Positions 1-64,000 of a DNA stretch of 64,000 nt are shown one piece after another (position 1 is the stretch's first letter; each line of letters starts with the position of its first letter). Origin of the DNA: Dactylosporangium roseum (GTDB lineage Bacteria > Actinomycetota > Actinomycetes > Mycobacteriales > Micromonosporaceae); the NCBI RefSeq assembly GCF_025264685.1, contig NZ_CP073721.1:6155501-6219500 (forward strand), in the 5' to 3' direction. A program made the translations under genes and the position numbers. The notes beneath the pieces were generated by a model that worked only from the letters and a program-made list of their open reading frames with translations, was not told the origin of the DNA and did no database searches.

Positions 1-2
1 CC

Positions 3-263
3 GGATTCGTCGGCTGCGTGCTGGTCAACACGGTCCTGCGCGACTGCGTGCTCGACCGGGCCGCCATGCAGGGCTGCCGGCTGCGGCAGATGTCGTTCGA
101 GAGCTGCGACCTGCGCGGCGCCGACCTGCGCGGCAACCAACTGTCGGAGGTGAGCGGGATGAGTAGCCTACGGGGGGTGACGATCGAGCCGGCCCAACTC
201 CCCGGCCTCACCGACGCGGTGATGCGGGACCTCGGCGTGATCGTGCGCGGCCCGAAGGGCTGA
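3..263 (+). CDS. Pentapeptide-repeat protein, C-terminal part (5' truncated)
   Basis: The reading frame is open from the left edge of the window, so the gene begins outside it. About 87 residues are visible. The N-terminal half shows A(D/N)LxX spacing typical of pentapeptide repeats (LRDCVLDRAAMQGCRL, then SCDLRGADLRGNQL), which form a right-handed quadrilateral beta helix. The last 30 residues leave the repeat and look like a capping tail. Its 3' end overlaps the convergent STAS gene by 56 bases. The substrate or partner cannot be told from the fold; members range from gyrase mimics to structural proteins of unknown role. Confidence 0.75.
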   Translation, partial: GFVGCVLVNTVLRDCVLDRAAMQGCRLRQMSFESCDLRGADLRGNQLSEVSGMSSLRGVTIEPAQLPGLTDAVMRDLGVIVRGPKG

Positions 264-660
264 CCCGCCGGCGGAGGCGCGGGAGGCGCGGCGCGGGCCG
301 CTCGTCGACGCAGTTGGCGGCCCCGGCGGGCAGGGCGTCGAGCAGGTCACGCGGGTCGGCGGCGAAGGCACCGGCGACGCTGGCGAACACGGCGATCCCG
401 CTCATCCCGGCCGCGACGCCGAGCCACGAGCGGATCGCCGGCGACGGGGCGGCGAGGCGGACCTCGCCACCCCGGTCACGGGCCATGTCGGCGACGCTCA
501 CGAGCAGGGCGGCCCCCACCGTGTCGCAGACCGTCACCTGCGAGACGTCGAGCACCAGCCGGGGCTCGTGCGCGGCGAGACACCCGGCCAGCACCGGCTC
601 CACCGTCGCGACGGTCCCGTCCACCAGCAGCCCGTGCAGGGCCAGCACGACAGCACTCAT
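208..660 (-). CDS. STAS-domain protein (anti-sigma factor antagonist-like)
   Basis: A 150-residue protein. Residues about 5-95 form a STAS fold: a first strand around LHGLLVDGTVATVEPVL, then LVLDVSQVTVCDTVGAALLV, where family members carry the phosphorylatable Ser/Thr after the first Asp (here D-V-S-Q-V-T). The C-terminus is Arg/Pro-rich and unstructured. The ATG at 660 was chosen because the upstream frame is Arg/Ser-rich shadow, and TACCGT lies 8 bases before the ATG. No anti-sigma kinase is nearby, so the partner is unknown. It lies downstream of the hemerythrin-like gene on the same strand. Confidence 0.7.
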   Translation of the reverse strand: MSAVVLALHGLLVDGTVATVEPVLAGCLAAHEPRLVLDVSQVTVCDTVGAALLVSVADMARDRGGEVRLAAPSPAIRSWLGVAAGMSGIAVFASVAGAFAADPRDLLDALPAGAANCVDERPAPRLPRLRRRVSPSGRARSRRGPASPRR

Positions 661-668
661 CGTCTCCG

Positions 669-674
669 ACGGTA
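669..674 (-). promoter_or_regulatory. -10 element TACCGT of the STAS gene
   Basis: TACCGT ends 8 bases before the ATG at 660, the spacing expected when the start codon itself is the transcript 5' end. A GGAG is also present just before the ATG, so a leadered start is not excluded. Confidence 0.4.
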
Positions 675-754
675 CTGGCACCGGCCGCCGGGCGTCAGCG
701 GACACACGGTGGACCCCGCACGGGTCACTCGTGCACCGGCGACGGCTCGAAGGG

Positions 755-1261
755 TCAGGCACGCATGGCGTCGAGGGCCTTCTTCAGCGCCTTCGGCTCG
801 GTCGGCCTCGTCGGTGCGGACGGGCGCAGCTCCAGCATCCTGGCGCCGAGTTCCTGGAGCTCGTTGCGGCCGAGGGCCTCGCGGACCTTCGGGAACCACT
901 CCTGCTCCTCCTCCTCGACGTGGTGGGTCACGTTCTCGATGAGGACCGTGACCTTGGCGTCGAAGTGCTCGTCCTCGGGGTCCATCGTGGCGAGTTCCAT
1001 GCAGAGCACGTCGGCCACGTGGTGCTCCTCGTAGGACTCGAGGATGTCGTCCTCCAGGTCGGGCACGAGCCGCCGGACCTCCGGGTACATGACCTCGTTC
1101 TCCAGGTACGTGTGCACCGTCAGGCCTTCGAGGATCCGCTCGACGATCTTCGCCTTCCGGGCCGCCGGGCCGTCCTCGTTCGCCTGGAACTCCTTGAACA
1201 ATCGCTTCATGTTCTTGTGGTCCTCTTTGAGGAGCACGATCGCGTCAGTCGACATGACCAT
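755..1261 (-). CDS. Hemerythrin HHE cation-binding domain protein
   Basis: A 168-residue, all-helical, acidic protein. It has the hemerythrin/HHE metal ligand pattern: KEDHKNM near residue 15, HTYLENEVMYPE near 52, EEHH near 80 and THHVEEEEQEWFP near 113. Such proteins bind a di-iron centre and sense or handle O2, NO or peroxide in the cytoplasm. ATGs lie at 1261 and 1255; a G-run upstream can serve as ribosome-binding site. It starts 15 bases after the stop of the small upstream gene, so the two may be co-transcribed. Confidence 0.85.
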   Translation of the reverse strand: MVMSTDAIVLLKEDHKNMKRLFKEFQANEDGPAARKAKIVERILEGLTVHTYLENEVMYPEVRRLVPDLEDDILESYEEHHVADVLCMELATMDPEDEHFDAKVTVLIENVTHHVEEEEQEWFPKVREALGRNELQELGARMLELRPSAPTRPTEPKALKKALDAMRA

Positions 1262-1276
1262 CGGGTTACCCCCCGG

Positions 1277-1564
1277 TCAGCGCCTCACACTCACGACCAC
1301 CCCGGATCCGTGGTCGAGCTCGACCGTCACCAGATCGGGGTGCTCGACAAGGGCCCGGCGGACCCCCCGTTGCGCGACCTTGAAGTCCTCCGGCCAGCCG
1401 CCGATCTCGGTCATGTCGTCGACCGCCGCCAGGAACTCCAGCGCGCCACCGACCCGCAGCTCCACAAAGGACGACCAGTCCTCCCGGGCGGCGACGGCCG
1501 CGGTCGCCGGGTCGGTCTGGCCTCGGCCCGGGCGTAGGCGGCATCGACGAGGTTCACGGCGCAT
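1277..1564 (-). CDS. Small uncharacterised protein, probably frameshifted near its 5' end
   Basis: The last ~70 residues (from REDWSSFVELRV to the C-terminal VVVSVRR) look like a real folded domain of about 75 aa, family unrecognised. The annotated frame starts with an Arg-rich stretch. A second frame beginning at GTG 1557 gives a natural start (VNLVDAAYARAEA) but stops at 1411. Joining this head to the domain needs a one-base shift near 1515. Either this is a decayed or mis-sequenced gene or a shorter internal start is used. TAGGGT lies exactly 7 bases before GTG 1557. Confidence 0.45.
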   Translation of the reverse strand: MRREPRRCRLRPGRGQTDPATAAVAAREDWSSFVELRVGGALEFLAAVDDMTEIGGWPEDFKVAQRGVRRALVEHPDLVTVELDHGSGVVVSVRR

Positions 1565-1570
1565 ACCCTA
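1564..1570. promoter_or_regulatory. Symmetric -10 element serving both strands
   Basis: TACCCT reads rightward and, offset by one base, TAGGGT reads leftward; both fit TAnnnT. Leftward, GTG 1557 is 7 bases away, giving a leaderless start for the small gene. Rightward, transcription would begin near 1576, just upstream of the lipoprotein start. Confidence 0.45.
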
Positions 1571-1609
1571 GCGATGATTCCGTCACGGCGCGTGCAAAGC
1601 TTGTCCCCC

Positions 1610-2308
1610 GTGAAGTCACTGCGGATCCTCACGATCACCGCCGCGCTGCTCGCCCTCGGCGCCTGCGGTGAGTCCGGCACTCCCCCGCCGTCGGCCGACA
1701 AGGACGCGACGGAGCAGAGCGCCACGAACACGTACGAGGTCAAGGAAGACGTCAGCGTCGTCGAGGTGAACAGTCTGGGCGGCACCATCAAGGTGAGCGT
1801 CGGCCACGGTCCGACGATCAAGGTGACGGAGACCCAGCAGTACCGCAGCGACAAGCCGGGCCGCAAGCAGACCGTGGAGGGCGGGGAACTGGTGCTCGCC
1901 TCGGGCGGCTGCCCGAAGAACGACTGCTCGATCACCTACGAGCTGCAGATCCCGTCGACGCTCTCGCTGCGGCTCGACAGCTCGGGCGGCGCGGTCACGC
2001 TCAACGGCATGACCGGCCTCATCGACGTGTCGACGGACGGCGGGCCCCTCAACGGCGAGGCGCTCGCACCGCCGGAGCTCAACGCACGCACCGGCGGCGG
2101 CCCGGTCGAGCTGCGGGTCACCCAGGCGCCGGACCGGATCGAGGTCGACAGCGGCGGCGCGAGCGTCAACATGCGGCTGACCTCGGACGCCTACGCCCTG
2201 CAGACCGAGCTCGACGGCGGCAAGCAGAGCGGGTCGATCAAGACCGACGCCGGCTCGGCACACAAGGTGCACATCGTCACCGGCGGCGGCGACCTGCTGT
2301 TCGTCTAG
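1610..2308 (+). CDS. Lipoprotein with DUF4097-like beta-solenoid domain
   Basis: The N-terminus is a lipoprotein signal (K-S-L-R, hydrophobic stretch, lipobox L-G-A-C with Cys at residue 19), so the mature protein should be lipid-anchored outside the membrane. The body is rich in short Gly/Asp beta repeats (VEVNSLGGTIKVSV, LDSSGGAVTLNGM, IDVSTDGGPLNG), the pattern of DUF4097-type putative adhesin solenoids. The GTG at 1610 gives the most compact signal peptide; ATG 1574 lies only 4 bases after the -10 hexamer and would fall outside the transcript. 232 aa; function unknown. Confidence 0.65.
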   Translation: MKSLRILTITAALLALGACGESGTPPPSADKDATEQSATNTYEVKEDVSVVEVNSLGGTIKVSVGHGPTIKVTETQQYRSDKPGRKQTVEGGELVLASGGCPKNDCSITYELQIPSTLSLRLDSSGGAVTLNGMTGLIDVSTDGGPLNGEALAPPELNARTGGGPVELRVTQAPDRIEVDSGGASVNMRLTSDAYALQTELDGGKQSGSIKTDAGSAHKVHIVTGGGDLLFV

Positions 2309-2311
2309 CCG

Positions 2312-3538
2312 TCAGTCGATGAGCGCGCTGTAGACGAGCTGACGGAGCTGGGGGCGCAGCGGGTACGTGCTGGACGGCATCATCTGGGTGTAGAGGCCGA
2401 CGGTGAGCCGCTCGACGGGGTCCACCCAGAAGGCCGTGCTCGCCGCGCCGCCCCAGTAGTACGTGCCGGGGCTGCTCCACACGCGCGCCGGCACCGGGTC
2501 GCGGACCACCGCGAAGCCGAGGCCGAAGCCGACGCCCTCGAACGTCGTCTCGGCGAACCCGCCGGTCTGGAGGGTGTCGAGGTCCACGCCGCCGGGCAGG
2601 TGGTTGCGGGTCATGAACCCGATCGTGCGGCTGCTGAGCAGGCGCTCACCCGCCAGGGTGCCGCGTTGCAGGAGCATCTGCATGAACCGCTGGTAGTCGG
2701 CGGCGGTCGAGATGAGGCCGCCGCCGCCGGACGGGGCGGCCGGCGCCTCGAAGGCGGCCTTGCCGATCGGGTCGAACCGCGTCGCCCTGCCGTCCGGGCC
2801 GGGCACGTACAGCGCCGCCATCCGCTTCGAGCCGGCCTCGACCGACCAGCAGGTGTCGACCATGCCCAGCGGCTCGAAGATCCGGGTCCGCAGGAAGTCG
2901 GGCAGCGACCGGCCGGAGACGACCTCGACGAGCCGGCCGAGGACGTCGGTCGAGACGCCGTAGCCCCACGCCGTGCCGGGCTGGAACAGCAGCGGCAGCG
3001 CCGCCCAGTCGCGGGACGCCTGCGCCAGGTCGACGCCGGTCTTGGGCAGCACGTCGTAGCCGGCCTTGCGGTAGAGGGCGTCGACGACCGAGGTGCGCAG
3101 GAAGCCGTACGTGAGGCCGGACGTGTGGGTGAGCAGGTGCCAGACGCGGATCGGCTCCATGGCCGGCACGGTGAACGGCTGGCTCGCCGAGCCCTTGTCG
3201 AAGACCCTGACGTCGGCGAACTCGGGCAGCCACCGGCTGATCGGGTCGGTCAGCTCGAAGTGCCCCTCCTCCCACAGCATCATCGCGGCGACCGAGGTGA
3301 TGGGCTTGGTCATCGAGTAGATGCGCCACTGGGTGTCCGGCTCGACCGGCAGGCCGGCCTCGGCGTCACGCGCGCCGTAGGTGCTGCTGTGTACCACCTT
3401 GCCGGCACGCGCGACGACGATCTGCCATCCGGCCAGCCGGCCGTCGTCGACGTATCCGGCGAAGTGGGCGTCCAGGCGGGCCAGCCGCCGCGCGTCGAAT
3501 CCGGCCTGCTCGGGCGCCACCTCACGGTCGATGTTCAC
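2312..3538 (-). CDS. Serine hydrolase of the beta-lactamase/penicillin-binding fold (class C-like)
   Basis: 408 residues. The S-M-T-K tetrad (Ser75, Lys78) is the nucleophile motif of this fold. Y-G-V-S at 193-196 matches the Tyr of the Y-x-N/S box, and W-G-G at 362-364 stands where beta-lactamases have KTG, as in EstB-like esterases. No signal peptide is present, so a cytoplasmic esterase or D-amino-acid amidase is more likely than an antibiotic-resistance beta-lactamase. The start is GTG 3538, exactly 7 bases after TAGAGT, implying a leaderless message. It converges on the lipoprotein gene with a 3-base gap. Confidence 0.85.
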   Translation of the reverse strand: MNIDREVAPEQAGFDARRLARLDAHFAGYVDDGRLAGWQIVVARAGKVVHSSTYGARDAEAGLPVEPDTQWRIYSMTKPITSVAAMMLWEEGHFELTDPISRWLPEFADVRVFDKGSASQPFTVPAMEPIRVWHLLTHTSGLTYGFLRTSVVDALYRKAGYDVLPKTGVDLAQASRDWAALPLLFQPGTAWGYGVSTDVLGRLVEVVSGRSLPDFLRTRIFEPLGMVDTCWSVEAGSKRMAALYVPGPDGRATRFDPIGKAAFEAPAAPSGGGGLISTAADYQRFMQMLLQRGTLAGERLLSSRTIGFMTRNHLPGGVDLDTLQTGGFAETTFEGVGFGLGFAVVRDPVPARVWSSPGTYYWGGAASTAFWVDPVERLTVGLYTQMMPSSTYPLRPQLRQLVYSALID

Positions 3539-3545
3539 ACGGCGG

Positions 3546-3551
3546 ACTCTA
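3546..3551 (-). promoter_or_regulatory. -10 element TAGAGT for the serine hydrolase
   Basis: Seven bases separate TAGAGT from GTG 3538, matching the leaderless layout seen at many genes in this window. Confidence 0.5.
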
Positions 3552-3571
3552 TGCTCGCCCGCTCCGGGGGA

Positions 3572-4147
3572 TCAAGAAAGCGCGAGCTGCTCGGCCCCCT
3601 GCACCACCCTGTCCACGAACCCGTACTCCACCGCCTCCTGCGCGGTGAACCAGCGGTCGCGGTCGGAGTCTGCCTCGATCTGCTCCTGGGTCTGGCCGGT
3701 GTGCTCGGCGATGAGCCGCTGCACGATCTGCTTGGTCAGCAGCAGTTGCTCGGCCTGGATCGCGATGTCGGCCGTCGTGCCGCCGATCCCGCCGGACGGC
3801 TGGTGCATGATGACGCGCGAGTGCGGCAGCGCGAACCGCTTGCCGGGGGTGCCGGCGCTGAGCAGGAACTGCCCCATCGACGCCGCCATGCCCATGACCA
3901 CCGTCGACACGTCGTTGCCGATGAAGCGCATCGTGTCGTAGACGGCCATCCCGGCGTGCACGGCGCCGCCGGGTGAGTTGATCCAGAGGCTGATGTCCTT
4001 GCCGGGATCCTCGGCGGCCAGGAGGATCAACTGGCCGCAGATGCGGTTGGCACTCTCGTCGTTGACCTCGGTGCCGAGCACGACGATGCGTTTGGCGAGC
4101 AGCCGCTCGAAGACGGCGCTGTCGAAGGGGGTCTTCAGGTCGGTCAT
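3572..4147 (-). CDS. clpP: ATP-dependent Clp protease proteolytic subunit (ClpP paralogue)
   Basis: 191 aa, the normal ClpP length. The Ser nucleophile is in G-M-A-A-S-M-G (Ser90), His is in IMHQPSGG (His115, 25 residues later as usual), and the catalytic Asp lies in the DSDRD stretch at 160-164. The N-terminus is short with no clear propeptide. Actinobacterial housekeeping clpP1 clpP2 normally sit in tandem next to tig and clpX. This copy is alone, so it is probably an accessory paralogue that needs partner subunits and a Clp ATPase encoded elsewhere. A good GGAG precedes ATG 4147. Confidence 0.92.
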   Translation of the reverse strand: MTDLKTPFDSAVFERLLAKRIVVLGTEVNDESANRICGQLILLAAEDPGKDISLWINSPGGAVHAGMAVYDTMRFIGNDVSTVVMGMAASMGQFLLSAGTPGKRFALPHSRVIMHQPSGGIGGTTADIAIQAEQLLLTKQIVQRLIAEHTGQTQEQIEADSDRDRWFTAQEAVEYGFVDRVVQGAEQLALS

Positions 4148-4243
4148 GCGGTGGGCTCCTTCCCGGGCCTGGCTTGCTCCTTCCCGACGGTATGGACGAT
4201 CGGCGCCCTTGAGATCCCCGGTTCGCTGTGAGCGTGTTCGCTG

Positions 4244-6115
4244 TCAGCGTGGCTCTTGCAGGATCGGTCTCAGGGCATCGATGACCGTCGCATCCTCGAT
4301 GGTCGGCGGCACCGGCTCGTCGTGGCCGGCCGCGATGCCGCGCATGGTCTTGCGCAGGATCTTGCCCGAGCGGGTCTTCGGCAGCGCCGGGACGACCTGC
4401 ACGCTCTTCAGGGCGGCGACCGCGCCGATGCGTTCGCGGACCAGGGCGACCAGCTCGCCGATCAGCCCGTCGGTCGCCGGGACGCCGGCCTTCAGGACGA
4501 CGAACCCGCGCGGCACCTGCCCCTTCAGATCGTCGTCGACACCGATCACGGCGCACTCGGCGACCGCCGGATGGGAGGCCAGGACCTCTTCCATCGACCC
4601 CGTCGACAGCCGGTGCCCGGCGACGTTGATGACGTCGTCGGTGCGGCCCATGACGTACAGGTAGCCGTCCTCGTCGAAGCGGCCGCCGTCGCCGGTCAGA
4701 TACGTGCCGGGGTACGCGCTGAGGTACGACGCCACGAACCGCTCGTCGTCGTTCCACAGTGTCGGCAGGCAGCCCGGCGGTAGCGGCAGCCGGATCACGA
4801 TCGCGCCGTCCTCGCCGGCGGGCGCGTCAGTGCCGTCGGGCCGCAGGACCCGCACGTCGTAGCCGGGCACCGGCACCGACGGCGAGCCGGCCTTCGTCGG
4901 CATCGGCTCCAGGCCGCGCGGGCTGGCGACGATCGGCCAGCCGGTCTCGGTCTGCCACCAGTGGTCGACGACCGGCACCCCGAGCTTCTCGGCGGCCCAC
5001 TCGTACGTCTGCGGGTCGAGCCGCTCGCCGGCGAGGAAGAGGGTGCGCAGGCTGGGCATCGGGCGGAGGTGCCGGGCGTCCGGGTCCTCCTTGCGGATCG
5101 CGCGGATCGCGGTCGGCGCCGTGAACAGCACGTTGACGTCGTGCTCCTCGACCACCCGCCAGAACGCCCCGGCGTCGGGCGTGCCGACGGGCTTGCCCTC
5201 GTACATGATCGTGGTGGCGCCGACCAGCAACGGGGCATACACGATGTACGAGTGGCCGACCACCCAGCCGACGTCGGAGGCGGCCCAGAACACGTCGCCG
5301 GGGCCGACCGCGTAGACGTTGGTCATCGACCAGGCGAGCGCGACGGCATGGCCGCCGTTGTCGCGGACGATGCCCTTCGGCCGGCCGGTCGTGCCGGAGG
5401 TGTAGAGGATGTAGAGCGGGTCGGTCGCCGCGACCGGCACACAGTCCGCGGCGGTGCCACCCTTGACCGCGTCCGCCCAGGTCAGGTCGGTGCCGGACAG
5501 ATCGACGGGCGCCTGCTCGCGCTGGAGGACGATCGTGTGGTCGGGCCGGTGCGCGGCCTCGGCGAGCGCGGCGTCGAGCAGCGGCTTGTACCTGACGATC
5601 CGGCTCGCCTCGATGCCGCACGAGGTGGCGACGACGACCTTCGGCCGCGCGTCGTCGATGCGGGCGGCGAGCTCCTTCGGCCCGAAGCCGCCGAAGACCA
5701 CGGAGTGCACGGCCCCGAGCCGCGCGCACGCGAGCATGGCGATCACGGCCTCGGGCACCATGGCCATGTAGATGACGACGCGGTCACCCCGGCCCACGCC
5801 GAGCCGCCGGAGCGCCCCGGCGAAGATCGCCACCTCGTCCCGCAGTGCCCCGAAGGTGTACTTGCGGACGGTCCCGGTGACGGGACTGTCGTGGATGAGG
5901 GCGATCCGGTCGGCGTGTCCGGCGGCGACGTGCCGATCCAAGGCGTTGTGGCAGGTATTGAGCGCGGCGTCGGGGAACCAGCGGTAGAACGGCCGGCGGT
6001 CGCCGTCCAGCACCCGGATCGGCATCCGGTCCCAGTCCACGGCGGCGGCGGCGTCCCGCCAGAATCCTTCGGGGTCGGCAAGGCTCTGTTCGTAGGTTTC
6101 GCGATAAGCGCCCAT
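4244..6115 (-). CDS. prpE: Propionyl-CoA synthetase (PrpE-type acyl-CoA ligase)
   Basis: 623 aa, ANL superfamily. It forms acyl-CoA from a short acid, ATP and CoA through an acyl-AMP. Visible motifs are the P-loop TSGTTGRPKGIV, the A5 region WWQTETGWP, the hinge YLYVMGRTDDVIN, and the C-terminal KTRSGKILRK with the catalytic lysine that is acetylation-controlled in this family. R-D-N-G-G-H after the P-loop favours PrpE over acetyl-CoA synthetase. ATG 6115 was chosen because residues upstream are Arg-rich shadow and the GAYRETYEQS start is typical. It is transcribed in the same direction as clpP with 96 bases between. Confidence 0.88.
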   Translation of the reverse strand: MGAYRETYEQSLADPEGFWRDAAAAVDWDRMPIRVLDGDRRPFYRWFPDAALNTCHNALDRHVAAGHADRIALIHDSPVTGTVRKYTFGALRDEVAIFAGALRRLGVGRGDRVVIYMAMVPEAVIAMLACARLGAVHSVVFGGFGPKELAARIDDARPKVVVATSCGIEASRIVRYKPLLDAALAEAAHRPDHTIVLQREQAPVDLSGTDLTWADAVKGGTAADCVPVAATDPLYILYTSGTTGRPKGIVRDNGGHAVALAWSMTNVYAVGPGDVFWAASDVGWVVGHSYIVYAPLLVGATTIMYEGKPVGTPDAGAFWRVVEEHDVNVLFTAPTAIRAIRKEDPDARHLRPMPSLRTLFLAGERLDPQTYEWAAEKLGVPVVDHWWQTETGWPIVASPRGLEPMPTKAGSPSVPVPGYDVRVLRPDGTDAPAGEDGAIVIRLPLPPGCLPTLWNDDERFVASYLSAYPGTYLTGDGGRFDEDGYLYVMGRTDDVINVAGHRLSTGSMEEVLASHPAVAECAVIGVDDDLKGQVPRGFVVLKAGVPATDGLIGELVALVRERIGAVAALKSVQVVPALPKTRSGKILRKTMRGIAAGHDEPVPPTIEDATVIDALRPILQEPR

Positions 6116-6472
6116 GCCGTCGATCCTGCTCCCTCCCCCGCGGTTCGTCTCCCCCCCCATTTCGTCACGTTGATCATGCAAGGCCGCGAGGTCGAGCCGT
6201 GCGGTCGTCCGTCGATCCCGGCGTCGCGCCACGGGGTGATGACGCACAGTCGCGCGGACGGTGTCCGCCGCTCGCGACCGCCACCGAACCCGGGACGGCG
6301 GCGTTCGGGCCGGACGACTCCATGATCATGCCGAGCTTCGCGGCCTTGCCCAACGGCCCCTTGCCAACCCGGACCAGACCGACAATTCAGGCGCGGGGCC
6401 TCGGAGGCGTCGCCGCCGAGGGTGCCGACCGGCCCACGTTCCGTCCCAATCCGCCGCCGCGCCTCTCGATCT
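6116..6472. other. Gene-free tract with TGATCATG palindromes, left of the IS element
   Basis: No convincing coding frame. TGATCATG-type palindromes occur near 6172 and 6321, and a third (6473) abuts the IS. Much of the tract (about 6171-6335) recurs in inverted, diverged form to the right of the IS at about 8069-8213. The prpE promoter should lie here but no strong -10 was found. Confidence 0.6.
6171..6335 (+). repeat. Left arm of a long imperfect inverted repeat around the IS
   Basis: The best part (6286-6330) pairs with 8069-8112 with about 40 of 45 matches and one gap. Outside that, the tract from 6171 onward aligns loosely with the reverse complement of sequence up to about 8213. Both arms begin with a TGATCATGCA-type palindrome at the outer end. 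Confidence 0.5.
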
Positions 6473-6482
6473 CATGATCATG
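6473..6482. repeat. Left 10-bp target-site duplication of the IS element
   Basis: CATGATCATG, identical to 8023-8032. It is itself a palindrome, so it could be read as part of the inverted repeats. The hairpin copy at 37053, which has no IS, shows that it belongs to the target. Confidence 0.65.
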
Positions 6483-8022
6483 CAAGACCGGGAAGTTAAG
6501 TCGTGAGGGTTGCTGTCAAGGGTGTGTGGTTGCGGTGTGGTGGGGTGATAAGGCAACGGGACTCCGGTAGAACAGGCAGTCGATCAAGATCAGCCTGTGG
6601 GGGGAGTCCCGTTGTCGGAGGAGTCTGTCATTGCCGGGGTCGGGTCGGTGCCGGTGGGGGTGTTCGCGGCGGGGCATCTGGGTGAGTTGACCCGGGCTGT
6701 GCCGGTGGAGTTGGTGGATGCGGTGTTGGCCGAGACGGGGCGGGTGCAGCGGCGGGTGCGGCGGTTGCCGTCGCGGGTGGTGGTGTATTGGCTGTTGGGG
6801 TTGGGGTTGTTCGGCTCGTTGTCGTATCGGCGGGTGTGGGGAGCGTTGGTCGGTGGGTTGGGTGTGGTGGCCGGGTTGGGGGTGTGTCCGTCGTCGTCGG
6901 GGTTGGCGCAGGCGCGGCGGCGGGTGGGGGTGCCGCCGCTGCGGCGGTTGTTCCAGACTCTGGCCGGGCCGGTGGCGGGTCGCGACACGGTCGGGGCGTG
7001 GTGGCGGGGGCTGCGTACGGTGGCGATCGACGGGTCCACGGTGAATGTGCCGGATTCGCCGGCGAATCGGGCGGTGTACGGCAAGCGGATGGCCCGTGCC
7101 GGTGAGCCGGGGTATCCGCTGGTGCGGGTGGTGGCGTTGGTGGAGACCGGGACTCGGGCGGTGTTCGGTGCGGTGTTCGGTACCGGCGTGGGCGGTGAGA
7201 GTGGTGAGACCAGTTATGCCGTGGGGTTGCTGGGTCTGCTGCGGCCGGGAATGCTGCTGCTGGCCGACCGTGGCTATGACACCAACATGTTCATGACGAA
7301 GGTCACCGCCGCTGGGGCGGGGTTGTTGCTGCGGGTCAAGTCCAGTCGCAAGCTGCCGGTGCTGGACCGTCTTGGTGACGGTTCCTACGCCAGTGTGGTG
7401 GCTGGGGTGCGGGTTCGGGTGGTCGAGGCGGTCGTCACGCTGTCCTGTGCGGATGGTTCGACCCGTACCGGTGTCTGGCGGCTGGTCACTACCCTCACCG
7501 ACGAGCGCCGCTATCCGGCCGGGGCGCTGATCGAGCTCTACCACGAGCGGTGGGAGGTCGAGTCGACCTTCCTGGCGATCAAGCACACCCTGCTGGCTGG
7601 GCGGGTGCTGCGTTCGACCACTCCGGACGGCGTCGATCAGGAACTCTACGCACTGCTGACCGTCTATCAGGCGCTGCGGCAGACGATGACCTGGGCCACG
7701 GACACCACCGGGGCCGACCCGGACCGGGCCAGCTTCACCATCGCCGTGCAGACCGCCCGCGATCTGACCATCCGCGCTGTCGGGGTGATCACTATCGCGG
7801 TCGACCTGGTCGGTGCGATCGGTCGTGCTGTGCTGGCTGACCTGCTACCGGCCCGACGCGCCCGGATCAGCCCACGTGTGGTGAAACGGCCGATCTCCCG
7901 TTACGCCTACAAGAACCTGAAAACCCCGAAGATCATCCACCGGATCACCGACATCGCCATCGCTATCGGCACATCAACCAGCCCATTGACAACAGCCCCA
8001 GCGGCTTAACTTCCCGGTCTTG
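6483..8022. mobile_element. IS4-family insertion sequence, complete (about 1540 bp)
   Basis: It is bounded by perfect 18-bp inverted repeats (caagaccgggaagttaag at 6483-6500 and its complement at 8005-8022), with weaker complementarity for about 20 further bases. A 10-bp direct duplication (CATGATCATG) flanks it, within the 8-13 bp usual for IS4 relatives. One intact transposase fills the element and its stop codon lies inside the right terminal repeat. Both ends and the ORF are intact, so the copy may be recent and active. Confidence 0.85.
6612..8009 (+). CDS. IS4-family transposase
   Basis: 465 aa from TTG 6612, preceded by GGGGGGAG at good spacing; GTG 6597 in the same frame lacks a ribosome-binding site. 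It has an N-terminal IS4 domain (SVIAGVGSVPVGVF, RVVVYWLLGLGLF), then a DDE nuclease. Asp140 is in TVAIDGST, Asp219 in LLADRGYDTN and Glu317 in the signature Y-(2)-R-(3)-E-(6)-K (YHERWEVESTFLAIK). It catalyses cut-and-paste movement of the element. The first half uses TTG for leucine and GTG/GGG very heavily, unlike neighbouring genes, consistent with recent transfer. Confidence 0.9.
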   Translation: MSEESVIAGVGSVPVGVFAAGHLGELTRAVPVELVDAVLAETGRVQRRVRRLPSRVVVYWLLGLGLFGSLSYRRVWGALVGGLGVVAGLGVCPSSSGLAQARRRVGVPPLRRLFQTLAGPVAGRDTVGAWWRGLRTVAIDGSTVNVPDSPANRAVYGKRMARAGEPGYPLVRVVALVETGTRAVFGAVFGTGVGGESGETSYAVGLLGLLRPGMLLLADRGYDTNMFMTKVTAAGAGLLLRVKSSRKLPVLDRLGDGSYASVVAGVRVRVVEAVVTLSCADGSTRTGVWRLVTTLTDERRYPAGALIELYHERWEVESTFLAIKHTLLAGRVLRSTTPDGVDQELYALLTVYQALRQTMTWATDTTGADPDRASFTIAVQTARDLTIRAVGVITIAVDLVGAIGRAVLADLLPARRARISPRVVKRPISRYAYKNLKTPKIIHRITDIAIAIGTSTSPLTTAPAA

Positions 8023-8032
8023 CATGATCATG
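8023..8032. repeat. Right 10-bp target-site duplication of the IS element
   Basis: CATGATCATG, matching 6473-6482. It continues directly into the intergenic hairpin at 8023-8078, which shows where the insertion occurred. Confidence 0.65.
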
Positions 8033-8078
8033 GGAAAGATCTGGCTACCGGGACAGCCACACCTTTCCCCTGATCATG
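8023..8078. repeat. Intergenic hairpin type A, copy 1
   Basis: A 56-bp palindromic unit. The outer arms CATGATCATGGGAAAG and CTTTCCCCTGATCATG pair with two mismatches, and an inner GGCT/AGCC stem is present. A closely similar 56-bp copy lies at 37053-37108. The IS is inserted at the outer edge of the left arm. Confidence 0.75.
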
Positions 8079-8213
8079 GAGTCGCCCGGCCGGAACGCGC
8101 CGTCCCGGGTCCAGCGGCGATCATGAGCGACAGACACCACCCGCACGACCCCGCGTCACCACCCCGACGACAAGGCCCGTCGGGCCGAACCGCGGTCTTG
8201 GTTGATCATGCAG
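8069..8213 (-). repeat. Right arm of the long imperfect inverted repeat around the IS
   Basis: Diverged reverse complement of 6171-6335, best conserved at 8069-8112. It ends in a TGATCATGCA palindrome near 8202 that is also the left arm of the type B hairpin. Confidence 0.5.
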
Positions 8214-8278
8214 TCGTGGTGGTTGCAAAACCCGCCGAACTCCCGCGATCCGGGCACCACAACTGCAAGATCAACGCG
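8198..8278. repeat. Intergenic hairpin type B, copy 1 (degenerate)
   Basis: The right arm 8255-8278 (CACCACAACTGCAAGATC, then AACGCG) is almost identical to the perfect copy at 38153-38234. The left arm 8198-8221 matches it at about 20 of 24 positions. It sits just beyond the 3' end of the FHA-ABC transporter gene and may help terminate it. Confidence 0.65.
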
Positions 8279-8288
8279 GGTATGGGGG

Positions 8289-10817
8289 TCACTGGCGGCC
8301 GGGTTCCAGGCGGCGCAGGGCCAGGCGGGCCACGCCGACCAGTGCGGCGAACTGCACGACCAGCAACAGGACCGAACGCCACCAGGCACCCGTCGTGTGC
8401 CCCCAGAGCGAGTCCTTGAACGGGATCATCGACTGCAGGTCGACGGTGGAGGCGCCGGCGGCCAGGCCCCAGCGCGTCGGGAACAGCCACGAGATCTGCT
8501 GGAGCACCGCCTGGCCCTCCAGCTCGAAGAGGCCGCCGGACAGTACGAGCTGGGCCATCACGACGACGACCAGCACCGGGGTCGTCTGCTCGGTCGTCTT
8601 GGCCAGGGCGCTCACCAGCAGGCCGAACGCCATCGAGGCGAGGGCCACCAGCGCCACGGGAACCGTGATCTCCACCAGCCAGTGCGCCGGGAGGATCAAT
8701 GGGTCCTTCGGCGGCTTCTTGCCGAGCAGCGCCAGCCAGGTGAACAGCGCCGTCTGCACCACGATGATGATCGAGAAGACGACGACCTTGGAGGCCAGGT
8801 ACGCACCGGCGGACAGGCCGACGGCCCGCTCCCGCCGGTAGATGGTCGACTCGTTGACGATCTCGCGGATCGCCGCGGCGGTGCCGAGGAACGCCGCGCC
8901 GACGGCCAGCACCACGAGGAGCCGCTGTGCCTCCAGGCTGAACCGGGTGAGGCCCGGCGCGAGGCCATTGTCGCCCGGAACGGTGCGGGTGAGCAGCGCG
9001 AGCGCCAGCGGCAGCCCGACCATGAACAGGGCCAGGCCGCGATCGGCGCCGATGACCCAGAACATCCGCAGGCACAGCGTCAGGAACTGCCGGAGCGGCG
9101 CCGCGGGGTGGAGGGCACGGCTGCGCAGCGAGGCGCCGCCCAGCTTGACACGGGCCCGCCCGACCGCGCCCCCGGAGGCCGGGGACCTGGCCGCCGCCGG
9201 AGCCGGCGGTACCGGTGGTGACGGTGGTGACGTGGACGGAGCCGAGGACGCCGGCCGCTCGGGCATGGCCTGCTCGGCGGTGGGCGAGTCGGCCACCCCG
9301 GCGGTGCCTTCCGACGGCTCCGGGGAGCGCGGCAGCGGCACCGTCACCCGCTCGATCACCTCGGGCTTCGGCGGCGGCGCCTCGGCCATCGGCTCGATGA
9401 CGTAGCGCGTGTAGCGCTCCGACGACCGGTACGTCCGCACCCAGTGCTCGGCGTTGTTCGTCACCTCGCGGAAGACCTCCGCGTAGTCCGCGGCGCCGAA
9501 GAAGTCGAGCAGCTCGGCCGGCGGTCCGAAATAGCCCATCCGGCCGCCGACCGTCAGCACCAGGACCCGGTGGCACATGTCGAGGTGCATGACGTTGTGC
9601 GTCACGACCGCCACGGTGCGACCCTTGTCGGCCAGGTCGCGCAGCTCCTCCATGACCTCCTTGTCGAGGGCCGGGTCGAGGCCGGAGGTGGGCTCGTCGA
9701 GGAAGAGCAGCGACGGCTCGGTCAGCAGCTCCAGGGCGACCGAGACGCGCTTGCGCTGGCCGCCGGAGAGGTTGTCGATGCGCTGCTTGGCCCGCTCGGT
9801 GAGGTTGAGCGTCTTGAGGACGTCGGCGACCCGCGCCCGGCGCTCCTTGCGCGGCACGTCGTCGGCGAAGCGCAGGGCGGCGGCGAACCGCAGCGCCCGG
9901 CGCACGGTGAGCTGGCGGTGCAGGACGTCGTCCTGCGGGACCATGCCGATGCGGTAGCGCAGCTCGGCGTAGTCGGCGTAGAGGTCGCGGCCGTCGTAAC
10001 GGACCGTGCCCTGGGTGGCGGGGCGCAGCCCGGCGACGGCCTTGACGAGGGTGGACTTGCCGCAGCCGGAGGGGCCGATGATGCCGAGCAGGCTGCCCTC
10101 GGACAGGGCGAAGCTGACGTCGTCGAGCAGCGTCGCGTCCTTGATCCGCACGGTGAGGTCGTCGGCGATGAGCGACGACGGTCCGGCGTCCTCGAACTCG
10201 TGGAGCCTGGCGCCGTCGAAGATGAACTCGTGCCGGCCGATGGAGATCATGTCGCCGGGCCGCATGGCCTGCCGGGTGATCTGCCGGCCGTTGTGGAAGG
10301 TGCCGTTGCGGCTGCCGAGGTCGACCACCTCGTAGCCGGTCGGCATCCGGCGCAGCTCGGCATGGTTGCGCGAGGCGCGCAGGTCGGTCAGCACGATGTC
10401 GTTGTCCGGGCCGCGGCCGAGCCGCACGCGGGCGCCCGCCTCGTACTGCGTGACCTCCCGCACCGGGGACACCGGCGCCGACCCGGTGATCGTCGTCACC
10501 CTGAAGGTGAGGGCCGGGCCGTCGGCCGCGCCGAGGTTGACCTTGCCGCCGTCGGTGGCCGCGACGTAGGCGGCCTTCTCGCCGTCGACGAACGTGCCGT
10601 TGCGGCTCTCCAGGTCGCGCAGGAACCAGCCGTCGTCGCTCCAGATCACCTCGGCGTGCCGGCGCGATATCAGGTTGCCCTCGACCACGAGGTCGTTGGC
10701 GGCGTCGCGGCCGATGGTCACCGTGTCGTCCGGCCGGACCAGTGCCTTGGTCGCGCCGCTGGACACCTCGAGCACGGTGAGCTCGCGGGTCGCTGTCTGC
10801 TGGTCGATGCTCGCCAC
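8289..10817 (-). CDS. Double-FHA ABC exporter, ATPase fused to permease (Rv1747-like)
   Basis: 842 aa. FHA domain 1 spans about 20-105 (GRDAANDL, SRRHAEV) and FHA domain 2 about 125-200 (GRGPDNDIVL, SRNHAEL). The ABC ATPase has Walker A GPSGCGKST (248-256), signature LSGGQ (350-354) and Walker B LLFLDEP (370-376). A 100-residue Pro/Ser/Thr linker follows, then an ABC-2 membrane domain with about six segments. This order is that of M. tuberculosis Rv1747, whose FHA domains bind phosphothreonine placed by a Ser/Thr kinase; the cargo is likely a cell-wall lipid or glycolipid. The GTG at 10817 was chosen because the frame upstream is shadow. Confidence 0.9.
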   Translation of the reverse strand: MASIDQQTATRELTVLEVSSGATKALVRPDDTVTIGRDAANDLVVEGNLISRRHAEVIWSDDGWFLRDLESRNGTFVDGEKAAYVAATDGGKVNLGAADGPALTFRVTTITGSAPVSPVREVTQYEAGARVRLGRGPDNDIVLTDLRASRNHAELRRMPTGYEVVDLGSRNGTFHNGRQITRQAMRPGDMISIGRHEFIFDGARLHEFEDAGPSSLIADDLTVRIKDATLLDDVSFALSEGSLLGIIGPSGCGKSTLVKAVAGLRPATQGTVRYDGRDLYADYAELRYRIGMVPQDDVLHRQLTVRRALRFAAALRFADDVPRKERRARVADVLKTLNLTERAKQRIDNLSGGQRKRVSVALELLTEPSLLFLDEPTSGLDPALDKEVMEELRDLADKGRTVAVVTHNVMHLDMCHRVLVLTVGGRMGYFGPPAELLDFFGAADYAEVFREVTNNAEHWVRTYRSSERYTRYVIEPMAEAPPPKPEVIERVTVPLPRSPEPSEGTAGVADSPTAEQAMPERPASSAPSTSPPSPPVPPAPAAARSPASGGAVGRARVKLGGASLRSRALHPAAPLRQFLTLCLRMFWVIGADRGLALFMVGLPLALALLTRTVPGDNGLAPGLTRFSLEAQRLLVVLAVGAAFLGTAAAIREIVNESTIYRRERAVGLSAGAYLASKVVVFSIIIVVQTALFTWLALLGKKPPKDPLILPAHWLVEITVPVALVALASMAFGLLVSALAKTTEQTTPVLVVVVMAQLVLSGGLFELEGQAVLQQISWLFPTRWGLAAGASTVDLQSMIPFKDSLWGHTTGAWWRSVLLLVVQFAALVGVARLALRRLEPGRQ

Positions 10818-11060
10818 CGGCCCATCATGCCGCCCGCGGACGACCGGGAACACCCGGGGTGGCGATGAACCCGCTCGATCCCAGGCGTGCTCGATCTCCG
10901 CGCTCCTCGCCGCCATGAGCTGCGGCAACGCGCCTGGCTCGGAGGCTGCGAGGGAACGCCTCGGCCGTCGGCCGGCGCGCGACACCACCGGCCGGAAATT
11001 CCGTGTATCACGAACGCGACTCGCCTCCTCTAGTTCACAGACCCACGTGAGGAGGCAGCC

Positions 11061-12233
11061 ATGGCACCAGCCGAGGGGTGGCGGACCCGCCGCGCCCGGC
11101 GTTTGGCCGGTCTGCCGTGGGTGCGCCGTGAGGACCGGGCGGACGGCAGTCCGGTCCGGTTCGTCGCCGACGAGCTGCTGGTGCTCGACGAGCACTTCGC
11201 GACCGCCCGGCAGGCGTTCGCGGAGCAGGGCTTCGCTGTGCGGGACATCATTGAGGAGGGGGATGTCCCGAGCGGCTTCCGGCGGGTCCGGCTGCCGGGC
11301 CTCGACGTGGCACGCGCCGCCCGCCGCGTGCGCGTGCAGGCCGAGGCGGCCGGGGACAACCGGGTGGCGGCCGGGCCGAACCACGTGTTCGTCTCCACGT
11401 CGTTCGAGCACGCCGGGGCGTACGGGGCACCGTGTCCCGCGCCGCCCGGCACGCTCTCGGCGCGGAGGGACGGCACGGAAGAGGTCGGTGTGCTGGTGCT
11501 CGACACCGGTGTGTGGCTGAACAGCCCCCTGCCGAAGGACCGGTACGCGGCCGAGGAGCAACGGGACTTCGAGTCCGATGTGGACATCGACGAGGGCGGG
11601 ATCACGGCCGGTGACGCGGGGCATGCCAACTTCGTCGCCGGCGTCCTGCTCGCCCGGTCGCCGCGGGTCCAGCCAAGGTTGATGAAGATCGTCGACACGT
11701 TCGGGGTGTGCCGGGAGACCGACCTTGTCGCGGGACTCCGGCACGCGGAAGACTATCGGATCATCAACCTGTCACTGGGCGGATACACGCTCGACGACCG
11801 GCCGCCCGTCCTGCTCACGGCGGTGCTGGCCGGGCTGTTGACCAGCGGCGACCGGGTCGTCGTCGCGGCGGCCGGCAACGACGGGCAGCACGACCGCCCG
11901 TTCTGGCCGGCCGCCTACGCGGGGACCAGTGCGCCGTGGCGGCGGCGCGTGGTCGCGGTGGCCGCGCACGACGGGCGGCGGATTGCCGAGTGGAGCAACA
12001 CCGGGACGTGGATCACGGTGGCGGCCCCGGGAGTCAACGTCACCAGCACCTTCGTCAACCATGAGCGGTTCCCGGACGGCTGGGCGCGGTGGAGCGGCAC
12101 GTCGTTCGCGGTGCCGTACGTCGCCGCGGCGATCGCCGACGCCATGCCGGAGGCCGGGTCGGCCCGCCTGGCCGCCGAGGCGGTCGTCGGCGGCGCGAAC
12201 CGGAGGTTCGGCCGCTATGCGGGCCTGGACTAG
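11061..12233 (+). CDS. Subtilisin-family (S8) serine peptidase without signal peptide
   Basis: 390 aa. The catalytic triad is visible: Asp148 in VLVLDTGV, His188 in DAGHANFVAGVL and Ser348 in WSGTSFAVP, with oxyanion Asn273 in AAGNDG. The N-terminal 110 residues are not an export signal and may be an intramolecular domain, so it probably acts inside the cell. A strong AGGAGG lies 5 bases before the ATG. The sigma-factor gene follows after a strong hairpin. S8 peptidase, sigma factor and small partner occur together in several actinobacteria (recollection, not searched here). Confidence 0.88.
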   Translation: MAPAEGWRTRRARRLAGLPWVRREDRADGSPVRFVADELLVLDEHFATARQAFAEQGFAVRDIIEEGDVPSGFRRVRLPGLDVARAARRVRVQAEAAGDNRVAAGPNHVFVSTSFEHAGAYGAPCPAPPGTLSARRDGTEEVGVLVLDTGVWLNSPLPKDRYAAEEQRDFESDVDIDEGGITAGDAGHANFVAGVLLARSPRVQPRLMKIVDTFGVCRETDLVAGLRHAEDYRIINLSLGGYTLDDRPPVLLTAVLAGLLTSGDRVVVAAAGNDGQHDRPFWPAAYAGTSAPWRRRVVAVAAHDGRRIAEWSNTGTWITVAAPGVNVTSTFVNHERFPDGWARWSGTSFAVPYVAAAIADAMPEAGSARLAAEAVVGGANRRFGRYAGLD

Positions 12234-12259
12234 AGCCATGCGCCAGACCGGGGGGAGGA

Positions 12260-12302
12260 GGGTGACGGGGTGCGCCGCGCTGGTCGCCGCGCCCCGTCAC
12301 CC
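12260..12302. terminator. GC-rich hairpin between protease and sigma-factor genes
   Basis: GGGTGACGGGG and CCCCGTCACCC form a perfect 11-bp stem, extendable by a few pairs, over an intervening GC-rich loop. It lies 26 bases after the protease stop codon and before the sigma-factor -10. There is no U-tract, as is usual in actinobacteria. Confidence 0.5.
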
Positions 12303-12316
12303 GGAGGCCTCGGTGC

Positions 12317-12322
12317 TACCCT
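12317..12322 (+). promoter_or_regulatory. -10 element TACCCT of the sigma-factor gene
   Basis: TACCCT ends 8 bases before ATG 12331, so the sigma-factor message is probably leaderless and separately transcribed from the protease. Confidence 0.45.
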
Positions 12323-12330
12323 TCGAGACC

Positions 12331-12900
12331 ATGCCTGAGCCTGACAACGCCCATGTCCTGCGGGCGGCCGCCGACGGCGACCAGAAGGCCTGGGAGTCCA
12401 TTGTGGACAGATATGCCAACCTGGTCTGGTCGGTCGCCCGCAGCTTCCAGCTCGGCCAGTCCGACGCCGCCGACGTGAGCCAGGCCACCTGGCTGCGGCT
12501 GGTCGAACACATCGACGACGTGCGCGACGCCGACAAGCTCGGCTCCTGGCTCGCCACCACGGCCCGCCGCGAGGCGATCGCCCTGCTCCGCAAGGGCGGC
12601 CGCGACGTGCCCGCGGGAGCCGCCGCCGACTTCGTCGAGCACCTCGGGGTCCAGGTGGGCTTCGACGCCGCCGACGAACCCGACGCGGGCGTGCTGCGCG
12701 ACGAGCGCGACGCCGTGTTGTGGCACGAATTCCGCGCGCTGTCCGGCCCGTGCCAGCAGTTGTTGCGGGTGCTCATCGCCGACCCGCCGCCGAGTTATGC
12801 CGAGGTCTCGGCCGCGCTCGACGTGCCGATCGGCAGTATCGGTCCGACCCGGCAGCGCTGCCTCGGCACGCTGCGCCGACGATTGGCGGCTTCGATATGA
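12331..12900 (+). CDS. RNA polymerase sigma-70 family (ECF-type) factor
   Basis: 189 aa. Region 2 is at about 10-80 (AWESIVDRYANLVWSVARSFQLGQSDA) and region 4 at about 125-185 (LLRVLIADPPPSYAEVSAALDVPIGSIGPTRQRCLGTLRRRL, a helix-turn-helix). The start ATG 12331 is fixed by the -10 hexamer 8 bases upstream and the typical MPEPDNAHVLRAA opening. No anti-sigma factor with a zinc motif is adjacent. The next gene could be a regulator or a target, and the protease upstream may be part of the same module. Confidence 0.88.
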   Translation: MPEPDNAHVLRAAADGDQKAWESIVDRYANLVWSVARSFQLGQSDAADVSQATWLRLVEHIDDVRDADKLGSWLATTARREAIALLRKGGRDVPAGAAADFVEHLGVQVGFDAADEPDAGVLRDERDAVLWHEFRALSGPCQQLLRVLIADPPPSYAEVSAALDVPIGSIGPTRQRCLGTLRRRLAASI

Positions 12901-12946
12901 CGCGCTGCTCCTGGGCAGGGCCGACCCGATGATCGGGGAGGAAGAG

Positions 12947-13384
12947 GTGCTGAGCTCATTGCGTGAGTTCGCCAGCCGGCACGACCCCGTGCCACCAGCG
13001 GTCCTGGCCGCCGCACGGGCGAGCCTGGCCTGGCGCAACCCGGACGCGGCGCTGGCCGAACTGATCCGCGACTCGGCCGCGAGCAGGCTGATCGCCGTGC
13101 GCGGTGGCGGCCCGCGGCTGCTGACCTTCCTGGGCGGGTCGCTGACCATCGACGTCCAGGTGACGACCGGGTCATCCGGCACGGTGGAGGTGGTCGGCGA
13201 GCTCGCCCCGGCACTGCCGGCGCGGGTGGTCGTCGAGTCGCCGGGCGGCACGTACGAGACCGCGGCGGACCCGCAGGGCCGGTTCAAGATCACAGGTTTG
13301 ACGTCCGGGCCGGTCCGGCTGCGCTGCGAGCCGCAGGACGAAGGCGGCTTCGCGCCGGTCCGGACAGAATGGGTGCAGTTGTAG
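12947..13384 (+). CDS. Small sigma-linked protein with a carboxypeptidase-regulatory-like beta domain
   Basis: 145 aa from GTG 12947, which has GGGGAGGAAGAG just upstream; ATG 12929 is possible but lacks one. The N-terminal half is helical (VLSSLREFASRHDPVPPAVLAAA, then WRNPDAALAELI). The C-terminal half is a beta sandwich ending in SPGGTYETAADPQGRFKITG, the turn pattern of carboxypeptidase regulatory-like domains. It follows the sigma factor by 46 bases and is probably co-expressed. In related loci I recall a CHAT-protease gene next, but here a VOC gene follows. Confidence 0.7.
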   Translation: MLSSLREFASRHDPVPPAVLAAARASLAWRNPDAALAELIRDSAASRLIAVRGGGPRLLTFLGGSLTIDVQVTTGSSGTVEVVGELAPALPARVVVESPGGTYETAADPQGRFKITGLTSGPVRLRCEPQDEGGFAPVRTEWVQL

Positions 13385-13457
13385 ATTCTCGCTACGACAC
13401 GGACACTTCCGGCGGTACCGTGCGGGGAAGTGCCGCATCGTCGCGAGGGAGCCGGCC

Positions 13458-13865
13458 ATGCCCATCGACCACGTGCAGATCGTGTCCATTCCGGTGAGCG
13501 ACCAGGACCGCGCGCGGGACTTCTATGTCAACGCGCTCGACTGGGAGCTCGTCAGCGACAACGACGAGGGCGAGCGCCGCTGGGTCGAGGTCGCGCCGAA
13601 GCACGGCCAGACCTCTTTCACCCTCGTCACCTGGTTCGAGTCGATGCCGGCGGGCTCGATGCGCGGCATCGTCCTCGACACCGACGACATCGAGAAGACC
13701 TACGAGGAGCTGTCCGAACGGGGCATCCTCTTCGAAGGGCCGATCGAGGAAGGGCCGTTTTCCCGGGTCACGAGCTTCGCCGACCCCGACGGCAACTCCT
13801 TCGTCCTGCACCAGCTCTACCAGCCGCGCACGCGGGTACTGAGCTACCCGCCGGCGAGATCGTAG
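13458..13865 (+). CDS. VOC-superfamily (glyoxalase/bleomycin-resistance fold) protein
   Basis: 135 aa, a single protein with two beta-alpha-beta-beta-beta modules: VQIVSIPVSDQDRARDFYVNALDWELV and RGIVLDTDDIEKTYEELSERGILFEGP, ending SFADPDGNSFVLHQL. The C-terminal Glu/His metal positions are only partly canonical, so it could be an enzyme or a binding protein. GGGAG precedes ATG 13458. It sits 73 bases after the sigma-linked gene and its substrate is unknown. Confidence 0.8.
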   Translation: MPIDHVQIVSIPVSDQDRARDFYVNALDWELVSDNDEGERRWVEVAPKHGQTSFTLVTWFESMPAGSMRGIVLDTDDIEKTYEELSERGILFEGPIEEGPFSRVTSFADPDGNSFVLHQLYQPRTRVLSYPPARS

Positions 13866-14052
13866 CGCAGCGCTCGCCGCGCCGGCGCAGCAGGCTGGAG
13901 GACGCCGCCGAAGGGCTGGCGCTCACCGGCCCAGCATCCACAGTGGACCTCTTCCCCGCCGCCGAACCGGGTCGAAGCGATCCACGTCAGCGATACAACT
14001 TCGGTATGACGGTGACGACTTTCGGCGACTGTCGACCGGCCGGACGCCTGCC

Positions 14053-14058
14053 TACCGT
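14053..14058 (+). promoter_or_regulatory. -10 element TACCGT of the YqeB-like gene
   Basis: Seven bases separate TACCGT from ATG 14066, indicating a leaderless start for the YqeB-like gene and the two-component system behind it. Confidence 0.45.
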
Positions 14059-14065
14059 GAGCGGT

Positions 14066-14746
14066 ATGCCTGATCACGTCCTGGGTCTATCGCGGTTCGA
14101 CCGGATGCTGCTCGTCGTGGGTCTTCCGGTGCTCGGCGCCGGGGTGGGATTCGGGCTGCCGGTCGCCGCCCGGTGGCTGCTATCGCTGCCGTGGACGCCA
14201 TACGCCGGGCCGCTGCGGCTGGTCTCGGAGCTCGGCGACGGCTGGGGCCGCATCCCGACGACAGCCGCCGGCGTGCTCCTGGGCGCGACACTGGCGTTCC
14301 TGGCCGTCCACGAGACGCTGAGGGTCACCGTCACGGACGCCGAGCTGCGGCTGACGGAGGGCGAGCGGACCCGGACCGTGGCCCGCCACGACGTCGACGC
14401 GGTGTTCGTCGACGGCAACCTCCTCGTGGTTCTCGACCGCGAGTCGCGACAGGTCGTCCGGGACAAGCTGGAGCACGCCGACCGGCCCGAGGTGGAGCAG
14501 GCGTTCCGCGCGCACGGATACCCGTGGGTCACGACAGACCCGTATGAGCAGTTGTTCCGCCGCTGGTTGCCCGACCTGCCCGACCTGCCGCCGGCGGTCA
14601 ACGCGGTCCTGGCCGCCCGGGCGGTGGCGCTGAGCAACAAGAGCGCCACCGGCGCCGCCGAGCTGCGCGACGAGGTGCAGAAGCTCGGCTACACGGTCCG
14701 CGACGTCGGCACCACCCAGCACTGGCGGCCCCTGGTGCGGTCATGA
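14066..14746 (+). CDS. YqeB-like membrane protein
   Basis: 226 aa. There are two hydrophobic segments near the N-terminus (LLVVGLPVLGAGVGFGLPVAARWLLSL and AAGVLLGATLAFLAVH), then a soluble PH-like beta domain (LRVTVTDAELRLTEGERTRTV, DVDAVFVDGNLLVVLD) and a helical C-terminus. The order resembles proteins annotated YqeB in actinobacteria; that naming is from recollection. Its stop overlaps the start of the histidine kinase (ATGA), so it is translationally coupled and may be the sensor partner of that system. Confidence 0.65.
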   Translation: MPDHVLGLSRFDRMLLVVGLPVLGAGVGFGLPVAARWLLSLPWTPYAGPLRLVSELGDGWGRIPTTAAGVLLGATLAFLAVHETLRVTVTDAELRLTEGERTRTVARHDVDAVFVDGNLLVVLDRESRQVVRDKLEHADRPEVEQAFRAHGYPWVTTDPYEQLFRRWLPDLPDLPPAVNAVLAARAVALSNKSATGAAELRDEVQKLGYTVRDVGTTQHWRPLVRS

Positions 14747-15900
14747 GGGCCCGCGACCTCTTCGTCGACCTGGCCGCGACCGCCATCGCGGTGCTGGTCG
14801 CCCTGATGGCGGCGACCGTCGGGCTGGACACCGGCCTCATGTCCGACGAGCGGTTCCTGCTGTCGGCCGCGGTCACGATCCCGGCGATCGTCCTGCTGTG
14901 GTGGCGGCGCAAGTGGCCGGTGCACGTCGCGCTGCTGCTGCTGATCCCGGCCGCCGTCACCGACATGGCCGGCGGCGCGGCGCTGATCGCGGTGTTCGGC
15001 GTGACGGTCCACCGGCCGCTCCGCGTGGCGCTGTGGGTGGCGGCCGCCCACCTCGTGGTACCGATCCCGCTCACCGTCCGCTATCCCGACCCCGACCTGC
15101 AGGCGGTGGGCGCCAACACGGTCGCGTTCGCGCTCGTCGCGATGGTCATCGCGTGGGGCGTCACGGTGCGCGGCCGGCGGGAGCTGATCGCGTCGCTGCG
15201 CGAGCGGGCCGCACGGGCCGAGGCCGAGGCGGCGCAGCGCGCCGAACTGCTGCGCGGCCTGGAACGGGAGCGGATCGCCCGGGAGATGCACGACGTGCTC
15301 GCCCACCGGATCTCGCTGATCAGCCTGCACGCCGGGGCACTGGAGATCCGGCGGGACCTGTCGCGGGAGCAGGTCGCCGAGGCGGGCACGACGATCCGGA
15401 CCAGCGCGCACCAGGCCATGGAGGAGTTGCGGGAGATCCTCGGGGTCCTGCGCACGAGCGACAACGAGGCGCTGCGTCCCCGGCAGGACCTCGACGACCT
15501 CGACGAGTTGGTCGAGGAGGCACGCCGGGCCGGCACGCCGGTCGACCTCGACAACCGGCTGACGGAACCGGAGACCCTGCCGGCGGCGGTGACGAGAACG
15601 GCGTTCCGGCTGGTCCAGGAGGGGCTCACGAACGCGCGCAAGCACGCCCCCGGCACCGGGGTGACCGTTCGCCTCGACCGCACGGAGCAGGGTGAGCTGC
15701 ACGTCTGGCTGCGCAACCCGCTCCCGCCGGCACCCGTGGCGCCGGCGCTGCCCGGGTCGCGGTCCGGCCTGGTCGGCCTGGCGGAGCGGGTCAGCCTGGC
15801 CGGCGGCCGGCTGGAGCACGGCCCCCGCCGGCCCCTCGGCGGGTGCCCCGAGGACGGGCTCGGGTTCCATCTGGAGGCGTGGTTGCCGTGGCGGACGTGA
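14743..15900 (+). CDS. Sensor histidine kinase, HisKA_3 (NarL-partner) type
   Basis: 385 aa. Four to five membrane segments occupy the first 142 residues with little outside the membrane. A coiled stretch (RERAARAEAEAAQRAELLRGLE) leads into the dimerisation box ERERIAREMHDVLAHR, with His183 as phosphoacceptor. The ATPase domain has an N-box (VQEGLTNARKHAP) and G-box (GSRSGLVGLAERV). It overlaps the preceding gene by 4 bases, and the response regulator starts inside its last codons, so the three form one operon. Confidence 0.9.
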   Translation: MRARDLFVDLAATAIAVLVALMAATVGLDTGLMSDERFLLSAAVTIPAIVLLWWRRKWPVHVALLLLIPAAVTDMAGGAALIAVFGVTVHRPLRVALWVAAAHLVVPIPLTVRYPDPDLQAVGANTVAFALVAMVIAWGVTVRGRRELIASLRERAARAEAEAAQRAELLRGLERERIAREMHDVLAHRISLISLHAGALEIRRDLSREQVAEAGTTIRTSAHQAMEELREILGVLRTSDNEALRPRQDLDDLDELVEEARRAGTPVDLDNRLTEPETLPAAVTRTAFRLVQEGLTNARKHAPGTGVTVRLDRTEQGELHVWLRNPLPPAPVAPALPGSRSGLVGLAERVSLAGGRLEHGPRRPLGGCPEDGLGFHLEAWLPWRT

Positions 15901-16541
15901 TCCGAGTCCTCGTCGTCGACGACGACGCGCTGGTGCGCGCCGGCCTCGGCATGGTGCTCGGCGGCGATCCCGACATCGAGCTGGTCGGGGAGGCCGGGGA
16001 CGGCGCCGCCGCCGTGCAGGCGGTGCGGGCCCTGCGGCCCGACGTGGTCCTGATGGACATCCGCATGCCGCGCATGGACGGCCTCGCCGCCCTGGAGGCA
16101 CTGCGGGCGGCCGGTTCGGCGCCGGCCGTGGTCGTGCTGACCACGTTCGACACCGACGACCACGTGCTGCGGGCGTTGCGCCTCGGGGCACACGGCTTCC
16201 TGCTGAAGGACACCCCGCCACTGGCCATCCTGGAGGCGGTGCGGCGGGTGGCGGCCGGCGAGCAGATGCTGTCACCCTCGGTCGTCAAGCAGCTCGTCGC
16301 CCGGATCGTCAACGACGAGAGCCGCGGGCGCAGCGCGGTCAGGACCCTCCAGACGCTGACCCCGCGTGAGCGCGACGTCGCCGAGGCGGTCGCCGAGGGC
16401 CGGTCCAACGCCGAGATCAGCGGCGCCCTGCACATGAGCGTGGCGACCGTGAAGACCTACGTGTCCCGGATTCTCGCGAAGCTCGGCTGCGCCAACCGCG
16501 TGCAGGTCGCGATCCTGGTCCACGAGGCCCGCCAGGCCTGA
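15888..16541 (+). CDS. Response regulator, NarL/LuxR family
   Basis: 217 aa from GTG 15888, with GGAGG about 10 bases upstream; GTG 15897 overlapping the kinase stop is a close alternative. The receiver domain has acidic pocket VVDDD and phosphoacceptor Asp57 in VLMDIRMP, and the switch T and K are visible (VLTTFDT, LLKD). The C-terminal LuxR helix-turn-helix is LTPRERDVAEAVAEGRSNAEISGALHMSVATVKTYVSRILAKLG. It should be phosphorylated by the kinase upstream and bind DNA as a dimer. Confidence 0.92.
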   Translation: MADVIRVLVVDDDALVRAGLGMVLGGDPDIELVGEAGDGAAAVQAVRALRPDVVLMDIRMPRMDGLAALEALRAAGSAPAVVVLTTFDTDDHVLRALRLGAHGFLLKDTPPLAILEAVRRVAAGEQMLSPSVVKQLVARIVNDESRGRSAVRTLQTLTPRERDVAEAVAEGRSNAEISGALHMSVATVKTYVSRILAKLGCANRVQVAILVHEARQA

Positions 16542-16578
16542 CCCGGCTCGCGGTGCGGGCCGGTGGCGGCCGGTCCGG

Positions 16579-17502
16579 TCAGCGGTGGTGGTAGCGGTCG
16601 GCGATGAAGCCCGTCGGCGGGGGCTTCTCGACCCGCGGCGGGAGCGCGGTGGCGGTGGTCGCGCCGAAGCCGCGGCCGAGGGACCGCACCTGGGCCTCCA
16701 TCACCGGCACGCTGCGGCGCGCCTGGCGCTCCACCAGCCGCTCGGCCGGGCGGCTGTTGACCAGCGTCCGCAGCCAGTACACCAGGGCCACACCGCGCGG
16801 GACGAAGACCTTGCGGCGGCGGCGTTCCAGCGCGTCGACGAACAGCTCCGCGCAGCGCTCCACCGACGTCGTCGAGCCCAGCGGCGGCGGCAGGCGGTGC
16901 AGCGTCTCCCGGAACGACGGCAGGTCGTCCTTGGCGTCGCGAACCAGGTCGGTGTCGATCCACGACGGGTGCGCGGTGCCGACCCGCACGCCGTGATGGG
17001 CGACCTCGAGCCGCACCGCGTTGGCGAAGTGCTCGACGCCCGCCTTCGACGCGCAGTACGGGGCCATGCCGGGCAGCGCCGCGAACGAGGCCGCCGAGGC
17101 GACGACCAGCAGGTACCCCTGGGCGGTGATGAGGTGCGGCAGGCAGGCGGCGGCGGTGCGCATGACGCCCACCAGGTTGACCTCGACCGTGCGCACCAGG
17201 GCCTCGACGTCGCCGGTGGCGACCGTGCCGCGGCTCGCCACGCCCGCGTTGGCGACGACGGCGTCGATCCGGCCGTACGCGGCGATCGTGCCCTCGACAG
17301 CGGCGTCCATACTGGCCTGGTCGGTCACGTCGCACGCGAACCACACCGCACCCAGCTCACCGGCGAGCGCGGCGAGCCGGTCGGGCTCGAGGCCGACGAG
17401 GGAGAGCCGCGCGCCACGGGCGGCGGCGAGCCTGGCGGTATGTTCACCGATGCCCCGCGCGGCCCCGGTGACGAGCACCACCTGGCCGGACAGACTGCGC
17501 TT
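16579..17502 (-). CDS. Short-chain dehydrogenase/reductase
   Basis: 307 aa. The Rossmann motif TGAARGIG, NAG (VVANAG), the catalytic Ser in VASAASFAAL and Tyr-x-x-x-Lys (YCASK) are present. The C-terminal 90 residues extend beyond a classical SDR and include VYWLRTLVNSRP and a basic tail, as in fatty-acid or sterol-linked SDRs of mycobacteria. GTG 17502 is preferred over ATG 17520 because GGGAGG sits 7 bases before it. A TetR gene is divergent with a palindrome between them, suggesting repression. Confidence 0.87.
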   Translation of the reverse strand, partial: KRSLSGQVVLVTGAARGIGEHTARLAAARGARLSLVGLEPDRLAALAGELGAVWFACDVTDQASMDAAVEGTIAAYGRIDAVVANAGVASRGTVATGDVEALVRTVEVNLVGVMRTAAACLPHLITAQGYLLVVASAASFAALPGMAPYCASKAGVEHFANAVRLEVAHHGVRVGTAHPSWIDTDLVRDAKDDLPSFRETLHRLPPPLGSTTSVERCAELFVDALERRRRKVFVPRGVALVYWLRTLVNSRPAERLVERQARRSVPVMEAQVRSLGRGFGATTATALPPRVEKPPPTGFIADRYHHR

Positions 17503-17524
17503 CACAGCGGCGCCTCCCATCGGC

Positions 17525-17540
17525 GGTACCGTTCAGTACC
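17525..17540. promoter_or_regulatory. Palindromic operator candidate, SDR/TetR intergenic
   Basis: GGTACcgttcaGTACC is a 16-bp inverted repeat 23 bases from the SDR start and 55 bases from the TetR start. It is a plausible site for autoregulation by the TetR protein encoded at 17595. Confidence 0.45.
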
Positions 17541-17594
17541 AGGCAAACTAGCACCCGGGAACATTGTGCCGGAAGGCCGAGGAACGGGGAGCGC

Positions 17595-18212
17595 ATGACG
17601 ACCACCAGGACCGCCGAGGCGCTCCGGGAAGACCTCACCGGCGGGCTGGCCGCGTCGATCGCCGCGAAGGGTTACGCGGCGACGACGATCGCCGACATCG
17701 TCATGCACGCCCATGTGTCGAAACGCACCTTCTACGAGCACTTCACCGACAAGGAAGCCTGCCTCATGGCCCTCTACGAGCAGGGCTGCGAGCACCTCCT
17801 GGCCGTCGTGCGCGGCGCCGCGGTCGGCGGGCAGAAGTCGTGGAAGGTGCTCGTCAACGACGGCGTCACCGCATACCTCAACGCGCTGGAGAGCATGCCG
17901 GCGGTCACCCGGACGCTGCTGGTGGAGATCCAGGCCGCGGGGCCGCGGGCCTACCGGCTGCGCCAGCAGATGCAGCGCCGGTTCGCCGATACGCTGGTCG
18001 AGGTGGTCGACGAGGCACGGGCGGTCGACCCGGCCATCCCGAAGCTGTCGCAACTGCTGGCGATCGCCCTGGTCGGCGGGGTGCACGAGATGATGTTGCA
18101 GGTCTCCGACCCCTACACCGGCGCCGGGCCGTCGTTCACCTCGCTGGCGCCCGCGGTCGACGAGCTCGTCTACGCGATCCTCACGAATCCCTGGGCGACC
18201 GGGATGGAATGA
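17595..18212 (+). CDS. TetR-family transcriptional regulator
   Basis: 205 aa. The N-terminal helix-turn-helix at about 10-55 reads LAASIAAKGYAATTIADIVMHAHVSKRTFYEHFTDKEACL, the TetR signature. The C-terminal ligand domain is helical (YLNALESMPAVTRTLLVEIQAAGPRAYRLR). GGGGAG precedes the ATG. It is divergent from the SDR gene across 92 bases containing a palindrome, so it probably represses that gene in response to a lipophilic ligand. Confidence 0.88.
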   Translation: MTTTRTAEALREDLTGGLAASIAAKGYAATTIADIVMHAHVSKRTFYEHFTDKEACLMALYEQGCEHLLAVVRGAAVGGQKSWKVLVNDGVTAYLNALESMPAVTRTLLVEIQAAGPRAYRLRQQMQRRFADTLVEVVDEARAVDPAIPKLSQLLAIALVGGVHEMMLQVSDPYTGAGPSFTSLAPAVDELVYAILTNPWATGME

Positions 18213-18264
18213 TCCTCCGGACCGACGGGTTACACGCAGAAAGACACGAGGAGGCTGTGCTCCG

Positions 18265-19185
18265 GTGCTCAACCCAAGCGAGCTGTACGCGCTCAACGAC
18301 GACCTGCCGGCACTCGACCGGCCGGTGCTCGTCCACGCGCTGACGGGCTTCGTCGACGCCGGCAACGCCAGCCGACTCGCCCGCGAACACCTGCTCACCA
18401 TCGGCTCACCCCGAACCGTCGCCGCGTTCGACCTCGACCAGCTTTACGACTACCGCAGCCGCCGCCCGGCGATGCTGTTCGTCGAGGACCACTGGGAGCA
18501 CTACGAGCAGCCCCGGCTGCTGCTGCGGGTGCTGCGCGACGCGGCCGGCACGGAGTTCCTGCTGCTCGACGGACCCGAGCCCGACCTGCAGTGGGAGCGG
18601 TTCACCGCGGCCGTCCTCGAGCTGATCGAGCGCTTCGACGTCCGGGCCACGGTCGGGCTCGCCGCGATCCCGATGGCGGTGCCGCACACCCGGCCGACCG
18701 GGGTGACCGCGCACGGCACCAGCCGCGACCTGATCTCCGGCTTCGAGCCGTGGCTCCAGCGCGTGCAGGTGCCGGCAAGCGTCGGCAACCTGCTCGAGTT
18801 TCGCATCGGTCAGGACGACCGCGACGCGTTCGGCTTCGCGGTGCACGTGCCGCACTACGTCGCGCAGGCCGAGTTCCCGGCCGCCTCGGAAAGGCTGCTG
18901 AGCTGCGTGTCCGAGGCGACCGGCCTGCGGCTGCCGACCGACGAGCTGCGCCGGGCCGCGGAGTCGGTCCGGGCCGAGATCGACCTGCAGATCGCCCAGG
19001 CCGACGAGGCCGCCGCGCTGGTGCGGGCACTCGAGGAGCAGTACGACGCCTACACCCGCGGCCGGCAGAACAACCTGCTCGCCGAGTCCCCGGCGCCGCT
19101 GCCGACGGCCGACGAGATCGGCGCCGAGCTGGAGCGCTTCCTCGCGGAGCACACCCGCAACGGCGACGACCCGCCGCTGGGCTGA
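18265..19185 (+). CDS. PAC2-family protein (proteasome assembly chaperone-like fold)
   Basis: 306 aa. The opening DRPVLVHALTGFVDAGNASRLAREHL and the later FDLDQLYDYRSRRP, LLDGPEPDLQWERF and VGLAAIPMAVPHTRPTGVTAHG match actinobacterial PAC2 proteins. The C-terminal third is a charged helical extension with an LPTADEIGAELERFLAEH tail. Actinobacteria have a 20S proteasome, but a direct role of these proteins in its assembly is not shown by the sequence. The GTG at 18265 follows GGAGG at about 10 bases. Confidence 0.82.
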   Translation: MLNPSELYALNDDLPALDRPVLVHALTGFVDAGNASRLAREHLLTIGSPRTVAAFDLDQLYDYRSRRPAMLFVEDHWEHYEQPRLLLRVLRDAAGTEFLLLDGPEPDLQWERFTAAVLELIERFDVRATVGLAAIPMAVPHTRPTGVTAHGTSRDLISGFEPWLQRVQVPASVGNLLEFRIGQDDRDAFGFAVHVPHYVAQAEFPAASERLLSCVSEATGLRLPTDELRRAAESVRAEIDLQIAQADEAAALVRALEEQYDAYTRGRQNNLLAESPAPLPTADEIGAELERFLAEHTRNGDDPPLG

Positions 19186-19192
19186 CACCTGC

Positions 19193-20023
19193 CTACCAGC
19201 CGGTGCCGGTGATCCGCTCGTACACCTCGATGTAACGGGCCCGCGTCAGCGCCACGACGTCCTCGGGGATCTCGGGGCCCGGCGCGGTCTGGTCCCAGCC
19301 GGTCCCGCGGGCCCAGTCGCGCACGAGCTGCTTGTCGAAGGAGAACTGCGTCCGGCCCGGCTCCCACTGCTCCAGCGGCCAGAAGCGGGACGAGTCCGGG
19401 GTGAGCACCTCGTCGGCGAGCACGACCGTGCCGTCGGGCGCCCGGCCGAACTCCAGTTTGGTGTCCGCGACGACGATGCCGCGCTCCGCCGCGATCTCCG
19501 CGCCGCGCGAGTAGATCCGCAGGGTGAGGTCCCGCAGCTCGTCGGCCAGGTCCTTGCCGATCTGGGTCCGCACCTCGTCGAGGGTGACGAACTCGTCGTG
19601 CTCCCCCAACGCCGCCTTGGTCGTCGGGGTGAAGACCGGCGCCGGCAACCGTGACCCCTCCACCAGACCGGCGGGCAGCGGCACACCGGAGACCTCGCCC
19701 TTCGCCCGGTACTCGCTGAGGCCGAGCCCGGCGAGATAACCCCGTGCGATGCACTCCACCGGCAGCATGTCCAGCCGGCGGCACCGGATGGCCCGGCCGG
19801 CGAACTCGGCCGGCACGTCGTCGCCGGAGATCACGTGGTTGGGCGCGATGTCGGCGAGTTGCTCGAACCACCACAGCGACAGCCGGGTGAGCACCTTGCC
19901 CTTGTCCGGGATCGGGGTCGGCAGGACCACGTCATAGACCGAGATGCGGTCCGACGCCACCAGGAGCAGGTCGTCACCGTCGGCGTAGACGTCGCGGACC
20001 TTGCCGGAGTGCAGCAGCTTCAC
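19193..20023 (-). CDS. purC: Phosphoribosylaminoimidazole-succinocarboxamide synthase
   Basis: 276 aa. It makes SAICAR from CAIR, aspartate and ATP in purine synthesis. The N-terminus LLHSGKVRDVY, then SDRISVYDVVLPTPIPDKG, RRLDMLPVECIARGYLAG and the aspartate-site KLEFG, VLADEVLTPDSSRFWP are all family signatures. GTG 20023 is fixed by TAGGCT exactly 7 bases upstream, so the start is leaderless and the 36 codons further upstream are not translated. No other pur genes are adjacent. Confidence 0.95.
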   Translation of the reverse strand: MKLLHSGKVRDVYADGDDLLLVASDRISVYDVVLPTPIPDKGKVLTRLSLWWFEQLADIAPNHVISGDDVPAEFAGRAIRCRRLDMLPVECIARGYLAGLGLSEYRAKGEVSGVPLPAGLVEGSRLPAPVFTPTTKAALGEHDEFVTLDEVRTQIGKDLADELRDLTLRIYSRGAEIAAERGIVVADTKLEFGRAPDGTVVLADEVLTPDSSRFWPLEQWEPGRTQFSFDKQLVRDWARGTGWDQTAPGPEIPEDVVALTRARYIEVYERITGTGW

Positions 20024-20030
20024 GCCGGCC

Positions 20031-20036
20031 AGCCTA
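20031..20036 (-). promoter_or_regulatory. -10 element TAGGCT of purC
   Basis: Seven bases separate TAGGCT from GTG 20023. This sets the purC start and shows it has its own promoter, separate from ddl. Confidence 0.5.
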
Positions 20037-20097
20037 TCGGGCACCCGGTCCCCCGCCTCGCCCCCCACCCCTCGCCTGCGGCTCGGGCGGTTCCTCG

Positions 20098-20146
20098 TGA
20101 TGGTGGAGACTTTTGCTGCTCTGGGTGCCAAAAGTCTCCACCATCA
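20098..20146. terminator. Perfect 18-bp hairpin (type C) downstream of ddl
   Basis: TGATGGTGGAGACTTTTG at 20098-20115 and its exact complement at 20129-20146 surround a 13-base loop. It lies between the ddl stop and the purC promoter on the same strand, a natural place for a terminator. The long A/T-containing stem also resembles mobile palindromic repeats. Confidence 0.6.
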
Positions 20147-20170
20147 TGAGGCCCCGGTCGCGGCCCGGTT

Positions 20171-21244
20171 CTAGGCTGCGCCGACGGCTGGCCTGGGTGC
20201 TCGTGCGAGCGCCGTCCGGATGAGGACGTCGCACAGGGCGGGGTAGTCCAGGCCGGCCACCCGGAACATCTGCGGGTACTGCGAAACCGCGGTGAACCCG
20301 GGGAACGTGTTGACCTCGTTGATGACCGGCTCGGTGCCGTAGCGCAGGAAGAAGTCCACCCGCAGCAGGCCGCGGCACTCCAGCGCGCGGAAGGCTCGCA
20401 CCGACAGGTCCTGCAGGCGCTCGATGATCGCCGGTTCGAGACGGGCCGGGATGTCGAAGATCGTCGACGGGTCGAGGTACTTCGCCTCGTAGTCGAAGAA
20501 CGTGTGCTTGTCCGGGAAGCGGATCTCCAGCGGCGGCCCGACCTGCAGCGAGCCGTCGGGGTGCTCCAGCACGCCGAGGTCGACCTCGCGGCCGTGCACC
20601 ATCTCCTCGACGAGCACCTTGGCGTCGCTGTCGCGGGCCTCGGTGAGGGCCGCGTCGAGCCGGCCCCAGTCGTCGACCTTCGACACGCCGAGGCTGGAAC
20701 CGGCGCGCGAAGGCTTGACGAAGACGGGCAGGCCGAGCCGCTCCTTCTCCTCGGCCGTGAGCGTGCCCTTGCCGCCGCGCAGGACGACCCCGTCGGCGAC
20801 CGGCAGCCCCTCGGCGACGAGGAGCTTCTTGGTGAACTCCTTGTCCATGCCGGCCGCGCTGGCGAAGACCCCGCTGCCGACATACGGCAACCGGACCATC
20901 TCCAGGACCGACTGGATCGTGCCGTCCTCGCCGTAGGGCCCGTGGATGGCGGGGAAGATCACGTCGGACTCGCGCATCGTGCCGATCGCGTCGGCGAGGC
21001 TGGTCAGCGCGACCTCGCCGGTCTCCTTCGTGAGGTCGAGCAGGCCCTCCAGGTCGAGCTCCTCCGGCGTGCCGGCGTCGGCGCCGAAGACCCAGGTGCC
21101 GTTGGGTGTGATCCGTACCGGCACGACCTCGTAGCGGGAGCGGTCGAGATACCGCACGATGCTCAACGCCGACTTGCACGAGACCTCGTGCTCGCCGCTG
21201 CGGCCCCCGAAGACGACGGCGACGCGCTTGCGTGCTTCAGCCAT
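20171..21244 (-). CDS. ddl: D-alanine--D-alanine ligase
   Basis: 357 aa, ATP-grasp fold. It joins two D-Ala for peptidoglycan precursors. Motifs: VVFGGRSGEHEVSCKSA at the N-terminus, AIHGPYGEDGT, the ATP loop VKPSRAGSSLGVSKV, EEMVHGREVDLGVLE, and the metal-binding LLRVDFFLRYGTEPVINEVNTFPGFT. Nothing points to a D-Ala-D-Lac variant. Its ATG overlaps the last codons of alr by 8 bases, giving an alr-ddl pair with coupled translation that supplies D-Ala-D-Ala. Confidence 0.95.
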   Translation of the reverse strand: MAEARKRVAVVFGGRSGEHEVSCKSALSIVRYLDRSRYEVVPVRITPNGTWVFGADAGTPEELDLEGLLDLTKETGEVALTSLADAIGTMRESDVIFPAIHGPYGEDGTIQSVLEMVRLPYVGSGVFASAAGMDKEFTKKLLVAEGLPVADGVVLRGGKGTLTAEEKERLGLPVFVKPSRAGSSLGVSKVDDWGRLDAALTEARDSDAKVLVEEMVHGREVDLGVLEHPDGSLQVGPPLEIRFPDKHTFFDYEAKYLDPSTIFDIPARLEPAIIERLQDLSVRAFRALECRGLLRVDFFLRYGTEPVINEVNTFPGFTAVSQYPQMFRVAGLDYPALCDVLIRTALARAPRPAVGAA

Positions 21245-22343
21245 GCGGATGCTCCTGTCCTACATACGTTCGTGGGACCCGGGCCCCGATACCTGTCAAG
21301 ATCTCATGCGGATTGGTCTGTGCCCACGCCGCCCACTCTTCCACGGTCGGCGCCGCGGCGGGGTCCGCGCCGAAGAGCACGATCTCGTCGCCGAGCGCGA
21401 CCGGGAGGTCACCGGCGTCGACCACGAACTGGTCCATGGCGACCCGGCCGGCGATCGGCCGCCGCTCGCCGTGGAGTGCCACCTCGCCGCGGTTGCTGAG
21501 CAGGCGCGGGACGCCGTCGGCGTAGCCCACCGGGACGAGGACCATGGTCGTCTCCCGGTCGGTGACGTATTGATGCAGGTAGGAGACGCCGGTCCCGCTG
21601 GGCACCCGCTTGACGTTGATCGCGCGGGCGCGCAGGGTCATCGCCCGGCGCAGCCCGGCGGTGACGCCGTCGACGGGCTCGACGCCGTAGAGCGCCAGGC
21701 CGGCACGGACGAGGTCGTAATGCGTGCCGGGCACGTCGACGATGCCGGCGGAGTTGGCGAGGTGCCGCACCTCCGGCGTGATCCCGTGCTTCCCCGCGAT
21801 CTCGAGCGCCTCCTCGAACCGCTCGATCTGCCGCATGATCGACGGGTTGCCCGGGTCGTCGGCGGAGGCGAGGTGCGACCAGATCCCGCGGACGTTGACC
21901 CTCAGCGCGGCGGCGGCCTCGACCAGGGCCGGCCAGTCCGCCCAGTTGACGCCGTTGCGGGTCAGGCCGGTGTCGACCTTGAGGTGCACGTCGGCGGCGC
22001 CGGCCGCGGCGATGGCGGCCAGGTGCTCGGGGGTCGAGACGGACAGGTCGACGCCGGCCCGGATCGCACCGGCGAAGTCGTCGTCGTGCGCATAGAGCCA
22101 GGCGAGAATCGGCGCGTCGATGCCCGCGGCGCGCAGCTCCAGCGCCTCGGCGATCGAGGTGACCCCGAGCCAGCTCGCCCCGTTCGCGAGCACGGTCCGG
22201 GCGACGGGCAACACTCCGTGACCGAACGCGTTCGCCTTGACCACCGCCATGGTGCCCGCCCGGGGTGCCGCGAGCCCGGCGAGGAGCCGGGTGTTGTGCG
22301 CGATCGCGTCGAGGTCGACAACGGCCTCGGCAACGATTCCCAC
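21237..22343 (-). CDS. alr: Alanine racemase
   Basis: 368 aa from GTG 22343, chosen because AGGGG lies 7 bases upstream and the more upstream ATG (22403) would precede the -10 at 22386. PLP lysine Lys36 is in VVKANAFGHG and catalytic Tyr255 in GVSYLHQY. It interconverts L- and D-alanine for the wall and feeds ddl, which overlaps its 3' end. A two-domain fold-type III enzyme of normal length. Confidence 0.95.
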   Translation of the reverse strand: MGIVAEAVVDLDAIAHNTRLLAGLAAPRAGTMAVVKANAFGHGVLPVARTVLANGASWLGVTSIAEALELRAAGIDAPILAWLYAHDDDFAGAIRAGVDLSVSTPEHLAAIAAAGAADVHLKVDTGLTRNGVNWADWPALVEAAAALRVNVRGIWSHLASADDPGNPSIMRQIERFEEALEIAGKHGITPEVRHLANSAGIVDVPGTHYDLVRAGLALYGVEPVDGVTAGLRRAMTLRARAINVKRVPSGTGVSYLHQYVTDRETTMVLVPVGYADGVPRLLSNRGEVALHGERRPIAGRVAMDQFVVDAGDLPVALGDEIVLFGADPAAAPTVEEWAAWAQTNPHEILTGIGARVPRTYVGQEHPHG

Positions 22344-22380
22344 CTCTTCACCCCTTTCCGGCCGGAAACCGCCCGGACCG

Positions 22381-22386
22381 ATCATA
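22381..22386 (-). promoter_or_regulatory. -10 element TATGAT of the alr-ddl operon
   Basis: TATGAT is the best match to the housekeeping -10 near alr. No good -35 was found at the usual distance. It would start transcription about 30 bases before GTG 22343, leaving room for the ribosome-binding site. Confidence 0.45.
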
Positions 22387-22438
22387 GTGACAGGACGCGT
22401 CACCGTCGGTCACAGGTTGCCAAGCCGACACAGCCCGT

Positions 22439-22490
22439 ATGAGCACGGACGTTCCAGTGGGTCCGAGGCCACCGGAACGTCCGTGCTCAT
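22439..22490. terminator. Perfect 17-bp hairpin (type D) downstream of the ABC exporter
   Basis: ATGAGCACGGACGTTCC at 22439-22455 and its exact complement at 22474-22490, with a further GTGG/CCAC inside the loop. It lies 10 bases past the permease stop and before the alr promoter, so it probably terminates the exporter transcript. Confidence 0.6.
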
Positions 22491-22499
22491 GCGCGGCGG

Positions 22500-23240
22500 T
22501 CAGGCGGAGCGGAACAGGCGCACCGCCAGGTAGGTCGCGGCCAGGAAGCTCACCGCCAGCACCGTCAGGTGGAGCGGCCGCGGGACGTCGCCGACCCAGG
22601 CCGCCTGGATCGCCTGGCGGAAGGCGCCCAGCGGGGTGAGGTCGCCGATCCGGCGCAGGACCGGCGGCAGGTACTCCACCGGGACGTACAGGCCGGCGAA
22701 GAACGCCGACGGGAACCACGCCCCCAGCGCGTAACCGGTGGCCGCCTTCGCCGACGACGCGACCGCCGCCACCAGCAGACCGATCGGGAACAGGCCGAGC
22801 ACCCCGAGGACGAACGTCGGCAGGACCAGTAGCAGGTTGGGCAGCCGCATGTCCAGCGCCACCACGCCGACGACCAGCGTGAGCAGCGTCGCCACCAGGA
22901 CGACCCCGCCGTTCATGACGAGCTGCGCGCCGAGCAGGGCCGACGGCTTCACCGGCGTCGTGGCGAAGCGGCGCAGGACGCCTTTCTCGCGGTACGTGGC
23001 GAGGACGACCGGCAGCATGAAGAAGGCCACCATCGCCATGGCCACCATGACCGACATCGACGGGATGATCGTGTCGATGCCGCGGTGACCGCCCAGCGCC
23101 GGGTCCGGCTTCCGGGTGCTGGCCGCGGCACCGAAGACGACCAGCAACGCGATCGGCAGGAGCACGGTGAACAGCGGCGGGGAGATCTCGCGGAGCATGA
23201 GCCGGGTTTCGATGACGGTGAGACGGGCGAGGGTGCGCAT
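22500..23240 (-). CDS. ABC-2 type transporter permease
   Basis: 246 aa, six membrane segments (for example LFTVLLPIALLVVFGAA, SVMVAMAMVAFFMLPVVLA, LVATLLTLVVGVVALDM, LLVLPTFVLGVLGLFPIGLLVAAV). The conserved ABC-2 stretch YREKGVLRRFATTPVKPSALLGAQL is between segments 2 and 3. The start codon overlaps the ATPase stop (TGATG), so the two are coupled. With the ATPase it forms a DrrAB-like exporter, substrate unknown. Confidence 0.9.
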   Translation of the reverse strand: MRTLARLTVIETRLMLREISPPLFTVLLPIALLVVFGAAASTRKPDPALGGHRGIDTIIPSMSVMVAMAMVAFFMLPVVLATYREKGVLRRFATTPVKPSALLGAQLVMNGGVVLVATLLTLVVGVVALDMRLPNLLLVLPTFVLGVLGLFPIGLLVAAVASSAKAATGYALGAWFPSAFFAGLYVPVEYLPPVLRRIGDLTPLGAFRQAIQAAWVGDVPRPLHLTVLAVSFLAATYLAVRLFRSA

Positions 23241-24136
23241 CACGACTCCCGCGAGACGAGCGAAACGAACGCGGATTCGAGGTCGGCCTGGAGCACGTTG
23301 AGGGAGAGGGGCACCACGGACAGTGCGGCGAGCGCGGAGCCGACCTCGTGGGCGAGGTTGCCGGTGCCGGTGACGGTCCACGTGTGGTCGTCGACACTGA
23401 CCGCCGTGACGCCGGTGACCCGGTCCAGGGCGTCCGGCGCGAGCGGCGCGGACGGCTGGAAGGTGACCCGCACGCCCGACGACACGCGGCGGACGAGGCC
23501 CGAGGGCGAGTCGACGGCGATGGTACGGCCCTGGTCGATCACGGCGATCCGGTCGCACAGCCGCTCGGCCTCGTCCATGAAGTGCGTCACCAGCAGGACG
23601 GTGACGCCCCGGTCGCGGATGTCCGAGATGAGCTGCCAGGTGTCGCGGCGCGCCTGCGGGTCGAGGCCGGTGGTGAGCTCGTCGAGGACCGCCACCTCCG
23701 GCGATCCGACGAGCGAGAGCGCGATCGACAGCCGCTGTTTCTGGCCGCCGGAGAGCTTCTTGTACTGCTGGTTCACGGATCCGCCGAGCCCGAGGTGGTC
23801 GAGCAGCGCCTCGGGGTGGGCCGGGTTGCGGTAGAAGGAGGCGAACAGCGACAGCGCCTCGCCGACCCGTATCCGGTCCGGCAACTGCGACTCCTGGAGC
23901 TGCGCTCCGAGCCGCTCACGCACCGCGGGGTCGGCCGGGTCGAGGCCGAGCACCCGCACCGTGCCACCGTCGGCCTCGCGCAGTCCCTCGACGATCTCGA
24001 CCGTGGTGGTCTTGCCAGCGCCGTTGCGCCCGATGATGCCGAAGATCTCGCCGCGCTCGACGGAGAAGGACACGTCCCGCACGGCGACGCGGTCACCATA
24101 CCGCTTGTGCAACTGCCGAACGTCGATGACTGTCAT
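23240..24136 (-). CDS. ABC transporter ATPase (DrrA/CcmA type)
   Basis: 298 aa. Walker A is GRNGAGKTT (about 37-45), the signature LSGGQKQRL, and Walker B VAVLDELTTGLD, where L-T-T replaces the usual P-T-S. The H-loop is LVTHFMDEAE. A C-terminal 80-residue domain (SSGVRVTFQPSAPL) is typical of antibiotic or lipid exporters. CAGAGT lies 7 bases before ATG 24136. The two-component system at 24271-26744 is divergent and may control it. Confidence 0.9.
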   Translation of the reverse strand: MTVIDVRQLHKRYGDRVAVRDVSFSVERGEIFGIIGRNGAGKTTTVEIVEGLREADGGTVRVLGLDPADPAVRERLGAQLQESQLPDRIRVGEALSLFASFYRNPAHPEALLDHLGLGGSVNQQYKKLSGGQKQRLSIALSLVGSPEVAVLDELTTGLDPQARRDTWQLISDIRDRGVTVLLVTHFMDEAERLCDRIAVIDQGRTIAVDSPSGLVRRVSSGVRVTFQPSAPLAPDALDRVTGVTAVSVDDHTWTVTGTGNLAHEVGSALAALSVVPLSLNVLQADLESAFVSLVSRES

Positions 24137-24203
24137 GCCGACAACTCTGCTGGCCCGCGGGGCACGGCAGAATGTGGCTGGACGCCGAGGTGGGGTGTAT
24201 CTA

Positions 24204-24225
24204 GCTCTACCTCGGGATGTAGAGC
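24204..24225. promoter_or_regulatory. Inverted repeat between ABC exporter and two-component system
   Basis: GCTCTAC, 8 bases, then GTAGAGC, in the 134-base divergent gap. NarL-type regulators bind short inverted repeats, so this could be the site for the regulator encoded at 26106, controlling both directions. Confidence 0.4.
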
Positions 24226-24270
24226 CGGCGCCAATGCGCCGGGCAGGGCGGCGGGGGGAGGCTGTAGCGC

Positions 24271-26142
24271 ATGACCTGTGTGAGGGCGCTCTACCGCAGC
24301 GTCGCGCTGACCGGCCTGGCCGTCGTCGTGCTGGTGCAGTTCGTCGCGTCGCTGGCACTGCTCGGGCCGGGCGTGCTCCTCGGCATGGTCTTCCTCATCC
24401 CGCCGCAGTTCGAGCTGGCCCGCCGGCTCACGAACCGCTGGCGTCGGCTCTTCGCGGACTGGACCGGCCGCGAGATCCCGGTCCCCTACCAGCCACCGCC
24501 GCCCCCACCGGAGCCGGACGAGGAGGGGCTCTACCGGCACGACTCGACGCTGTACAGGACACCGCGGTTCCCGGCCTTCTTCCGCAAGCTCGACTGGCTG
24601 GTGCAGGACCCGGCCACCAACCGGGACCTGGCCTGGCAGTTCTGGTTCCCGTTCGTGGCGGTCCTGCCGCTGGGACTCGTCGTCGTGCCGCTGCTGCGCC
24701 TCTGGGGTCCGATGTGGACGGTCGCGGTCACCCCGGTCGCCCTGGCCGCCCTGCCGTGGACGGTCGGCGCGGTCACCCGGTGGAGCGCGTGGCTGCTGAC
24801 GCCACGGACCCGGCCACCGGCGAGCAAGGCGATCGAGCGGGTGCTGCTGGCCTGGGCGCGCTGCGGCCTGCTCGTGGTGGGCGCCGCGACCCAGGTCGTG
24901 CTGTTCGCCTTCAGCATGGCCTGCTTCGGGCTCGGGTTCGGGCTGGGCATCATCTTCCTGATCCCGGTCGCCTTGTCGCACTTCCGCTGGCTGGCCAACC
25001 TGCGCCGGCAGTTCGCCGCGTGGAGCGGCGCGCGCATCCCCTCCCCCTACACGCCGGAGCTGCGTCCCGAGCTCCGGCCGGACGGGCTCTACCGGGTGCG
25101 GAACAACCTGTACAAGACGGAGGCCATGGCGGCGTTCAACGCCCGCTGGCAGTGGACGTGGAACGACGTCGCCTCGTGGCGCGACCTGGTCTGGCTCGGC
25201 GTCGACCCGGTCGTCACGGTGGCGACCGTCGGCCTGCCGGTGGCGGGCGGGATCTACGGCGGCTGGGGCCTGGTGTTCCCCTGGATCTGGACGGAGTTCT
25301 TCGGCGCCGAGTGGTCGGCGTGGTATGGCGCGGTGGCCGGCAATCGCACCCTCGGGCTGATCACCGGGGTCGTGCTGGTCGCCGTCTCGCTCGCCGGCAC
25401 GAATCCGCTGCTGCGGGTGCACTCGCGCTGGACCGCCGTTCTGCTGCGCCCGACGAAGGCCGCCGCCAAGGAGGCCGAGCTGCGGGAGCGGGTCGAGCGG
25501 CTCACCCAGACCCGCAACGACGCGCTCGACACCCAGGCCGCCGAGATCCGCCGCATCGAGCGGGACCTGCACGACGGCGCACAGGCCAGGCTGATCGCCG
25601 TCGGACTGACACTGGGCACGATCGAGCGGCTCATGGACACCGACCCCGACGCCGCCCGCAAGCTCGTCGCCCAGGCGAAGGAGACGTCGGCGACCGCGCT
25701 CACCGAGCTGCGTGACCTGGTGCGCGGCATTCACCCGCCGGTGCTGTCGGAGCGCGGCCTGCCCGACGCGGTCCGGGCCCTGGCACTCGACACCGCGGCC
25801 GAGGTCACCGTCGTCGGAGCGCTCGACGGCCGGCCGGCGGCACCGGTCGAGTCCGCCGCCTACTTCGCCGTCAGCGAGCTGCTGGCCAACGCCACCCGGC
25901 ACGGCGGCGCCGAGCGGATCGGCATCGACCTGCGCCACCGCGACGGCATCCTGCGGATCGCGGTCACCGACGACGGCCGTGGCGGCGCCGACCCGTCGCG
26001 CGGGACGGGCCTGCGCGGCGTCGAACGAAGATTGGGTACCTTCGACGGGACGCTCGCCATCCACAGTCCACCGGGCGGGCCGACCGTCGCGACGCTGGAG
26101 CTGCCGTGCGTGTTGTCCTCGCCGAAGACCTCTACCTCTTGA
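24271..26142 (+). CDS. Sensor histidine kinase with internally duplicated membrane sensor
   Basis: 623 aa. The membrane part contains two similar units: LLGMVFLIPPQFELARRL...FADWTGREIPVPYQ...GLYRHDSTLYRTPRF at about 33-110 and LGIIFLIPVALSHFRWL...FAAWSGARIPSPYT...GLYRVRNNLYKTEAM at about 228-290, each followed by membrane helices. The kinase core is HisKA_3: RRIERDLHDGAQARL with His434, ending in an HATPase domain (SELLANATRHGGAE, DDGRGGADPSRGTGLRGVERRL). GGGGAGG precedes the ATG. The regulator gene overlaps its 3' end by 37 bases. Confidence 0.9.
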   Translation: MTCVRALYRSVALTGLAVVVLVQFVASLALLGPGVLLGMVFLIPPQFELARRLTNRWRRLFADWTGREIPVPYQPPPPPPEPDEEGLYRHDSTLYRTPRFPAFFRKLDWLVQDPATNRDLAWQFWFPFVAVLPLGLVVVPLLRLWGPMWTVAVTPVALAALPWTVGAVTRWSAWLLTPRTRPPASKAIERVLLAWARCGLLVVGAATQVVLFAFSMACFGLGFGLGIIFLIPVALSHFRWLANLRRQFAAWSGARIPSPYTPELRPELRPDGLYRVRNNLYKTEAMAAFNARWQWTWNDVASWRDLVWLGVDPVVTVATVGLPVAGGIYGGWGLVFPWIWTEFFGAEWSAWYGAVAGNRTLGLITGVVLVAVSLAGTNPLLRVHSRWTAVLLRPTKAAAKEAELRERVERLTQTRNDALDTQAAEIRRIERDLHDGAQARLIAVGLTLGTIERLMDTDPDAARKLVAQAKETSATALTELRDLVRGIHPPVLSERGLPDAVRALALDTAAEVTVVGALDGRPAAPVESAAYFAVSELLANATRHGGAERIGIDLRHRDGILRIAVTDDGRGGADPSRGTGLRGVERRLGTFDGTLAIHSPPGGPTVATLELPCVLSSPKTSTS

Positions 26143-26744
26143 GGGACGGCCTGGTGCTGCTGCTGCGGAGCCACGGGTTCGAGATCGTCGCCGCCGTCGA
26201 CAACGGCCCGGCCCTCCTCGCGGCGCTGATCGAGCACCGGCCCGACGTCGCGGTGGTCGACGTGCGGCTCCCGCCGAGCCACACCGACGAGGGCCTCCAG
26301 GCGGCGCTGGCCGCCCGCCGTGAGGTGCCCGGCCTGCCGGTGCTGGTCCTGTCGCAGCACGTCGAGCAGTTGTACGCGCGGGAGCTGCTCGCCGACGGCA
26401 CCGGTGCCGTCGGCTACCTGCTCAAGGACCGCGTCTTCAACGCCGACCAGTTCATCGACGCGGTCCGCCGGGTCGCCGACGGTGGCACCGTGATGGACCC
26501 GTCGGTGATCGCCAAGCTCGTGTCCCGCCCGTCGGCCAGCACCGGCGACCTCACCCCGCGCGAGCGCGAGGTGCTGACCCTGATGGCCGAGGGCCGTTCC
26601 AACACGGCGATCGCGAAGCAGCTCCACCTCAGCGAAAGCGCCGTGGGCAAACACATCGCCAGCATCTTCGCCAAGTTCAACCTGCCCGTGTCGGACGACG
26701 ACAACCGCCGCGTCCTGGCGGTGCTGGCCCACCTGCAACGCTGA
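26106..26744 (+). CDS. Response regulator, NarL/LuxR family
   Basis: 212 aa. The start is GTG 26106 with GGAG 5 bases upstream, inside the end of the kinase gene. The receiver domain has acidic residues LAEDLYLLRDG and Asp52 in VAVVDVRLPP; T at the switch position is replaced by S (VLSQH). The helix-turn-helix is LTPREREVLTLMAEGRSNTAIAKQLHLSESAVGKHIASIFAKF. Cognate partner of the duplicated-sensor kinase; the divergent ABC exporter is the obvious candidate target. Confidence 0.92.
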   Translation: MRVVLAEDLYLLRDGLVLLLRSHGFEIVAAVDNGPALLAALIEHRPDVAVVDVRLPPSHTDEGLQAALAARREVPGLPVLVLSQHVEQLYARELLADGTGAVGYLLKDRVFNADQFIDAVRRVADGGTVMDPSVIAKLVSRPSASTGDLTPREREVLTLMAEGRSNTAIAKQLHLSESAVGKHIASIFAKFNLPVSDDDNRRVLAVLAHLQR

Positions 26745-26848
26745 CGAACGAAGGCACCAACGACCGCGGCCCCCGAAACCACCCCGGGCCGCCGGGCGCC
26801 GGCGAGACCCAGCCCGAACGGCCCGGCCCGAGCGGACCCGGCCGACAA

Positions 26849-27787
26849 CTAGCCGACGCCCTTGAACGCCACGAAGTCGGCGTAGTCGCGGATGTAGTCG
26901 TCCGCATCGTAATAGTGTGACGCGAACACCAGCAGTGTGGCGTCCGAGGAATAGTGGTACTGCGTCGCCCACGTCAACGGGGGAAGGTAGAGGCCCGTCG
27001 ACGGGTTGTCCAGCGCGAACTCCTGCCTCGACACGCCGTCGTCGGCCACCACGCTGCAGCGGCCCTTCACGCAGACCAAGAACTGGTGGCACTCCTTGTG
27101 CGCGTGCTGGCCGCGCACCTTCTCGCTCGGGACGTCCAGGATCACGAAGTACCGCCGGACCCTGAACGGGACGTCGCGCTCGAACTCGCCGACCGACAGG
27201 TCGCCGCGCAGGTCGCGCACGAAGTCGAGGCTGTGCAGCGTGACGCCCTGCACCTTGGTGCTGCTGATCCGCTCGCCCGGGCTGGTGACCGCGTCGTCCG
27301 TCACCGGCGGCGACACCGGGCCCGAGTCGACGTAGCCGGTGAGCCGGGCCGGGTTGCCGACCACGATCGCGTACGGCGGGACGGAGCGGGTGACGACCGC
27401 GCCGGCGCCGATCATCGCGGAACGGCCGATGGTGACACCCGGCAGGATCGTCGCGTTGGCGCCGATCGACGCGCCGGCCTCCACCGTCGTCCGCAGGAAC
27501 ACCGGCGGGTACTGCCTGCTGCGCGGCATCCGGTCGTTGGTGAACGTGACGTTGGGCCCGACGAACACGTCGTCCCCCAGCGTCACGCCGTCCCACAGTT
27601 GCACGCCGCACTTGACGGTCACCCGGTCGCCGAGGGTGACGTCGTTCTCGACGAAGACCCCGTCGCAGATGTTGCAGTCGGCGCCGATCTTCGCACCCGG
27701 AAGCACGTGGGCGAAGGCCCAGACGCGGGTGCCGGCGCCGACGTCGGCGCTCTCGCAGAGGGCGTTGGGATGTACGAAACGGGACAT
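26849..27787 (-). CDS. Bifunctional sugar acetyltransferase / dTDP-hexulose 3,4-ketoisomerase (WxcM-like)
   Basis: 312 aa with two enzymes fused. Residues 1-155 are a left-handed beta-helix acyltransferase (hexapeptide repeats such as VGAGTRVWAFAHVLPGAKIGADC, IGANATILPGVTIG, ending VVGNPARLTGYV). Residues about 175-312 are a cupin of the FdtA/QdtA ketoisomerase type (RVRRYFVILDVPSEKVRGQHAHKECHQFLVCVKG). The isomerase moves the keto group of dTDP-4-keto-6-deoxyglucose to C3, the aminotransferase next door would aminate it, and the transferase would acetylate the amine. Three bases separate it from the GT2 gene. Confidence 0.88.
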   Translation of the reverse strand: MSRFVHPNALCESADVGAGTRVWAFAHVLPGAKIGADCNICDGVFVENDVTLGDRVTVKCGVQLWDGVTLGDDVFVGPNVTFTNDRMPRSRQYPPVFLRTTVEAGASIGANATILPGVTIGRSAMIGAGAVVTRSVPPYAIVVGNPARLTGYVDSGPVSPPVTDDAVTSPGERISSTKVQGVTLHSLDFVRDLRGDLSVGEFERDVPFRVRRYFVILDVPSEKVRGQHAHKECHQFLVCVKGRCSVVADDGVSRQEFALDNPSTGLYLPPLTWATQYHYSSDATLLVFASHYYDADDYIRDYADFVAFKGVG

Positions 27788-27790
27788 GGA

Positions 27791-28735
27791 TCAGCCGTCC
27801 TCTCGCCGAGGGCTGTAGGAGAGCGAGCGCATGGCGACCGCGAGCGGGCGGCGCTTGGTGTTCTCGTAGCCGCGCCAGGCGTACGAGCCGACCACCCCGA
27901 GGCCGAGAGCGTTGATCCCGCCGAAGAAGAGCACCACGAGGATCGTCGCGGCGTAGCCGGGCACGTCGAACAGGCCGGCGAGCCGCGCGGTGAGGACCAC
28001 GAGACCGAAGACGACCGACACCGCCAGCCCGACCGCGCCGAACGCCATCAAGACCCGGACCGGCAGGTCGGTGAACGAGAAGACGCTGTCGAGGAAGTAG
28101 GTGACCTTCTTCCTGAGGGTCCAGCCGGAGGAGCCGTGCGCGCGGGGGCGGCGCGTGTAGGCCACCTGCTTACGCCGGAACCCCAGCCAGTACAGGAGCG
28201 CGACCAGCGAGGTGTTGGCCTCCTCGCAGGCGAGCAGGGTGTCGCGGAACGCCGTGTTGCAGCCGAAGATGTCGACCCCGCCGCGGGGCATGCCGGGCAT
28301 GACGAACCGGCGGTACGCGCCCCAGAACAGGTTCGCGGACAGCCGGCTGCCCAGCGGGTCGGCGCGCCCCTCGCGGGTGCCGACCACCACGTCGTACTCC
28401 CCCTGCTCCAGCGTACGGAAGAACTCCAGCGCGAGGTCCGGCGGTTCCTGCAGGTCCGCGGCCATGACCGCGAAGTACGGCCCGGCCGCCCGCTCCAGCC
28501 CGACCCGGATCGCGGCGAACGACCCGAAGTTGCGCGACAGCAGGACGAGCCGCGCGGCGAAGCGCCGCCCGGGCAGCAGCACGGCGAGCAGGTCCGCGGA
28601 CTTGTCCGGGCTGCCGTCGACGACGAACACCGCCTCGAGCCGGCCGCCGAGGTCGGTGTTCATGCGGTCGACGGTGGCGAGCAGGTCGTGGATCGAGTCC
28701 TCGTTGCGATACACCGGGACGATCAGCGAGTACAT
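27791..28735 (-). CDS. Family 2 glycosyltransferase, polyprenyl-phosphate type (DPMS/GtrB-like)
   Basis: 314 aa. The GT-A domain spans about 1-230 (SLIVPVYRNEDSIHDLL, VVDGSPDKSAD, VMAADLQEPP, where the DxD-like position reads A-A-D). Two C-terminal membrane helices follow (VLMAFGAVGLAVSVVFGLVVL and ATILVVLFFGGINALGLGVVG). Enzymes of this layout move a sugar from a nucleotide to undecaprenyl or decaprenyl phosphate. With GtrA at 32253 it fits a GtrAB-like lipid-sugar and flippase pair. It starts 4 bases after the aminotransferase stop. Confidence 0.88.
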   Translation of the reverse strand: MYSLIVPVYRNEDSIHDLLATVDRMNTDLGGRLEAVFVVDGSPDKSADLLAVLLPGRRFAARLVLLSRNFGSFAAIRVGLERAAGPYFAVMAADLQEPPDLALEFFRTLEQGEYDVVVGTREGRADPLGSRLSANLFWGAYRRFVMPGMPRGGVDIFGCNTAFRDTLLACEEANTSLVALLYWLGFRRKQVAYTRRPRAHGSSGWTLRKKVTYFLDSVFSFTDLPVRVLMAFGAVGLAVSVVFGLVVLTARLAGLFDVPGYAATILVVLFFGGINALGLGVVGSYAWRGYENTKRRPLAVAMRSLSYSPRREDG

Positions 28736-28739
28736 CCGC

Positions 28740-29840
28740 TCACACCTCCCACCGGTCGACCGCGGTCGCGACCAGGTCGGCGTCGGCGTCGGACATCTCG
28801 GGGTAGCAGGGCAGCGACAGCGTCTCGGCGCACAACTGCTCGGTGACCGGCAGCGACACGTCCGCGAAACGATCGCCGAACCCGGGTTGCCGGTGGTCCG
28901 GGATCGGGTAGTGCGTCTCGCTGGGCACGCCGTGGGCGCGCAGGTGGGCGGCGAGCCCGTCGCGGTCCGCGGTGCGCACGACGAAGAGGTGCGCCACGTG
29001 CCAGGGCGCCTCGATCACCGGCAGGGCGACCTTCGGATGCGTGATGGAGGTGGTGTACCGCCGGGCGAGCGCGACCCGCCGCGCGTTCCACGCGTCGAGG
29101 TGCGGCAGCTTGACCCTCAGCACCGCGGCCTGGATCTCGTCGAGCCGGCTGTTGCGCCCGGGCCCGGTGGCCATGCGGTACTTGCGGTCCCAGCCGTACT
29201 GCCGCAGGCGCGTGACCCGCTCGGCGACGGCCGGGTCGGCGGTGACGACGACGCCGGCGTCGCCGAGCGCGCCGAGGTTCTTCGTCGGGTAGAAGCTGAA
29301 CGCCGCGGCGGCACCGAACGAGCCGGCCCGGCGGCCGTCACGTGCCGCGCCGTGGGCCTGCGCGCAGTCCTCGACGATCTTGACGCCGTGGCGGGCGGCG
29401 ACGGCCGACAGTGCCGCCATGTCGGCGAGCCGGCCGTAGAGGTGGGTGACGATCACGGCGCCGACGCCGCCGGACAGCGCGCGGTCCAGCGCGACCGGGT
29501 CGAGCAGCCACGTCTCCGGCGACACGTCGACGTACACCGGGATCGCGCCCAGCGCTCGCACCGCCGCGGTGCCGTAACCGCCGGCGTTGGCCACCAGCGC
29601 GACCCGGTCGCCACGGCCGATGCCCACGCCCGCGAGGGCGAGCTCCAGCGCGTCGGTGCCGTTGCCGACGCCGATCGCGTGCGGCACGCCGCAGTGGGCC
29701 GCGAACGCCTCTTCGAAGGCGGCGACTTCACGGCCGAGCACGTACCAGCCGCTGTCGAGGACACGCGTCACCGCGGCCGACAGTTCGCCGGCCAGGCTCG
29801 CGTTGTGCGCGGTGAGGTCGTTCATCGCGCGCAGGGGCAT
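28740..29840 (-). CDS. DegT/DnrJ/EryC1/StrS-family sugar aminotransferase (FdtB/QdtB-like)
   Basis: 366 aa, PLP fold type I. The internal aldimine Lys187 is in FSFYPTKNLGALGDAG. Other family marks are VGNGTDALELAL, VTHLYGRLADM, VEDCAQAHGA and the C-terminal HYPIPDHRQPGF. With the ketoisomerase/acetyltransferase it would make a dTDP-3-amino-3,6-dideoxyhexose. ATG 29840 has AAGGCGAG upstream; ATG 29825 is a second choice. First gene of the tight downstream trio and 12 bases behind the large membrane protein gene, so all four share one transcript. Confidence 0.9.
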   Translation of the reverse strand: MPLRAMNDLTAHNASLAGELSAAVTRVLDSGWYVLGREVAAFEEAFAAHCGVPHAIGVGNGTDALELALAGVGIGRGDRVALVANAGGYGTAAVRALGAIPVYVDVSPETWLLDPVALDRALSGGVGAVIVTHLYGRLADMAALSAVAARHGVKIVEDCAQAHGAARDGRRAGSFGAAAAFSFYPTKNLGALGDAGVVVTADPAVAERVTRLRQYGWDRKYRMATGPGRNSRLDEIQAAVLRVKLPHLDAWNARRVALARRYTTSITHPKVALPVIEAPWHVAHLFVVRTADRDGLAAHLRAHGVPSETHYPIPDHRQPGFGDRFADVSLPVTEQLCAETLSLPCYPEMSDADADLVATAVDRWEV

Positions 29841-29852
29841 GGGACTCGCCTT

Positions 29853-32252
29853 TCAACGGGGAAGTTCGTAGACCGTGCAGCGTCCGGAGGTGTACCGCGG
29901 GACCGCGAAGCCGGCCAGGTCCGCCGAGCCCGGCACCGAGGCGTCGGCGACCAGCCAGCGCACGCCGTAGCGGTCGCGCAGCAACCCGACCGTCTCCGGG
30001 GACGGGTTCGTGAACGCGGCGTCGTTCTCGGCGAGGCGCCGCCGGTCCCAGAACCCGGCGAACCAGGGCGGGACGTTGTCCTCGGCGGCCCGCAGGTACG
30101 TGGAGTTGGTGAAGCCCCACCCTTCGACGAGCACACGGCGCTGGCTGGCGGCGGAGAGCCCGAAGCGGCGGTTGTCGCACGGGTCGCCGGGCCGGCGCAC
30201 GCCGAAGCAGTGGGCGTTGGTGGCCAGCAGGTCGTCCGGGCCGGCGTGGTCCCGCAGCCAGCGGCCGGCCTCGTACGTGTCGCGGTCGACGGCCGACGCG
30301 CGGCCGTCCGGTCCGAGCTGCTTCGCCGGGTCCACGGCGTGCCACGTGCCGGAGCCGTACGTGCCGACGACGTCGCCGGCGACCGAGCGGACACCGTCGC
30401 CGGCGGAGGCGAGGCCGGACCCGGCACACCAGCAGACGAGCAGGGCGACGGCCCCGCTCCGCAGCCACCCCAGCCGCCGCGCGGCGAAGAGGGCCGCCGC
30501 GGTCACCGCGGCCCCGGCGGCGAGCGTGAGGTAGGGCCGGGCCAGTTCCCAGCCGAGGTTCCCGGCGGGCAGCGCCGGCCCGTCGGCGAGCCGCACCAGC
30601 CACACCGCGCCGGCACCGGCGGCGACCGCCGCGCCGAGGGACCAGGCACGGCCGGCGCGCACCGGGCCGCGGCCCAGCGCGACGCAGAGGCCGACGACCG
30701 AGACGATCGCGAGGTACGGCCGGCCCGACACGATGAGGTAGCCTTGGGAGCCGCCCGGGTGGCCGAAGACCAGGACGCCGGCCAGGCCGACCAGCCCGAC
30801 GCAGAGCAGCAGCAGGACCGCCGGGTCGAGCAGGCGCCGGCGCGCCGCCAGCGTGCCGCCCCACATCAGCAGCCAGCTCAGCACGGTGAGCCCGGCGATC
30901 AGGGCGAGCCGCCCGAACGGGGCGCCGGGGCCGGTGTACCCGGTCGTCACGGCCGCCATGCTCTCGTACGTCGACATGATCGCCAGCGGTTCGACGACCA
31001 GCCCCTGGCCGCCGCCGCCGTAGAGCACGAGCTGCGATCCGGCGGTGAACAGGACGACCAGGCCGGCGAGGACGAGCATCGGCCGGCACAGCCCGCGCCG
31101 GGTCAGCACCAGCACGGCCACGGCGGCCAGGAGCGCGCCGGTCAGCATCGGCAGGTACGGCGACTTCGCCCCGGACACCCCGGCGAGCAGCAGGCACACC
31201 AGCACCCACCGGCCGGCGCCGCCCCGCGGGCCGGGACCGTCCGGTGCCGGTTCCAGGATGTCGACCAGCACCAGCATCAGCGCCGCGAACAGCAGCGCGC
31301 CGAACGTCTGGGTGGGGCTGGTCCAGGCGGTCAGCCGGAATATCGAGCCGTCCTCGACGGGGCCGAAGCCGAACCACGCGTCGGAGAGCCGCCAGCCGTA
31401 CGGGTTGGGCGCGAGCACGAGCAACGCGGCGCCGACGGCGGCGGGTCCGGTCCACCAGCGGCCGGTGAGCCGGACGGCGAGCACGGCGACGAGCACGAGG
31501 AACGCGACGACCATCGGCAACGGCGAGAGGCGCACCAGCAGCGTCAGCGGGTCGATGCCGGTCACCCAGCTCGTCGCGGCCATCTCCGGGTAGACGAACC
31601 AGTGGTACACCAGGCGTTCGCCGGACACCCACGGCGCCTGCATCGGCATGTGGTGCCGCGCCTCGCCGATCAGCGCCCAGTGGAACGGCGTGTCGGCGTC
31701 GGTCGACGCGCTGACCGGCCAGCCGAGGCCGTGCCCGCGGAAGTGCCGGACGCTGCGGAAGACGAAGACGGCCAGCACGGCGACCAGGGACCAGGACCAC
31801 GCCGCCGGTGTGCGCCGGCCGGGCACGCTCCGCCAGTACCGCCGGAAGCGCGGGACCGCGAGTGCGACCGTGACCATGCCGATCGGCCAGGCCAGGACGA
31901 GCAGCGGCGCGCCGGCCCAGCGGGCGCCGACGTAGCCGAGCACCTCGACCGTGTAGCCGAGTGCGGCGCCGGCGGCGGCGTCCGCGACGAGCCGGTCCGA
32001 GCGGCCGCGCAGGACGCGCCACAGCAGGGTGCCGGGCAGGACCACGCCGAGGCCGAGGTACGCGACGAACCGCACCGTCGTCGGCAGCGGCACGTTGTAG
32101 TAGCGGAGGACAGCCGCGGTCGCCACGGCGAAGGCGACCGCCGGGAGCCAGGCACTCAGTTGCGACAGAAGGCCGGATACCCGGACAAATCGCCCCGACT
32201 TCGGTAGACTCGCCGCTCGGCCCGTCAGCCGCCGCGAGAGGGAGCCGTCCAC
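29853..32252 (-). CDS. Large polytopic membrane protein, probable GT-C glycosyltransferase-like
   Basis: About 800 aa with roughly 13-14 membrane segments over the first 620 residues, then a soluble C-terminal region (VGTYGSGTWHAVDPAKQLG... YGVRWLVADASVPG). That is the plan of lipid-sugar-dependent transferases or polysaccharide ligases, but no diagnostic acidic motif is secure. An extracytoplasmic loop reads STDADTPFHWALIGEARHH. The start is uncertain: GTG 32252 directly abuts the divergent GtrA GTG, GTG 32126 would cut into the first helix, and neither has a ribosome-binding site. It heads the glycan operon. Confidence 0.7.
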   Translation of the reverse strand: MDGSLSRRLTGRAASLPKSGRFVRVSGLLSQLSAWLPAVAFAVATAAVLRYYNVPLPTTVRFVAYLGLGVVLPGTLLWRVLRGRSDRLVADAAAGAALGYTVEVLGYVGARWAGAPLLVLAWPIGMVTVALAVPRFRRYWRSVPGRRTPAAWSWSLVAVLAVFVFRSVRHFRGHGLGWPVSASTDADTPFHWALIGEARHHMPMQAPWVSGERLVYHWFVYPEMAATSWVTGIDPLTLLVRLSPLPMVVAFLVLVAVLAVRLTGRWWTGPAAVGAALLVLAPNPYGWRLSDAWFGFGPVEDGSIFRLTAWTSPTQTFGALLFAALMLVLVDILEPAPDGPGPRGGAGRWVLVCLLLAGVSGAKSPYLPMLTGALLAAVAVLVLTRRGLCRPMLVLAGLVVLFTAGSQLVLYGGGGQGLVVEPLAIMSTYESMAAVTTGYTGPGAPFGRLALIAGLTVLSWLLMWGGTLAARRRLLDPAVLLLLCVGLVGLAGVLVFGHPGGSQGYLIVSGRPYLAIVSVVGLCVALGRGPVRAGRAWSLGAAVAAGAGAVWLVRLADGPALPAGNLGWELARPYLTLAAGAAVTAAALFAARRLGWLRSGAVALLVCWCAGSGLASAGDGVRSVAGDVVGTYGSGTWHAVDPAKQLGPDGRASAVDRDTYEAGRWLRDHAGPDDLLATNAHCFGVRRPGDPCDNRRFGLSAASQRRVLVEGWGFTNSTYLRAAEDNVPPWFAGFWDRRRLAENDAAFTNPSPETVGLLRDRYGVRWLVADASVPGSADLAGFAVPRYTSGRCTVYELPR
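32205..32210 (+). promoter_or_regulatory. -10 element TAGACT for the GtrA gene
   Basis: TAGACT lies 42 bases before GTG 32253, which leaves space for the GGGAG ribosome-binding site. No clear -35 was found. Confidence 0.35.
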
Positions 32253-32684
32253 GTGACCAGCACGCGTCGAGCGGTCCCGGGTGTCGTCCGGCGCGTGCTG
32301 CGTGACCAGCGCGTCCGGTACCTGCTGACCGGCGGTGTCGCCGCGGGCGTGTTCTACGGCATCTTCCTGACCCTGTGGCTGACGGCCGGCGACCGGGTGC
32401 CGTACGTGGCACTGGTGCTGATCGCCAACACGGCGTGCGCGTTCGTCACGTTCCGCATGTACCGCGACGGGGTGTTCCGCAGCGACGCCGCGATCGTCCC
32501 CGGCTTCCTGCGCTTCTACGCGCTGGGGCTGGTGAGTCTGGTGGGGTCGGCCACGATCGTCCCGCTGCTGGTCGAGTGGCTCGGGGTGCCGGTCGCGGTC
32601 GCGCCGGTCCTCTACATCGCGATGCAACCGCTGCTCTTCTACCCCGTCAACAAGTTCTGGGTCTTCCGGGCGCGCCGGCGCTAG
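32253..32684 (+). CDS. GtrA-family membrane protein (putative lipid-linked sugar flippase)
   Basis: 143 aa, four membrane helices: YLLTGGVAAGVFYGIFLTLWL, YVALVLIANTACAFVTFRMY, FLRFYALGLVSLVGSATIVPLLV and LYIAMQPLLFYPVNKFWVF. The last helix motif NKFWVF is a GtrA signature. Such proteins work with a GtrB-type GT2, here at 27791, to flip undecaprenyl-phosphate sugar. GGGAG sits 7 bases before GTG 32253. It is divergent from the glycan operon but functionally linked to it. Confidence 0.85.
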   Translation: MTSTRRAVPGVVRRVLRDQRVRYLLTGGVAAGVFYGIFLTLWLTAGDRVPYVALVLIANTACAFVTFRMYRDGVFRSDAAIVPGFLRFYALGLVSLVGSATIVPLLVEWLGVPVAVAPVLYIAMQPLLFYPVNKFWVFRARRR

Positions 32685-32761
32685 GTCCGTCACGGCTGGT
32701 CCAACGACGGCTCCCGCGGCCGGTTACTGCGGCGGGCCGGACGCCACCCCGCGCGGATGCC

Positions 32762-34132
32762 TTACCGCGTCGCGCAATGGACGGCCGTCGACGGGCCCGG
32801 CGGCAGCGGCGCGGCCAGGCCCCAGACCGCGAACGCCAGCACCAGCAGCACCGCCGCCGCCGCGCCGGCGAGCAGCCGCGGCGACCGCAGCCGGGCCGCG
32901 GGCAGCCGGGCCAGCAGGGCGCACCCGGCGATGCCGAGCAGGACCAGCGGCAGCGCGAACCGGGTCTCGGTCGCCGACGTCATCAGCGACAGGCAGACGG
33001 CCGACCCGGCGCCGGCCAGCACCAGACCCACACGCCGGCGGGGCGCCAGCACCAGGCCGAACCCGCCCGCGACGGTGATCAGGACGATCGGCAGCGTCAG
33101 GTCGTACCGTTCGGCAGCGGCCCCCACGCTGTAGGGCGTCTCCGCCGACCAGGCCAGCGCCGCCCCGATCTTCTTGAGCAGGAACAGGGCCGACTCCGGC
33201 AGATTGGTCAGCAGCGCCTCCGCCAGGCCGCCGACGGAGGTGACCGGACGCCCGGCGACGGCGCGGGCCATCGCCGGGTCGCAGTAGAACTGCTGCGGCG
33301 CGCCCGCCGACCCGGTGATGGTGTCGTAGCGGACCGCGTAGGCGGCGTAGCCGGCCTGGAAGCCGGCCAGCCCCGAGGTCCCCGGCGGGGCCAGCCCGGG
33401 CGCGGCGCCGCGGGACAGGTTGAAGACCGCCTGCGGCAGGGCGCCGACGACGGCCCCCGCGGGCACGAGCAGCCCCCGGAAGCGGTGCAGCGCGACGGCA
33501 CCGGCGGCGACGGCGCCGATCGCCAGCAGGTAGGCGGGGCGGAGATTGAGCGTGACGCCGGCCGCGACCCCGGCGGCCAGCAGCGCCCACCACCGGGCGC
33601 TCCCGGCCGCCAGCCACAGGACGGTGACGAACAGCAGCGCGGCCGGCACGTCCATGAGGGGGTACGGCGCGAACCCGCCGAGCACCATCCAGGTCAGCCC
33701 GGCGCAGACCCAGACCGTGAGCGGGGCCGGTGCGCGGCCGCCGGTCGCGGCGCGGACGATGCCGGGCAGCACGACGGCCCCGATGACCGCGATCATCATC
33801 CCGTTCTCGGCGAGGACGAGCCAGCGGCCGGAGCCGTGGACGAACCGCTCGGCGAGGGCCGGCGGGGCGTAGACGAACGGCGTCAGGACCCCCCGCAGGT
33901 CGAGATCGCCCCAGGCGACCGCCGACTCGCGGGTGAACAGCGCGAGGGAGCCGAGCCAGTAGCGCGCCGCGTCGTAGACGAACTCGCGGGGCGGCCGCCG
34001 CACCAGGCTGAGCAGCAGCAGCGCCGCCCCGGCGAGCAGGGTCGCCCGGCGTGGGAGACGGGCCGGCGGCACGATGGCTGGTGGCGTGGACCGAGGGCTG
34101 GTCGCATCCACGGCGGTGACACTGACCGACAC
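32762..34132 (-). CDS. Polytopic membrane protein, GT-C-like (unassigned mannosyl/arabinosyl-type)
   Basis: 456 aa, about ten membrane segments. The opening extracytoplasmic loop DAARYWLGSLALFTRESAVAWGDLDLRGVLTPFVYAPPALAERF has acidic residues as in GT-C enzymes that use polyprenyl-phosphate sugars. A second loop is QAGYAAYAVRYDTITGSAGAPQQFYCDPAMARA. The start GTG 34132 was chosen because TAGCGT ends exactly 7 bases upstream, and GTG 34141 lies inside that hexamer. It may attach the sugar made by the neighbouring operon to a wall polymer, but this is inference. Confidence 0.65.
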   Translation of the reverse strand: MSVSVTAVDATSPRSTPPAIVPPARLPRRATLLAGAALLLLSLVRRPPREFVYDAARYWLGSLALFTRESAVAWGDLDLRGVLTPFVYAPPALAERFVHGSGRWLVLAENGMMIAVIGAVVLPGIVRAATGGRAPAPLTVWVCAGLTWMVLGGFAPYPLMDVPAALLFVTVLWLAAGSARWWALLAAGVAAGVTLNLRPAYLLAIGAVAAGAVALHRFRGLLVPAGAVVGALPQAVFNLSRGAAPGLAPPGTSGLAGFQAGYAAYAVRYDTITGSAGAPQQFYCDPAMARAVAGRPVTSVGGLAEALLTNLPESALFLLKKIGAALAWSAETPYSVGAAAERYDLTLPIVLITVAGGFGLVLAPRRRVGLVLAGAGSAVCLSLMTSATETRFALPLVLLGIAGCALLARLPAARLRSPRLLAGAAAAVLLVLAFAVWGLAAPLPPGPSTAVHCATR

Positions 34133-34139
34133 GCGCGTC

Positions 34140-34145
34140 ACGCTA
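34140..34145 (-). promoter_or_regulatory. -10 element TAGCGT of the GT-C-like gene
   Basis: Seven bases separate it from GTG 34132. It overlaps the alternative start GTG 34141, which decides the choice of start. Confidence 0.45.
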
Positions 34146-34257
34146 CGCCGCTACCCGGCGACGCATCGGTAACTTACTACACGGCCAGCACGATCTTCCC
34201 CCGTCCGTGGCCGGTTTCGATCTCGCGGTGCGCCTCGACCGAAGGAGGGTGCTGGAC

Positions 34258-35307
34258 ATGGTGGTGCCGAAGGTTGCCGCGACCGGGGACTGGGTCGTGG
34301 TCGGGCTCGACAACGGCGGCACGGCGAACAACGCCACGGTGCTCGACCGCACCGGCACCTACCTGGTCGACGGGCTCGTGGAGGTGCCCAGCCGGGTCCT
34401 CGAAGGCCCGGAGATCGCCGTCGAGTCGCTCGCCGCCGCGTTGGACAACATCCTCGCCGTGACCAAGGTGGACCGCTCCCGGGTCGCCGCGGTCGGCCTC
34501 GACACACCGGGCCCGGCCAGCGCCGACGGCGTCATCTCGGCCAAGGGCGCGACGAACTTCTCCCAGCCCGCCTGGTGGGGCTTCGACTTCCGCGGCGCGC
34601 TGGAGGCCCGGCTCGGCCTGCCCGTGATCTACAACAACGACGGCAACGCGGCCGCGCTCTACGCGCACCACGTCCACTTCGGCGCCGAGGCGCACACCAA
34701 GTCGTCGATCTCCGCGATCGTCGGCACCGGCCTCGGCGGCGGCGTCGTCGAGCAGGGCAAGGTCATCCGGGGTGCGGCCGGCATGGCCGGCGAGCTGGGC
34801 CACGTCCACATCCCGATGCACGGCCTGCTGGAGGAGGGACAGCCGTTGCCGTCGTGCGGCTGCGGGTTCGTCGGCGACGTGGAGAGCGTCAGCTCCCTCA
34901 CCGGCATCGTGCGCAACCTCCTGCCGTACTGGCTGACCCGGTATCCCGACCACCCGCTGCACGGCGTCGAGAGCCTCAAAGCCGCGGCGAAGCAGGTCCG
35001 TTCCTTCGCCGAGCAGCGCGACGAGCTGGCGCTGCGGATCTTCGAGCAGCAGGCGATGGGCCTGGGCCGGCTGTTCACCATCTCGGCCAACTTCACCGAC
35101 CCGGACTGCTACTTCGTCGGTGGCGGCGTGGTCGAGGCGGCGCCGCACTTCCGCGACTGGTTCCTGGACCGGGTCCGCCACCACACCCTGCTGCGCGAGG
35201 AACAGGCGGCCGTGTCCACGTTCGCCCTGGTCCCCGACCGCGACATGGCCGGCGCCCGCGGCGCCGCGATCGCCGCCGCCGAGACGGTCGCCTTCGCTCT
35301 GTCCTAG
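34258..35307 (+). CDS. ROK-family sugar kinase (glucokinase-like)
   Basis: 349 aa. The phosphate loop is VVGLDNGGTANNATVLD, followed by GLDTPGPASADGV, the substrate site YNNDGNAAALY, and the ROK box GTGLGGGVVEQGKVIRGAAGMAGELGHVHI. The zinc-binding cluster is reduced: S-C-G-C-G-F-V-G-D replaces C-x-C-G-x-x-G-C, so only two Cys remain. AGGAGG lies 9 bases before ATG 34258. Substrate could be glucose, ManNAc or GlcNAc. No repressor-type N-terminal helix-turn-helix, so it is a kinase, not a ROK regulator. Confidence 0.87.
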   Translation: MVVPKVAATGDWVVVGLDNGGTANNATVLDRTGTYLVDGLVEVPSRVLEGPEIAVESLAAALDNILAVTKVDRSRVAAVGLDTPGPASADGVISAKGATNFSQPAWWGFDFRGALEARLGLPVIYNNDGNAAALYAHHVHFGAEAHTKSSISAIVGTGLGGGVVEQGKVIRGAAGMAGELGHVHIPMHGLLEEGQPLPSCGCGFVGDVESVSSLTGIVRNLLPYWLTRYPDHPLHGVESLKAAAKQVRSFAEQRDELALRIFEQQAMGLGRLFTISANFTDPDCYFVGGGVVEAAPHFRDWFLDRVRHHTLLREEQAAVSTFALVPDRDMAGARGAAIAAAETVAFALS

Positions 35308-35329
35308 CGGCTGGGCCCGGTCCTGGCGG

Positions 35330-35896
35330 CTAGGCGGATTCGACGGGCGCGGGCCGGCGGGCGACGTTCTCGCCGACCTGGTTGAGCATCCCCGTGCCGT
35401 CGCGCTGCCACCGCCGTCCCCTGCCGTCGGTGAACCACAGCTCGACGTGCATGTCCGCCGACGGCGCGAGCCGGATGGTCCCGTCCTCGTTGATCCGGTC
35501 ACGGTCGACGGGACCCTCGGTCTTCTCCTCGTCGAAGCCGGCGTAGACCTCGGGCTGCTCCGACGGCGGCACGATCCGCACCCGCCGGACCGCGGTCCAG
35601 GCCGCCGGTGGGTCGCGGAAGACGATCTCCAGGTCGTACACGGGAGTCTGCCCGGCGTTGCGGACGGCCGCACCGACGACCCCGCGCGTGATGATCTTCT
35701 CGAACGTCTCGCGCTCGCTGACCGCCCAGGCGCAGACCCGCTCGGCGTCGGCGCGCGCCGCTGCCAGCCGGTGCGCGGCGACGAGCTCGGCGACGTCCAC
35801 GGCACCCAGCCGGACCGCCCGCAGCACCTGGTACGCCAGGAACACCGCGCCGCCCGCGACGGCAACGGCGACCAGCGCCACGACAAGTGCCAGCAC
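35330..35896 (-). CDS. Single-pass membrane protein of unknown function
   Basis: 188 aa. An N-terminal membrane helix (VLALVVALVAVAVAGGAVFLAYQVL) is followed by a short helical stretch (LGAVDVAELVAAHRLAAARADAER) and a beta-rich domain (VGAAVRNAGQTPVYDLEIVFRD, DMHVELWFTDGRGRRWQRDGTGML) resembling small Ig-like folds. GTG 35896 is fixed by TATTTT exactly 7 bases upstream. It converges on the ROK kinase and is divergent from the pirin gene. Family not recognised. Confidence 0.6.
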   Translation of the reverse strand: MLALVVALVAVAVAGGAVFLAYQVLRAVRLGAVDVAELVAAHRLAAARADAERVCAWAVSERETFEKIITRGVVGAAVRNAGQTPVYDLEIVFRDPPAAWTAVRRVRIVPPSEQPEVYAGFDEEKTEGPVDRDRINEDGTIRLAPSADMHVELWFTDGRGRRWQRDGTGMLNQVGENVARRPAPVESA

Positions 35897-35903
35897 ATCG
35901 GAC

Positions 35904-35909
35904 AAAATA
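35904..35909 (-). promoter_or_regulatory. -10 element TATTTT of the single-pass membrane protein
   Basis: Seven bases separate it from GTG 35896; unusually A/T-rich for this DNA. Confidence 0.5.
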
Positions 35910-35970
35910 CCTGTCCCGGGCGTCCGGTGTCCCCGGAAGCGAGGCCGTGGTCGCCGGCGGGTCCGGCGGG

Positions 35971-35976
35971 CACAAT
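35971..35976 (+). promoter_or_regulatory. -10 element CACAAT of the pirin gene
   Basis: Seven bases separate CACAAT from GTG 35984. The first base departs from TAnnnT but the spacing matches the other leaderless starts. Confidence 0.4.
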
Positions 35977-35983
35977 CGGAGCC

Positions 35984-36952
35984 GTGAGCAACCTGGAGAG
36001 CCTGCCCGCCGAGGTCGGCCTGCCCGTCGAGACCGCCAGCGCACCCTGCGCCGAACTCCTCGAGGGCCGTGACGTGCCGCTGGGGCGCTACACGGTCGTG
36101 CGGCGCAGCCTGCCCAACAAGACCCGGCGGACGGTGGGCGCCTGGTGCTTCCTCGACCACTTCGGCCCGGAGGACATCACCGGTGGCCCCGGGATGCGCG
36201 TGCCGCCGCACCCGCACATCGGCCTGCAGACGGTGACCTGGCTGCTCGGCGGCGAGGTGCGCCACCGGGACAGCCTGGGCTCGGACCAGGTGATCCGCCC
36301 CGGCCAACTGAACATCATGACGGCCGGGCGCGGCATCGCCCACTCGGAAAACTCGCCGACCGAGCACCCACCACTGCTCCACGGCCTGCAGCTCTGGGTC
36401 GCCCTGCCCGACGACAGCCGGCACGTCGACCCGTCGTTCCAGCACCTGCCGGACCTGCCCGTCGTCGAGACCGGCGGCGCGCGGGTCACGGTCGCCGTCG
36501 GCGAGCTGGGCGGGGCGTCCTCGCCGGCGGTCGTCCACTCCGAACTGCTGGGCGCCGACCTGGCCCTCACCGCCGGCGCCTCGGCGACGCTCGGGGTGCG
36601 GCACGATTTTGAGCACGCCGTGGTGGTGACCGAGGGCACGGTCAGCGTCGAGGGCGTCCCCGTGTCGCCCGGATCGCTGCTGTACCTCGGTGCGCTGCGC
36701 GACACGCTGCGGTTCGAGGCCGACGGCGAGGCGCGGTGCTTCCTCCTGGGCGGCGTGCCGTTCGAGGAGGAACTCGTGATGTGGTGGAATTTCGTCGCAC
36801 GCTCCCACGAGGAGATCGTCGCGGCCCGCACGGCGTGGACGGCCGCCGACACGTCGAGGTTCGCCCCGGTGCCCGGCGGTGAGGACCCCCTGCCGGCGCC
36901 GGCCCTCCCGACGACCCGCCTGCTTCCTCGCCCCCGCTATCGCCCTTCGTGA
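35984..36952 (+). CDS. Pirin-family cupin protein
   Basis: 322 aa with two cupin halves. The metal site is in the N-terminal half: PPHPHIGLQTVTWLLGGEVRHRDS, with the His pair, a third His and Glu expected to bind one iron. RRSLPNKTRRTVGAWCFLDHFGP and MTAGRGIAHSE are pirin hallmarks. Family members act as quercetin 2,3-dioxygenases or redox-linked co-regulators; the sequence does not tell which. The GTG at 35984 is set by the -10 hexamer. Confidence 0.9.
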   Translation: MSNLESLPAEVGLPVETASAPCAELLEGRDVPLGRYTVVRRSLPNKTRRTVGAWCFLDHFGPEDITGGPGMRVPPHPHIGLQTVTWLLGGEVRHRDSLGSDQVIRPGQLNIMTAGRGIAHSENSPTEHPPLLHGLQLWVALPDDSRHVDPSFQHLPDLPVVETGGARVTVAVGELGGASSPAVVHSELLGADLALTAGASATLGVRHDFEHAVVVTEGTVSVEGVPVSPGSLLYLGALRDTLRFEADGEARCFLLGGVPFEEELVMWWNFVARSHEEIVAARTAWTAADTSRFAPVPGGEDPLPAPALPTTRLLPRPRYRPS

Positions 36953-37052
36953 CCCACCCCCTCGGCACTTTCCCGAGCGGAACAGTGCCGGGCCCCCGCC
37001 GGCAACCGCACCGCGCTCACCAGCCGTGATCCGGGGCGGCTCCGGGCAACTC

Positions 37053-37108
37053 CATGATCATGGGAAAGACCTGGCTATCGGGGCAGCCACATCTTTCCCA
37101 TGATCATG
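37053..37108. repeat. Intergenic hairpin type A, copy 2 (perfect 16-bp arms)
   Basis: CATGATCATGGGAAAG at 37053-37068 and its exact complement at 37093-37108, with an inner GGCT/AGCC stem. It sits between the convergent ends of the pirin gene and the membrane-protein gene at 37201, so it may be a two-way terminator. A third TGATCATGGAG follows near 37166. This copy has no insertion and shows the target state of copy 1 at 8023. Confidence 0.75.
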
Positions 37109-37200
37109 CGATCGAGCGGCACGGCGGCGGGAAGGGGCTGCAGGGCTGGACTTCGCGGCATTGCTTGATCATGGAGCCCGCCATTCCGACGGATCTCTGG

Positions 37201-38124
37201 TCAGTTGCCGTCGCCCATGGTGCGGTACCACCGAACACCACCGGCGACAAGGAGCCCGAGCCCGGCGGCCAGCGCGGTCGCCACGGCCCAGCGCCCCCAG
37301 GACGGCCCGGCGAGGACGCCGTAGCGGAACGCCCCGGAATCCGCGAACCCCACCATGACGGCCAGGCACGCCCCCGCGACGGCCACGACGATGTCGACCC
37401 GCCGGGCGGTGAGCGCGAGCCCGGCCACCACGACGCCGACGCCGGTGAGCAACGGCCAGAGCCGGGCCACCAGTTGGGTCGTGAGGCTCTCCGACGGTGA
37501 GACGGCGAGCCAGGCGCCGCCGACGATCCAGGCGACGGTGAAGCCGCCGCCGACGACGGCCGCGGTGACCAGCACCCACTTCCAGCGGTACAGGGCCGCG
37601 ACGACCGCCGCGACGACGACCGCGCCCGCCCACCACCAGCCGGTCGCCGGCGCCGGCGCGGCGACGATCGTGCCGCGGACGATGCCGGGGTCCTGCCGGT
37701 CGAGGAGCAGTGGCACGCTCCAGGCGCGGGCCGGCAACTCCCGGGCGCGCTCGTCGTGCCACCGCACGACCGGATCCATGGAGACGGTGTGCCACTCCGG
37801 CATCGCCTTGGCGTCGCCGCCCTTGCCGGAAGCGCTCAGCGAACGGCTGGCGAACCACGTCGGGGACTTGCGGTTCTCGTCGACGCCGTCGGGCCGTACG
37901 CGCAGGAACTCCTCGCCCTGCAGCCCGAGGATGACGACCTCGCGCCCAGACTCGTTCTTGAGTTCCAGCCTGGCGCCGCCCTCGACGGGACGCACGACCA
38001 CGCCGGGCACCGAGACCGAGGCGACCTCGACCCGGTAGTCGACGGCCACGGGCGCGTCGGCGCCGTGCGCGTGGGCGGCGGTGGTGTACCCGAGGGCGAG
38101 CGCCACCCCGAAGACGACCCCCAC
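37201..38124 (-). CDS. Exported multi-pass membrane protein with His-initiated mature N-terminus
   Basis: 307 aa. The signal peptide ends A-H-A, so cleavage would leave His20-Gly-Ala at the mature N-terminus. An outer beta domain (VDYRVEVASVSVPGVVV, LELKNESGREVVILGL, LRVRPDGVDENRKSPTWF) reaches to about 155, then five membrane helices. The start is uncertain: GTG 38124 gives a short n-region without Arg and no good ribosome-binding site, and the frame stays open upstream into the type B hairpin. It follows the ECF sigma factor on the same strand. Confidence 0.65.
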   Translation of the reverse strand: MGVVFGVALALGYTTAAHAHGADAPVAVDYRVEVASVSVPGVVVRPVEGGARLELKNESGREVVILGLQGEEFLRVRPDGVDENRKSPTWFASRSLSASGKGGDAKAMPEWHTVSMDPVVRWHDERARELPARAWSVPLLLDRQDPGIVRGTIVAAPAPATGWWWAGAVVVAAVVAALYRWKWVLVTAAVVGGGFTVAWIVGGAWLAVSPSESLTTQLVARLWPLLTGVGVVVAGLALTARRVDIVVAVAGACLAVMVGFADSGAFRYGVLAGPSWGRWAVATALAAGLGLLVAGGVRWYRTMGDGN

Positions 38125-38152
38125 AAGAGCACTGCACCACCGCCCTACTCCC

Positions 38153-38234
38153 CGCGTCGATCTTGCAGTTGTGGTGGTGGACAAAGTCGGACAAAAACGG
38201 AGCATCATGGCACCACAACTGCAAGATCGACGCG
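38153..38234. repeat. Intergenic hairpin type B, copy 2 (perfect 24-bp arms)
   Basis: The left arm 38153-38176 (core GATCTTGCAGTTGTGGTG) is exactly complementary to 38211-38234, around a 34-base A/T-richer loop. It lies between the sigma-factor stop and the start of the next gene on the same strand, so it may attenuate or terminate read-through. A degenerate copy is at 8198-8278. Confidence 0.75.
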
Positions 38235-38290
38235 GGCAGGGACGTGGGGAGGGGCGTGGGGGGCGTGGGCAGGGGGGTGGGGGTGGGGGG

Positions 38291-38851
38291 TCATCCGACT
38301 CGGGCGGCGGTGATGGCGGCGACGAGGTCGGCGCGGGCCCGGGCCACCCGGGAGCGGATCGTGCCGACGGGCACGTCCTCGATCTCGGCGGCCTCGGCGT
38401 AGGACAGGCCGAGCATCTGCGTCAGCACGAACGCGACCCGGCGCTCGGCGGGCAGGGCGGCGACGAGGTCGCCGGTGGCGTGCAGGCCGGCGTGGTCGCT
38501 GTCGGCGAACCGCTCCGGCTCGGCGACGACCCTGGCCTCCAGCCGGCGGGACCGGACCGCGGCCCGCACGTGGTCGACGCAGGCCCGCCGGGCGATGGCG
38601 AGCACCCACGTGCGCGCGGTCGACCGGCCGGCGAAATCGGGCAACGACCGGAAGGCGCGCAGGTAGGTGTCCTGGGTCACGTCGTCGGCATGGGCGACGC
38701 CGACGAGCGCGGCCACGAACCGCCAGACCTCCGGCTGCGTCGACCGCACGAACGCGGCCGCGGCGCGCTCGTCCCCCTGCTGGGCGGCGAGCAGCGCCTC
38801 CGTGGCCGGGTCCGTCACCCCGCCGAGTCCCCCGTCAGGCGCACCAGTCAC
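38291..38851 (-). CDS. ECF RNA polymerase sigma factor
   Basis: 186 aa. Region 2 is RSTQPEVWRFVAALVGVAHADDVTQDTYLRAFRSLPDF and region 4 LPAERRVAFVLTQMLGLSYAEAAEIEDVPVGTIRSRVARARADL. GTG 38851 is fixed by TAGAGT 7 bases upstream. The promoter overlaps the end of the upstream membrane-protein gene, so the factor can be made independently. No classical anti-sigma factor is adjacent; the flanking membrane proteins are the candidate signal receivers. Confidence 0.9.
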   Translation of the reverse strand: MTGAPDGGLGGVTDPATEALLAAQQGDERAAAAFVRSTQPEVWRFVAALVGVAHADDVTQDTYLRAFRSLPDFAGRSTARTWVLAIARRACVDHVRAAVRSRRLEARVVAEPERFADSDHAGLHATGDLVAALPAERRVAFVLTQMLGLSYAEAAEIEDVPVGTIRSRVARARADLVAAITAARVG

Positions 38852-38858
38852 GGCAGCG

Positions 38859-38864
38859 ACTCTA
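38859..38864 (-). promoter_or_regulatory. -10 element TAGAGT of the ECF sigma gene
   Basis: Seven bases separate it from GTG 38851, and it overlaps the stop codon of the upstream gene (38862). Confidence 0.5.
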
Positions 38865-39437
38865 GCGCTCCCGGCTTGGAACGCCCTGTTCGCCCCGCGC
38901 CATCCGGCGGCGCGCCACGTACCATCCCAGCACCGCGCCGGCCACGGCCAGACCGCCCAGGGTGAACCACAGGGGGGCGAGGCTGCCGCCGGCGGTGCCG
39001 GGCGGCGGCGCGGCGGCCGAGGTCCGCGTCGCCGGGATCAGGCAGGCCACCTCCACGGGTGCCGGGGAGGCGTCGCCCGCCGCCACCGGGACCCGCGCCT
39101 GGCAGTGCCCGTCGACCGGGGCGCCCAGATCCACCGCGACCTGCCAGAGGCCGGGTGCCAGCGCGCCACCGTACGTCTGGGTGCCCCGCTCGTCGCCGGT
39201 CTGCCGCAGCGTCGACGGGCCCACCGACGGGCCGCTGCCGGACACCGGCACGGCGGTCAGGGTGACCGGGGTCGGCTCGTTGATCGGATGCCCGTCCTGC
39301 CACCGGGCGGTGATCCACACCGATCCGCGGCCGTCGGAGTGGACGGTGACCGTGGCGCCGCCGTGCGCGTATCCCGGCGCGCCCCACAGCAGCACGAGGA
39401 CCACGATCCCCAGCAGGATCCCGACGCGCGACCTCAC
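38862..39437 (-). CDS. Exported membrane-anchored protein with His-initiated mature N-terminus
   Basis: 191 aa. The signal peptide VRSRVGILLGIVVLVLLWGAPGYA is followed by His25-Gly-Gly. The outer beta domain (ATVTVHSDGRGSVWITARWQDGHPI, VTLTAVPVSGSGPSV, GLWQVAVDLGAPVDGHCQARV) ends in a C-terminal membrane helix (LWFTLGGLAVAGAVLGWYVARRR). GTG 39437 is set by TAGGGT 7 bases upstream. The fold resembles CopC/YtkA-like copper proteins only loosely. It precedes the sigma factor by 10 bases and follows the potassium channel gene. Confidence 0.65.
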   Translation of the reverse strand: MRSRVGILLGIVVLVLLWGAPGYAHGGATVTVHSDGRGSVWITARWQDGHPINEPTPVTLTAVPVSGSGPSVGPSTLRQTGDERGTQTYGGALAPGLWQVAVDLGAPVDGHCQARVPVAAGDASPAPVEVACLIPATRTSAAAPPPGTAGGSLAPLWFTLGGLAVAGAVLGWYVARRRMARGEQGVPSRER

Positions 39438-39444
39438 GCGAAGG

Positions 39445-39450
39445 ACCCTA
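39445..39450 (-). promoter_or_regulatory. -10 element TAGGGT of the exported membrane protein
   Basis: Seven bases separate it from GTG 39437; it overlaps the potassium-channel stop codon. Confidence 0.5.
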
Positions 39451-40464
39451 CGGCATGGCCGGGACCGTCTCGGGCCGGTCGTCGCGGACGTAGACCACCA
39501 TGTCGCCGGTCTGGATCGTGGTGCCCTCCGGGTCGGCGAGCGACAGCACCTTGCCACGGCGGAACAGCGCGATGACGAGTTCGGTCAGTTCGCGCGGCGC
39601 CAGGCCGACCTCGTCGCGACGGGCCGAGCGCATCGCCAGCGCCATGCCCTGACCGGGGGTGAGCAGGTCCTCGACCACCTCGATGAGCGGCGGCGCGGTC
39701 GTCGACAGGCCCAGCAGCCGGCCGGCGGTCGCGGACGACACGACGACGTGGTGCGCGCCGGACTGGCGCAGCAGCGGACCGTTTTCCGCCTCGCGCGCCG
39801 CCGCGATGATCGACACCTTGCCGGCGGTCATCTGCCGGACGGTCAACGTGACCAGCACGGAGGCGTCGTCGGAGTCGGTGGCGATGATCACGGCGCGGGC
39901 GTCCTGGACGGCGGCCTCCTTGAGGACCGTGGAGCGGGTCGCCGAGCCCTCGATGGCGACGAGCCCGTCGGCGGTGGCCTGCCGCAGGGCGGTCGGGTTC
40001 CGCTCCACGACCACGACCTGGGACTTGTCCAGCCCGTTCTCCAGCAGGGTGCCGACGGCGGCGCGACCCTTCGTGCCGTAGCCGCAGACGATGACGTGGT
40101 TCTTCACGCGCTTCCTCCACCGTTCCAGCCGCAGGCTGGTGCGGTACTGCTCGGTCAGCACCTCGAGTGTGGTGCCGACCAGGATGATCAGGAACAGGAC
40201 GCGGGCAGGGGTGACGAGCAGGACGTTGACCAGCCGGGCCGACTCCGAGACCGGCGTGATGTCGCCGTAGCCCGTCGTGGAGAGGGTCACAACGGTGTAG
40301 TAGAAGGAGTCGAGCAGGGACATCCCGTCTTCGTTGACGTCGCGGTAGCCGTTCCGATCGGTGTAGACCGCCAGCACGATCAGCACGACGAGCCCCAACG
40401 CGAGGCCGAGCCGCACGCTGAGTGCCCGCAGCGGTCCCCGCCGCACAGCCGGGAAGTGGATCAC
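39448..40464 (-). CDS. Two-TM potassium channel with RCK (TrkA-N) domain
   Basis: 338 aa. The first helix is about 18-34, the pore loop carries the K+ filter T-T-G-Y-G-D (63-68), and the second helix ends in LIILVGTTLEVL. The RCK nucleotide-binding domain begins VIVCGYGTKGRAAV at about 122 and a TrkA-C domain follows (GLAPRELTELVIALFRRGKVLSLADPEGTTIQTGDMVVYV). GTG 40464 has AGGGGA 6 bases upstream. A MthK/Kch-like channel gated by a cytosolic ligand. Confidence 0.92.
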   Translation of the reverse strand: MIHFPAVRRGPLRALSVRLGLALGLVVLIVLAVYTDRNGYRDVNEDGMSLLDSFYYTVVTLSTTGYGDITPVSESARLVNVLLVTPARVLFLIILVGTTLEVLTEQYRTSLRLERWRKRVKNHVIVCGYGTKGRAAVGTLLENGLDKSQVVVVERNPTALRQATADGLVAIEGSATRSTVLKEAAVQDARAVIIATDSDDASVLVTLTVRQMTAGKVSIIAAAREAENGPLLRQSGAHHVVVSSATAGRLLGLSTTAPPLIEVVEDLLTPGQGMALAMRSARRDEVGLAPRELTELVIALFRRGKVLSLADPEGTTIQTGDMVVYVRDDRPETVPAMP

Positions 40465-40583
40465 AGGTGGTCCCCTGCCGCCTCCGCTCGATGACGCTTG
40501 ACGAAATCCACCATAAGGGTCGGGTGTGACGCTTCGCCCGCTGGGTAGATCGGACGACCCCCCGCGGCGGAAGGAGGCGCGCG

Positions 40584-41759
40584 ATGACGGAACACGGCCC
40601 CCGGGTGGGCGTCCTCGGCTCGTACGGCGGCTACAACCTCGGCGATGAAGCCATTCTGACCAGCTTGCTGACCGACCTGCGAGCACGCCGGCCCGACACG
40701 GACGTCCTGGTGCTTTCGCGCGACCCCGAACACACCGCACGGGCACATCCGGACGTCACCGTGGCGCCGTGGGAGGGCGTGAGCCGCGACCGGACCGCGG
40801 AGGCCTTGGCCCGGCTCGATCTGCTGGTCCTCGGCGGTGGCGGGATTCTGTACGACACGGAGGCCCGCCGGTACCTCCGCGTCGTACGCACCGCGCAGGA
40901 ACAACGGGTGCCGGTGTTCACGTACGCGCTGGGCGCCGGCCCGCTCACCGAGGACCTCGACTGCGCCATGACCCGCGAGACGCTGTCCGCCGCGATGGAG
41001 GTGACAGTCCGGGACGAAGAGTCCAAGGTCGCCCTCGAGGAGGCCGGGGTGACCAGCCGGGTGACCGTGACCGCGGACCCGGCGCTGCTGCTGCAACCGG
41101 AGGAGTTCAACATCGGCATCCTGCACGACTCCCTCCCGCCGGGCCGGCGGGTGGTCGGGATGAGTGTCCGTGAACCGGGGCGCGCCGCCCAGCACCTGGC
41201 CGCCGACGAGTATCACCAGTTGCTCGCCCACGTCGGGGACTTCATCGTCCACCGGCTCGACGCGGCGCTGCTGTTCGTGCCCATGGAGCGCTCCGACATA
41301 CGGCACGCGCACGCGGTGCTGTCCCGCATGACGGCGGCGGAGCACTGCCGGGTGCTGCACGGTGAGTTCCGGCCCGGACAGATTCTCGACCTCATGCGGC
41401 ACCTCGACCTGGCGGTCGGCATGCGGCTGCACTTCCTGATCTTCGCGGCGCTCTCCGGAGTGCCGTTGCTCGCACTGCCGTACGCCGGAAAGGTGTTCGA
41501 CTTCGCCCAGCGCATCGGCGCGCCCGTTCCCCGGGGTGTGGTACGGGAGGCGGCCGGGCCGCTGCTGGCGCAGGTCGATCGGCTGTGGGACGAGCGACCG
41601 CAGCGGCTGGAGGACATCGCGGCTCGCGTGGCGGCGCTGCGGCAACGCGCGACGGAGACCGGCCGGCGCCTCGGCGCGCAGCTCGACCGGATCGCGCCGC
41701 AACTGTCGACCTTCAACGGCTACAAGGCGACGCCGGCGCCGGAACGGGTGGCGACGTGA
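40584..41759 (+). CDS. Polysaccharide pyruvyl transferase-family protein (CsaB-like)
   Basis: 391 aa. The N-terminus VGVLGSYGGYNLGDEAILTSLLTDLRARRP is the family signature, with LLVLGGGGILYD, FTYALGAGPLT, VRDEESKVAL and the C-terminal half VGMRLHFLIFAALSGVPLLALPYAGKVFDFA. The family transfers pyruvate from phosphoenolpyruvate to sugars in wall polymers. AAGGAGG precedes the ATG. Its stop overlaps a GTG that opens the tandem array before the oxidoreductase gene. Confidence 0.88.
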   Translation: MTEHGPRVGVLGSYGGYNLGDEAILTSLLTDLRARRPDTDVLVLSRDPEHTARAHPDVTVAPWEGVSRDRTAEALARLDLLVLGGGGILYDTEARRYLRVVRTAQEQRVPVFTYALGAGPLTEDLDCAMTRETLSAAMEVTVRDEESKVALEEAGVTSRVTVTADPALLLQPEEFNIGILHDSLPPGRRVVGMSVREPGRAAQHLAADEYHQLLAHVGDFIVHRLDAALLFVPMERSDIRHAHAVLSRMTAAEHCRVLHGEFRPGQILDLMRHLDLAVGMRLHFLIFAALSGVPLLALPYAGKVFDFAQRIGAPVPRGVVREAAGPLLAQVDRLWDERPQRLEDIAARVAALRQRATETGRRLGAQLDRIAPQLSTFNGYKATPAPERVAT

Positions 41760-42067
41760 CCGGTCCGGAGCGCAGCGGAGGCCGCGTGACCGGTCCGGAG
41801 CGCAGCGGAGGGGCCGGTCACCATGGGCTCAGTGCGGAGGTCGGGCGGCCGGAGCGCAGCGGAGGCCGCGTGACCGGTCCGGAGCGCAGCGGAGGCCGCG
41901 TGACCGGTCCGGAGCGCAGCGGAGGGGCCGGTCACCATGGGCTCAGTGCGGAGGTCGGGCGGCCGGAGCGCAGCGGAGGCCGCGTGACCGGTCCGGAGCG
42001 CAGCGGAGGGGCCGGTCACCATGGGCTCAGTGCGGAGGTCGGGCGGCCGGAGCGCAGCGGAGGCCGC
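41756..42067 (+). repeat. Tandem array of translation-start modules (units A-B-A-B-B)
   Basis: Unit A is 30 bp and unit B is 84 bp; B repeats most of A with a 39-base insert. Units lie at 41756, 41786, 41870, 41900 and 41984, and the array ends exactly at the ATG 42068. Each unit begins GTGACCGG. Five starts (41786, 41870, 41900, 41984, 42068) are preceded by GGAGG and four bases. CGGAGCGCAGCGGAGG occurs eight times. All units are multiples of three, so the array is open in the oxidoreductase frame. Confidence 0.9.
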
Positions 42068-43483
42068 ATGACCGGACTGCGCGCGCCGGCCGGGCTGCCG
42101 AAGGTGCAGCTACCGCCGCGCTCCGCTGTGCACGGCGGGCACTCCGAGGTCCTGGTGGTGGGCGGCGGTCCGGCCGGTTTCGGAGCCGCCATGGGAGCGG
42201 CCGCGGCGGGCGCCGAGGTGGTGCTCGTCGAGCGGTACGGCTTTCTCGGCGGCAACGCGACCGCAGCGCTCGTCATGCCGCTGATGAGCTTCCACAACGA
42301 GATCAAGCAGGCGGTCGCCGGCGAGGACAACCGGCTGCTGCCGACCGATCACGGTGAGGGCGAGCCGGTCGTGGCCGGGGTGCTGTGGATGCTGCTCGAC
42401 CGGCTCGTCCGGGCCGGCGGCGCGATCCAGCCGACCAAGGACACCGGCTACACCGTGCCGTTCGATCCGGAGATCTTCAAGCTCGTCACGTACGACATGC
42501 TGGCGGGTTGCGGGGTGCGGCTGCTGCTGCACTCGTTCGCGTCCGACTGCACGACGCTGCCCGACGGCGGGTCGCGGTGCGTGTTCGAGACCAAGTCCGG
42601 CCCGGTCGTGCTCGACGCCGACGTCGTCATCGACTGCACCGGCGACGGCGACCTGGCCGCGGCGGCCGGCGCCCCCTACGAGATCGGGCGCCCCGAGGAC
42701 GGGCTGACCCAGCCGATGACACTGATGTTCCGCGTCGGCAACTTCCACCGCGAGGAATTCCTGGAGTACGTCCGGGAGCACCCCGACCAGTGGCGGGGCG
42801 TGCACGGGCTGTGGGACCTGATCCGGATCGCCCGCGACGCCGGTGAGCTGGACCTGCCGCGGGAAGACGTCCTGTTCTTCGCCACGCCGCACCCGGACGA
42901 GGTCTCGGTCAACTCCACGCGCTTCGGCGGCCTGGGGATCAGCGTCTGGGACCTGACGCGGGCCGAACTGGTCACCCACCACCAGATGGCACAGATCGCC
43001 CGTTTCCTGCACAATCGGGTGCCGGGCTTCGGCGACGCCTACGTCATCCAGAGCGGCGTGCAGGTCGGCGTGCGGGAGACCCGCCGTGTCCTCGGCGACT
43101 ACCAGTTGACCGGCGAAGACGTGCTGAGCGCGCGGAACTTCGACGACGTGATCGCGCGCGGCGCGTATCCGGTCGACATCCACAACCCCAACGGACGGGG
43201 CACGATCCTGCGCCGGCTGCCGCGGGGCGCCTCCTACGACATCCCGCTGCGCAGCCTGCTCCCGCGCGACGTCGACGGCCTGCTGGTCGCCGGGCGGTGC
43301 ATCTCCGGCGACCATGTGGCGCACAGCTCGTACCGCATCATGCCGATCTCGATGGCCACGGGTCAGGCGGCCGGTGTGTGCGCCGCGCTCGCCTCCCGCA
43401 CCGGCAAGGCGCCCCGCGAGATCTCGGCGGAACAGGTGCAGCGGGTGCTGCGGGCCCAGGGGGCGAGTCTGCCCGGGCCGTAG
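42068..43483 (+). CDS. FAD-dependent oxidoreductase (FAD_oxidored type)
   Basis: 471 aa. The dinucleotide motif is EVLVVGGGPAGFGAAMGAAAAGAEVVLVERYGFLGGNAT, with DVVIDCTGDGDLAAAAGAP in the middle and DGLLVAGRCISGDHVAHSSYRIMPISMATGQAAGVCAALA at the end. This matches proteins of the FAD_oxidored family, whose substrates are poorly known. ATG 42068 has GGAGG four bases before it and is the last of six in-frame starts. Initiation at the upstream GTGs would add up to 104 low-complexity residues. Confidence 0.88.
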   Translation: MTGLRAPAGLPKVQLPPRSAVHGGHSEVLVVGGGPAGFGAAMGAAAAGAEVVLVERYGFLGGNATAALVMPLMSFHNEIKQAVAGEDNRLLPTDHGEGEPVVAGVLWMLLDRLVRAGGAIQPTKDTGYTVPFDPEIFKLVTYDMLAGCGVRLLLHSFASDCTTLPDGGSRCVFETKSGPVVLDADVVIDCTGDGDLAAAAGAPYEIGRPEDGLTQPMTLMFRVGNFHREEFLEYVREHPDQWRGVHGLWDLIRIARDAGELDLPREDVLFFATPHPDEVSVNSTRFGGLGISVWDLTRAELVTHHQMAQIARFLHNRVPGFGDAYVIQSGVQVGVRETRRVLGDYQLTGEDVLSARNFDDVIARGAYPVDIHNPNGRGTILRRLPRGASYDIPLRSLLPRDVDGLLVAGRCISGDHVAHSSYRIMPISMATGQAAGVCAALASRTGKAPREISAEQVQRVLRAQGASLPGP

Positions 43484-43518
43484 GCCGACCGCGACCCGGT
43501 ATCCGCGGCGTCGAGCTG

Positions 43519-43538
43519 ACCGTGACGTCGGTCACGGT
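43519..43538. promoter_or_regulatory. Palindrome in the oxidoreductase/membrane-protein gap
   Basis: ACCGTGAC, GTCG, GTCACGGT: perfect 8-bp arms. It lies 36 bases after the oxidoreductase stop and 150 bases before the next gene, so it is either an operator for that gene or a small hairpin. Confidence 0.35.
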
Positions 43539-43689
43539 GCGGTTCGAGCACGGCGGCGACAACGGCGGCCGGCCACCGCCGGTTCCTGGGCGATCGGCTC
43601 GCCGGCCGGTCCGGCCCGACGATCCGGCGGGCAACGTCGATATCCGAAACGGGGCTGTGTGAACCGTCCCGATGCGTCAGGATCGATGG

Positions 43690-44709
43690 ATGGCGACCAC
43701 CGTCATCGAACGCACCACCCCGACCCGGCCGGTCTCCACACACCGGCGTGACCTGCTCGTGGCGCTCGCCACGCTGTGGCTGGCCGGCGGCCTCTACCTC
43801 GACGGCTGGGCCCACTCCCACGTGCCGGAGCTGGAGACGTTCTTCACGCCGTGGCACGGGGTGCTCTACAGCGGTTACGCGGTGCTGGCGCTGGCGCTGG
43901 TCCCACCGGCGCTCTGGCGCGGCCGGCCGGTGGGACCGGTCCGCGACTGGTTCCCGGCCGGCTACGGCCTCGGCGTCCTGGGCGCCGTGCTCTTCGCCGT
44001 CGGCGGCGCCGCCGACCTGGTGTGGCACACGCTGCTCGGCATCGAGGTCAACCTCGAGGCGCTGCTCAGCCCGCCGCATCTGCTCCTGCTCACCGCCGGC
44101 TCGCTGATGATCGCCACCCCGGTCCGCGCGGCGGCCGCGAAGCGGTCCGGTCCGGGCCTGGCCGGTGACGTGCCGGTGCTCACCTGCATGCTCAGCGCGA
44201 CCGCGGTGGCCGCCTTCTTCCTGAGCTACCTGTCGCCGTTCACCGACGCGCCGGCCGGCTCCGGCGGGTTCCGCGACGCTCAGGTGCTCGGCCTGGCGCA
44301 GTACCTCACCTACTCCGTCCTCATGGTCGGCGCGGCGCTCTTCGTGTGGAGCCGCCTGGGCCGTGTCCCGGCGGGCCTGATCACGCTGGTGGTGACGGCG
44401 GCGGCGGTGCCCAACGGCGTGTTCCGCGACTTCGAGCATCTGTCCGCCCAGTTGTACCCGCTGATCGGCGCCGTCCTGGCCGACGTCGCCGTCCGGTGGG
44501 TCGCGACAAGGCGCGGACGGCTGGTGCCGCCGGCCGTCGGCGTGCTGATCCCGCTGCTGGTCTGGCCGACCCACCTGATCGGCGTCCAGGCCTCGCTGGG
44601 CGTGACCTGGACGGAGGAGCTGTGGAGCGGTGTGGTCGTGCTGACGGCGCTGGCCGGCGCGGTCCTGGGCGGTCTGTTCCTGCCCCGCACGGCGCCGGAC
44701 GCCGAGTAG
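43690..44709 (+). CDS. Polytopic membrane protein of unknown function
   Basis: 339 aa with about eight membrane segments. Histidines sit at membrane edges in the first half: WAHSHVPELETFFTPWHGVLYSG, LVWHTLLGIEVNLEALLSPPHLLLL, which could bind metal or haem. The rest (LGLAQYLTYSVLMVGAALFVW, FEHLSAQLYPLIGAVLADVAV) is unremarkable. ATG 43690 has AGGA 7 bases upstream. I do not recognise the family. The phosphopantetheinyl transferase gene follows by 21 bases but has its own promoter. Confidence 0.65.
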   Translation: MATTVIERTTPTRPVSTHRRDLLVALATLWLAGGLYLDGWAHSHVPELETFFTPWHGVLYSGYAVLALALVPPALWRGRPVGPVRDWFPAGYGLGVLGAVLFAVGGAADLVWHTLLGIEVNLEALLSPPHLLLLTAGSLMIATPVRAAAAKRSGPGLAGDVPVLTCMLSATAVAAFFLSYLSPFTDAPAGSGGFRDAQVLGLAQYLTYSVLMVGAALFVWSRLGRVPAGLITLVVTAAAVPNGVFRDFEHLSAQLYPLIGAVLADVAVRWVATRRGRLVPPAVGVLIPLLVWPTHLIGVQASLGVTWTEELWSGVVVLTALAGAVLGGLFLPRTAPDAE

Positions 44710-44717
44710 ACCCCGGC

Positions 44718-44723
44718 TACGGT
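44718..44723 (+). promoter_or_regulatory. -10 element TACGGT of the phosphopantetheinyl transferase gene
   Basis: Seven bases separate it from GTG 44731. Confidence 0.5.
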
Positions 44724-44730
44724 CGACGCC

Positions 44731-45378
44731 GTGCGTGATCTGCTCCCCGAGTTCGTCGCCGTCGAGACGGCGTCCGAGGCCGACTACGCCGGCGAGCTGC
44801 TGCCGGCGGAGGCCGCCGGGCTGAGCGCCCGCGCGGTCGAGAGCCGCCGCCGCGAGTTCACCGCCGGCCGGGTCTGCGCGCGGCGTGCCCTGCGCCGCCT
44901 GGGCATCGACGGCCACCCGTTGCCCACTTCGGACAGCCGGGCGCCGATCTGGCCGCCGGGCACGACCGGCAGCATCACCCATACCGCCGGCTACTGCGCG
45001 GCGGCCGTTGCACGCGACCCCGACGTCCGGGCCGTCGGCATCGACGCCGAGCGCCGGACGATCCTGCCCGTCGGCGTGCGCCGGGCCATCTGCCTGCCCG
45101 AGGAACTCGCCTGGTGCGCCGAGCGGTCCGGCGAGGACTGGTGGCCGGCCGTGCACTTCAGCGCCAAGGAGGTCGTGTACAAGCTGTGGTCGCCGATCGT
45201 GGGCACCTGGCTCGACTTCCACGACGCCCACCTGACGATCGACGTGGTGGCCGGCACCTTCGAGGCGCGTATCCTGCCGTCCCACCTGGCGAAGACGCCG
45301 GGCGCCCCGTCCCGCTTCGAGGGCCGCTTCCACGTGACCCCGGACCTCATCCGCACCGCCGGCGTGGTGGTCCGCTGA
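44731..45378 (+). CDS. 4'-phosphopantetheinyl transferase, Sfp type
   Basis: 215 aa. It moves the phosphopantetheine arm of CoA onto carrier proteins of polyketide, peptide or fatty-acid synthases. Motifs are AGRVCARRAL, SITHTAGYCAAAVA, VGIDAE with the Mg2+ ligands Asp105 and Glu107, and FSAKEVVYKLW (143-153). No carrier-protein gene is within the window, so it probably serves synthases elsewhere. GTG 44731 is leaderless by the -10 spacing. Confidence 0.92.
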   Translation: MRDLLPEFVAVETASEADYAGELLPAEAAGLSARAVESRRREFTAGRVCARRALRRLGIDGHPLPTSDSRAPIWPPGTTGSITHTAGYCAAAVARDPDVRAVGIDAERRTILPVGVRRAICLPEELAWCAERSGEDWWPAVHFSAKEVVYKLWSPIVGTWLDFHDAHLTIDVVAGTFEARILPSHLAKTPGAPSRFEGRFHVTPDLIRTAGVVVR

Positions 45379-45491
45379 CCGCCGCGGGCGCCGTGCCGAT
45401 ATCCTCCGTGCGTCAGCCTGATCTGATCGTCCGCGAGTCCGGCGGCCACCCACGGGGCCGCCGGGCCTCGACCCGGAAGGTGCGGTGACCG

Positions 45492-46217
45492 ATGCGCGTG
45501 GCGCTGTTCGTCACGTGCCTCGCCGACGCGATGTTCCCGCAGGTCGGCAAGGCCACCGTCGAGCTGATCGAGCGGCTCGGGCACGAGGTGGTGTTCCCCG
45601 AGGCGCAGACGTGCTGCGGGCAGATGCACATCAACACGGGGTACCGTCGCGACGCCGTCCGCCTCGTGGAGCACCACGTCCGCACCTTCGACCCGTTCGA
45701 CGCGATCGTCGCGCCGTCCGGCTCCTGCGTCGGCTCGGTCCGCCACCAGCACGCCGAGGTCGCCCGCCGGGCCGGGAAGGCGCAGCTCACCTCGCGCGCC
45801 GAGGACGTGGCCGCGCGCACCCACGAGCTGTCCGAGTTCCTGGTCGACGTCCTCGGGGTCACCGACGTCGGCGCACGCTACCCGCACCGGGTCACCTACC
45901 ACCCGACCTGCCACTCGCTGCGCATGCTGCGCGTCGGCGACCGGCCGCTGCGGCTGCTGCGGGAGGTCCGCGGCATCGACCTGGTCGAGCTGCCCGAGGC
46001 CGAGCAGTGCTGCGGCTTCGGCGGCACGTTCGCGCTGAAGAACGCCGACACGTCCGCGGCGATGCTCGCCGACAAGCTGCGCAACGTGCTGTCCACCTCG
46101 GCCGAGTTCGTGTCGGCGGGTGACTCGTCCTGCCTCATGCACATCGGTGGCGGGCTCTCCCGGCTGTCGGTGGAGACACGTCCCGTACACCTCGCGGAGA
46201 TCCTGGCGGCGACATGA
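45492..46217 (+). CDS. lutA: L-lactate utilisation protein LutA (Fe-S oxidoreductase subunit)
   Basis: 241 aa. It contains two CCG domains, QTCCGQMHINTGYR near 38 and EQCCGFGGTFALKN near 174, with the Cys clusters that bind Fe-S. With LutB and LutC it oxidises L-lactate to pyruvate. ATG 45492 follows GGAAGG at about 11 bases. Upstream TATCCT near 45400 would give a leader of about 85 bases. The lutB start overlaps its stop (ATGA). Confidence 0.92.
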   Translation: MRVALFVTCLADAMFPQVGKATVELIERLGHEVVFPEAQTCCGQMHINTGYRRDAVRLVEHHVRTFDPFDAIVAPSGSCVGSVRHQHAEVARRAGKAQLTSRAEDVAARTHELSEFLVDVLGVTDVGARYPHRVTYHPTCHSLRMLRVGDRPLRLLREVRGIDLVELPEAEQCCGFGGTFALKNADTSAAMLADKLRNVLSTSAEFVSAGDSSCLMHIGGGLSRLSVETRPVHLAEILAAT

Positions 46218-47689
46218 CGACCTTCCTCGGTATGCCCACGGTCGCCCCGCGCGGCGTCGGACAGTTGCGCGGCGACGAGCCGTTCCCGGCCGCGGCCCGC
46301 AAGGCGCTGGCCGACGACCAGTTGCGGCGCAATCTCGGCCACGCCACCCGCACGATCCGCGCCAAGCGCGCCGCGGTCGTGGGCGAGGTGCCCGACTGGG
46401 AGGAACTGCGCCGCGCCGGCGAGGCGATCAAGGCCCGCACGATGGCCACCCTGGACACCCAGTTGGAGCGGCTGGAGCGGGAGGTCATCGCCCGCGGCGG
46501 CACGGTCCACTGGGCCCGCGACGCCAACGAGGCCAACCGGATCGTGCTCGACCTGGTCCGGGCCACCGGCGCCGACGAGGTCGTCAAGGTCAAGTCGATG
46601 GCGACCCAGGAGATCGGGCTCAACGAGGCCCTGGCGGCCGGCGGCGTCGCGGCCTGGGAGACCGACCTCGCGGAGCTGATCGTCCAGCTCGGCCACGACA
46701 AGCCCTCACACATCCTGGTGCCGGCCATCCACCGCAACCGCGCGGAGATCCGCGACATCTTCCTGCGCGAGATGCCGGGGGTCGACCCGGACCTGACGGA
46801 CGAGCCGCGCCGGCTGGCCATGGCGGCCCGCGCCCACCTGCGGCGGAAGTTCCTGACGGCGCGGGTCGCCGTGTCGGGCGCCAACTTCGCCGTCGCCGAG
46901 ACCGGGACGCTCGCCGTCGTCGAGTCCGAGGGCAACGGCCGGATGTGCCTGACCCTGCCGCGGACGCTCATCACGGTGATGGGCATCGAGAAGGTCGTCC
47001 CGGCGTGGACCGACCTGGAGGTGTTCCTCCAGCTCCTCCCCCGCTCTTCGACGGGCGAGCGGATGAATCCGTACACGTCGCTGTGGACCGGCGTCACGCC
47101 CGGCGACGGCCCGCGGGAGTTCCACCTCGTCCTGCTCGACAACGGCCGGACCGCGGTCCTCGCCGACGAGGCCGGCCGCTCCGCGCTGCACTGCATCCGG
47201 TGCAGCGCCTGCCTCAACGTCTGCCCGGTGTACGAGCGCACCGGCGGCCACGCCTACGGCTCCGTCTACCCCGGCCCGATCGGCGCGGTGCTGAGCCCCC
47301 AGTTGACCGGCGTCGAGGACAACGCGTCGCTGCCCTACGCCTCCAGCCTCTGCGGCGCCTGCTTCGACGCCTGCCCGGTGCGGATCGACATCCCGAGCCT
47401 GCTCGTCCACCTGCGGGCCGAGCACGTCGAGGAGCGTGCCAAGCGGGCGGTGCCGTCACCCGAGGCCATCGGCATGGCGGCCGGGTCGTGGGTGATGGCC
47501 CGGCCGGGCCGGTTCCGCGGCGCCGAGCGGCTGATGCGGCTGGGGCGGGTCCTGGGCCGGCGGCACGACCGGATCTCGGCGCTGCCGCCGCCGCTGTCGG
47601 CGTGGACGGCGAGCCGCGACCTGCCCCGCCCGCCGGCCCAGACGTTCCGCGAGTGGTGGAAGGCCCGCGCCGCCAGGAGCGCGTCGTGA
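46214..47689 (+). CDS. lutB: L-lactate utilisation protein LutB (ferredoxin-type Fe-S protein)
   Basis: 491 aa. The N-terminal 290 residues form the LUD domain (TMATLDTQLERLEREV, VAVSGANFAVAETGTLAVVESEGNGRM). Two 4Fe-4S clusters are bound by CIRCSACLNVCPVY near 327-340 and CGACFDACPVRID near 380-392. The C-terminal region (SAWTASRDLPRPPAQTFREWWK) is normal for LutB. It is coupled to lutA by a 4-base overlap and to lutC by a GTGA overlap. Confidence 0.93.
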   Translation: MTTFLGMPTVAPRGVGQLRGDEPFPAAARKALADDQLRRNLGHATRTIRAKRAAVVGEVPDWEELRRAGEAIKARTMATLDTQLERLEREVIARGGTVHWARDANEANRIVLDLVRATGADEVVKVKSMATQEIGLNEALAAGGVAAWETDLAELIVQLGHDKPSHILVPAIHRNRAEIRDIFLREMPGVDPDLTDEPRRLAMAARAHLRRKFLTARVAVSGANFAVAETGTLAVVESEGNGRMCLTLPRTLITVMGIEKVVPAWTDLEVFLQLLPRSSTGERMNPYTSLWTGVTPGDGPREFHLVLLDNGRTAVLADEAGRSALHCIRCSACLNVCPVYERTGGHAYGSVYPGPIGAVLSPQLTGVEDNASLPYASSLCGACFDACPVRIDIPSLLVHLRAEHVEERAKRAVPSPEAIGMAAGSWVMARPGRFRGAERLMRLGRVLGRRHDRISALPPPLSAWTASRDLPRPPAQTFREWWKARAARSAS

Positions 47690-48309
47690 CCGCGCGGGAC
47701 GACGTGCTGGCCCGCATCCGCTCGGCGCTCGGGCCCGCCCCGGTCGTTCCGGATCCCCCGCGGGACTACCGCCGGGCCGGCTCGCTGCTCCCCGGCGACC
47801 CGGCGCTCCTCGACCAGTTGGTCGACCGGCTGGAGGACTACAAGGCGACGGTGATCCGCACCTCCCGCGCCGCCCTGGCGGCCGACCTCCGCTCGGCGCT
47901 GGCCGGGGCGCTGCCGGTCGGCGGACGGCTGATCGTGCCGCCGGGCCTGCCGCCCGAGTGGGGTGTCGAGGACGCCGTGGTCGACGACGGCACGCTCGAC
48001 GCGGCGGCCCTCGACGGCATCGCCGGTGTCCTGACCGCGTGCGCGGCGGCGGTGGCCGAGACCGGGACGATCGCCCTCGACGGCGGCCCGGACCAGGGCC
48101 GCCGGGCGATCACGCTGGTTCCCGACCGGCACGTCTGCGTGGTCCGGGCGGACCAGGTCGTCCAGACCGTGCCGGACCTCCTGGCCCGCCTGACCCCGAC
48201 CAACCCGCTGACCCTGATCAGCGGCCCGTCGGCGACGAGCGACATCGAGCTCGACCGCGTCGAGGGCGTCCACGGCCCGCGCACCCTGGTCGTCCTGCTG
48301 GTCCGCTGA
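47686..48309 (+). CDS. lutC: L-lactate utilisation protein LutC
   Basis: 207 aa, LUD domain only: RDDVLARIRSALGPAP at the N-terminus and the box AAVAETGTIALDGGPDQGRRAITLVPDRHVCVV, then LISGPSATSDIELDRVEGVHGPRTLVVLLV. It is the third subunit of the lactate oxidase complex. GTG 47686 overlaps the lutB stop. No GntR-type lut regulator is adjacent. A GC-rich hairpin follows the gene. Confidence 0.92.
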   Translation: MTARDDVLARIRSALGPAPVVPDPPRDYRRAGSLLPGDPALLDQLVDRLEDYKATVIRTSRAALAADLRSALAGALPVGGRLIVPPGLPPEWGVEDAVVDDGTLDAAALDGIAGVLTACAAAVAETGTIALDGGPDQGRRAITLVPDRHVCVVRADQVVQTVPDLLARLTPTNPLTLISGPSATSDIELDRVEGVHGPRTLVVLLVR

Positions 48310-48373
48310 CACCATCGATCGCACGCCGCCGGGTGGCACAGCGGCTCGCTGTCGCCGGGTCACCGGGCCGACG

Positions 48374-48417
48374 CGACCGGGCAGGACCGGGCGCGGGCGG
48401 CGTGGCCCTGCCGGTCG
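48374..48417. terminator. GC-rich hairpin between convergent lutC and radical-SAM genes
   Basis: CGACCGGGCAGG and CCTGCCGGTCG pair with one bulged G around a GC-rich loop, in the 126-base gap between two converging genes. A two-way terminator is likely. Confidence 0.4.
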
Positions 48418-48435
48418 CCGGGCTGCGCCCGATCC

Positions 48436-49080
48436 TCACGGTGCGGGGCTGACCGTGCGCCGGCCGAGATCGTGGAGCAGCGCGTCCAGCGTGTCGTCGT
48501 CGGCCCAGCCGTTGACGGACACGAGACCGTCGGCCGCCACCGTGATCTCCAGGCGGTCCGGGGTCGACCGCGCCGCGGCCAGCAGGTCCGGGAAGCGGTC
48601 GGAGAGGGGCACGAACTCCTGGTTGGTCGAGCCGGCCCACGGGCGGGCGCGGTCCACGAGCCCGGCCACGAACGGGCCGGCGATCAGCAGGTCGGTGGCC
48701 GCCAGCAGCGCCGCCACACCGGTCCGTCCGCCGCGGACGGCCGCGTCGAGCTGCGCCGTGGTGTAGCCCGAAAAGGTCATGACGGAGCGGCCGGCGTCCC
48801 GGACGCCGGCCGCCACCGCGGCGAGCGGGGCGGCGTGGTCGAACGGTTCCCCGCCGAGCAGGGTCAGGCCGTCGGTCTCCTCGGCCAGGACGCGCGCCAG
48901 CAGGTCCGTGGCGGTCCACTCCGCGCCGCCGCGAAACGTCCACAGGTGCGGGTTGAAGCAGCCCGCGCAGTGGATCGTGCAGCCCTGCACCCATACGGCT
49001 GTCCGCTCGCCGGGCCCCTCGGCACGGGTTCGCGCGAGGTACCGCCCGATGCGGACGCGGTCCTCAGAAGTCGAGGACAC
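48436..49080 (-). CDS. 4Fe-4S single-cluster (NrdG-like, radical-SAM-type) protein of the Ycf46 operon
   Basis: 214 aa. Cys34, Cys38 and Cys41 in VQGCTIHCAGCFNPH form the CxxxCxxC cluster site of radical SAM activases. LTLLGGEPF follows and matches the SAM-binding GGE motif. A C-terminal extension (STNQEFVPLSDRF, ITVAADGLVSVNGW) resembles NrdG relatives, but no anaerobic ribonucleotide reductase is nearby. It overlaps the helix-hairpin-helix gene by 17 bases and is the last gene of a five-gene coupled operon. It may activate or modify a partner in that set. Confidence 0.8.
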   Translation of the reverse strand: MSSTSEDRVRIGRYLARTRAEGPGERTAVWVQGCTIHCAGCFNPHLWTFRGGAEWTATDLLARVLAEETDGLTLLGGEPFDHAAPLAAVAAGVRDAGRSVMTFSGYTTAQLDAAVRGGRTGVAALLAATDLLIAGPFVAGLVDRARPWAGSTNQEFVPLSDRFPDLLAAARSTPDRLEITVAADGLVSVNGWADDDTLDALLHDLGRRTVSPAP

Positions 49081-49897
49081 GGCCGGCGGACGGGATGTCG
49101 GGGCGGGAGCCGCAGCGCACCTGGTGCCGCAGCCGGGCGAACTGGTGCGGGGCCAACTGCGCGACGATGGCGAACTCCTCGATCGACCCGAAGCCGCCGC
49201 GGGCCGTGCGCTCGGCGACGATCCGCTCGGCGCCGGCCAGGTCGAACTCGCCGAACCCGGCCAGCTCGGCCGCGGTGGCGGTGTTGACGTCGACCGGCCC
49301 GAACACCGGCGCCGCGCCCTCGCCCGGGAGACCGGACGTCGGGTCCGGGAAGCCGAACCCGACCGGCGTGCCCGGGGACGGAGACAGAGACGGGGACGGG
49401 GACCCCGGGAACCGGGACGAGGGCGCGGCCTGAACCGGACCGGGCGTGGCCGGAAACGCGGCCTGGGGCGACACGGGCACGGCCGGGGACGCTGACGGTG
49501 GCGGCGCGGCCTGAACCGGACCGAACGGGGCCGGGCCGAAACCCGCCGGAGCCGGCGGGAACGACGGGGGCGGCGCCAGCCGCCGGGCCGCCGCCAGCCG
49601 CTCCTCCTGCCAGCGCAGCCACCCCGGGTTCACGATCAGGGAGTGGATGACGCTCGCCAGCCAGAGCCCGAAGAACGTGAGCGCGAGGTTCCCGCTGGCC
49701 GGCGAGTCACGGTCCACCCGCTCAAAGGCGATGAACACGGCCCACGTCGCCAGCAGGTAGCCCAGGCCGCTCACCCACCACGCGGGGCGCCGGGCGCGCA
49801 GGCCGACGACGAGCAGGCCGAGGCCGCTCAGGCAGCCCAGGCCGAGCAGCGACAGCAGGACCCACCCGCTGCTCAGCAGTTTCCGGCTAAAGGACAT
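49064..49897 (-). CDS. Membrane protein with C-terminal helix-hairpin-helix domain
   Basis: 277 aa. Three hydrophobic segments occupy about 10-95 (WVLLSLLGLGCLSGLGLLVVGL, WVSGLGYLLATWAVFIAF, LALTFFGLWLASVIHSLIV). A 100-residue Pro/Ser/Ala/Gly linker follows. The C-terminal ComEA-like helix-hairpin-helix is VDVNTATAAELAGFGEFDLAGAERIVAERTARGGFGSIEEF. Such domains bind DNA or act as protein contacts. Its start overlaps the DUF2997 gene and its end overlaps the radical-SAM gene. Confidence 0.75.
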   Translation of the reverse strand: MSFSRKLLSSGWVLLSLLGLGCLSGLGLLVVGLRARRPAWWVSGLGYLLATWAVFIAFERVDRDSPASGNLALTFFGLWLASVIHSLIVNPGWLRWQEERLAAARRLAPPPSFPPAPAGFGPAPFGPVQAAPPPSASPAVPVSPQAAFPATPGPVQAAPSSRFPGSPSPSLSPSPGTPVGFGFPDPTSGLPGEGAAPVFGPVDVNTATAAELAGFGEFDLAGAERIVAERTARGGFGSIEEFAIVAQLAPHQFARLRHQVRCGSRPDIPSAGRVLDF

Positions 49898-50099
49898 CGT
49901 GGTCTTCCTGTCTGGCGCGGTGGGTGGCGGTCGTGGTGCCGCTCGCGGTGTAGTCGGCCGTGAAGGCGCTCCGCACGGCCCGGGCCTCCAGCAGGTCCTC
50001 CAGCACGGTGACGTAGTCGAGGCAGGCCGAACCGGGGATGCCCAGTGTCTCCGCGGTCACGGTGCCGTCCGCGGCGACGGTCACGACGATACGTTTCAC
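49887..50099 (-). CDS. DUF2997-like small protein
   Basis: 70 aa. MKRIVVTVAADGTVTAETLGIPGSACLDYVTVLEDLL matches the pattern of DUF2997 proteins, which open with a beta hairpin and carry a conserved C-L-D before a helix. The assignment is from recollection. No function is established. Its ATG overlaps the DUF1257 stop (ATGA) and its stop overlaps the helix-hairpin-helix gene, so expression is locked to its neighbours. Confidence 0.72.
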   Translation of the reverse strand: MKRIVVTVAADGTVTAETLGIPGSACLDYVTVLEDLLEARAVRSAFTADYTASGTTTATHRARQEDHDVL

Positions 50100-50536
50100 G
50101 CGTGCTCCACGGCGAACACCAGCCGCACCGCCGCGTCCGGGGTCACGGTGCGCGACTCGAGCCGCAGGCCGGCCGCCGGGGCCCGCTCCTGCAGCCGGGC
50201 GAGGACCGCCTGCTGCACCTGACGGCCGTAGGCGGCGTCGACCGCTCGGACGATCTCCACCGCCCGGGGCTCGTCGACGTCACCGGTGAAATGGGCGGTC
50301 CAGATGCCCTCGCCGTCCCGGCCGAACCGGGTCCGCACACCGGCCCAGTCGGCCACCACGTCGTCGCCGTCGCGGGAGACCTCCGCCGCGCACGCGCGCA
50401 GCGCCTCGGCCAGCAGGGAGCTGTCGCGCATGCGGGTCTGCACCCGGCACACGGTCCTGGAGTCCGCGCCGACGGCGGCGGCCCGAGCCGAGACGGCCGC
50501 CACCGCCAAGGGGATCAGCAGCAGGGAGATGCTCAT
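50096..50536 (-). CDS. DUF1257 (Ycf35-like) protein with N-terminal membrane anchor
   Basis: 146 aa. An N-terminal hydrophobic helix (SISLLLIPLAVAAVSA) is followed by the domain: MRDSSLLAEALRACAAEV, DVVADWAGVRTRFGRDGEGIWTAHFTGD, DAAYGRQVQQAVLARLQERAPAAGLRLESRTVTPDAAVRLVF. The layout fits DUF1257, the family of plastid/cyanobacterial Ycf35, of unknown function; the membrane anchor differs from the soluble form. It starts 9 bases after the AAA+ gene and overlaps the DUF2997 gene. Confidence 0.7.
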   Translation of the reverse strand: MSISLLLIPLAVAAVSARAAAVGADSRTVCRVQTRMRDSSLLAEALRACAAEVSRDGDDVVADWAGVRTRFGRDGEGIWTAHFTGDVDEPRAVEIVRAVDAAYGRQVQQAVLARLQERAPAAGLRLESRTVTPDAAVRLVFAVEHA

Positions 50537-50545
50537 GCGGTACCC

Positions 50546-52165
50546 CTAGATCTCCAGTGTCCGGCCGTGGCGCGCGACGAACGGTACGGGAGCGGTCGGC
50601 GGCTCCTCGTCCGGATCCCAGTCCTCGGCCGCGGTCGCGGCGACCGCGCGGGTCTTCGCCCAGAGCCGGATGTCGTCGAGCTTCTCGGCCTGGGTCACGC
50701 TCAGCGGCACCATCGCGGTCACGGCCCGCACCAGGTCGTCCCGGCGCAGCGGGCGACGCTCCGAGAACGCGTCGAACAGCCCGGCGACGACCGCCTGCTC
50801 GATCTCGGCGCCGGAGTACCCGGCGGTCAGATCGCCGACCTCGCGCAGCAGCGCGTCGTCCAGGGCGAGCCCGCCGGCGACCGCGGGCTTGCGGAGCCGG
50901 CGGCTCAGGTGGACGTTCCAGATCGAGGTGCGCTCGGCGCGGGTGGGCAGGTCGACGAAGAAGATCTCGTCGAAGCGGCCCTTGCGCAGCAGTTCCGGCG
51001 GCAGCCGCTCGATGTCGTTGGCGGTGGCGATGACGAAGACCGGCCTGGTCTTCTCCTGCATCCAGGTGAGGAACGTGCCGAAGACGCGCGACGACGTGCC
51101 GCTGTCGTTGCCGGTACCGCTGGAGAAGCCCTTCTCGATCTCGTCGACCCACAGGACGCAGGGCGAGGTGGCCTCGGCCGTGCGGATCGCGGCGCGCATG
51201 TTGTGCTCGCTGGAGCCGATGAGCCCGGAGAAGACCCGGCCGATGTCCAGCTTGAGCAGCGGCAGCCCCCACGCGGCGGCGACCGCCTTCGCGGTCAGCG
51301 ACTTGCCGCAGCCGGGCACGCCGGTGATGAGCACGCCCTTGGGCGCCGGCAGGCCGTAGTCGGCGGCGGCCGCGAGCCACGAATTGTCCCGCTTGGCGAG
51401 CCACCGCTTGAGGTTCTCCAGGCCGCCGACGTCGGCGAGGCGCACATCGGCGTCGACGAACTCCAGCAGGCCCGACTTGCGGACGGTCTGGCGCTTCTCC
51501 TCGTGCACGACGCCGAGGTCGTCGACGTCGAGGATGCCGTCGTTGACCATCGCGCGGGCGAAGGCGTTCTCCGCCTCGTGGAGCGTGAGCCCGACGGCGG
51601 CCTTGGCGAACTTCTCGCGGCCGACCGCGTCGAGGTCGATGCGGATCCGGCCGCTCGCCGCGTTGCTCGCGATCATCGACTCCAGCACGCCGCGGATCTC
51701 CGCCTCGGTCGGCAGCGGGAAGTCGACGATGGTCACGTCCTTGTCGAGGTCGGGCGGAATGCGCAGCATCGGCGCGACGACGACGAGGGTGCGCGGCACG
51801 GTGCCGCTCTTGAAGGCGGTGGCGATGTCCCGCAGCCGCCGCACGACGGTGGGCAGGGCGGGGATGTCACCGCCGAGCGAGTTGTGCAGGTCGCGGAAGA
51901 CGAAGAGGCCGGGCTCCTGGAGGCGCAGGACCGCGTCGAGGGCGTTGTCGGGCTCCATGGTGTGCTGGCGGGCCGCCCCGTCGGGCTGCAGCAGCCCGGT
52001 CGTCGCCGACCAGGTCCACACCGGCCGCGGGGTGCGGATGAGCGCCGCGTCACCGGCGACGGCGGCGAGCTCGGCGAGCACCCGGTGCTCCTCGAAAGAC
52101 TCCACGTAGAGGACCGGGAACCTGGCCTTCAAGAGCTGGGCCAGGTCGTTGCGAAAACCGGTCAC
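50546..52165 (-). CDS. AAA+ ATPase, Ycf46-like
   Basis: 539 aa. The N-terminal 235 residues hold a second, degenerate ATPase-like fold (PVLYVESFEEHRVLAELAAV, GLFVFRDLHNSL, TLVVVAP), as in Ycf46. The AAA+ core has Walker A GVPGCGKS (282-289), Walker B VLWVDEIEKG and the sensor region VIATAND, then RKGRFDEIFFV. GTG 52165 is preferred: GGAGG lies 4 bases before it and the VTGFRNDL start is natural; ATG 52213 sits 6 bases after a -10. It heads the five-gene operon and is probably its motor or remodeller. Confidence 0.85.
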   Translation of the reverse strand: MTGFRNDLAQLLKARFPVLYVESFEEHRVLAELAAVAGDAALIRTPRPVWTWSATTGLLQPDGAARQHTMEPDNALDAVLRLQEPGLFVFRDLHNSLGGDIPALPTVVRRLRDIATAFKSGTVPRTLVVVAPMLRIPPDLDKDVTIVDFPLPTEAEIRGVLESMIASNAASGRIRIDLDAVGREKFAKAAVGLTLHEAENAFARAMVNDGILDVDDLGVVHEEKRQTVRKSGLLEFVDADVRLADVGGLENLKRWLAKRDNSWLAAAADYGLPAPKGVLITGVPGCGKSLTAKAVAAAWGLPLLKLDIGRVFSGLIGSSEHNMRAAIRTAEATSPCVLWVDEIEKGFSSGTGNDSGTSSRVFGTFLTWMQEKTRPVFVIATANDIERLPPELLRKGRFDEIFFVDLPTRAERTSIWNVHLSRRLRKPAVAGGLALDDALLREVGDLTAGYSGAEIEQAVVAGLFDAFSERRPLRRDDLVRAVTAMVPLSVTQAEKLDDIRLWAKTRAVAATAAEDWDPDEEPPTAPVPFVARHGRTLEI

Positions 52166-52219
52166 GCGTCCTCCGCTCCGCCCCGGGCCGCCTGACCTCC
52201 AGGCTGCGCCCATGGCCCT

Positions 52220-52225
52220 ACCCTA
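52220..52225 (-). promoter_or_regulatory. -10 element TAGGGT of the Ycf46-like operon
   Basis: Transcription would start near 52213, giving a leader of about 48 bases before GTG 52165. The hexamer also reads TACCCT on the other strand. Confidence 0.45.
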
Positions 52226-52239
52226 AGATCACTCGCCGG

Positions 52240-52371
52240 TCAGCGAAGTCCGGTGCTTGTCGCGAGTCCTGTCAGGAAGGCGGCACCGGCGAGGGCCGTC
52301 ATCGCCCATGCCGGGAGCCGGTCGTGCGCGGCCACGGCGGTCAGGATCAGGGCCGTGAGCAGGGCGATCAC
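52240..52371 (-). CDS. Small hydrophobic membrane protein (43 aa)
   Basis: Two predicted helices: IALLTALILTAVAAHD and AWAMTALAGAAFLTGLAT. GTG 52371 follows the VanY-like gene by 56 bases on the same strand. TACAGT lies about 20 bases upstream. Too short to assign and may not be translated. Confidence 0.4.
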   Translation of the reverse strand: MIALLTALILTAVAAHDRLPAWAMTALAGAAFLTGLATSTGLR

Positions 52372-52427
52372 CCGCCACCGGTTGCCATCCGGCGACTGTA
52401 GCGGGTCCGTCAGGAGGGCGGATCCGC

Positions 52428-52982
52428 TCAGCGGTACTTCCAGTGCCAGGGCTCCCGCGGCGTGTCCTCGACGAAGCCGAAGCGCCCGGCGTTGGCGCGC
52501 ATCCAGGACTGGGCCTCGGCGTCGAGGTCGAGGTCGACGGCCCGGCCCCAGCCGTGGTCGCTGGTCCCCGGCTTGGCGGCCAGGCCGCCCTGCGAGTAGA
52601 GGCCCTTGCGGCGGGCCAGGTCGACCTGCTCGGCGTACGAGCGGTAGGAGTCGGTGATGCCGATCGTCACGCCGTCGGCCCGGGCGGCCCGCATGAGCGC
52701 ATCCAGCGACGCGGCCGCGGGCGCCCACAGCCGGTGGCCGGTGTCGCCGACCCGTTGGAGGGCCGACTCGGGGATCCGGCCGTTGCCGTAGCGGGCCAGG
52801 TCGGCCGGCATCCCCTCGGGCGTGCGGAGGGCCCGGCCCGCCTCGGTGACCGCGGTCGCGAAGGAGGCCGCGCTCACGGAGGAGGCCGCGCTCACGGAGG
52901 TGTTCGCCGGCGGCGGGTGGAAGGCGGCGATCTGGGTGCGGATCTCGGCCACCCGGGTGGCGATGCTGGCGACGCCTTCCAC
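52428..52982 (-). CDS. VanY-like D-alanyl-D-alanine carboxypeptidase (M15B)
   Basis: 184 aa from GTG 52982. The zinc site is S-D-H-G-W-G-R-A-V-D with His and Asp ligands, and the third His is in EPWHWKYR at the C-terminus. SYRSYAEQVDLARRKG is also a family mark. There is no signal peptide in the chosen frame, which is odd for a wall enzyme; a longer start (GTG 53000) adds nothing membrane-like. An 18-base direct repeat near 52860 encodes S-V-S-A-A-S twice in the N-terminal linker. Confidence 0.82.
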   Translation of the reverse strand: MEGVASIATRVAEIRTQIAAFHPPPANTSVSAASSVSAASFATAVTEAGRALRTPEGMPADLARYGNGRIPESALQRVGDTGHRLWAPAAASLDALMRAARADGVTIGITDSYRSYAEQVDLARRKGLYSQGGLAAKPGTSDHGWGRAVDLDLDAEAQSWMRANAGRFGFVEDTPREPWHWKYR

Positions 52983-53106
52983 GCCGCCACCATCGGCCAC
53001 CCGGACGGCAACCTGAGGGATCCGTTCGCCGGTCCCGCAGGCGATTCGGCATGACCGCCACGGCGATCGAGCCGGACCGCGCCGCGCGGACGGCGAACGG
53101 ATGTCG

Positions 53107-53811
53107 TCAGGAGGTCCGAGCCGCTGCCCGGCGGTAGGCGAGCAGGCCCACCACCAGGCCGGCCAGGCCCAGTACCAGGCCGGCGACGCCCAGGCCGACG
53201 GCGGCGCCGGTGCCGTCACCGCCGTCGTCGGGCGCGGCGCCGGCGGGAGCGGCCGGCGCGCCGCTCGCGGCGGCCTTCGGGGTCAGCTTGAGCGTCGGGG
53301 CCGGGTGCTCGGCCTCGGCGCCGGCGGCGGGCTCGTCGATCCAGCGGACGGTCTCGCCGCTGGAGTACGTCTGGAGGGCCTTGAAGACGAACTGGTCGGT
53401 TTGCGGCAGTGGGCCCATCGACACGTCGAACTCCTGGAACTGGTGCGGCTTGATCGCCGAGCCGGCGTCCGCGGTCCAGGTGATCTTGGAGACCACCTCG
53501 ACGAGCTCACCGTCCGCGGTCTTGATCGGAGTCGCGAGCTTGATGCTCTCGCTCACCGCGGTCCAGCCCTGGATCGGCTTCAGCGAGACCGACGCGACGG
53601 GCTTGTCGGTCGGCAGCGCGATCTCCAGCTTCACCGTGCTGGCGTCGTCGCGCTCGTTCGGCACGCGGAACGTCACCTTCGTGTATCCGCCCTGCGTGGC
53701 GGTGCTCGGGTTGACGGTCACGTGCGCGGAGGCGACGGCGGGGAAGGCGAGTGCCGCGGCGACGGCCGCGGCGACGGCGACACCCGCGCGGACCACGTGG
53801 GCCAGGCGCAT
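53107..53811 (-). CDS. ycnI: YcnI-family copper-binding membrane protein
   Basis: 234 aa. The signal peptide ends A-S-A, exposing His30 (HVTVNPSTATQGGYTKVTFRVPNE) as mature N-terminus, the copper-binding residue of this DUF1775 family. The Ig-like domain runs to about 160, a Pro/Ala linker follows, then a C-terminal membrane helix (VGLGVAGLVLGLAGLVVGLLAY). ATG 53811 has GAGAGGA upstream; residues before it are not coding. It lies 79 bases after the VKOR gene on the same strand. Confidence 0.9.
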   Translation of the reverse strand: MRLAHVVRAGVAVAAAVAAALAFPAVASAHVTVNPSTATQGGYTKVTFRVPNERDDASTVKLEIALPTDKPVASVSLKPIQGWTAVSESIKLATPIKTADGELVEVVSKITWTADAGSAIKPHQFQEFDVSMGPLPQTDQFVFKALQTYSSGETVRWIDEPAAGAEAEHPAPTLKLTPKAAASGAPAAPAGAAPDDGGDGTGAAVGLGVAGLVLGLAGLVVGLLAYRRAAARTS

Positions 53812-53890
53812 GCGTGTGGGGTCCTCTCTGGGAACGGCGGACGGAACGGTTCCGCGGGTAGTCGCCGGACCCCACCGAAAAGTTCCCGGG

Positions 53891-54388
53891 CTACCGCCGC
53901 AGATCACCCGGATCGGCGTAGGCGGTGCCGAGCGCCACCACGGCGAACAGCCCGACCGCCAGCACGTGGACCACCGTGCACCACAGGCAGATCGCGTCGA
54001 GGGTGAACAGTTCCGCGAACACCAGATAGAAGACGAAGAGGACGCCGACGGCGGCGAAGGCGAGCCGGCCCGTCCGGATCCCGGGCCGGCGTGACCGCCA
54101 GAGCGCCGGGAGTGACGCGACCAGCATGATCACGAAGTACACCAGGCCGAGCACCGCGACCGGGATGCCAAGGACCGCCGACTGCTCGCTCGTGGTGACC
54201 TTCACGCAGTTCAGCGTGCCGGTGTCGGGGCAGGCGAGGGTCGTCGCGGCGGTGAAGTGCTCGTAGGTGAGGTACCCCGAGACGGCCAGCCCGACGGCGG
54301 AGAGCACCAGCGAGACGACCGGCACCCAGGACTGGACGAGCCGCCGGTCGACCTCGGGAAGGCTGACCGCGCTACTTGAGGCTGACAT
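53891..54388 (-). CDS. Vitamin K epoxide reductase (VKOR) family protein
   Basis: 165 aa, four to five membrane helices. The active-site pair is Cys134-L-W-Cys137 and the loop cysteines are Cys53 and Cys61, the four needed for quinone-linked disulfide shuttling. It would re-oxidise a thioredoxin-fold partner, and the neighbouring 54372 product, which overlaps its start by 17 bases, is the obvious one. Confidence 0.92.
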   Translation of the reverse strand: MSASSSAVSLPEVDRRLVQSWVPVVSLVLSAVGLAVSGYLTYEHFTAATTLACPDTGTLNCVKVTTSEQSAVLGIPVAVLGLVYFVIMLVASLPALWRSRRPGIRTGRLAFAAVGVLFVFYLVFAELFTLDAICLWCTVVHVLAVGLFAVVALGTAYADPGDLRR

Positions 54389-55298
54389 TGGCGAACTCCC
54401 CCTGGAAGGCCGAGACGGCGGGGCTGGCGCAGACGTCTCCGGGCTGACCGTTGGTCAGCTTGCACAGCAACGCGGTCATCGCGTTCGCATTGGCGTCGAT
54501 CGTACGGCCGAGCTGGCTCTGCGGGTCGTTGACCGCGGAGGCGATCTGCTCGTGCGTCTTGCCCTGGAGCAACTGCGGGCTGTACGACGAGCCGGTCGCG
54601 ATCGCCTGGTTGGCGAAGTCGATGAACGGGATGGCACCGGCCGAGGTCGCGTCGACGTACGGCGGGGCGTTGTACTTCTGGAGGATCTGCTGCTGTTGCG
54701 GGGTCAGCGTGTCCAGCGGCGCGTAGGTGCCGCCCTTGCGCTTGTTGGTGGCCGTCTCGACGCCCTGGAAGGCGAGGTACTGGCTGGTGTACTTCGAGCC
54801 GTGGAACGACAGCGTCGGCGTGTCCGGGTAGACGTCGTCCGATGCCGACCGGCTCAGTGTCAGGCCCTCGAAGGTGCCGAACCTGGACAGTGCGATGATC
54901 ACCGGCCAGCGCTGCGAGGCGCAGAACGGGCAGTATTCCGCGCCGACGTAGAGGACCAGCGGCTTGCCGTCCTGGGCGAGCGCGGGCTGCCCGGTGATCA
55001 CCTTCGGCGGCACGGTGGTGTTCCCGCCGTCGACCGCGTCGAGCGTCGCCGCCGGCACCGTGGTGACGGCGGTGATCACCGCCGCGGCGGCCGGGCCCGA
55101 CGGCAGCGCCTGCGGTGCCGGCCCGCCGCCCGAGCCGGCGCCGCCCAGCTTCGCCACGACCATGACGGCGAAGGCCACGATCACGACCACGATCGCCGTG
55201 GTGGCCTGCCGCATGCGGCCCCGCCGGGCCGTGGCCCGCTCCTGGATCATCCGCATGCGCCGCGCGTAGTCGCGCGAGTCACGCTGTCGTTTCGACAC
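54372..55298 (-). CDS. Membrane-anchored thioredoxin-fold (DUF929/DsbA-like) protein
   Basis: 308 aa. A basic N-terminus (KRQRDSRDYARRMRMIQERATARRGRMR) precedes one membrane helix (ATTAIVVVIVAFAVMVVA), with the domain outside the cell. The redox motif is Cys123-P-F-Cys126 in LYVGAEYCPFCASQRWP. The length and PFIDF and LLCKL stretches match DUF929 proteins. GGAGG lies 8 bases before GTG 55298. Coupled to VKOR, it should introduce disulfides in exported proteins. Confidence 0.87.
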   Translation of the reverse strand: MSKRQRDSRDYARRMRMIQERATARRGRMRQATTAIVVVIVAFAVMVVAKLGGAGSGGGPAPQALPSGPAAAAVITAVTTVPAATLDAVDGGNTTVPPKVITGQPALAQDGKPLVLYVGAEYCPFCASQRWPVIIALSRFGTFEGLTLSRSASDDVYPDTPTLSFHGSKYTSQYLAFQGVETATNKRKGGTYAPLDTLTPQQQQILQKYNAPPYVDATSAGAIPFIDFANQAIATGSSYSPQLLQGKTHEQIASAVNDPQSQLGRTIDANANAMTALLCKLTNGQPGDVCASPAVSAFQGEFANVSLK

Positions 55299-55551
55299 CC
55301 GGCCGCCCTCCGTCTGGTCTCGGACATCGGTTAGACGCCGGCGACCCGGCACAAGTTCCCCGAACCGGCCGCGGATCACCCGCCGATGCCAGACTCCCGG
55401 GTCCTAACACCGTTCGCCCGGGCCTAAGGTCCCGTCCCGGAGGGGCCGGACGCCATCCGATCGTAGATCTTGCGCAACGCTGCGTAGGCGGGCAATGTGC
55501 AATTCGGCACCTCGCACATCGTCGAGCCCGGATGCGAAAGGCGATTCCAGC

Positions 55552-56376
55552 ATGCAGAGACGACACCTGCTCGCGGCCGCCGGTGGCGCCGTCGCGGGCG
55601 CGACCGGCCTGGCGGGCACCGCCGCGGCCGGCCCGGCCGGCGGCGAGACGCTGCAGCCCGGCAGGACCCGGCTGATCAGCCTCTCCCACGTCAACGACCC
55701 CGCGACGACCAACGTCTATCCGGGCGACCCGCCCTTCGAGCTCGAGGTCATCGCCACGATCGAGAACGAGGGGTACTACCTGCAGTACGTCCGGGAGGGC
55801 GAGGCGACCGGCACGCACTGGGGCGCGCCGGGCCACTTCAACGCGGGCGAGCCGCTCGCCGACGACCTCGACCCGAACGACCTCTTCCTGCCCGCGGTGA
55901 AGATCGACGTGCGGGACAAGTGCGCGCGCAACGCCGACTACGCGCTGACGATCGACGACGTGCGGCAGTGGGAGCGGCGGCACGGGCGCATCCCGGACGA
56001 GTCCATGATCATCATGTGGACCGGCTGGGAGTACAAGTGGGGAACCCCGGCCTTCCCGAACCTCGACGCCGGCGGGGTGCTCCACCAGCCGGGGTTCGCC
56101 CCCGAGACCGTCCAGTGGTTCATCGACACCGGCCGGATCGGCCGCAACGGCGGCACCGGCATCGACACGTTCGGCCCCGACCTCGGCACCGACCCGCAGT
56201 TCCGCGCCTCGCTGCTGGTCTACCGCCGGCACCGGATCAGCCTGGAGATCCTCGCGAACCTCGCGCAATTCCCGGCGACCGGCGCCGCGGTGCTGTGCGG
56301 CGGCATGATCAACGCGAGAGGGTCCGGATCGACCGCCCTCGTCTACGGGGTGATCCCGCCGGGTGTGCGCGGGTGA
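55552..56376 (+). CDS. Tat-exported cyclase-family protein (kynurenine formamidase-like)
   Basis: 274 aa. A Tat signal (M-Q-R-R-H-L-L-A-A-A) ends near A-A-A-G-P. The cyclase motif G-T-H-W-G-A-P-G-H, resembling HxGTHxDxPxH, binds metal. GRTRLISLSHVNDPATTNVYPGDP and WTGWEYKWG, AAVLCGGMI are typical. The family hydrolyses amides and cyclises ring compounds; the exact substrate is unknown. ATG 55552 has AAAGG about 10 bases upstream. Confidence 0.82.
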   Translation: MQRRHLLAAAGGAVAGATGLAGTAAAGPAGGETLQPGRTRLISLSHVNDPATTNVYPGDPPFELEVIATIENEGYYLQYVREGEATGTHWGAPGHFNAGEPLADDLDPNDLFLPAVKIDVRDKCARNADYALTIDDVRQWERRHGRIPDESMIIMWTGWEYKWGTPAFPNLDAGGVLHQPGFAPETVQWFIDTGRIGRNGGTGIDTFGPDLGTDPQFRASLLVYRRHRISLEILANLAQFPATGAAVLCGGMINARGSGSTALVYGVIPPGVRG

Positions 56377-56464
56377 ACGACCCCGGGGCGGTGCCGCTTG
56401 GAGCACCGGCCCGATCGGCGCGGCACCCGGCCGCCGGCGGAGGCGCCGCTCACCGAGTGGAGCG

Positions 56465-57103
56465 TCACCGTCCGAGGACACAGTCCCCGCACGTGCCGCC
56501 GCCGGGGATCCGGTAGTACAGGCAGCAGTTCCGCCGGGTCAGCGCGCGGTTGCCGACCACGGCCATGCCGGCGAGCGGCGGTCGCTCCAGCAGCGCCGCC
56601 ACCATCGGCCAGCCGTCGGCCGGCAACTGCCCCGCGGCTCCGCCGAGCGCCGACGCCACGTTGCCCCACAACACCTGCCGCGAGAGCCGGAACCGCGCCC
56701 GGAAGACCTCCAGCAGCGGCGCGACCAGCCCCTCGATGCCGATCTCGAACAGCTTCGACGCGGGCGCCGCCGGCACCGGCCCGCACGCGACGGGCCAGGG
56801 ACCGCCCGGCACCGGCTTCCACCACAGATCCGCCGGCCGCGCCGCGCGCACCTCCCCGGCCAGCACCGCGTCCGCGAGCAGCGGCGACACGAGCCGCGCC
56901 GCCAGCCCGAGGAACGACACCGACGCGACCACCCGCTCCGGCACCACGTCGCCGTCGAGCCCGAACATGGTCAGCAGCGCCTGCCGGGCGACCGCCACCC
57001 GTTCCGCCGTCACGTCCGGATCGAGCAGGTCGGTGAACGGCCGCCAGCCCTCCCCCGGCGCGTAGGACTCCCAGACGAAGTACGGCCCCAGCGAGTCGGT
57101 CAT
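56465..57103 (-). CDS. FhuF-like ferric siderophore reductase (2Fe-2S)
   Basis: 212 aa. The C-terminus carries Cys193-Cys194 and Cys205-x-x-Cys208 (RNCCLYYRIPGGGTCGDCVL), the unusual 2Fe-2S cluster of FhuF proteins that release iron from siderophores. The body has the helical shell of the family. CAGAAT lies 6 bases before ATG 57103, so a leaderless start is possible. No siderophore genes are nearby. It is divergent from a TetR gene across a 17-base gap. Confidence 0.85.
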   Translation of the reverse strand: MTDSLGPYFVWESYAPGEGWRPFTDLLDPDVTAERVAVARQALLTMFGLDGDVVPERVVASVSFLGLAARLVSPLLADAVLAGEVRAARPADLWWKPVPGGPWPVACGPVPAAPASKLFEIGIEGLVAPLLEVFRARFRLSRQVLWGNVASALGGAAGQLPADGWPMVAALLERPPLAGMAVVGNRALTRRNCCLYYRIPGGGTCGDCVLGR

Positions 57104-57108
57104 GGCGC

Positions 57109-57115
57109 TATTCTG
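57109..57115. promoter_or_regulatory. Overlapping divergent -10 elements, FhuF/TetR
   Basis: TATTCT reads rightward 6 bases before TTG 57121. CAGAAT reads leftward 6 bases before ATG 57103. Both genes would be leaderless and share this short promoter. Confidence 0.45.
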
Positions 57116-57120
57116 GCTGC

Positions 57121-57741
57121 TTGCCGGTCGCCGGACCGCCCGGAGGTGATCCCCTGCCCACCGACAACGCCGAGCGGTCCCGGATCATCGAGGCCGCCTA
57201 TCGTTGCCTCGCCGACAGCAACGGCGGCGGCGTCTCCGTCAACGGAATCCTCACCGCGGCCGGCCTGTCGACCCGCGCCTTCTACCGTCACTTCGACTCC
57301 AAGGACGGGCTGCTGCTGGCGATGTTCCGGCGCGACAGCGGACTGGTCCACGACGAGCTGACCGCCGTGGCCGCCACGGCGCCGGACGCGCGCGAGGCGC
57401 TGCGCCGCTGGATCGAGGGGTATCTCGGCCTGACCGCGGAGCCGTACCGGTGCCGGATCCTGACGCTGGCGTCGGACGAGCTGCTGCGCACGAGCGGCTA
57501 CGCCGCGGAGCGCGCCCGCGCGGCGCACCACCACCGGACCGCGATCGCGGAGCTTCTGGCGCGTGGCCGCCGGGACGGCACACTGCCGCTGGCCGACCCG
57601 GAACCGGACGCGAGGACGATCCTGGCAGCACTGTCGGGATGGTTCCAGTCGTTGATGCTGGGCACGTCCGAGACGACAGCGGAGTCGGCGACCGCCGAGC
57701 TGACGGCGTTCGTCTTCCGGGCACTGGGCGCCCGTCCCTGA
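57121..57741 (+). CDS. TetR-family regulator with an ambiguous start codon
   Basis: 206 aa from TTG 57121 or 195 from CTG 57154. The helix-turn-helix is RSRIIEAAYRCLADSNGGGVSVNGILTAAGLSTRAFYRHFDSKDGLLLAMF and the ligand domain has TAEPYRCRILTLASDELLRTSGYAAERARAAHHHRT. CTG 57154 follows GGAGGTGATCC, a full complement of the 16S rRNA tail, at ideal spacing, whereas TTG 57121 would be leaderless. It may control the divergent FhuF-like gene. Confidence 0.85.
   Translation: MPVAGPPGGDPLPTDNAERSRIIEAAYRCLADSNGGGVSVNGILTAAGLSTRAFYRHFDSKDGLLLAMFRRDSGLVHDELTAVAATAPDAREALRRWIEGYLGLTAEPYRCRILTLASDELLRTSGYAAERARAAHHHRTAIAELLARGRRDGTLPLADPEPDARTILAALSGWFQSLMLGTSETTAESATAELTAFVFRALGARP
57142..57152 (+). 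promoter_or_regulatory. Full-length Shine-Dalgarno GGAGGTGATCC
   Basis: All 11 bases complement the conserved 3' end of 16S rRNA. The next in-frame codon at the right distance is CTG 57154, a very rare initiator. Confidence 0.6.
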
Positions 57742-57796
57742 CACGGTCCGCCCGCGCCCGACCCGCCGCATGTGGCCAGAAGGCGACAGCACCCGC

Positions 57797-57802
57797 TAAT
57801 GT
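57797..57802 (+). promoter_or_regulatory. -10 element TAATGT of the GntR gene
   Basis: Eight bases separate it from GTG 57811. ATG 57799 lies inside the hexamer and is therefore not the start. Confidence 0.4.
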
Positions 57803-57810
57803 CTGCGGGC

Positions 57811-58230
57811 GTGACAGCTCGGTACAAGATGTTGGCCGATGTCCTGCGGCAACGGATCAGCTCCGGCGCGCTCGCGCCCGGGCGGCGGTTGCCCAGTGCC
57901 GCCGAGCTGGCCTGGGAGCACGACGTCAGCCGGGACACCGCACTGCGGGCCATGGCGACCCTCCGGGCCGAAGGGCTGCTCTTCCTCGCCCCCGACAACT
58001 CCATCCGCGTCGGGCCGTGCCGCACCCGGACCGTCCGCGACCGGACCGCGCCCAGCGCGACGGTCGTCGACGTGCCGGCGCATGCGGTGATCAGCGCCAG
58101 GATGCCGACGCCCGGCGAGCGCGAGACGCTCGCGCTCGCCGAGGGCACGCCCGTCCTGGTCGTCCGCATCGGCGACGTCGAGGAGGTGCACCCGGCCGAC
58201 CGCACGACCCTCCGCAGGGCTAAGGGCTAG
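57811..58230 (+). CDS. GntR-family regulator with a short effector domain
   Basis: 139 aa. Winged helix at 1-70: RYKMLADVLRQRISSGALAPGRRLPSAAELAWEHDVSRDTALRAMATLRAEGLLFLA. Only about 65 residues follow (SATVVDVPAHAVISARMPTPGERETLALAEGTPVLVVR), far less than a full UTRA effector domain, so it may sense nothing or act by dimer contacts. It converges on the PP2C gene with an 8-base gap. Confidence 0.82.
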   Translation: MTARYKMLADVLRQRISSGALAPGRRLPSAAELAWEHDVSRDTALRAMATLRAEGLLFLAPDNSIRVGPCRTRTVRDRTAPSATVVDVPAHAVISARMPTPGERETLALAEGTPVLVVRIGDVEEVHPADRTTLRRAKG

Positions 58231-58238
58231 CGGGTCCG

Positions 58239-58925
58239 TCAGGCTGCCACGTGGTCGACGACGACCACCGTCACGTTGTCGCGGCCGCCGGCGACGACCG
58301 CACGCCGTACCAACTCCTCGGCCGCCTGGACGGGGTCCTCCTGTTCGGCGAGGACCGCCGCGATGTCCCGGTCGCCGAGCTCCAGCGGCAGGCCGTCGGA
58401 GCAGATGAGGTACCGCTCCCCGGGCACCGCCGGCAGGACCCACAGATCCGGCTTCGGGCCGGGGATCGTGCCGAGCGCGCGGGTGATGACACCCCGGCGC
58501 TGGGTCAGGGCCTCGGGCGCCACGTGATCGACGGTGAGCTGTCCGAGCTCGCCGCGCACGAAGCGATACACGCGGGAGTCGCCGATGTTGAAGACGACCC
58601 AGCACTCCTCCCCCTCGACCGTCGCGAGGCTCAGCCCGGTGACGGTGGTGCCCATGCCGCCGAGCGAGGGATCCTCGACCGCGGCGGCGAGGATGTCGTC
58701 GTTGGCGCGGGCGAGAGCGTCGCGCACGTCCAACGGGTCCCGGTCGCGCACCTGGTCGAGGCGGCGCAGCGCGGTGACGGCGAGGTCGCTCGCCACGTCG
58801 CCGCCCGCGTGGCCGCCCATGCCGTCGGCGACGGCCCAGACGCCCTCGCCGACGAGCGCGCTGTCCTCGTTGCGCCGGCGGATCTTGCCGACGTCGGTGG
58901 CCGCTCCGGCCCGAATGGTCGCCAT
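58239..58925 (-). CDS. PP2C-family Ser/Thr protein phosphatase
   Basis: 228 aa. Metal-binding motifs of PPM phosphatases are clear: RRRNEDSALVGEGVWAVADGMGGHAGGDVAS, GTTVTGL, VFNIGDSRVYRF, YLICSDGLPLEL and GGRDNVTVVVV. It is coupled to the upstream unknown gene by a one-base TGATG overlap. Ser/Thr kinases and FHA proteins, such as the one at 8289, are typical partners of these phosphatases, but no kinase gene is in this window. Confidence 0.93.
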   Translation of the reverse strand: MATIRAGAATDVGKIRRRNEDSALVGEGVWAVADGMGGHAGGDVASDLAVTALRRLDQVRDRDPLDVRDALARANDDILAAAVEDPSLGGMGTTVTGLSLATVEGEECWVVFNIGDSRVYRFVRGELGQLTVDHVAPEALTQRRGVITRALGTIPGPKPDLWVLPAVPGERYLICSDGLPLELGDRDIAAVLAEQEDPVQAAEELVRRAVVAGGRDNVTVVVVDHVAA

Positions 58926-59542
58926 CACACCCCTACCGGTTGGGCGAGCAGTTCGACGATGCGGGCGACGAGCGCCTCGCGGGTGACCCGGCGAGTGGCC
59001 TCCGGGCGGTCGAGATGGTCGCGGGCGTCGGACACGAACCAGACGCCGCCGCGGCCCCGGGCGACGGCGAGGCCGCCGGCGGCCGTCCGCACGAGGACGG
59101 TCCCCGTGCACAGGTCGAGGAAGCGCAGGACGGGCGCGGAGACCGGCTCGGCGGCGTCGATCAGCTCGACGTTGAACAGCCCGTAGGAGCCCGGGTAGAC
59201 CGCCAGGCGGGCATCGGCGCCGCTGAACAGGTGCACCACGACCGGCCGGTCGCCGATCCAGCCGGCGGCCTCGGTGGTGGTGTGGCAGGTGGCCAGCGCG
59301 TCCGCGGCGGCAGAGACCAGCTCGCCGGGGACGACCCGCTGCCCGTCGAGCCGGCACAGGCCGCGGGCCAGCAGCGCGGCCACCCCGGCGGCGACCACGA
59401 TGTCGGTGGCCACGCCGGGCTGGAAGTTGAGCCGGCGGCGCACCGGGTCGAACTCGGGCGCGCGCCGGTCCGCGCCTCCGGCGGCGGTACGCAGGACGAA
59501 CTCCAGTTCCGCGAACGTCAGCGTCGTCAGATGATCGGCCAT
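58925..59542 (-). CDS. Unknown soluble protein coupled to the PP2C phosphatase
   Basis: 205 aa from ATG 59542, with AAGGAG about 12 bases upstream. The first half is helical (LTTLTFAELEFVLRTAAGG, DIVVAAGVAALLARGLC, LVSAAADALATCHTTTEAAGWIG). The second has a beta-rich part (VVVHLFSGADARLAVYPGSYGLFNVELIDAAEPV), ending ARDHLDRPEATRRVTREALVARIVELL. It has the look of an EspG-like or chaperone-type binding protein but I cannot assign it. Its coupling to the phosphatase suggests a substrate or regulator. Confidence 0.65.
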   Translation of the reverse strand: MADHLTTLTFAELEFVLRTAAGGADRRAPEFDPVRRRLNFQPGVATDIVVAAGVAALLARGLCRLDGQRVVPGELVSAAADALATCHTTTEAAGWIGDRPVVVHLFSGADARLAVYPGSYGLFNVELIDAAEPVSAPVLRFLDLCTGTVLVRTAAGGLAVARGRGGVWFVSDARDHLDRPEATRRVTREALVARIVELLAQPVGV

Positions 59543-59694
59543 GGCCGCAGATTGCTCCTTCAAACCGCTGAGACTACCGGGAACCCGAACGATCTTTCAG
59601 AGCGGGTCCGCTTCCTCATATCGGGCATATCGGCAGGTTTCCGTCGTACTTCAGTTTCGCAAAGGTCCGGCGGCCGCCGGCCGATCGGTCGGTC

Positions 59695-61305
59695 GTGCGG
59701 ACCGACGCTGGTAGCCGGGCCTGGCGACGACGCTGGGTGGGTGCGGCGCTGGTGCTCACCGTCCTGTTCGCCGGCCTCGGCCTGTCGGCGGGCGGTGCCG
59801 CCGTCGTGAACCGGGTCGAGCAGCGCTCCGCCGCGCAACTCATGGACCGCTACGCCGAGGACGTCAGTGCGGCGGTCATCCAGCAGGTGGACCGGTACGG
59901 CGACACGCTGGCGGACCTCGCCGCCGCCATCGGGGCCCGGCCGGACGTCACCGCGGCCGACTTCGCGGCGATCTCGGCGGGGCTCAACTGGGACCGGCTG
60001 CCGGGCGCCAGCGGCGTGGCGTTCGCCGTGCCGGCGGCCGACGCCGACCTGCCGTCCGTGGAGTCGTACTGGCGGGACAAGGGCGTCCCGACGCTCGCGC
60101 TCGCCCCGATCGGCACGGGCGTCGAGCACGCTTTCGTGATCTTCTCGCGGCCGTTCGACGGCGTCGCCGCGGTGCCGGGCCGCGACCTGAGCCAGGTGCC
60201 CGAGGCCACCGCCGCGCTGCGGATGTCGCGCGACAGCGGGGAGTTCACGATCAGCCGCGCGTACGTGCTGCTGAAGGACCGCGCGCTCCCCGCCGATCAG
60301 CAACAGATGTCCTTCACGCTCGTCGTGCCGGTCCACGACCACGCGAGCGGGCGGTTCCGCGGCTGGGTCGTCATGGGCCTGCGCGGCGGCGACTTCCTCA
60401 ACGAGACGCTGCGGACCCGCGCGCAGGGCGCGGTGCGCATCCTGCTCACCGACCGCTCGGACGGGACGGCCCGGGTCGTGGCGAGCGTGTCGGCGGGCAC
60501 CATCGCCGGCGACGACCCGGGCAACCGGCAGCGGATCGTGACGGTCGGGCAGCGGCACTGGGAGCTGTCCCTGTACCCGACGGACCGGCTCCTCAACGGC
60601 GCCGACCGGCGGATGGCCCTGCTCACGCTGAGCGCCGGGGTCGTCATCACCTTGCTGCTCACCGCGCTCGTCGCGATCCTCGACGGTGCGCGGAACCGGG
60701 CGATGGCGCGGGTCGACGACGCCACCGCCGCGCTGCGCAAGGACATCGAGCGGCGGCAGGAGACCGAGGCGCGACTGCGGGAGCGCGAGCACGAGCTGCA
60801 GCACCTGGCCTTCCACGACCCGCTGACCGGGCTGGCCAACCGCGTCCTGTTCTACGAGCGGGTCCAGCACGCCCTGCTCACGCACGCCCGCGAGCGGCAC
60901 AGGTTCGCCGTGCTGTTCGTCGACCTCGACGGGTTCAAGCAGGTCAACGACAGCCTCGGCCACGCCGCCGGGGACGACGTGCTGCGCGAGGTCGCCACGC
61001 GGCTACGCAACTGCGTCCGGGCCAGCGACACGGTGGCGCGCTTCGGCGGCGACGAGTTCGCGGTGCTCGCCGAGCACCTCGCCACGGAGACGGACGCCCA
61101 GGCGACCGCGAACCGGATCGTCAAGGTCGTGGCGAAACCGTTCGAGCTGTACGGCACGCCGGCCCACATCTCGGCGAGCGTCGGGGTCGCGCTGAGCGGC
61201 GCGGGCGACGCCGACGAGATCCTGCGGGAGGCGGACGAGGCGATGTACCGGGCGAAAAGCACCGGCAAGGGCCGCTACGTCCTGGCCGGCGCCGGCCAAT
61301 GTTGA
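59695..61305 (+). CDS. CHASE-domain GGDEF diguanylate cyclase
   Basis: 536 aa. A membrane helix (AALVLTVLFAGLGLSAGGAAVV) is followed by an extracytoplasmic CHASE domain (ISAGLNWDRLPGASGVAFAVPAAD, GVEHAFVIFSRPF) up to about 300. A second helix (MALLTLSAGVVITLLLTALVAI), a coiled linker, and a GGDEF domain (LAFHDPLTGLANR, LFVDLDGFKQVNDSLGHAAGDDVL, RFGGDEFAVLAE) complete it. The intact GGDEF predicts cyclic-di-GMP synthesis under control of an external signal. No EAL domain. The start GTG 59695 has no clear promoter or ribosome-binding site. Confidence 0.88.
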   Translation: MRTDAGSRAWRRRWVGAALVLTVLFAGLGLSAGGAAVVNRVEQRSAAQLMDRYAEDVSAAVIQQVDRYGDTLADLAAAIGARPDVTAADFAAISAGLNWDRLPGASGVAFAVPAADADLPSVESYWRDKGVPTLALAPIGTGVEHAFVIFSRPFDGVAAVPGRDLSQVPEATAALRMSRDSGEFTISRAYVLLKDRALPADQQQMSFTLVVPVHDHASGRFRGWVVMGLRGGDFLNETLRTRAQGAVRILLTDRSDGTARVVASVSAGTIAGDDPGNRQRIVTVGQRHWELSLYPTDRLLNGADRRMALLTLSAGVVITLLLTALVAILDGARNRAMARVDDATAALRKDIERRQETEARLREREHELQHLAFHDPLTGLANRVLFYERVQHALLTHARERHRFAVLFVDLDGFKQVNDSLGHAAGDDVLREVATRLRNCVRASDTVARFGGDEFAVLAEHLATETDAQATANRIVKVVAKPFELYGTPAHISASVGVALSGAGDADEILREADEAMYRAKSTGKGRYVLAGAGQC

Positions 61306-61496
61306 CCTTGGTAGCTGCCGGCGGCCGGGACCGCTTGCCCAGCCCGGGAACGCGCCGCCCCGGGCCGGCGGCGACCACGAGCGGCGGACACCGCTCCGGC
61401 GCGGCCCGGTCGCGCGCGCCCGCCTCCACGACGAGCCGGCGGGCGACGCGTCACCGTACGGCAGGCGTAGCCCGGGGTACGCGGCCGGGCGCAGGG

Positions 61497-61502
61497 TACC
61501 GT
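61497..61502 (+). promoter_or_regulatory. -10 element TACCGT of yaaA
   Basis: Seven bases separate it from GTG 61510. Confidence 0.5.
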
Positions 61503-61509
61503 CTCGGGC

Positions 61510-62247
61510 GTGCTCATCCTGTTGCCGCCGTCCGAGGGCAAGGCCGCCGCCCCGCGGCGCGGCGGCCCCGTGGACCTCGACCGGCTCACCGCGCCCGGGT
61601 TGCGCGCTGCCCGCGAGGCGGTCCTCGACGACCTCGTCAAGATCAGCGTCGACCCCGCCGCCGCGCTCGACACGCTGGGGCTCAGCCCGGGGCAGGTCGC
61701 CGAGGTCGAGCGCAACACGCGCCTCCGCGACGCGCCGGCGCTGCCGGCCGGGAAGCTCTACACCGGGGTGCTCTACGACGCGCTGGACCTCGCCTCGCTG
61801 CCCGTGCCCGCCAAGCGCCGCGCCGGCAAGCAGGTGCTGATCTTCTCGGGGCTGTGGGGCGTGGTGGGCCTGGGCGACCGGATCCCGCCGTACCGCTGCT
61901 CCGCCGGTGTCCGCCTGCCCACCGTCGGCCCGCTGACCGGCCACTGGAAGGCGGCGCTCGCCGAGCCGCTGCGCGAGCTGGACGAGTCGCTGGTCCTCGA
62001 CCTGCGCTCGTCCGCCTACGCCCCGATGTGGGCGCCGCGCAACGCGGTCACGGTGCGGGTCCTGCACGGCGGCAAGGTCGTGAGCCACTTCAACAAGGCC
62101 ACCAAGGGCCGGATCGTGCGCGCCCTGCTGCTCGCCGACGCGCGCCCGAAGACCCCGGCGAAGCTCGCCGACACGCTGCGTGAGTTCGGGTACCGCGTGG
62201 AGGCGCACCGGCCGCACCAGCTCGACGTCGTAGTAGAAGCGTTGTAG
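61510..62247 (+). CDS. yaaA: YaaA-family peroxide stress protein
   Basis: 245 aa. LILLPPSEGKAAAP at the N-terminus, LYTGVLYDALDLASLP, FSGLWGVVGLGDRIPPYR and VVSHFNKATKGRIVRALL are hallmarks of the YaaA (UPF0246) family, which lowers iron-driven damage under peroxide in E. coli. GTG 61510 is leaderless by its -10 spacing. About 200 gene-free bases separate it from the GGDEF gene; nothing was seen in them. Confidence 0.9.
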   Translation: MLILLPPSEGKAAAPRRGGPVDLDRLTAPGLRAAREAVLDDLVKISVDPAAALDTLGLSPGQVAEVERNTRLRDAPALPAGKLYTGVLYDALDLASLPVPAKRRAGKQVLIFSGLWGVVGLGDRIPPYRCSAGVRLPTVGPLTGHWKAALAEPLRELDESLVLDLRSSAYAPMWAPRNAVTVRVLHGGKVVSHFNKATKGRIVRALLLADARPKTPAKLADTLREFGYRVEAHRPHQLDVVVEAL

Positions 62248-62297
62248 GTTCGCCGTTTCGCTGCGCCCCGGCCGTACCGTCGGGGAGGGTCGGAACC

Positions 62298-64000
62298 GTG
62301 GACAGTCAACCCGGCGTCACGCGCCGTAGCGTACTGACCGCCGCGGGCCTCGCCGCCGTCTCCGGCGTCACGCCGACGGACCCGGCCGCCGCACCGGCGG
62401 CGCCGCTGCGGCCGGTGAGCATGGCCATGCACATCCACGGGCCGTTCAGCGAGGGCCTGGCCAGCTACTCCGCGCATCTGGCCCAGGCGCGCCGGCACAA
62501 GGTCGACGTGGTGTGGTGGACCGACCACGACTTCCGGATCGCCGCCTTCGACCACCGCGGGGTCGTGCACTTCGACGCCGCCAGGGAGCCGGAGAAGGGG
62601 CTGGACTGGACCTGGGCGAAACACACCGAGGGCGTGCTCGACTCGTCCGTCGCGGAGTTCGTGCCGGCGCCGCGGTCACCGCAGGACGGCGGCGGGAAGG
62701 CGCTCCGGCTCGCGGCCGCCGGGCCGGGGATCCTCTGGTATCAGGGCACCGCCTGGAACTCGACCGCCAACGCCTGCATCGCCGACACGACGATCACGCT
62801 CGACGTGCTGCCGGAGGTGCTCCCCGCCGACGGCGAACTGTGCCTGGACGTCCAGTTGTCGCACCACCCCGCCGGGGAGGGCCGGCCCGCGGGGGTGCTC
62901 CACATCCGGTACCGCATCGGGCTCTTCGAAACGCCCGGCCACAGCGCGAGCGGGACCGCCGGCACGGCCTGGCTCCCCGCGAAGGCCGGGGCCTGGCAGC
63001 GGTTCACGTTCGTCCCGCGCGACGACGTGTCGCGGCTGTGGCCCGGCGTGGTGCCCGGCGACAACGCGCTGACCGGCCTGCGGATCGGAGTCCGCCGGGC
63101 GCGGTTCGTCGTCGACCGGCTGACCTTCGACCGCAGCCGCCGAGCCGGCCAGGCGGGCGAGGAACTGCGCGCCGAGGTGATCGCCGCCGCCGGCCGGGCC
63201 TACCCCGACGTGACGCACTTCCGCGCGATGGAGATGTCGCTGGTACGGCACGTGAACTGGTACGGCGGCGACCAGACCCTGCCCGCGTTCCCCAGCCCGC
63301 CGGTACGGGACAACGACGTCCGCCGGACCGAGTCGATGGTCCGCTTCCTGCATGCGCACGGCGGCATCGCGTGCTGGAACCATCCGATGGACGTGGCGAA
63401 GCGGGACGAGCTCGCCGAGCTGATGCTGACCCGCGACGCCCTCGGCGCCGACCTCGTGGAGATCGGCCGCAAACCGCTCGACGACCTGCTCTGGGTGCTC
63501 GACGTGGCGGCCCGCAACGCGCTCTTCGCCACCGCCGTGGGCAGCAGCGACGACCACGACGCGATCGACTGGCTCACGAACGAGGAGCACTTCGTCACGT
63601 ACGTCTGGGCGAGCTCGAAGGCGCGGTCCGACCTGCTGGCGGCCCTGCGCGCCGGCGCGGCCTGGTTCACCGACCTGGCCCGCTATCGCGGCACGCTCGA
63701 CCTGCGGATCGGCGGCGTGTCGCAACTCGGCACGGTGCGGATCACGAGGTCGCCGGTGACCGCCGACGTGGTCGCCACCGGCCTGCCGAGGAAGGCGGTC
63801 GCGGAGATCGTGACAGGGCTCGCCGACGAGGCCGGCGCCGTGCCGTCGACGACGATCTCGAAGGGCCGGTCGGTCACCGTCCGGCCGGGGCATTACGCGC
63901 GGGTGCAGGTGCGCCTGGCGACCGGCGAGATCGTCGGGGCGTCGAACCCGCTGTGGGTGCTGGCGAAACAACCGAAACGCCCGGTCCCGGCGATCCGGAA
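62298..64000 (+). CDS. Tat-exported PHP-type phosphoesterase (3' end outside the window)
   Basis: Open from GTG 62298 to the right edge, at least 567 codons with no stop. The Tat signal T-R-R-S-V-L-T-A-A-G-L-A is at about 9-20. Metal-binding stretches of the PHP superfamily are MAMHIHGPFSEG, DVVWWTDHDF, GIACWNHPMD and GSSDDHD. A beta-rich insertion (KALRLAAAGPGILWYQGTA... GVRRARFVVDRLTFD) separates the first two from the rest and could be a carbohydrate-binding module. GGGGAGG lies about 9 bases before the start and TACCGT ends 17 bases before it. Confidence 0.8.
   Translation, partial: MDSQPGVTRRSVLTAAGLAAVSGVTPTDPAAAPAAPLRPVSMAMHIHGPFSEGLASYSAHLAQARRHKVDVVWWTDHDFRIAAFDHRGVVHFDAAREPEKGLDWTWAKHTEGVLDSSVAEFVPAPRSPQDGGGKALRLAAAGPGILWYQGTAWNSTANACIADTTITLDVLPEVLPADGELCLDVQLSHHPAGEGRPAGVLHIRYRIGLFETPGHSASGTAGTAWLPAKAGAWQRFTFVPRDDVSRLWPGVVPGDNALTGLRIGVRRARFVVDRLTFDRSRRAGQAGEELRAEVIAAAGRAYPDVTHFRAMEMSLVRHVNWYGGDQTLPAFPSPPVRDNDVRRTESMVRFLHAHGGIACWNHPMDVAKRDELAELMLTRDALGADLVEIGRKPLDDLLWVLDVAARNALFATAVGSSDDHDAIDWLTNEEHFVTYVWASSKARSDLLAALRAGAAWFTDLARYRGTLDLRIGGVSQLGTVRITRSPVTADVVATGLPRKAVAEIVTGLADEAGAVPSTTISKGRSVTVRPGHYARVQVRLATGEIVGASNPLWVLAKQPKRPVPAIR

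Follow-up and report, generated by a model that had tools for sequence, protein, structure and literature searches.

A mobile five-gene AAA+ operon in Dactylosporangium roseum and a C-terminal tail shared by its ATPase and its membrane protein

In cyanobacteria and plastids, DUF1257 (Ycf35), DUF2997 and Ycf46-type AAA+ proteins are carried as 'function unknown'. What might relatives of these proteins do when they are encoded together in an actinobacterium, in one operon with a membrane protein and a radical SAM protein? We addressed this question by computational analysis of a 64,000-nucleotide stretch of Dactylosporangium roseum DNA (contig NZ_CP073721.1, positions 6,155,501 to 6,219,500; hereafter the window).

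The operon and its five proteins

ORF analysis places five genes, all on the minus strand, between window positions 52165 and 48436, as the first-pass annotation of this DNA had described (Table 1). They follow the order AAA+ ATPase, membrane-anchored DUF1257 homologue, DUF2997 protein, membrane helix-hairpin-helix (HhH) protein and NrdG-like radical SAM protein. A 9-bp gap separates the first two genes, and the remaining junctions overlap by 4, 11 and 17 bp, in that order; these lengths are those given previously, but the 4-bp overlap reads GTGA and not ATGA. An operon scan found no consensus promoter or terminator sites, and the surrounding genes belong to ordinary metabolism and transport.

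Table 1. Features of the operon, in window coordinates
Feature	Position	Strand	Evidence
AAA+ ATPase, 539 aa	50546..52165	-	Pfam AAA 3.3e-32
Walker A motif GVPGCGKS of AAA+	51299..51322	-	invariant columns G282, P284, G285, G287, K288, S289
C-terminal tail GRTLEI of AAA+	50549..50566	-	tail class, counted with and without the module (see text)
DUF1257 homologue, 146 aa, N-terminally membrane-anchored	50096..50536	-	hhalign E=6e-9 to canonical DUF1257
Hydrophobic N-terminal segment MSISLLLIPLAVAAVSARAAAV of DUF1257 protein	50471..50536	-	mean hydropathy 2.2
DUF2997 protein, 70 aa	49887..50099	-	Pfam PF11211 2.6e-13
GxxGxxC motif GIPGSAC of DUF2997, Cys26 at predicted helix N-terminus	50022..50042	-	alignment and AF2
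HhH membrane protein, Pro-rich linker and ComEA/GspK-like HhH domain	49064..49897	-	HHH_3 2e-10
Predicted membrane region of HhH protein	49628..49864	-	hydropathy and sequence; two TM segments
HhH domain, residues 201-261	49115..49297	-	Pfam HHH_3
C-terminal tail GRVLDF of HhH protein, same class as AAA+ tail	49067..49084	-	tail enrichment, hold-out plasmids
NrdG-like radical SAM protein (Fer4_12), 214 aa	48436..49080	-	Fer4_12 5.5e-29
CX3CX2C cluster motif CTIHCAGC of radical SAM protein	48958..48981	-	motif conservation

The ATPase gene starts with GTG at 52165, preceded by GGAGG, in agreement with the start of its relatives. It encodes an N-terminal region of ∼220 residues followed by an intact C-terminal AAA module, in which the Walker A, Walker B and R-finger positions do not vary among 13 homologues and whose nearest PDB relatives are of the p97/CDC48 type. 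An assignment of the N-terminal half as a degenerate AAA domain was not supported (probability 6%). The description 'Ycf46-like' holds loosely: the protein resembles Ycf46 (slr0374) of cyanobacteria and plastids in overall length and AAA module, with about 40% identity, but it falls within a 37-row clade (support 99) that leaves the cyanobacterial Ycf46 rows outside, and thus does not cluster with the Ycf46 subfamily.

Pfam profiles recognized the AAA, DUF2997, HHH_3 and Fer4_12 domains directly, bearing out the family assignments proposed earlier. For DUF1257 the expected match to PF06868 was missing at the gathering score, both for the window protein and in the whole genome, and NCBIfam and PADLOC likewise gave none for this protein; membership of the family therefore depends on profile-profile comparison. 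Here, an alignment of 17 anchored homologues matched canonical MSHFT-type DUF1257 with a probability of 96% at the E-value in Table 1, and a planctomycete/verrucomicrobial class with E=1.3e-10; 19 of the 51 aligned members of its family match PF06868 directly. The membrane anchor foreseen for this protein is widespread: about three quarters of homologues have a hydrophobic N-terminus, most keep the pattern MS-x-hydrophobic-P-hydrophobic, and the anchored form is conserved across phyla. Its AF2 model (pLDDT 85) retrieved no significant solved fold with Foldseek, the best hits being scattered generic folds (best E 0.02), and a PDB sequence search with DUF1257 and DUF2997 returned nothing credible.

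The DUF2997 protein, a single copy in the 8.2-Mb genome, scores 50 bits against a PF11211 cut-off of 24.1. Across 58 homologues G12 and C26 are invariant, and G20 and G23 are conserved in >90%. An AF2 model (pLDDT 67) predicts a helix at residues 25-37, and Foldseek matched this model to no solved fold. The HhH protein is predicted to be membrane-bound, as anticipated, with two hydrophobic TM segments; its domain is of the ComEA type, with the second, DNA-binding GhG hairpin absent and an x-PH motif instead in most aligned relatives. The radical SAM protein retains both CX3CX2C and GGE, which are found in 58 of 59 module matches, the exception being an ORF fragment. NrdG (TIGR02491) is its best NCBIfam model (4e-24), but at 85 bits the match lies below the equivalog cut-off of 126, so that the protein is not assigned to NrdG itself.

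Linkage, distribution and mobility

Gene neighbourhoods agree with the proposal that these genes are linked in other genomes. The AAA+, DUF1257, DUF2997 and radical SAM families occur together in 50 of the 93 loci that encode this AAA+ protein, and pairwise distances of the four core proteins correlate with r=0.73-0.89 over 46 loci, a value to which shared phylogeny contributes. The genes almost certainly form a conserved module, with linkage far above chance. The four-gene core is present in at least eight phyla, among them Actinomycetota, Bacillota, Bacteroidota, Planctomycetota, Verrucomicrobiota, Spirochaetota, Armatimonadota and Myxococcota. Since many of these phyla are not actinobacterial, the combination cannot be regarded as new on the ground of its occurrence in an actinobacterium, as had been claimed. 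Of the papers searched, only three name DUF1257 or DUF2997, and none was found on the five-gene unit or the shared tail.

Presence of the module is sporadic. DUF2997 occurs in 12 of 61 genomes of the family and scores above cut-off in 2 of 396 of the phylum. The entire five-gene unit is also carried by three actinobacterial plasmids, one of which is conjugative.

A C-terminal tail common to ATPase and membrane protein

The AAA+ protein and the fifth, usually membrane, protein end in a common tail with the consensus GR-x-[VIL]-[DE]-[FYLI]. Such tails occur on 31 of 399 same-strand neighbours, as against 2 of 926 other genes (p=8e-15). Among the AAA+ proteins themselves, 44 of 63 with the module have the tail, against 5 of 29 that lack the module; by the strict pattern, the tail is missing from roughly one in three module AAA+ proteins, and also from the cyanobacterial Ycf46 proteins. 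The plasmid copies, left out when the tail was defined, served as a hold-out: their AAA+ proteins end in RGGRQIDF, RGGRTFEF and RGGRRIDF, confirming the tail, and their HhH proteins in ARKLDI, GRRLEF and GRTLDL. The tail had been overlooked in the first-pass annotation, and we regard it as the best indication of how the components are assembled.

The carriers differ between lineages. TM/HhH proteins bear the tail in about 26 loci, rhomboid-like TM proteins carry it in Verrucomicrobiota and a small protein does so in spirochaete contractile-injection clusters. In the HhH proteins it ends a long unstructured linker. Four Chloroflexota genomes (G461, G462, G479 and G480) encode tailed AAA+ proteins, and no match to DUF1257, DUF2997 or the module-type radical SAM protein was found anywhere in them; each of the three that were inspected has, next to the tailed AAA+, a polytopic membrane protein with the C-terminus LELD. 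We infer from these sequences that the tail probably couples the ATPase to its membrane partner. DUF2997 as an obligatory tail receptor is disfavoured, because the Chloroflexota genomes have the tail and no DUF2997. Against docking by the tail stand its absence from part of the module AAA+ proteins and from cyanobacterial Ycf46, and also the Sanguibacter/Flavimobilis loci, in which the client keeps its tail and the ATPase has an altered one or none.

C-terminal tails of the HbYX or HslU kind dock AAA+ rings to their partners. We propose by analogy that the present tail may act in a similar way: it too is a short C-terminal peptide on an AAA+ subunit, although its consensus is different and it is found, in the sequences considered here, on the membrane partner as well.

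A possible membrane-tethered remodelling machine

Our favoured reading, which we put forward tentatively, is that the operon, probably with a role in stress, encodes an AAA+ remodelling machine that is self-contained, tethered to the membrane and horizontally mobile, and that includes an iron-sulfur/thiol module. A tethered complex acted upon by the ATPase had been suggested before, and we judge it the most economical reading. The motor would be the AAA+ subunit with its one catalytically intact, p97-like module. Its attachment to the membrane would come from the HhH protein and from the N-terminal anchor of the DUF1257 protein. The free C-terminal peptide GR-x-(V/I/L)-(D/E)-(F/Y/L/I)-COOH on motor and HhH protein would serve as a docking tail, which we propose is read by the AAA+ assembly itself. 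An iron-sulfur/thiol unit attached to the motor may consist of the radical SAM protein, DUF1257 and DUF2997 with its invariant GxxGxxC thiol; it would condition the motor or sense redox on its behalf. The likely outcome would be that, during redox or metal stress, a protein associated with the membrane is remodelled or extracted at the expense of ATP.

The radical SAM protein could instead modify DUF2997 at or near the GxxGxxC cysteine, or modify another subunit, with the AAA+ and DUF1257 proteins installing or presenting the product; the intact cluster motifs, the invariance of the cysteine and the correlation of DUF2997 with radical SAM distances (r=0.74) would all be expected. We nevertheless regard this as unlikely, since cyanobacterial DUF2997 has the same motif and is linked to a ferredoxin, with no module-type radical SAM gene, which argues that the cysteine is not a substrate specific to such an enzyme; moreover, a RiPP-like leader and a protease gene are lacking. 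An activase role, in which the protein would serve a glycyl-radical enzyme (anaerobic ribonucleotide reductase, for example) and the AAA+ subunit would be its chaperone, appears highly improbable. The radical SAM protein shares the Fer4_12 family and its motifs with NrdG and PFL-activase-type enzymes, and NrdG is its best model, but apart from the low score no glycyl-radical gene was seen in the locus or in module neighbourhoods, and the genome's only Gly_radical match lies 1.5 Mb away, adjoining its own radical-SAM activase-like gene. The tail, for its part, might be a degron or processing tag by which the ATPase unfolds tailed membrane proteins, its own tail being autoregulatory. C-terminal tags are often read by AAA+ enzymes and the position at the end of an unstructured linker would suit this role, yet the tailed protein is encoded within the unit and is conserved as a stable subunit that has a domain of its own, the unit has no protease gene, and we consider a degron distinctly doubtful.

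Sporadic presence, plasmid carriage and a weak match of the AAA+ protein to IetA could point to anti-phage defence. This is improbable: the IetA match is limited to the generic AAA domain, as are the other PADLOC matches (mad8 and TRIP13 models), with none for the remaining module proteins and thus no system-specific subunit. Neither the metabolic and transport genes around the operon nor the 102 neighbours of related loci, which gave only generic ABC-ATPase matches, support a defence island. Homology of DUF1257 and DUF2997, and the effect of Ycf46 on CO2 utilisation in Synechocystis (PMC7496141), might suggest that a function of cyanobacterial Ycf46/Ycf35, in photosynthesis or in the uptake of CO2, has been relocated to this operon. 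This we find barely credible, because the hosts are non-photosynthetic and span many phyla, the window AAA+ protein lies in a separate clade, and the tail is missing from cyanobacterial Ycf46.

The role in stress that we favour for the remodelling machine is consistent with work on the cyanobacterial DUF2997-ycf35-fed7 cluster, in which loss of Fed7 lowers tolerance of H2O2 and Cd (PMC4284462, PMC4307280). There, too, DUF2997 with GxxGxxC lies beside DUF1257 and an iron-sulfur protein, but the latter is a [4Fe-4S] ferredoxin in place of the radical SAM protein, DUF1257 is of the soluble MSHFT type, the HhH protein is absent and no AAA gene is listed for the cluster as published (PMC4284462). 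The gene for Ycf46, slr0374, lies with slr0373 and slr0376 in an operon that responds to many stresses, and loss of slr0374 lowers extracellular carbonic anhydrase activity (PMC7496141). These cyanobacterial phenotypes concern distant homologues of the window proteins.

It is conceivable, if rather speculative, that such operons represent an undescribed class of membrane-tethered AAA+ machines in many phyla, assembled through a tail code that the motor shares with partners which can be exchanged and which belong to the membrane or to an injection system; DUF1257, DUF2997 and the radical SAM protein would then make up a unit dedicated to redox or radical maturation. A compact five-gene version on plasmids and in cultured actinobacteria makes the question of function experimentally tractable, and the shared tail would predict which proteins touch, providing a handle on 'unknown function' proteins of algal plastids and bacteria. 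Should the tail prove to be a docking code, it would also predict partners in the rhomboid/S26/T2SSE gene sets of Planctomycetota and Verrucomicrobiota and in the contractile injection clusters of Spirochaetota. The latter (loci L063, L067, L072, L079 and L088) resemble the window in encoding the AAA+ and DUF2997 proteins and mostly the radical SAM protein, together with the small tailed protein, and differ from it in having sheath, tube and baseplate genes.

Gene content and family assignment

The five genes recognised by the first-pass annotation, encoding an AAA+ protein, DUF1257, DUF2997, a membrane HhH protein (here the fifth protein) and an NrdG-like radical SAM protein, form an operon where it placed them; its junctions stand as to the 9-bp gap and the 11- and 17-bp overlaps, while the 4-bp overlap reads GTGA, not ATGA. 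Pfam matched AAA, DUF2997, HHH_3 and Fer4_12 among the window proteins; for DUF1257 it gave no match in the window protein or anywhere in the genome. The DUF1257 assignment is nevertheless right, because in profile–profile comparison 17 anchored actinobacterial homologues matched both the canonical, soluble MSHFT-type members (E=6e-9) and the planctomycete/verrucomicrobial class (E=1.3e-10). By sequence, the window protein belongs to a divergent, membrane-anchored class of DUF1257.

Coordinates of features in the window and in one related locus
Feature	Location	Strand	Remark
Five-gene unit	window 52165-48436	minus	
AAA+ start codon	window 52165	minus	GTG, GGAGG ahead; agrees with relatives' start
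Convergent neighbours	window 45492-48309		resemble LutABC lactate-utilisation set (by eye)
Bacteroidota tail-bearing protein	L054:2473-4173		seven HhH repeats in a row

A conserved and mobile module

DUF2997 is patchily distributed: within the window's family, 12 of the 61 genomes sampled have it, and it scores above cut-off in only 2 of 396 genomes of the phylum. Seven other genomes of the family have the identical five-gene order; a second type, in four loci of the family, groups DUF2997, radical SAM and AAA, some loci adding HEAT/WD40-like and Hsp70 genes. Loci of this type (L020, L026, L027, L030, L099) also hold a soluble MSHFT-type DUF1257, several with HEAT/WD40-like and Hsp70-like proteins, and G044, a genome of the window's genus, has both types.

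Scanning 84,980 species genomes with an AAA+ alignment gave at least 80 loci, the best-scoring among the matches listed rather than a census. Linkage of the module extends to other genomes: with iterated local profiles, all four core families (AAA+, DUF1257, DUF2997, radical SAM) were found in 50 of 93 AAA loci among the matches listed. This retained linkage is the more informative because gene order differs between loci. Pairwise distances of the four core proteins correlate (r=0.73-0.89, 46 loci), shared phylogeny contributing. The AAA+ tree places the window protein in a 37-row clade (support 99) with members from Actinomycetota, Bacillota, Bacteroidota, Armatimonadota and Melainabacteria; cyanobacterial Ycf46 falls outside.

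The unit is also mobile. It is complete on three Paenarthrobacter and Rhodococcus plasmids (L131, L132, L133), one of them conjugative, where DUF1257 is annotated merely as 'hypothetical protein'.

A C-terminal tail shared by the AAA+ and its partner

The AAA+ C-terminus reads (R)GGR-x-(V/I/L)-(D/E)-(F/Y/L/I), and the same sequence closes the fifth protein (GRTLEI and GRVLDF in the window). With a pattern fixed after inspection, on the same data as the counts, the tail occurred on 31/399 same-strand AAA+ neighbours versus 0/200 opposite-strand and 2/726 distant genes (p=8e-15), and on 44/63 AAA+ proteins with the module versus 5/29 without. Since the pattern was chosen on the counted data, the plasmid copies provide the fair test, and in all three five-gene plasmid loci both the AAA+ and the HhH protein carry the tail. 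A Treponema plasmid AAA+ ends RKLEM.

Tail carriers vary: most have 2-4 TM segments and an HhH domain, some TM segments alone; the Verrucomicrobiota carrier is a polytopic protein at the rhomboid's position, and that of spirochaete contractile injection clusters is small and soluble. The tail is therefore more constant than the domain bearing it. The spirochaete clusters (L063, L067, L072, L079, L088) hold AAA+, DUF2997 and mostly radical SAM, with a small or pentapeptide-like protein of the same tail class (e.g. GGRFGRLELN); L079 has Pfam matches to CIS_tube and phage sheath. In L091, L093 and L100 (Acidobacteriota/Verrucomicrobiota/Myxococcota), two or three related AAA+ genes adjoin DUF2997, and one AAA+ in each ends in a further variant, K/R-R-I/V-FEV.

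Four Chloroflexota genomes gave no DUF2997, DUF1257 or module-type radical SAM match, and their AAA+ proteins retain the tail; in each of the three loci inspected, the AAA+ is followed by a polytopic membrane protein whose C-terminus reads LELD. Sanguibacter and Flavimobilis have an AAA+, its tail altered or missing, plus a TM protein ending GRRLDL, and no DUF2997 or DUF1257. These reduced forms suggest that the tail may concern AAA+-membrane-protein pairing rather than the iron-sulfur unit. The tail would serve for docking, with the AAA+ as its putative receptor. The Chloroflexota two-gene form is seen in L070, L089 and L106, with no other module gene detected genome-wide.

Likely function

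In about three quarters of DUF1257 homologues the N-terminus is hydrophobic around a central proline, a feature absent from the soluble MSHFT class. DUF2997 has an invariant Cys within GxxGxxC, predicted with moderate confidence to lie at a helix N-terminus. The motif is also kept in cyanobacteria, where ycf35 and a [4Fe-4S] ferredoxin gene accompany DUF2997 (PMC4284462); the thiol is therefore a general feature and an iron-sulfur partner the recurring companion. Radical SAM motifs are intact in 58/59 cases. The window's radical SAM protein resembles NrdG, scoring under the NrdG cut-off, and the genome's sole glycyl-radical protein is encoded elsewhere, next to a radical-SAM activase-like gene.

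The system is most economically read as an AAA+ remodeller that is tethered to the membrane and carries a redox or radical unit; this unit's role would be redox and the substrate presumably a membrane one. Physiology comes from distant cyanobacterial homologues only: loss of Fed7 lowers tolerance of H2O2 and Cd (PMC4307280), and the Ycf46 operon is stress-responsive, its loss lowering extracellular carbonic anhydrase activity (PMC7496141). Because of this physiology, and since neighbouring genes show no sign of defence, a stress-related role appears likelier than a defensive one. We found no description of the five-gene system in open-licence PubMed Central literature, which is weak evidence of novelty.

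A Planctomycetota/Verrucomicrobiota version (L060-L062, L073, L080, L083, L087, L097, L098) has rhomboid, radical SAM, AAA+, anchored DUF1257 and DUF2997, followed by a Zn-ribbon/S26-like TM protein, a TPR protein and a T2SSE (PilT-like) ATPase; its radical SAM is of another subfamily, PflA-like by eye.
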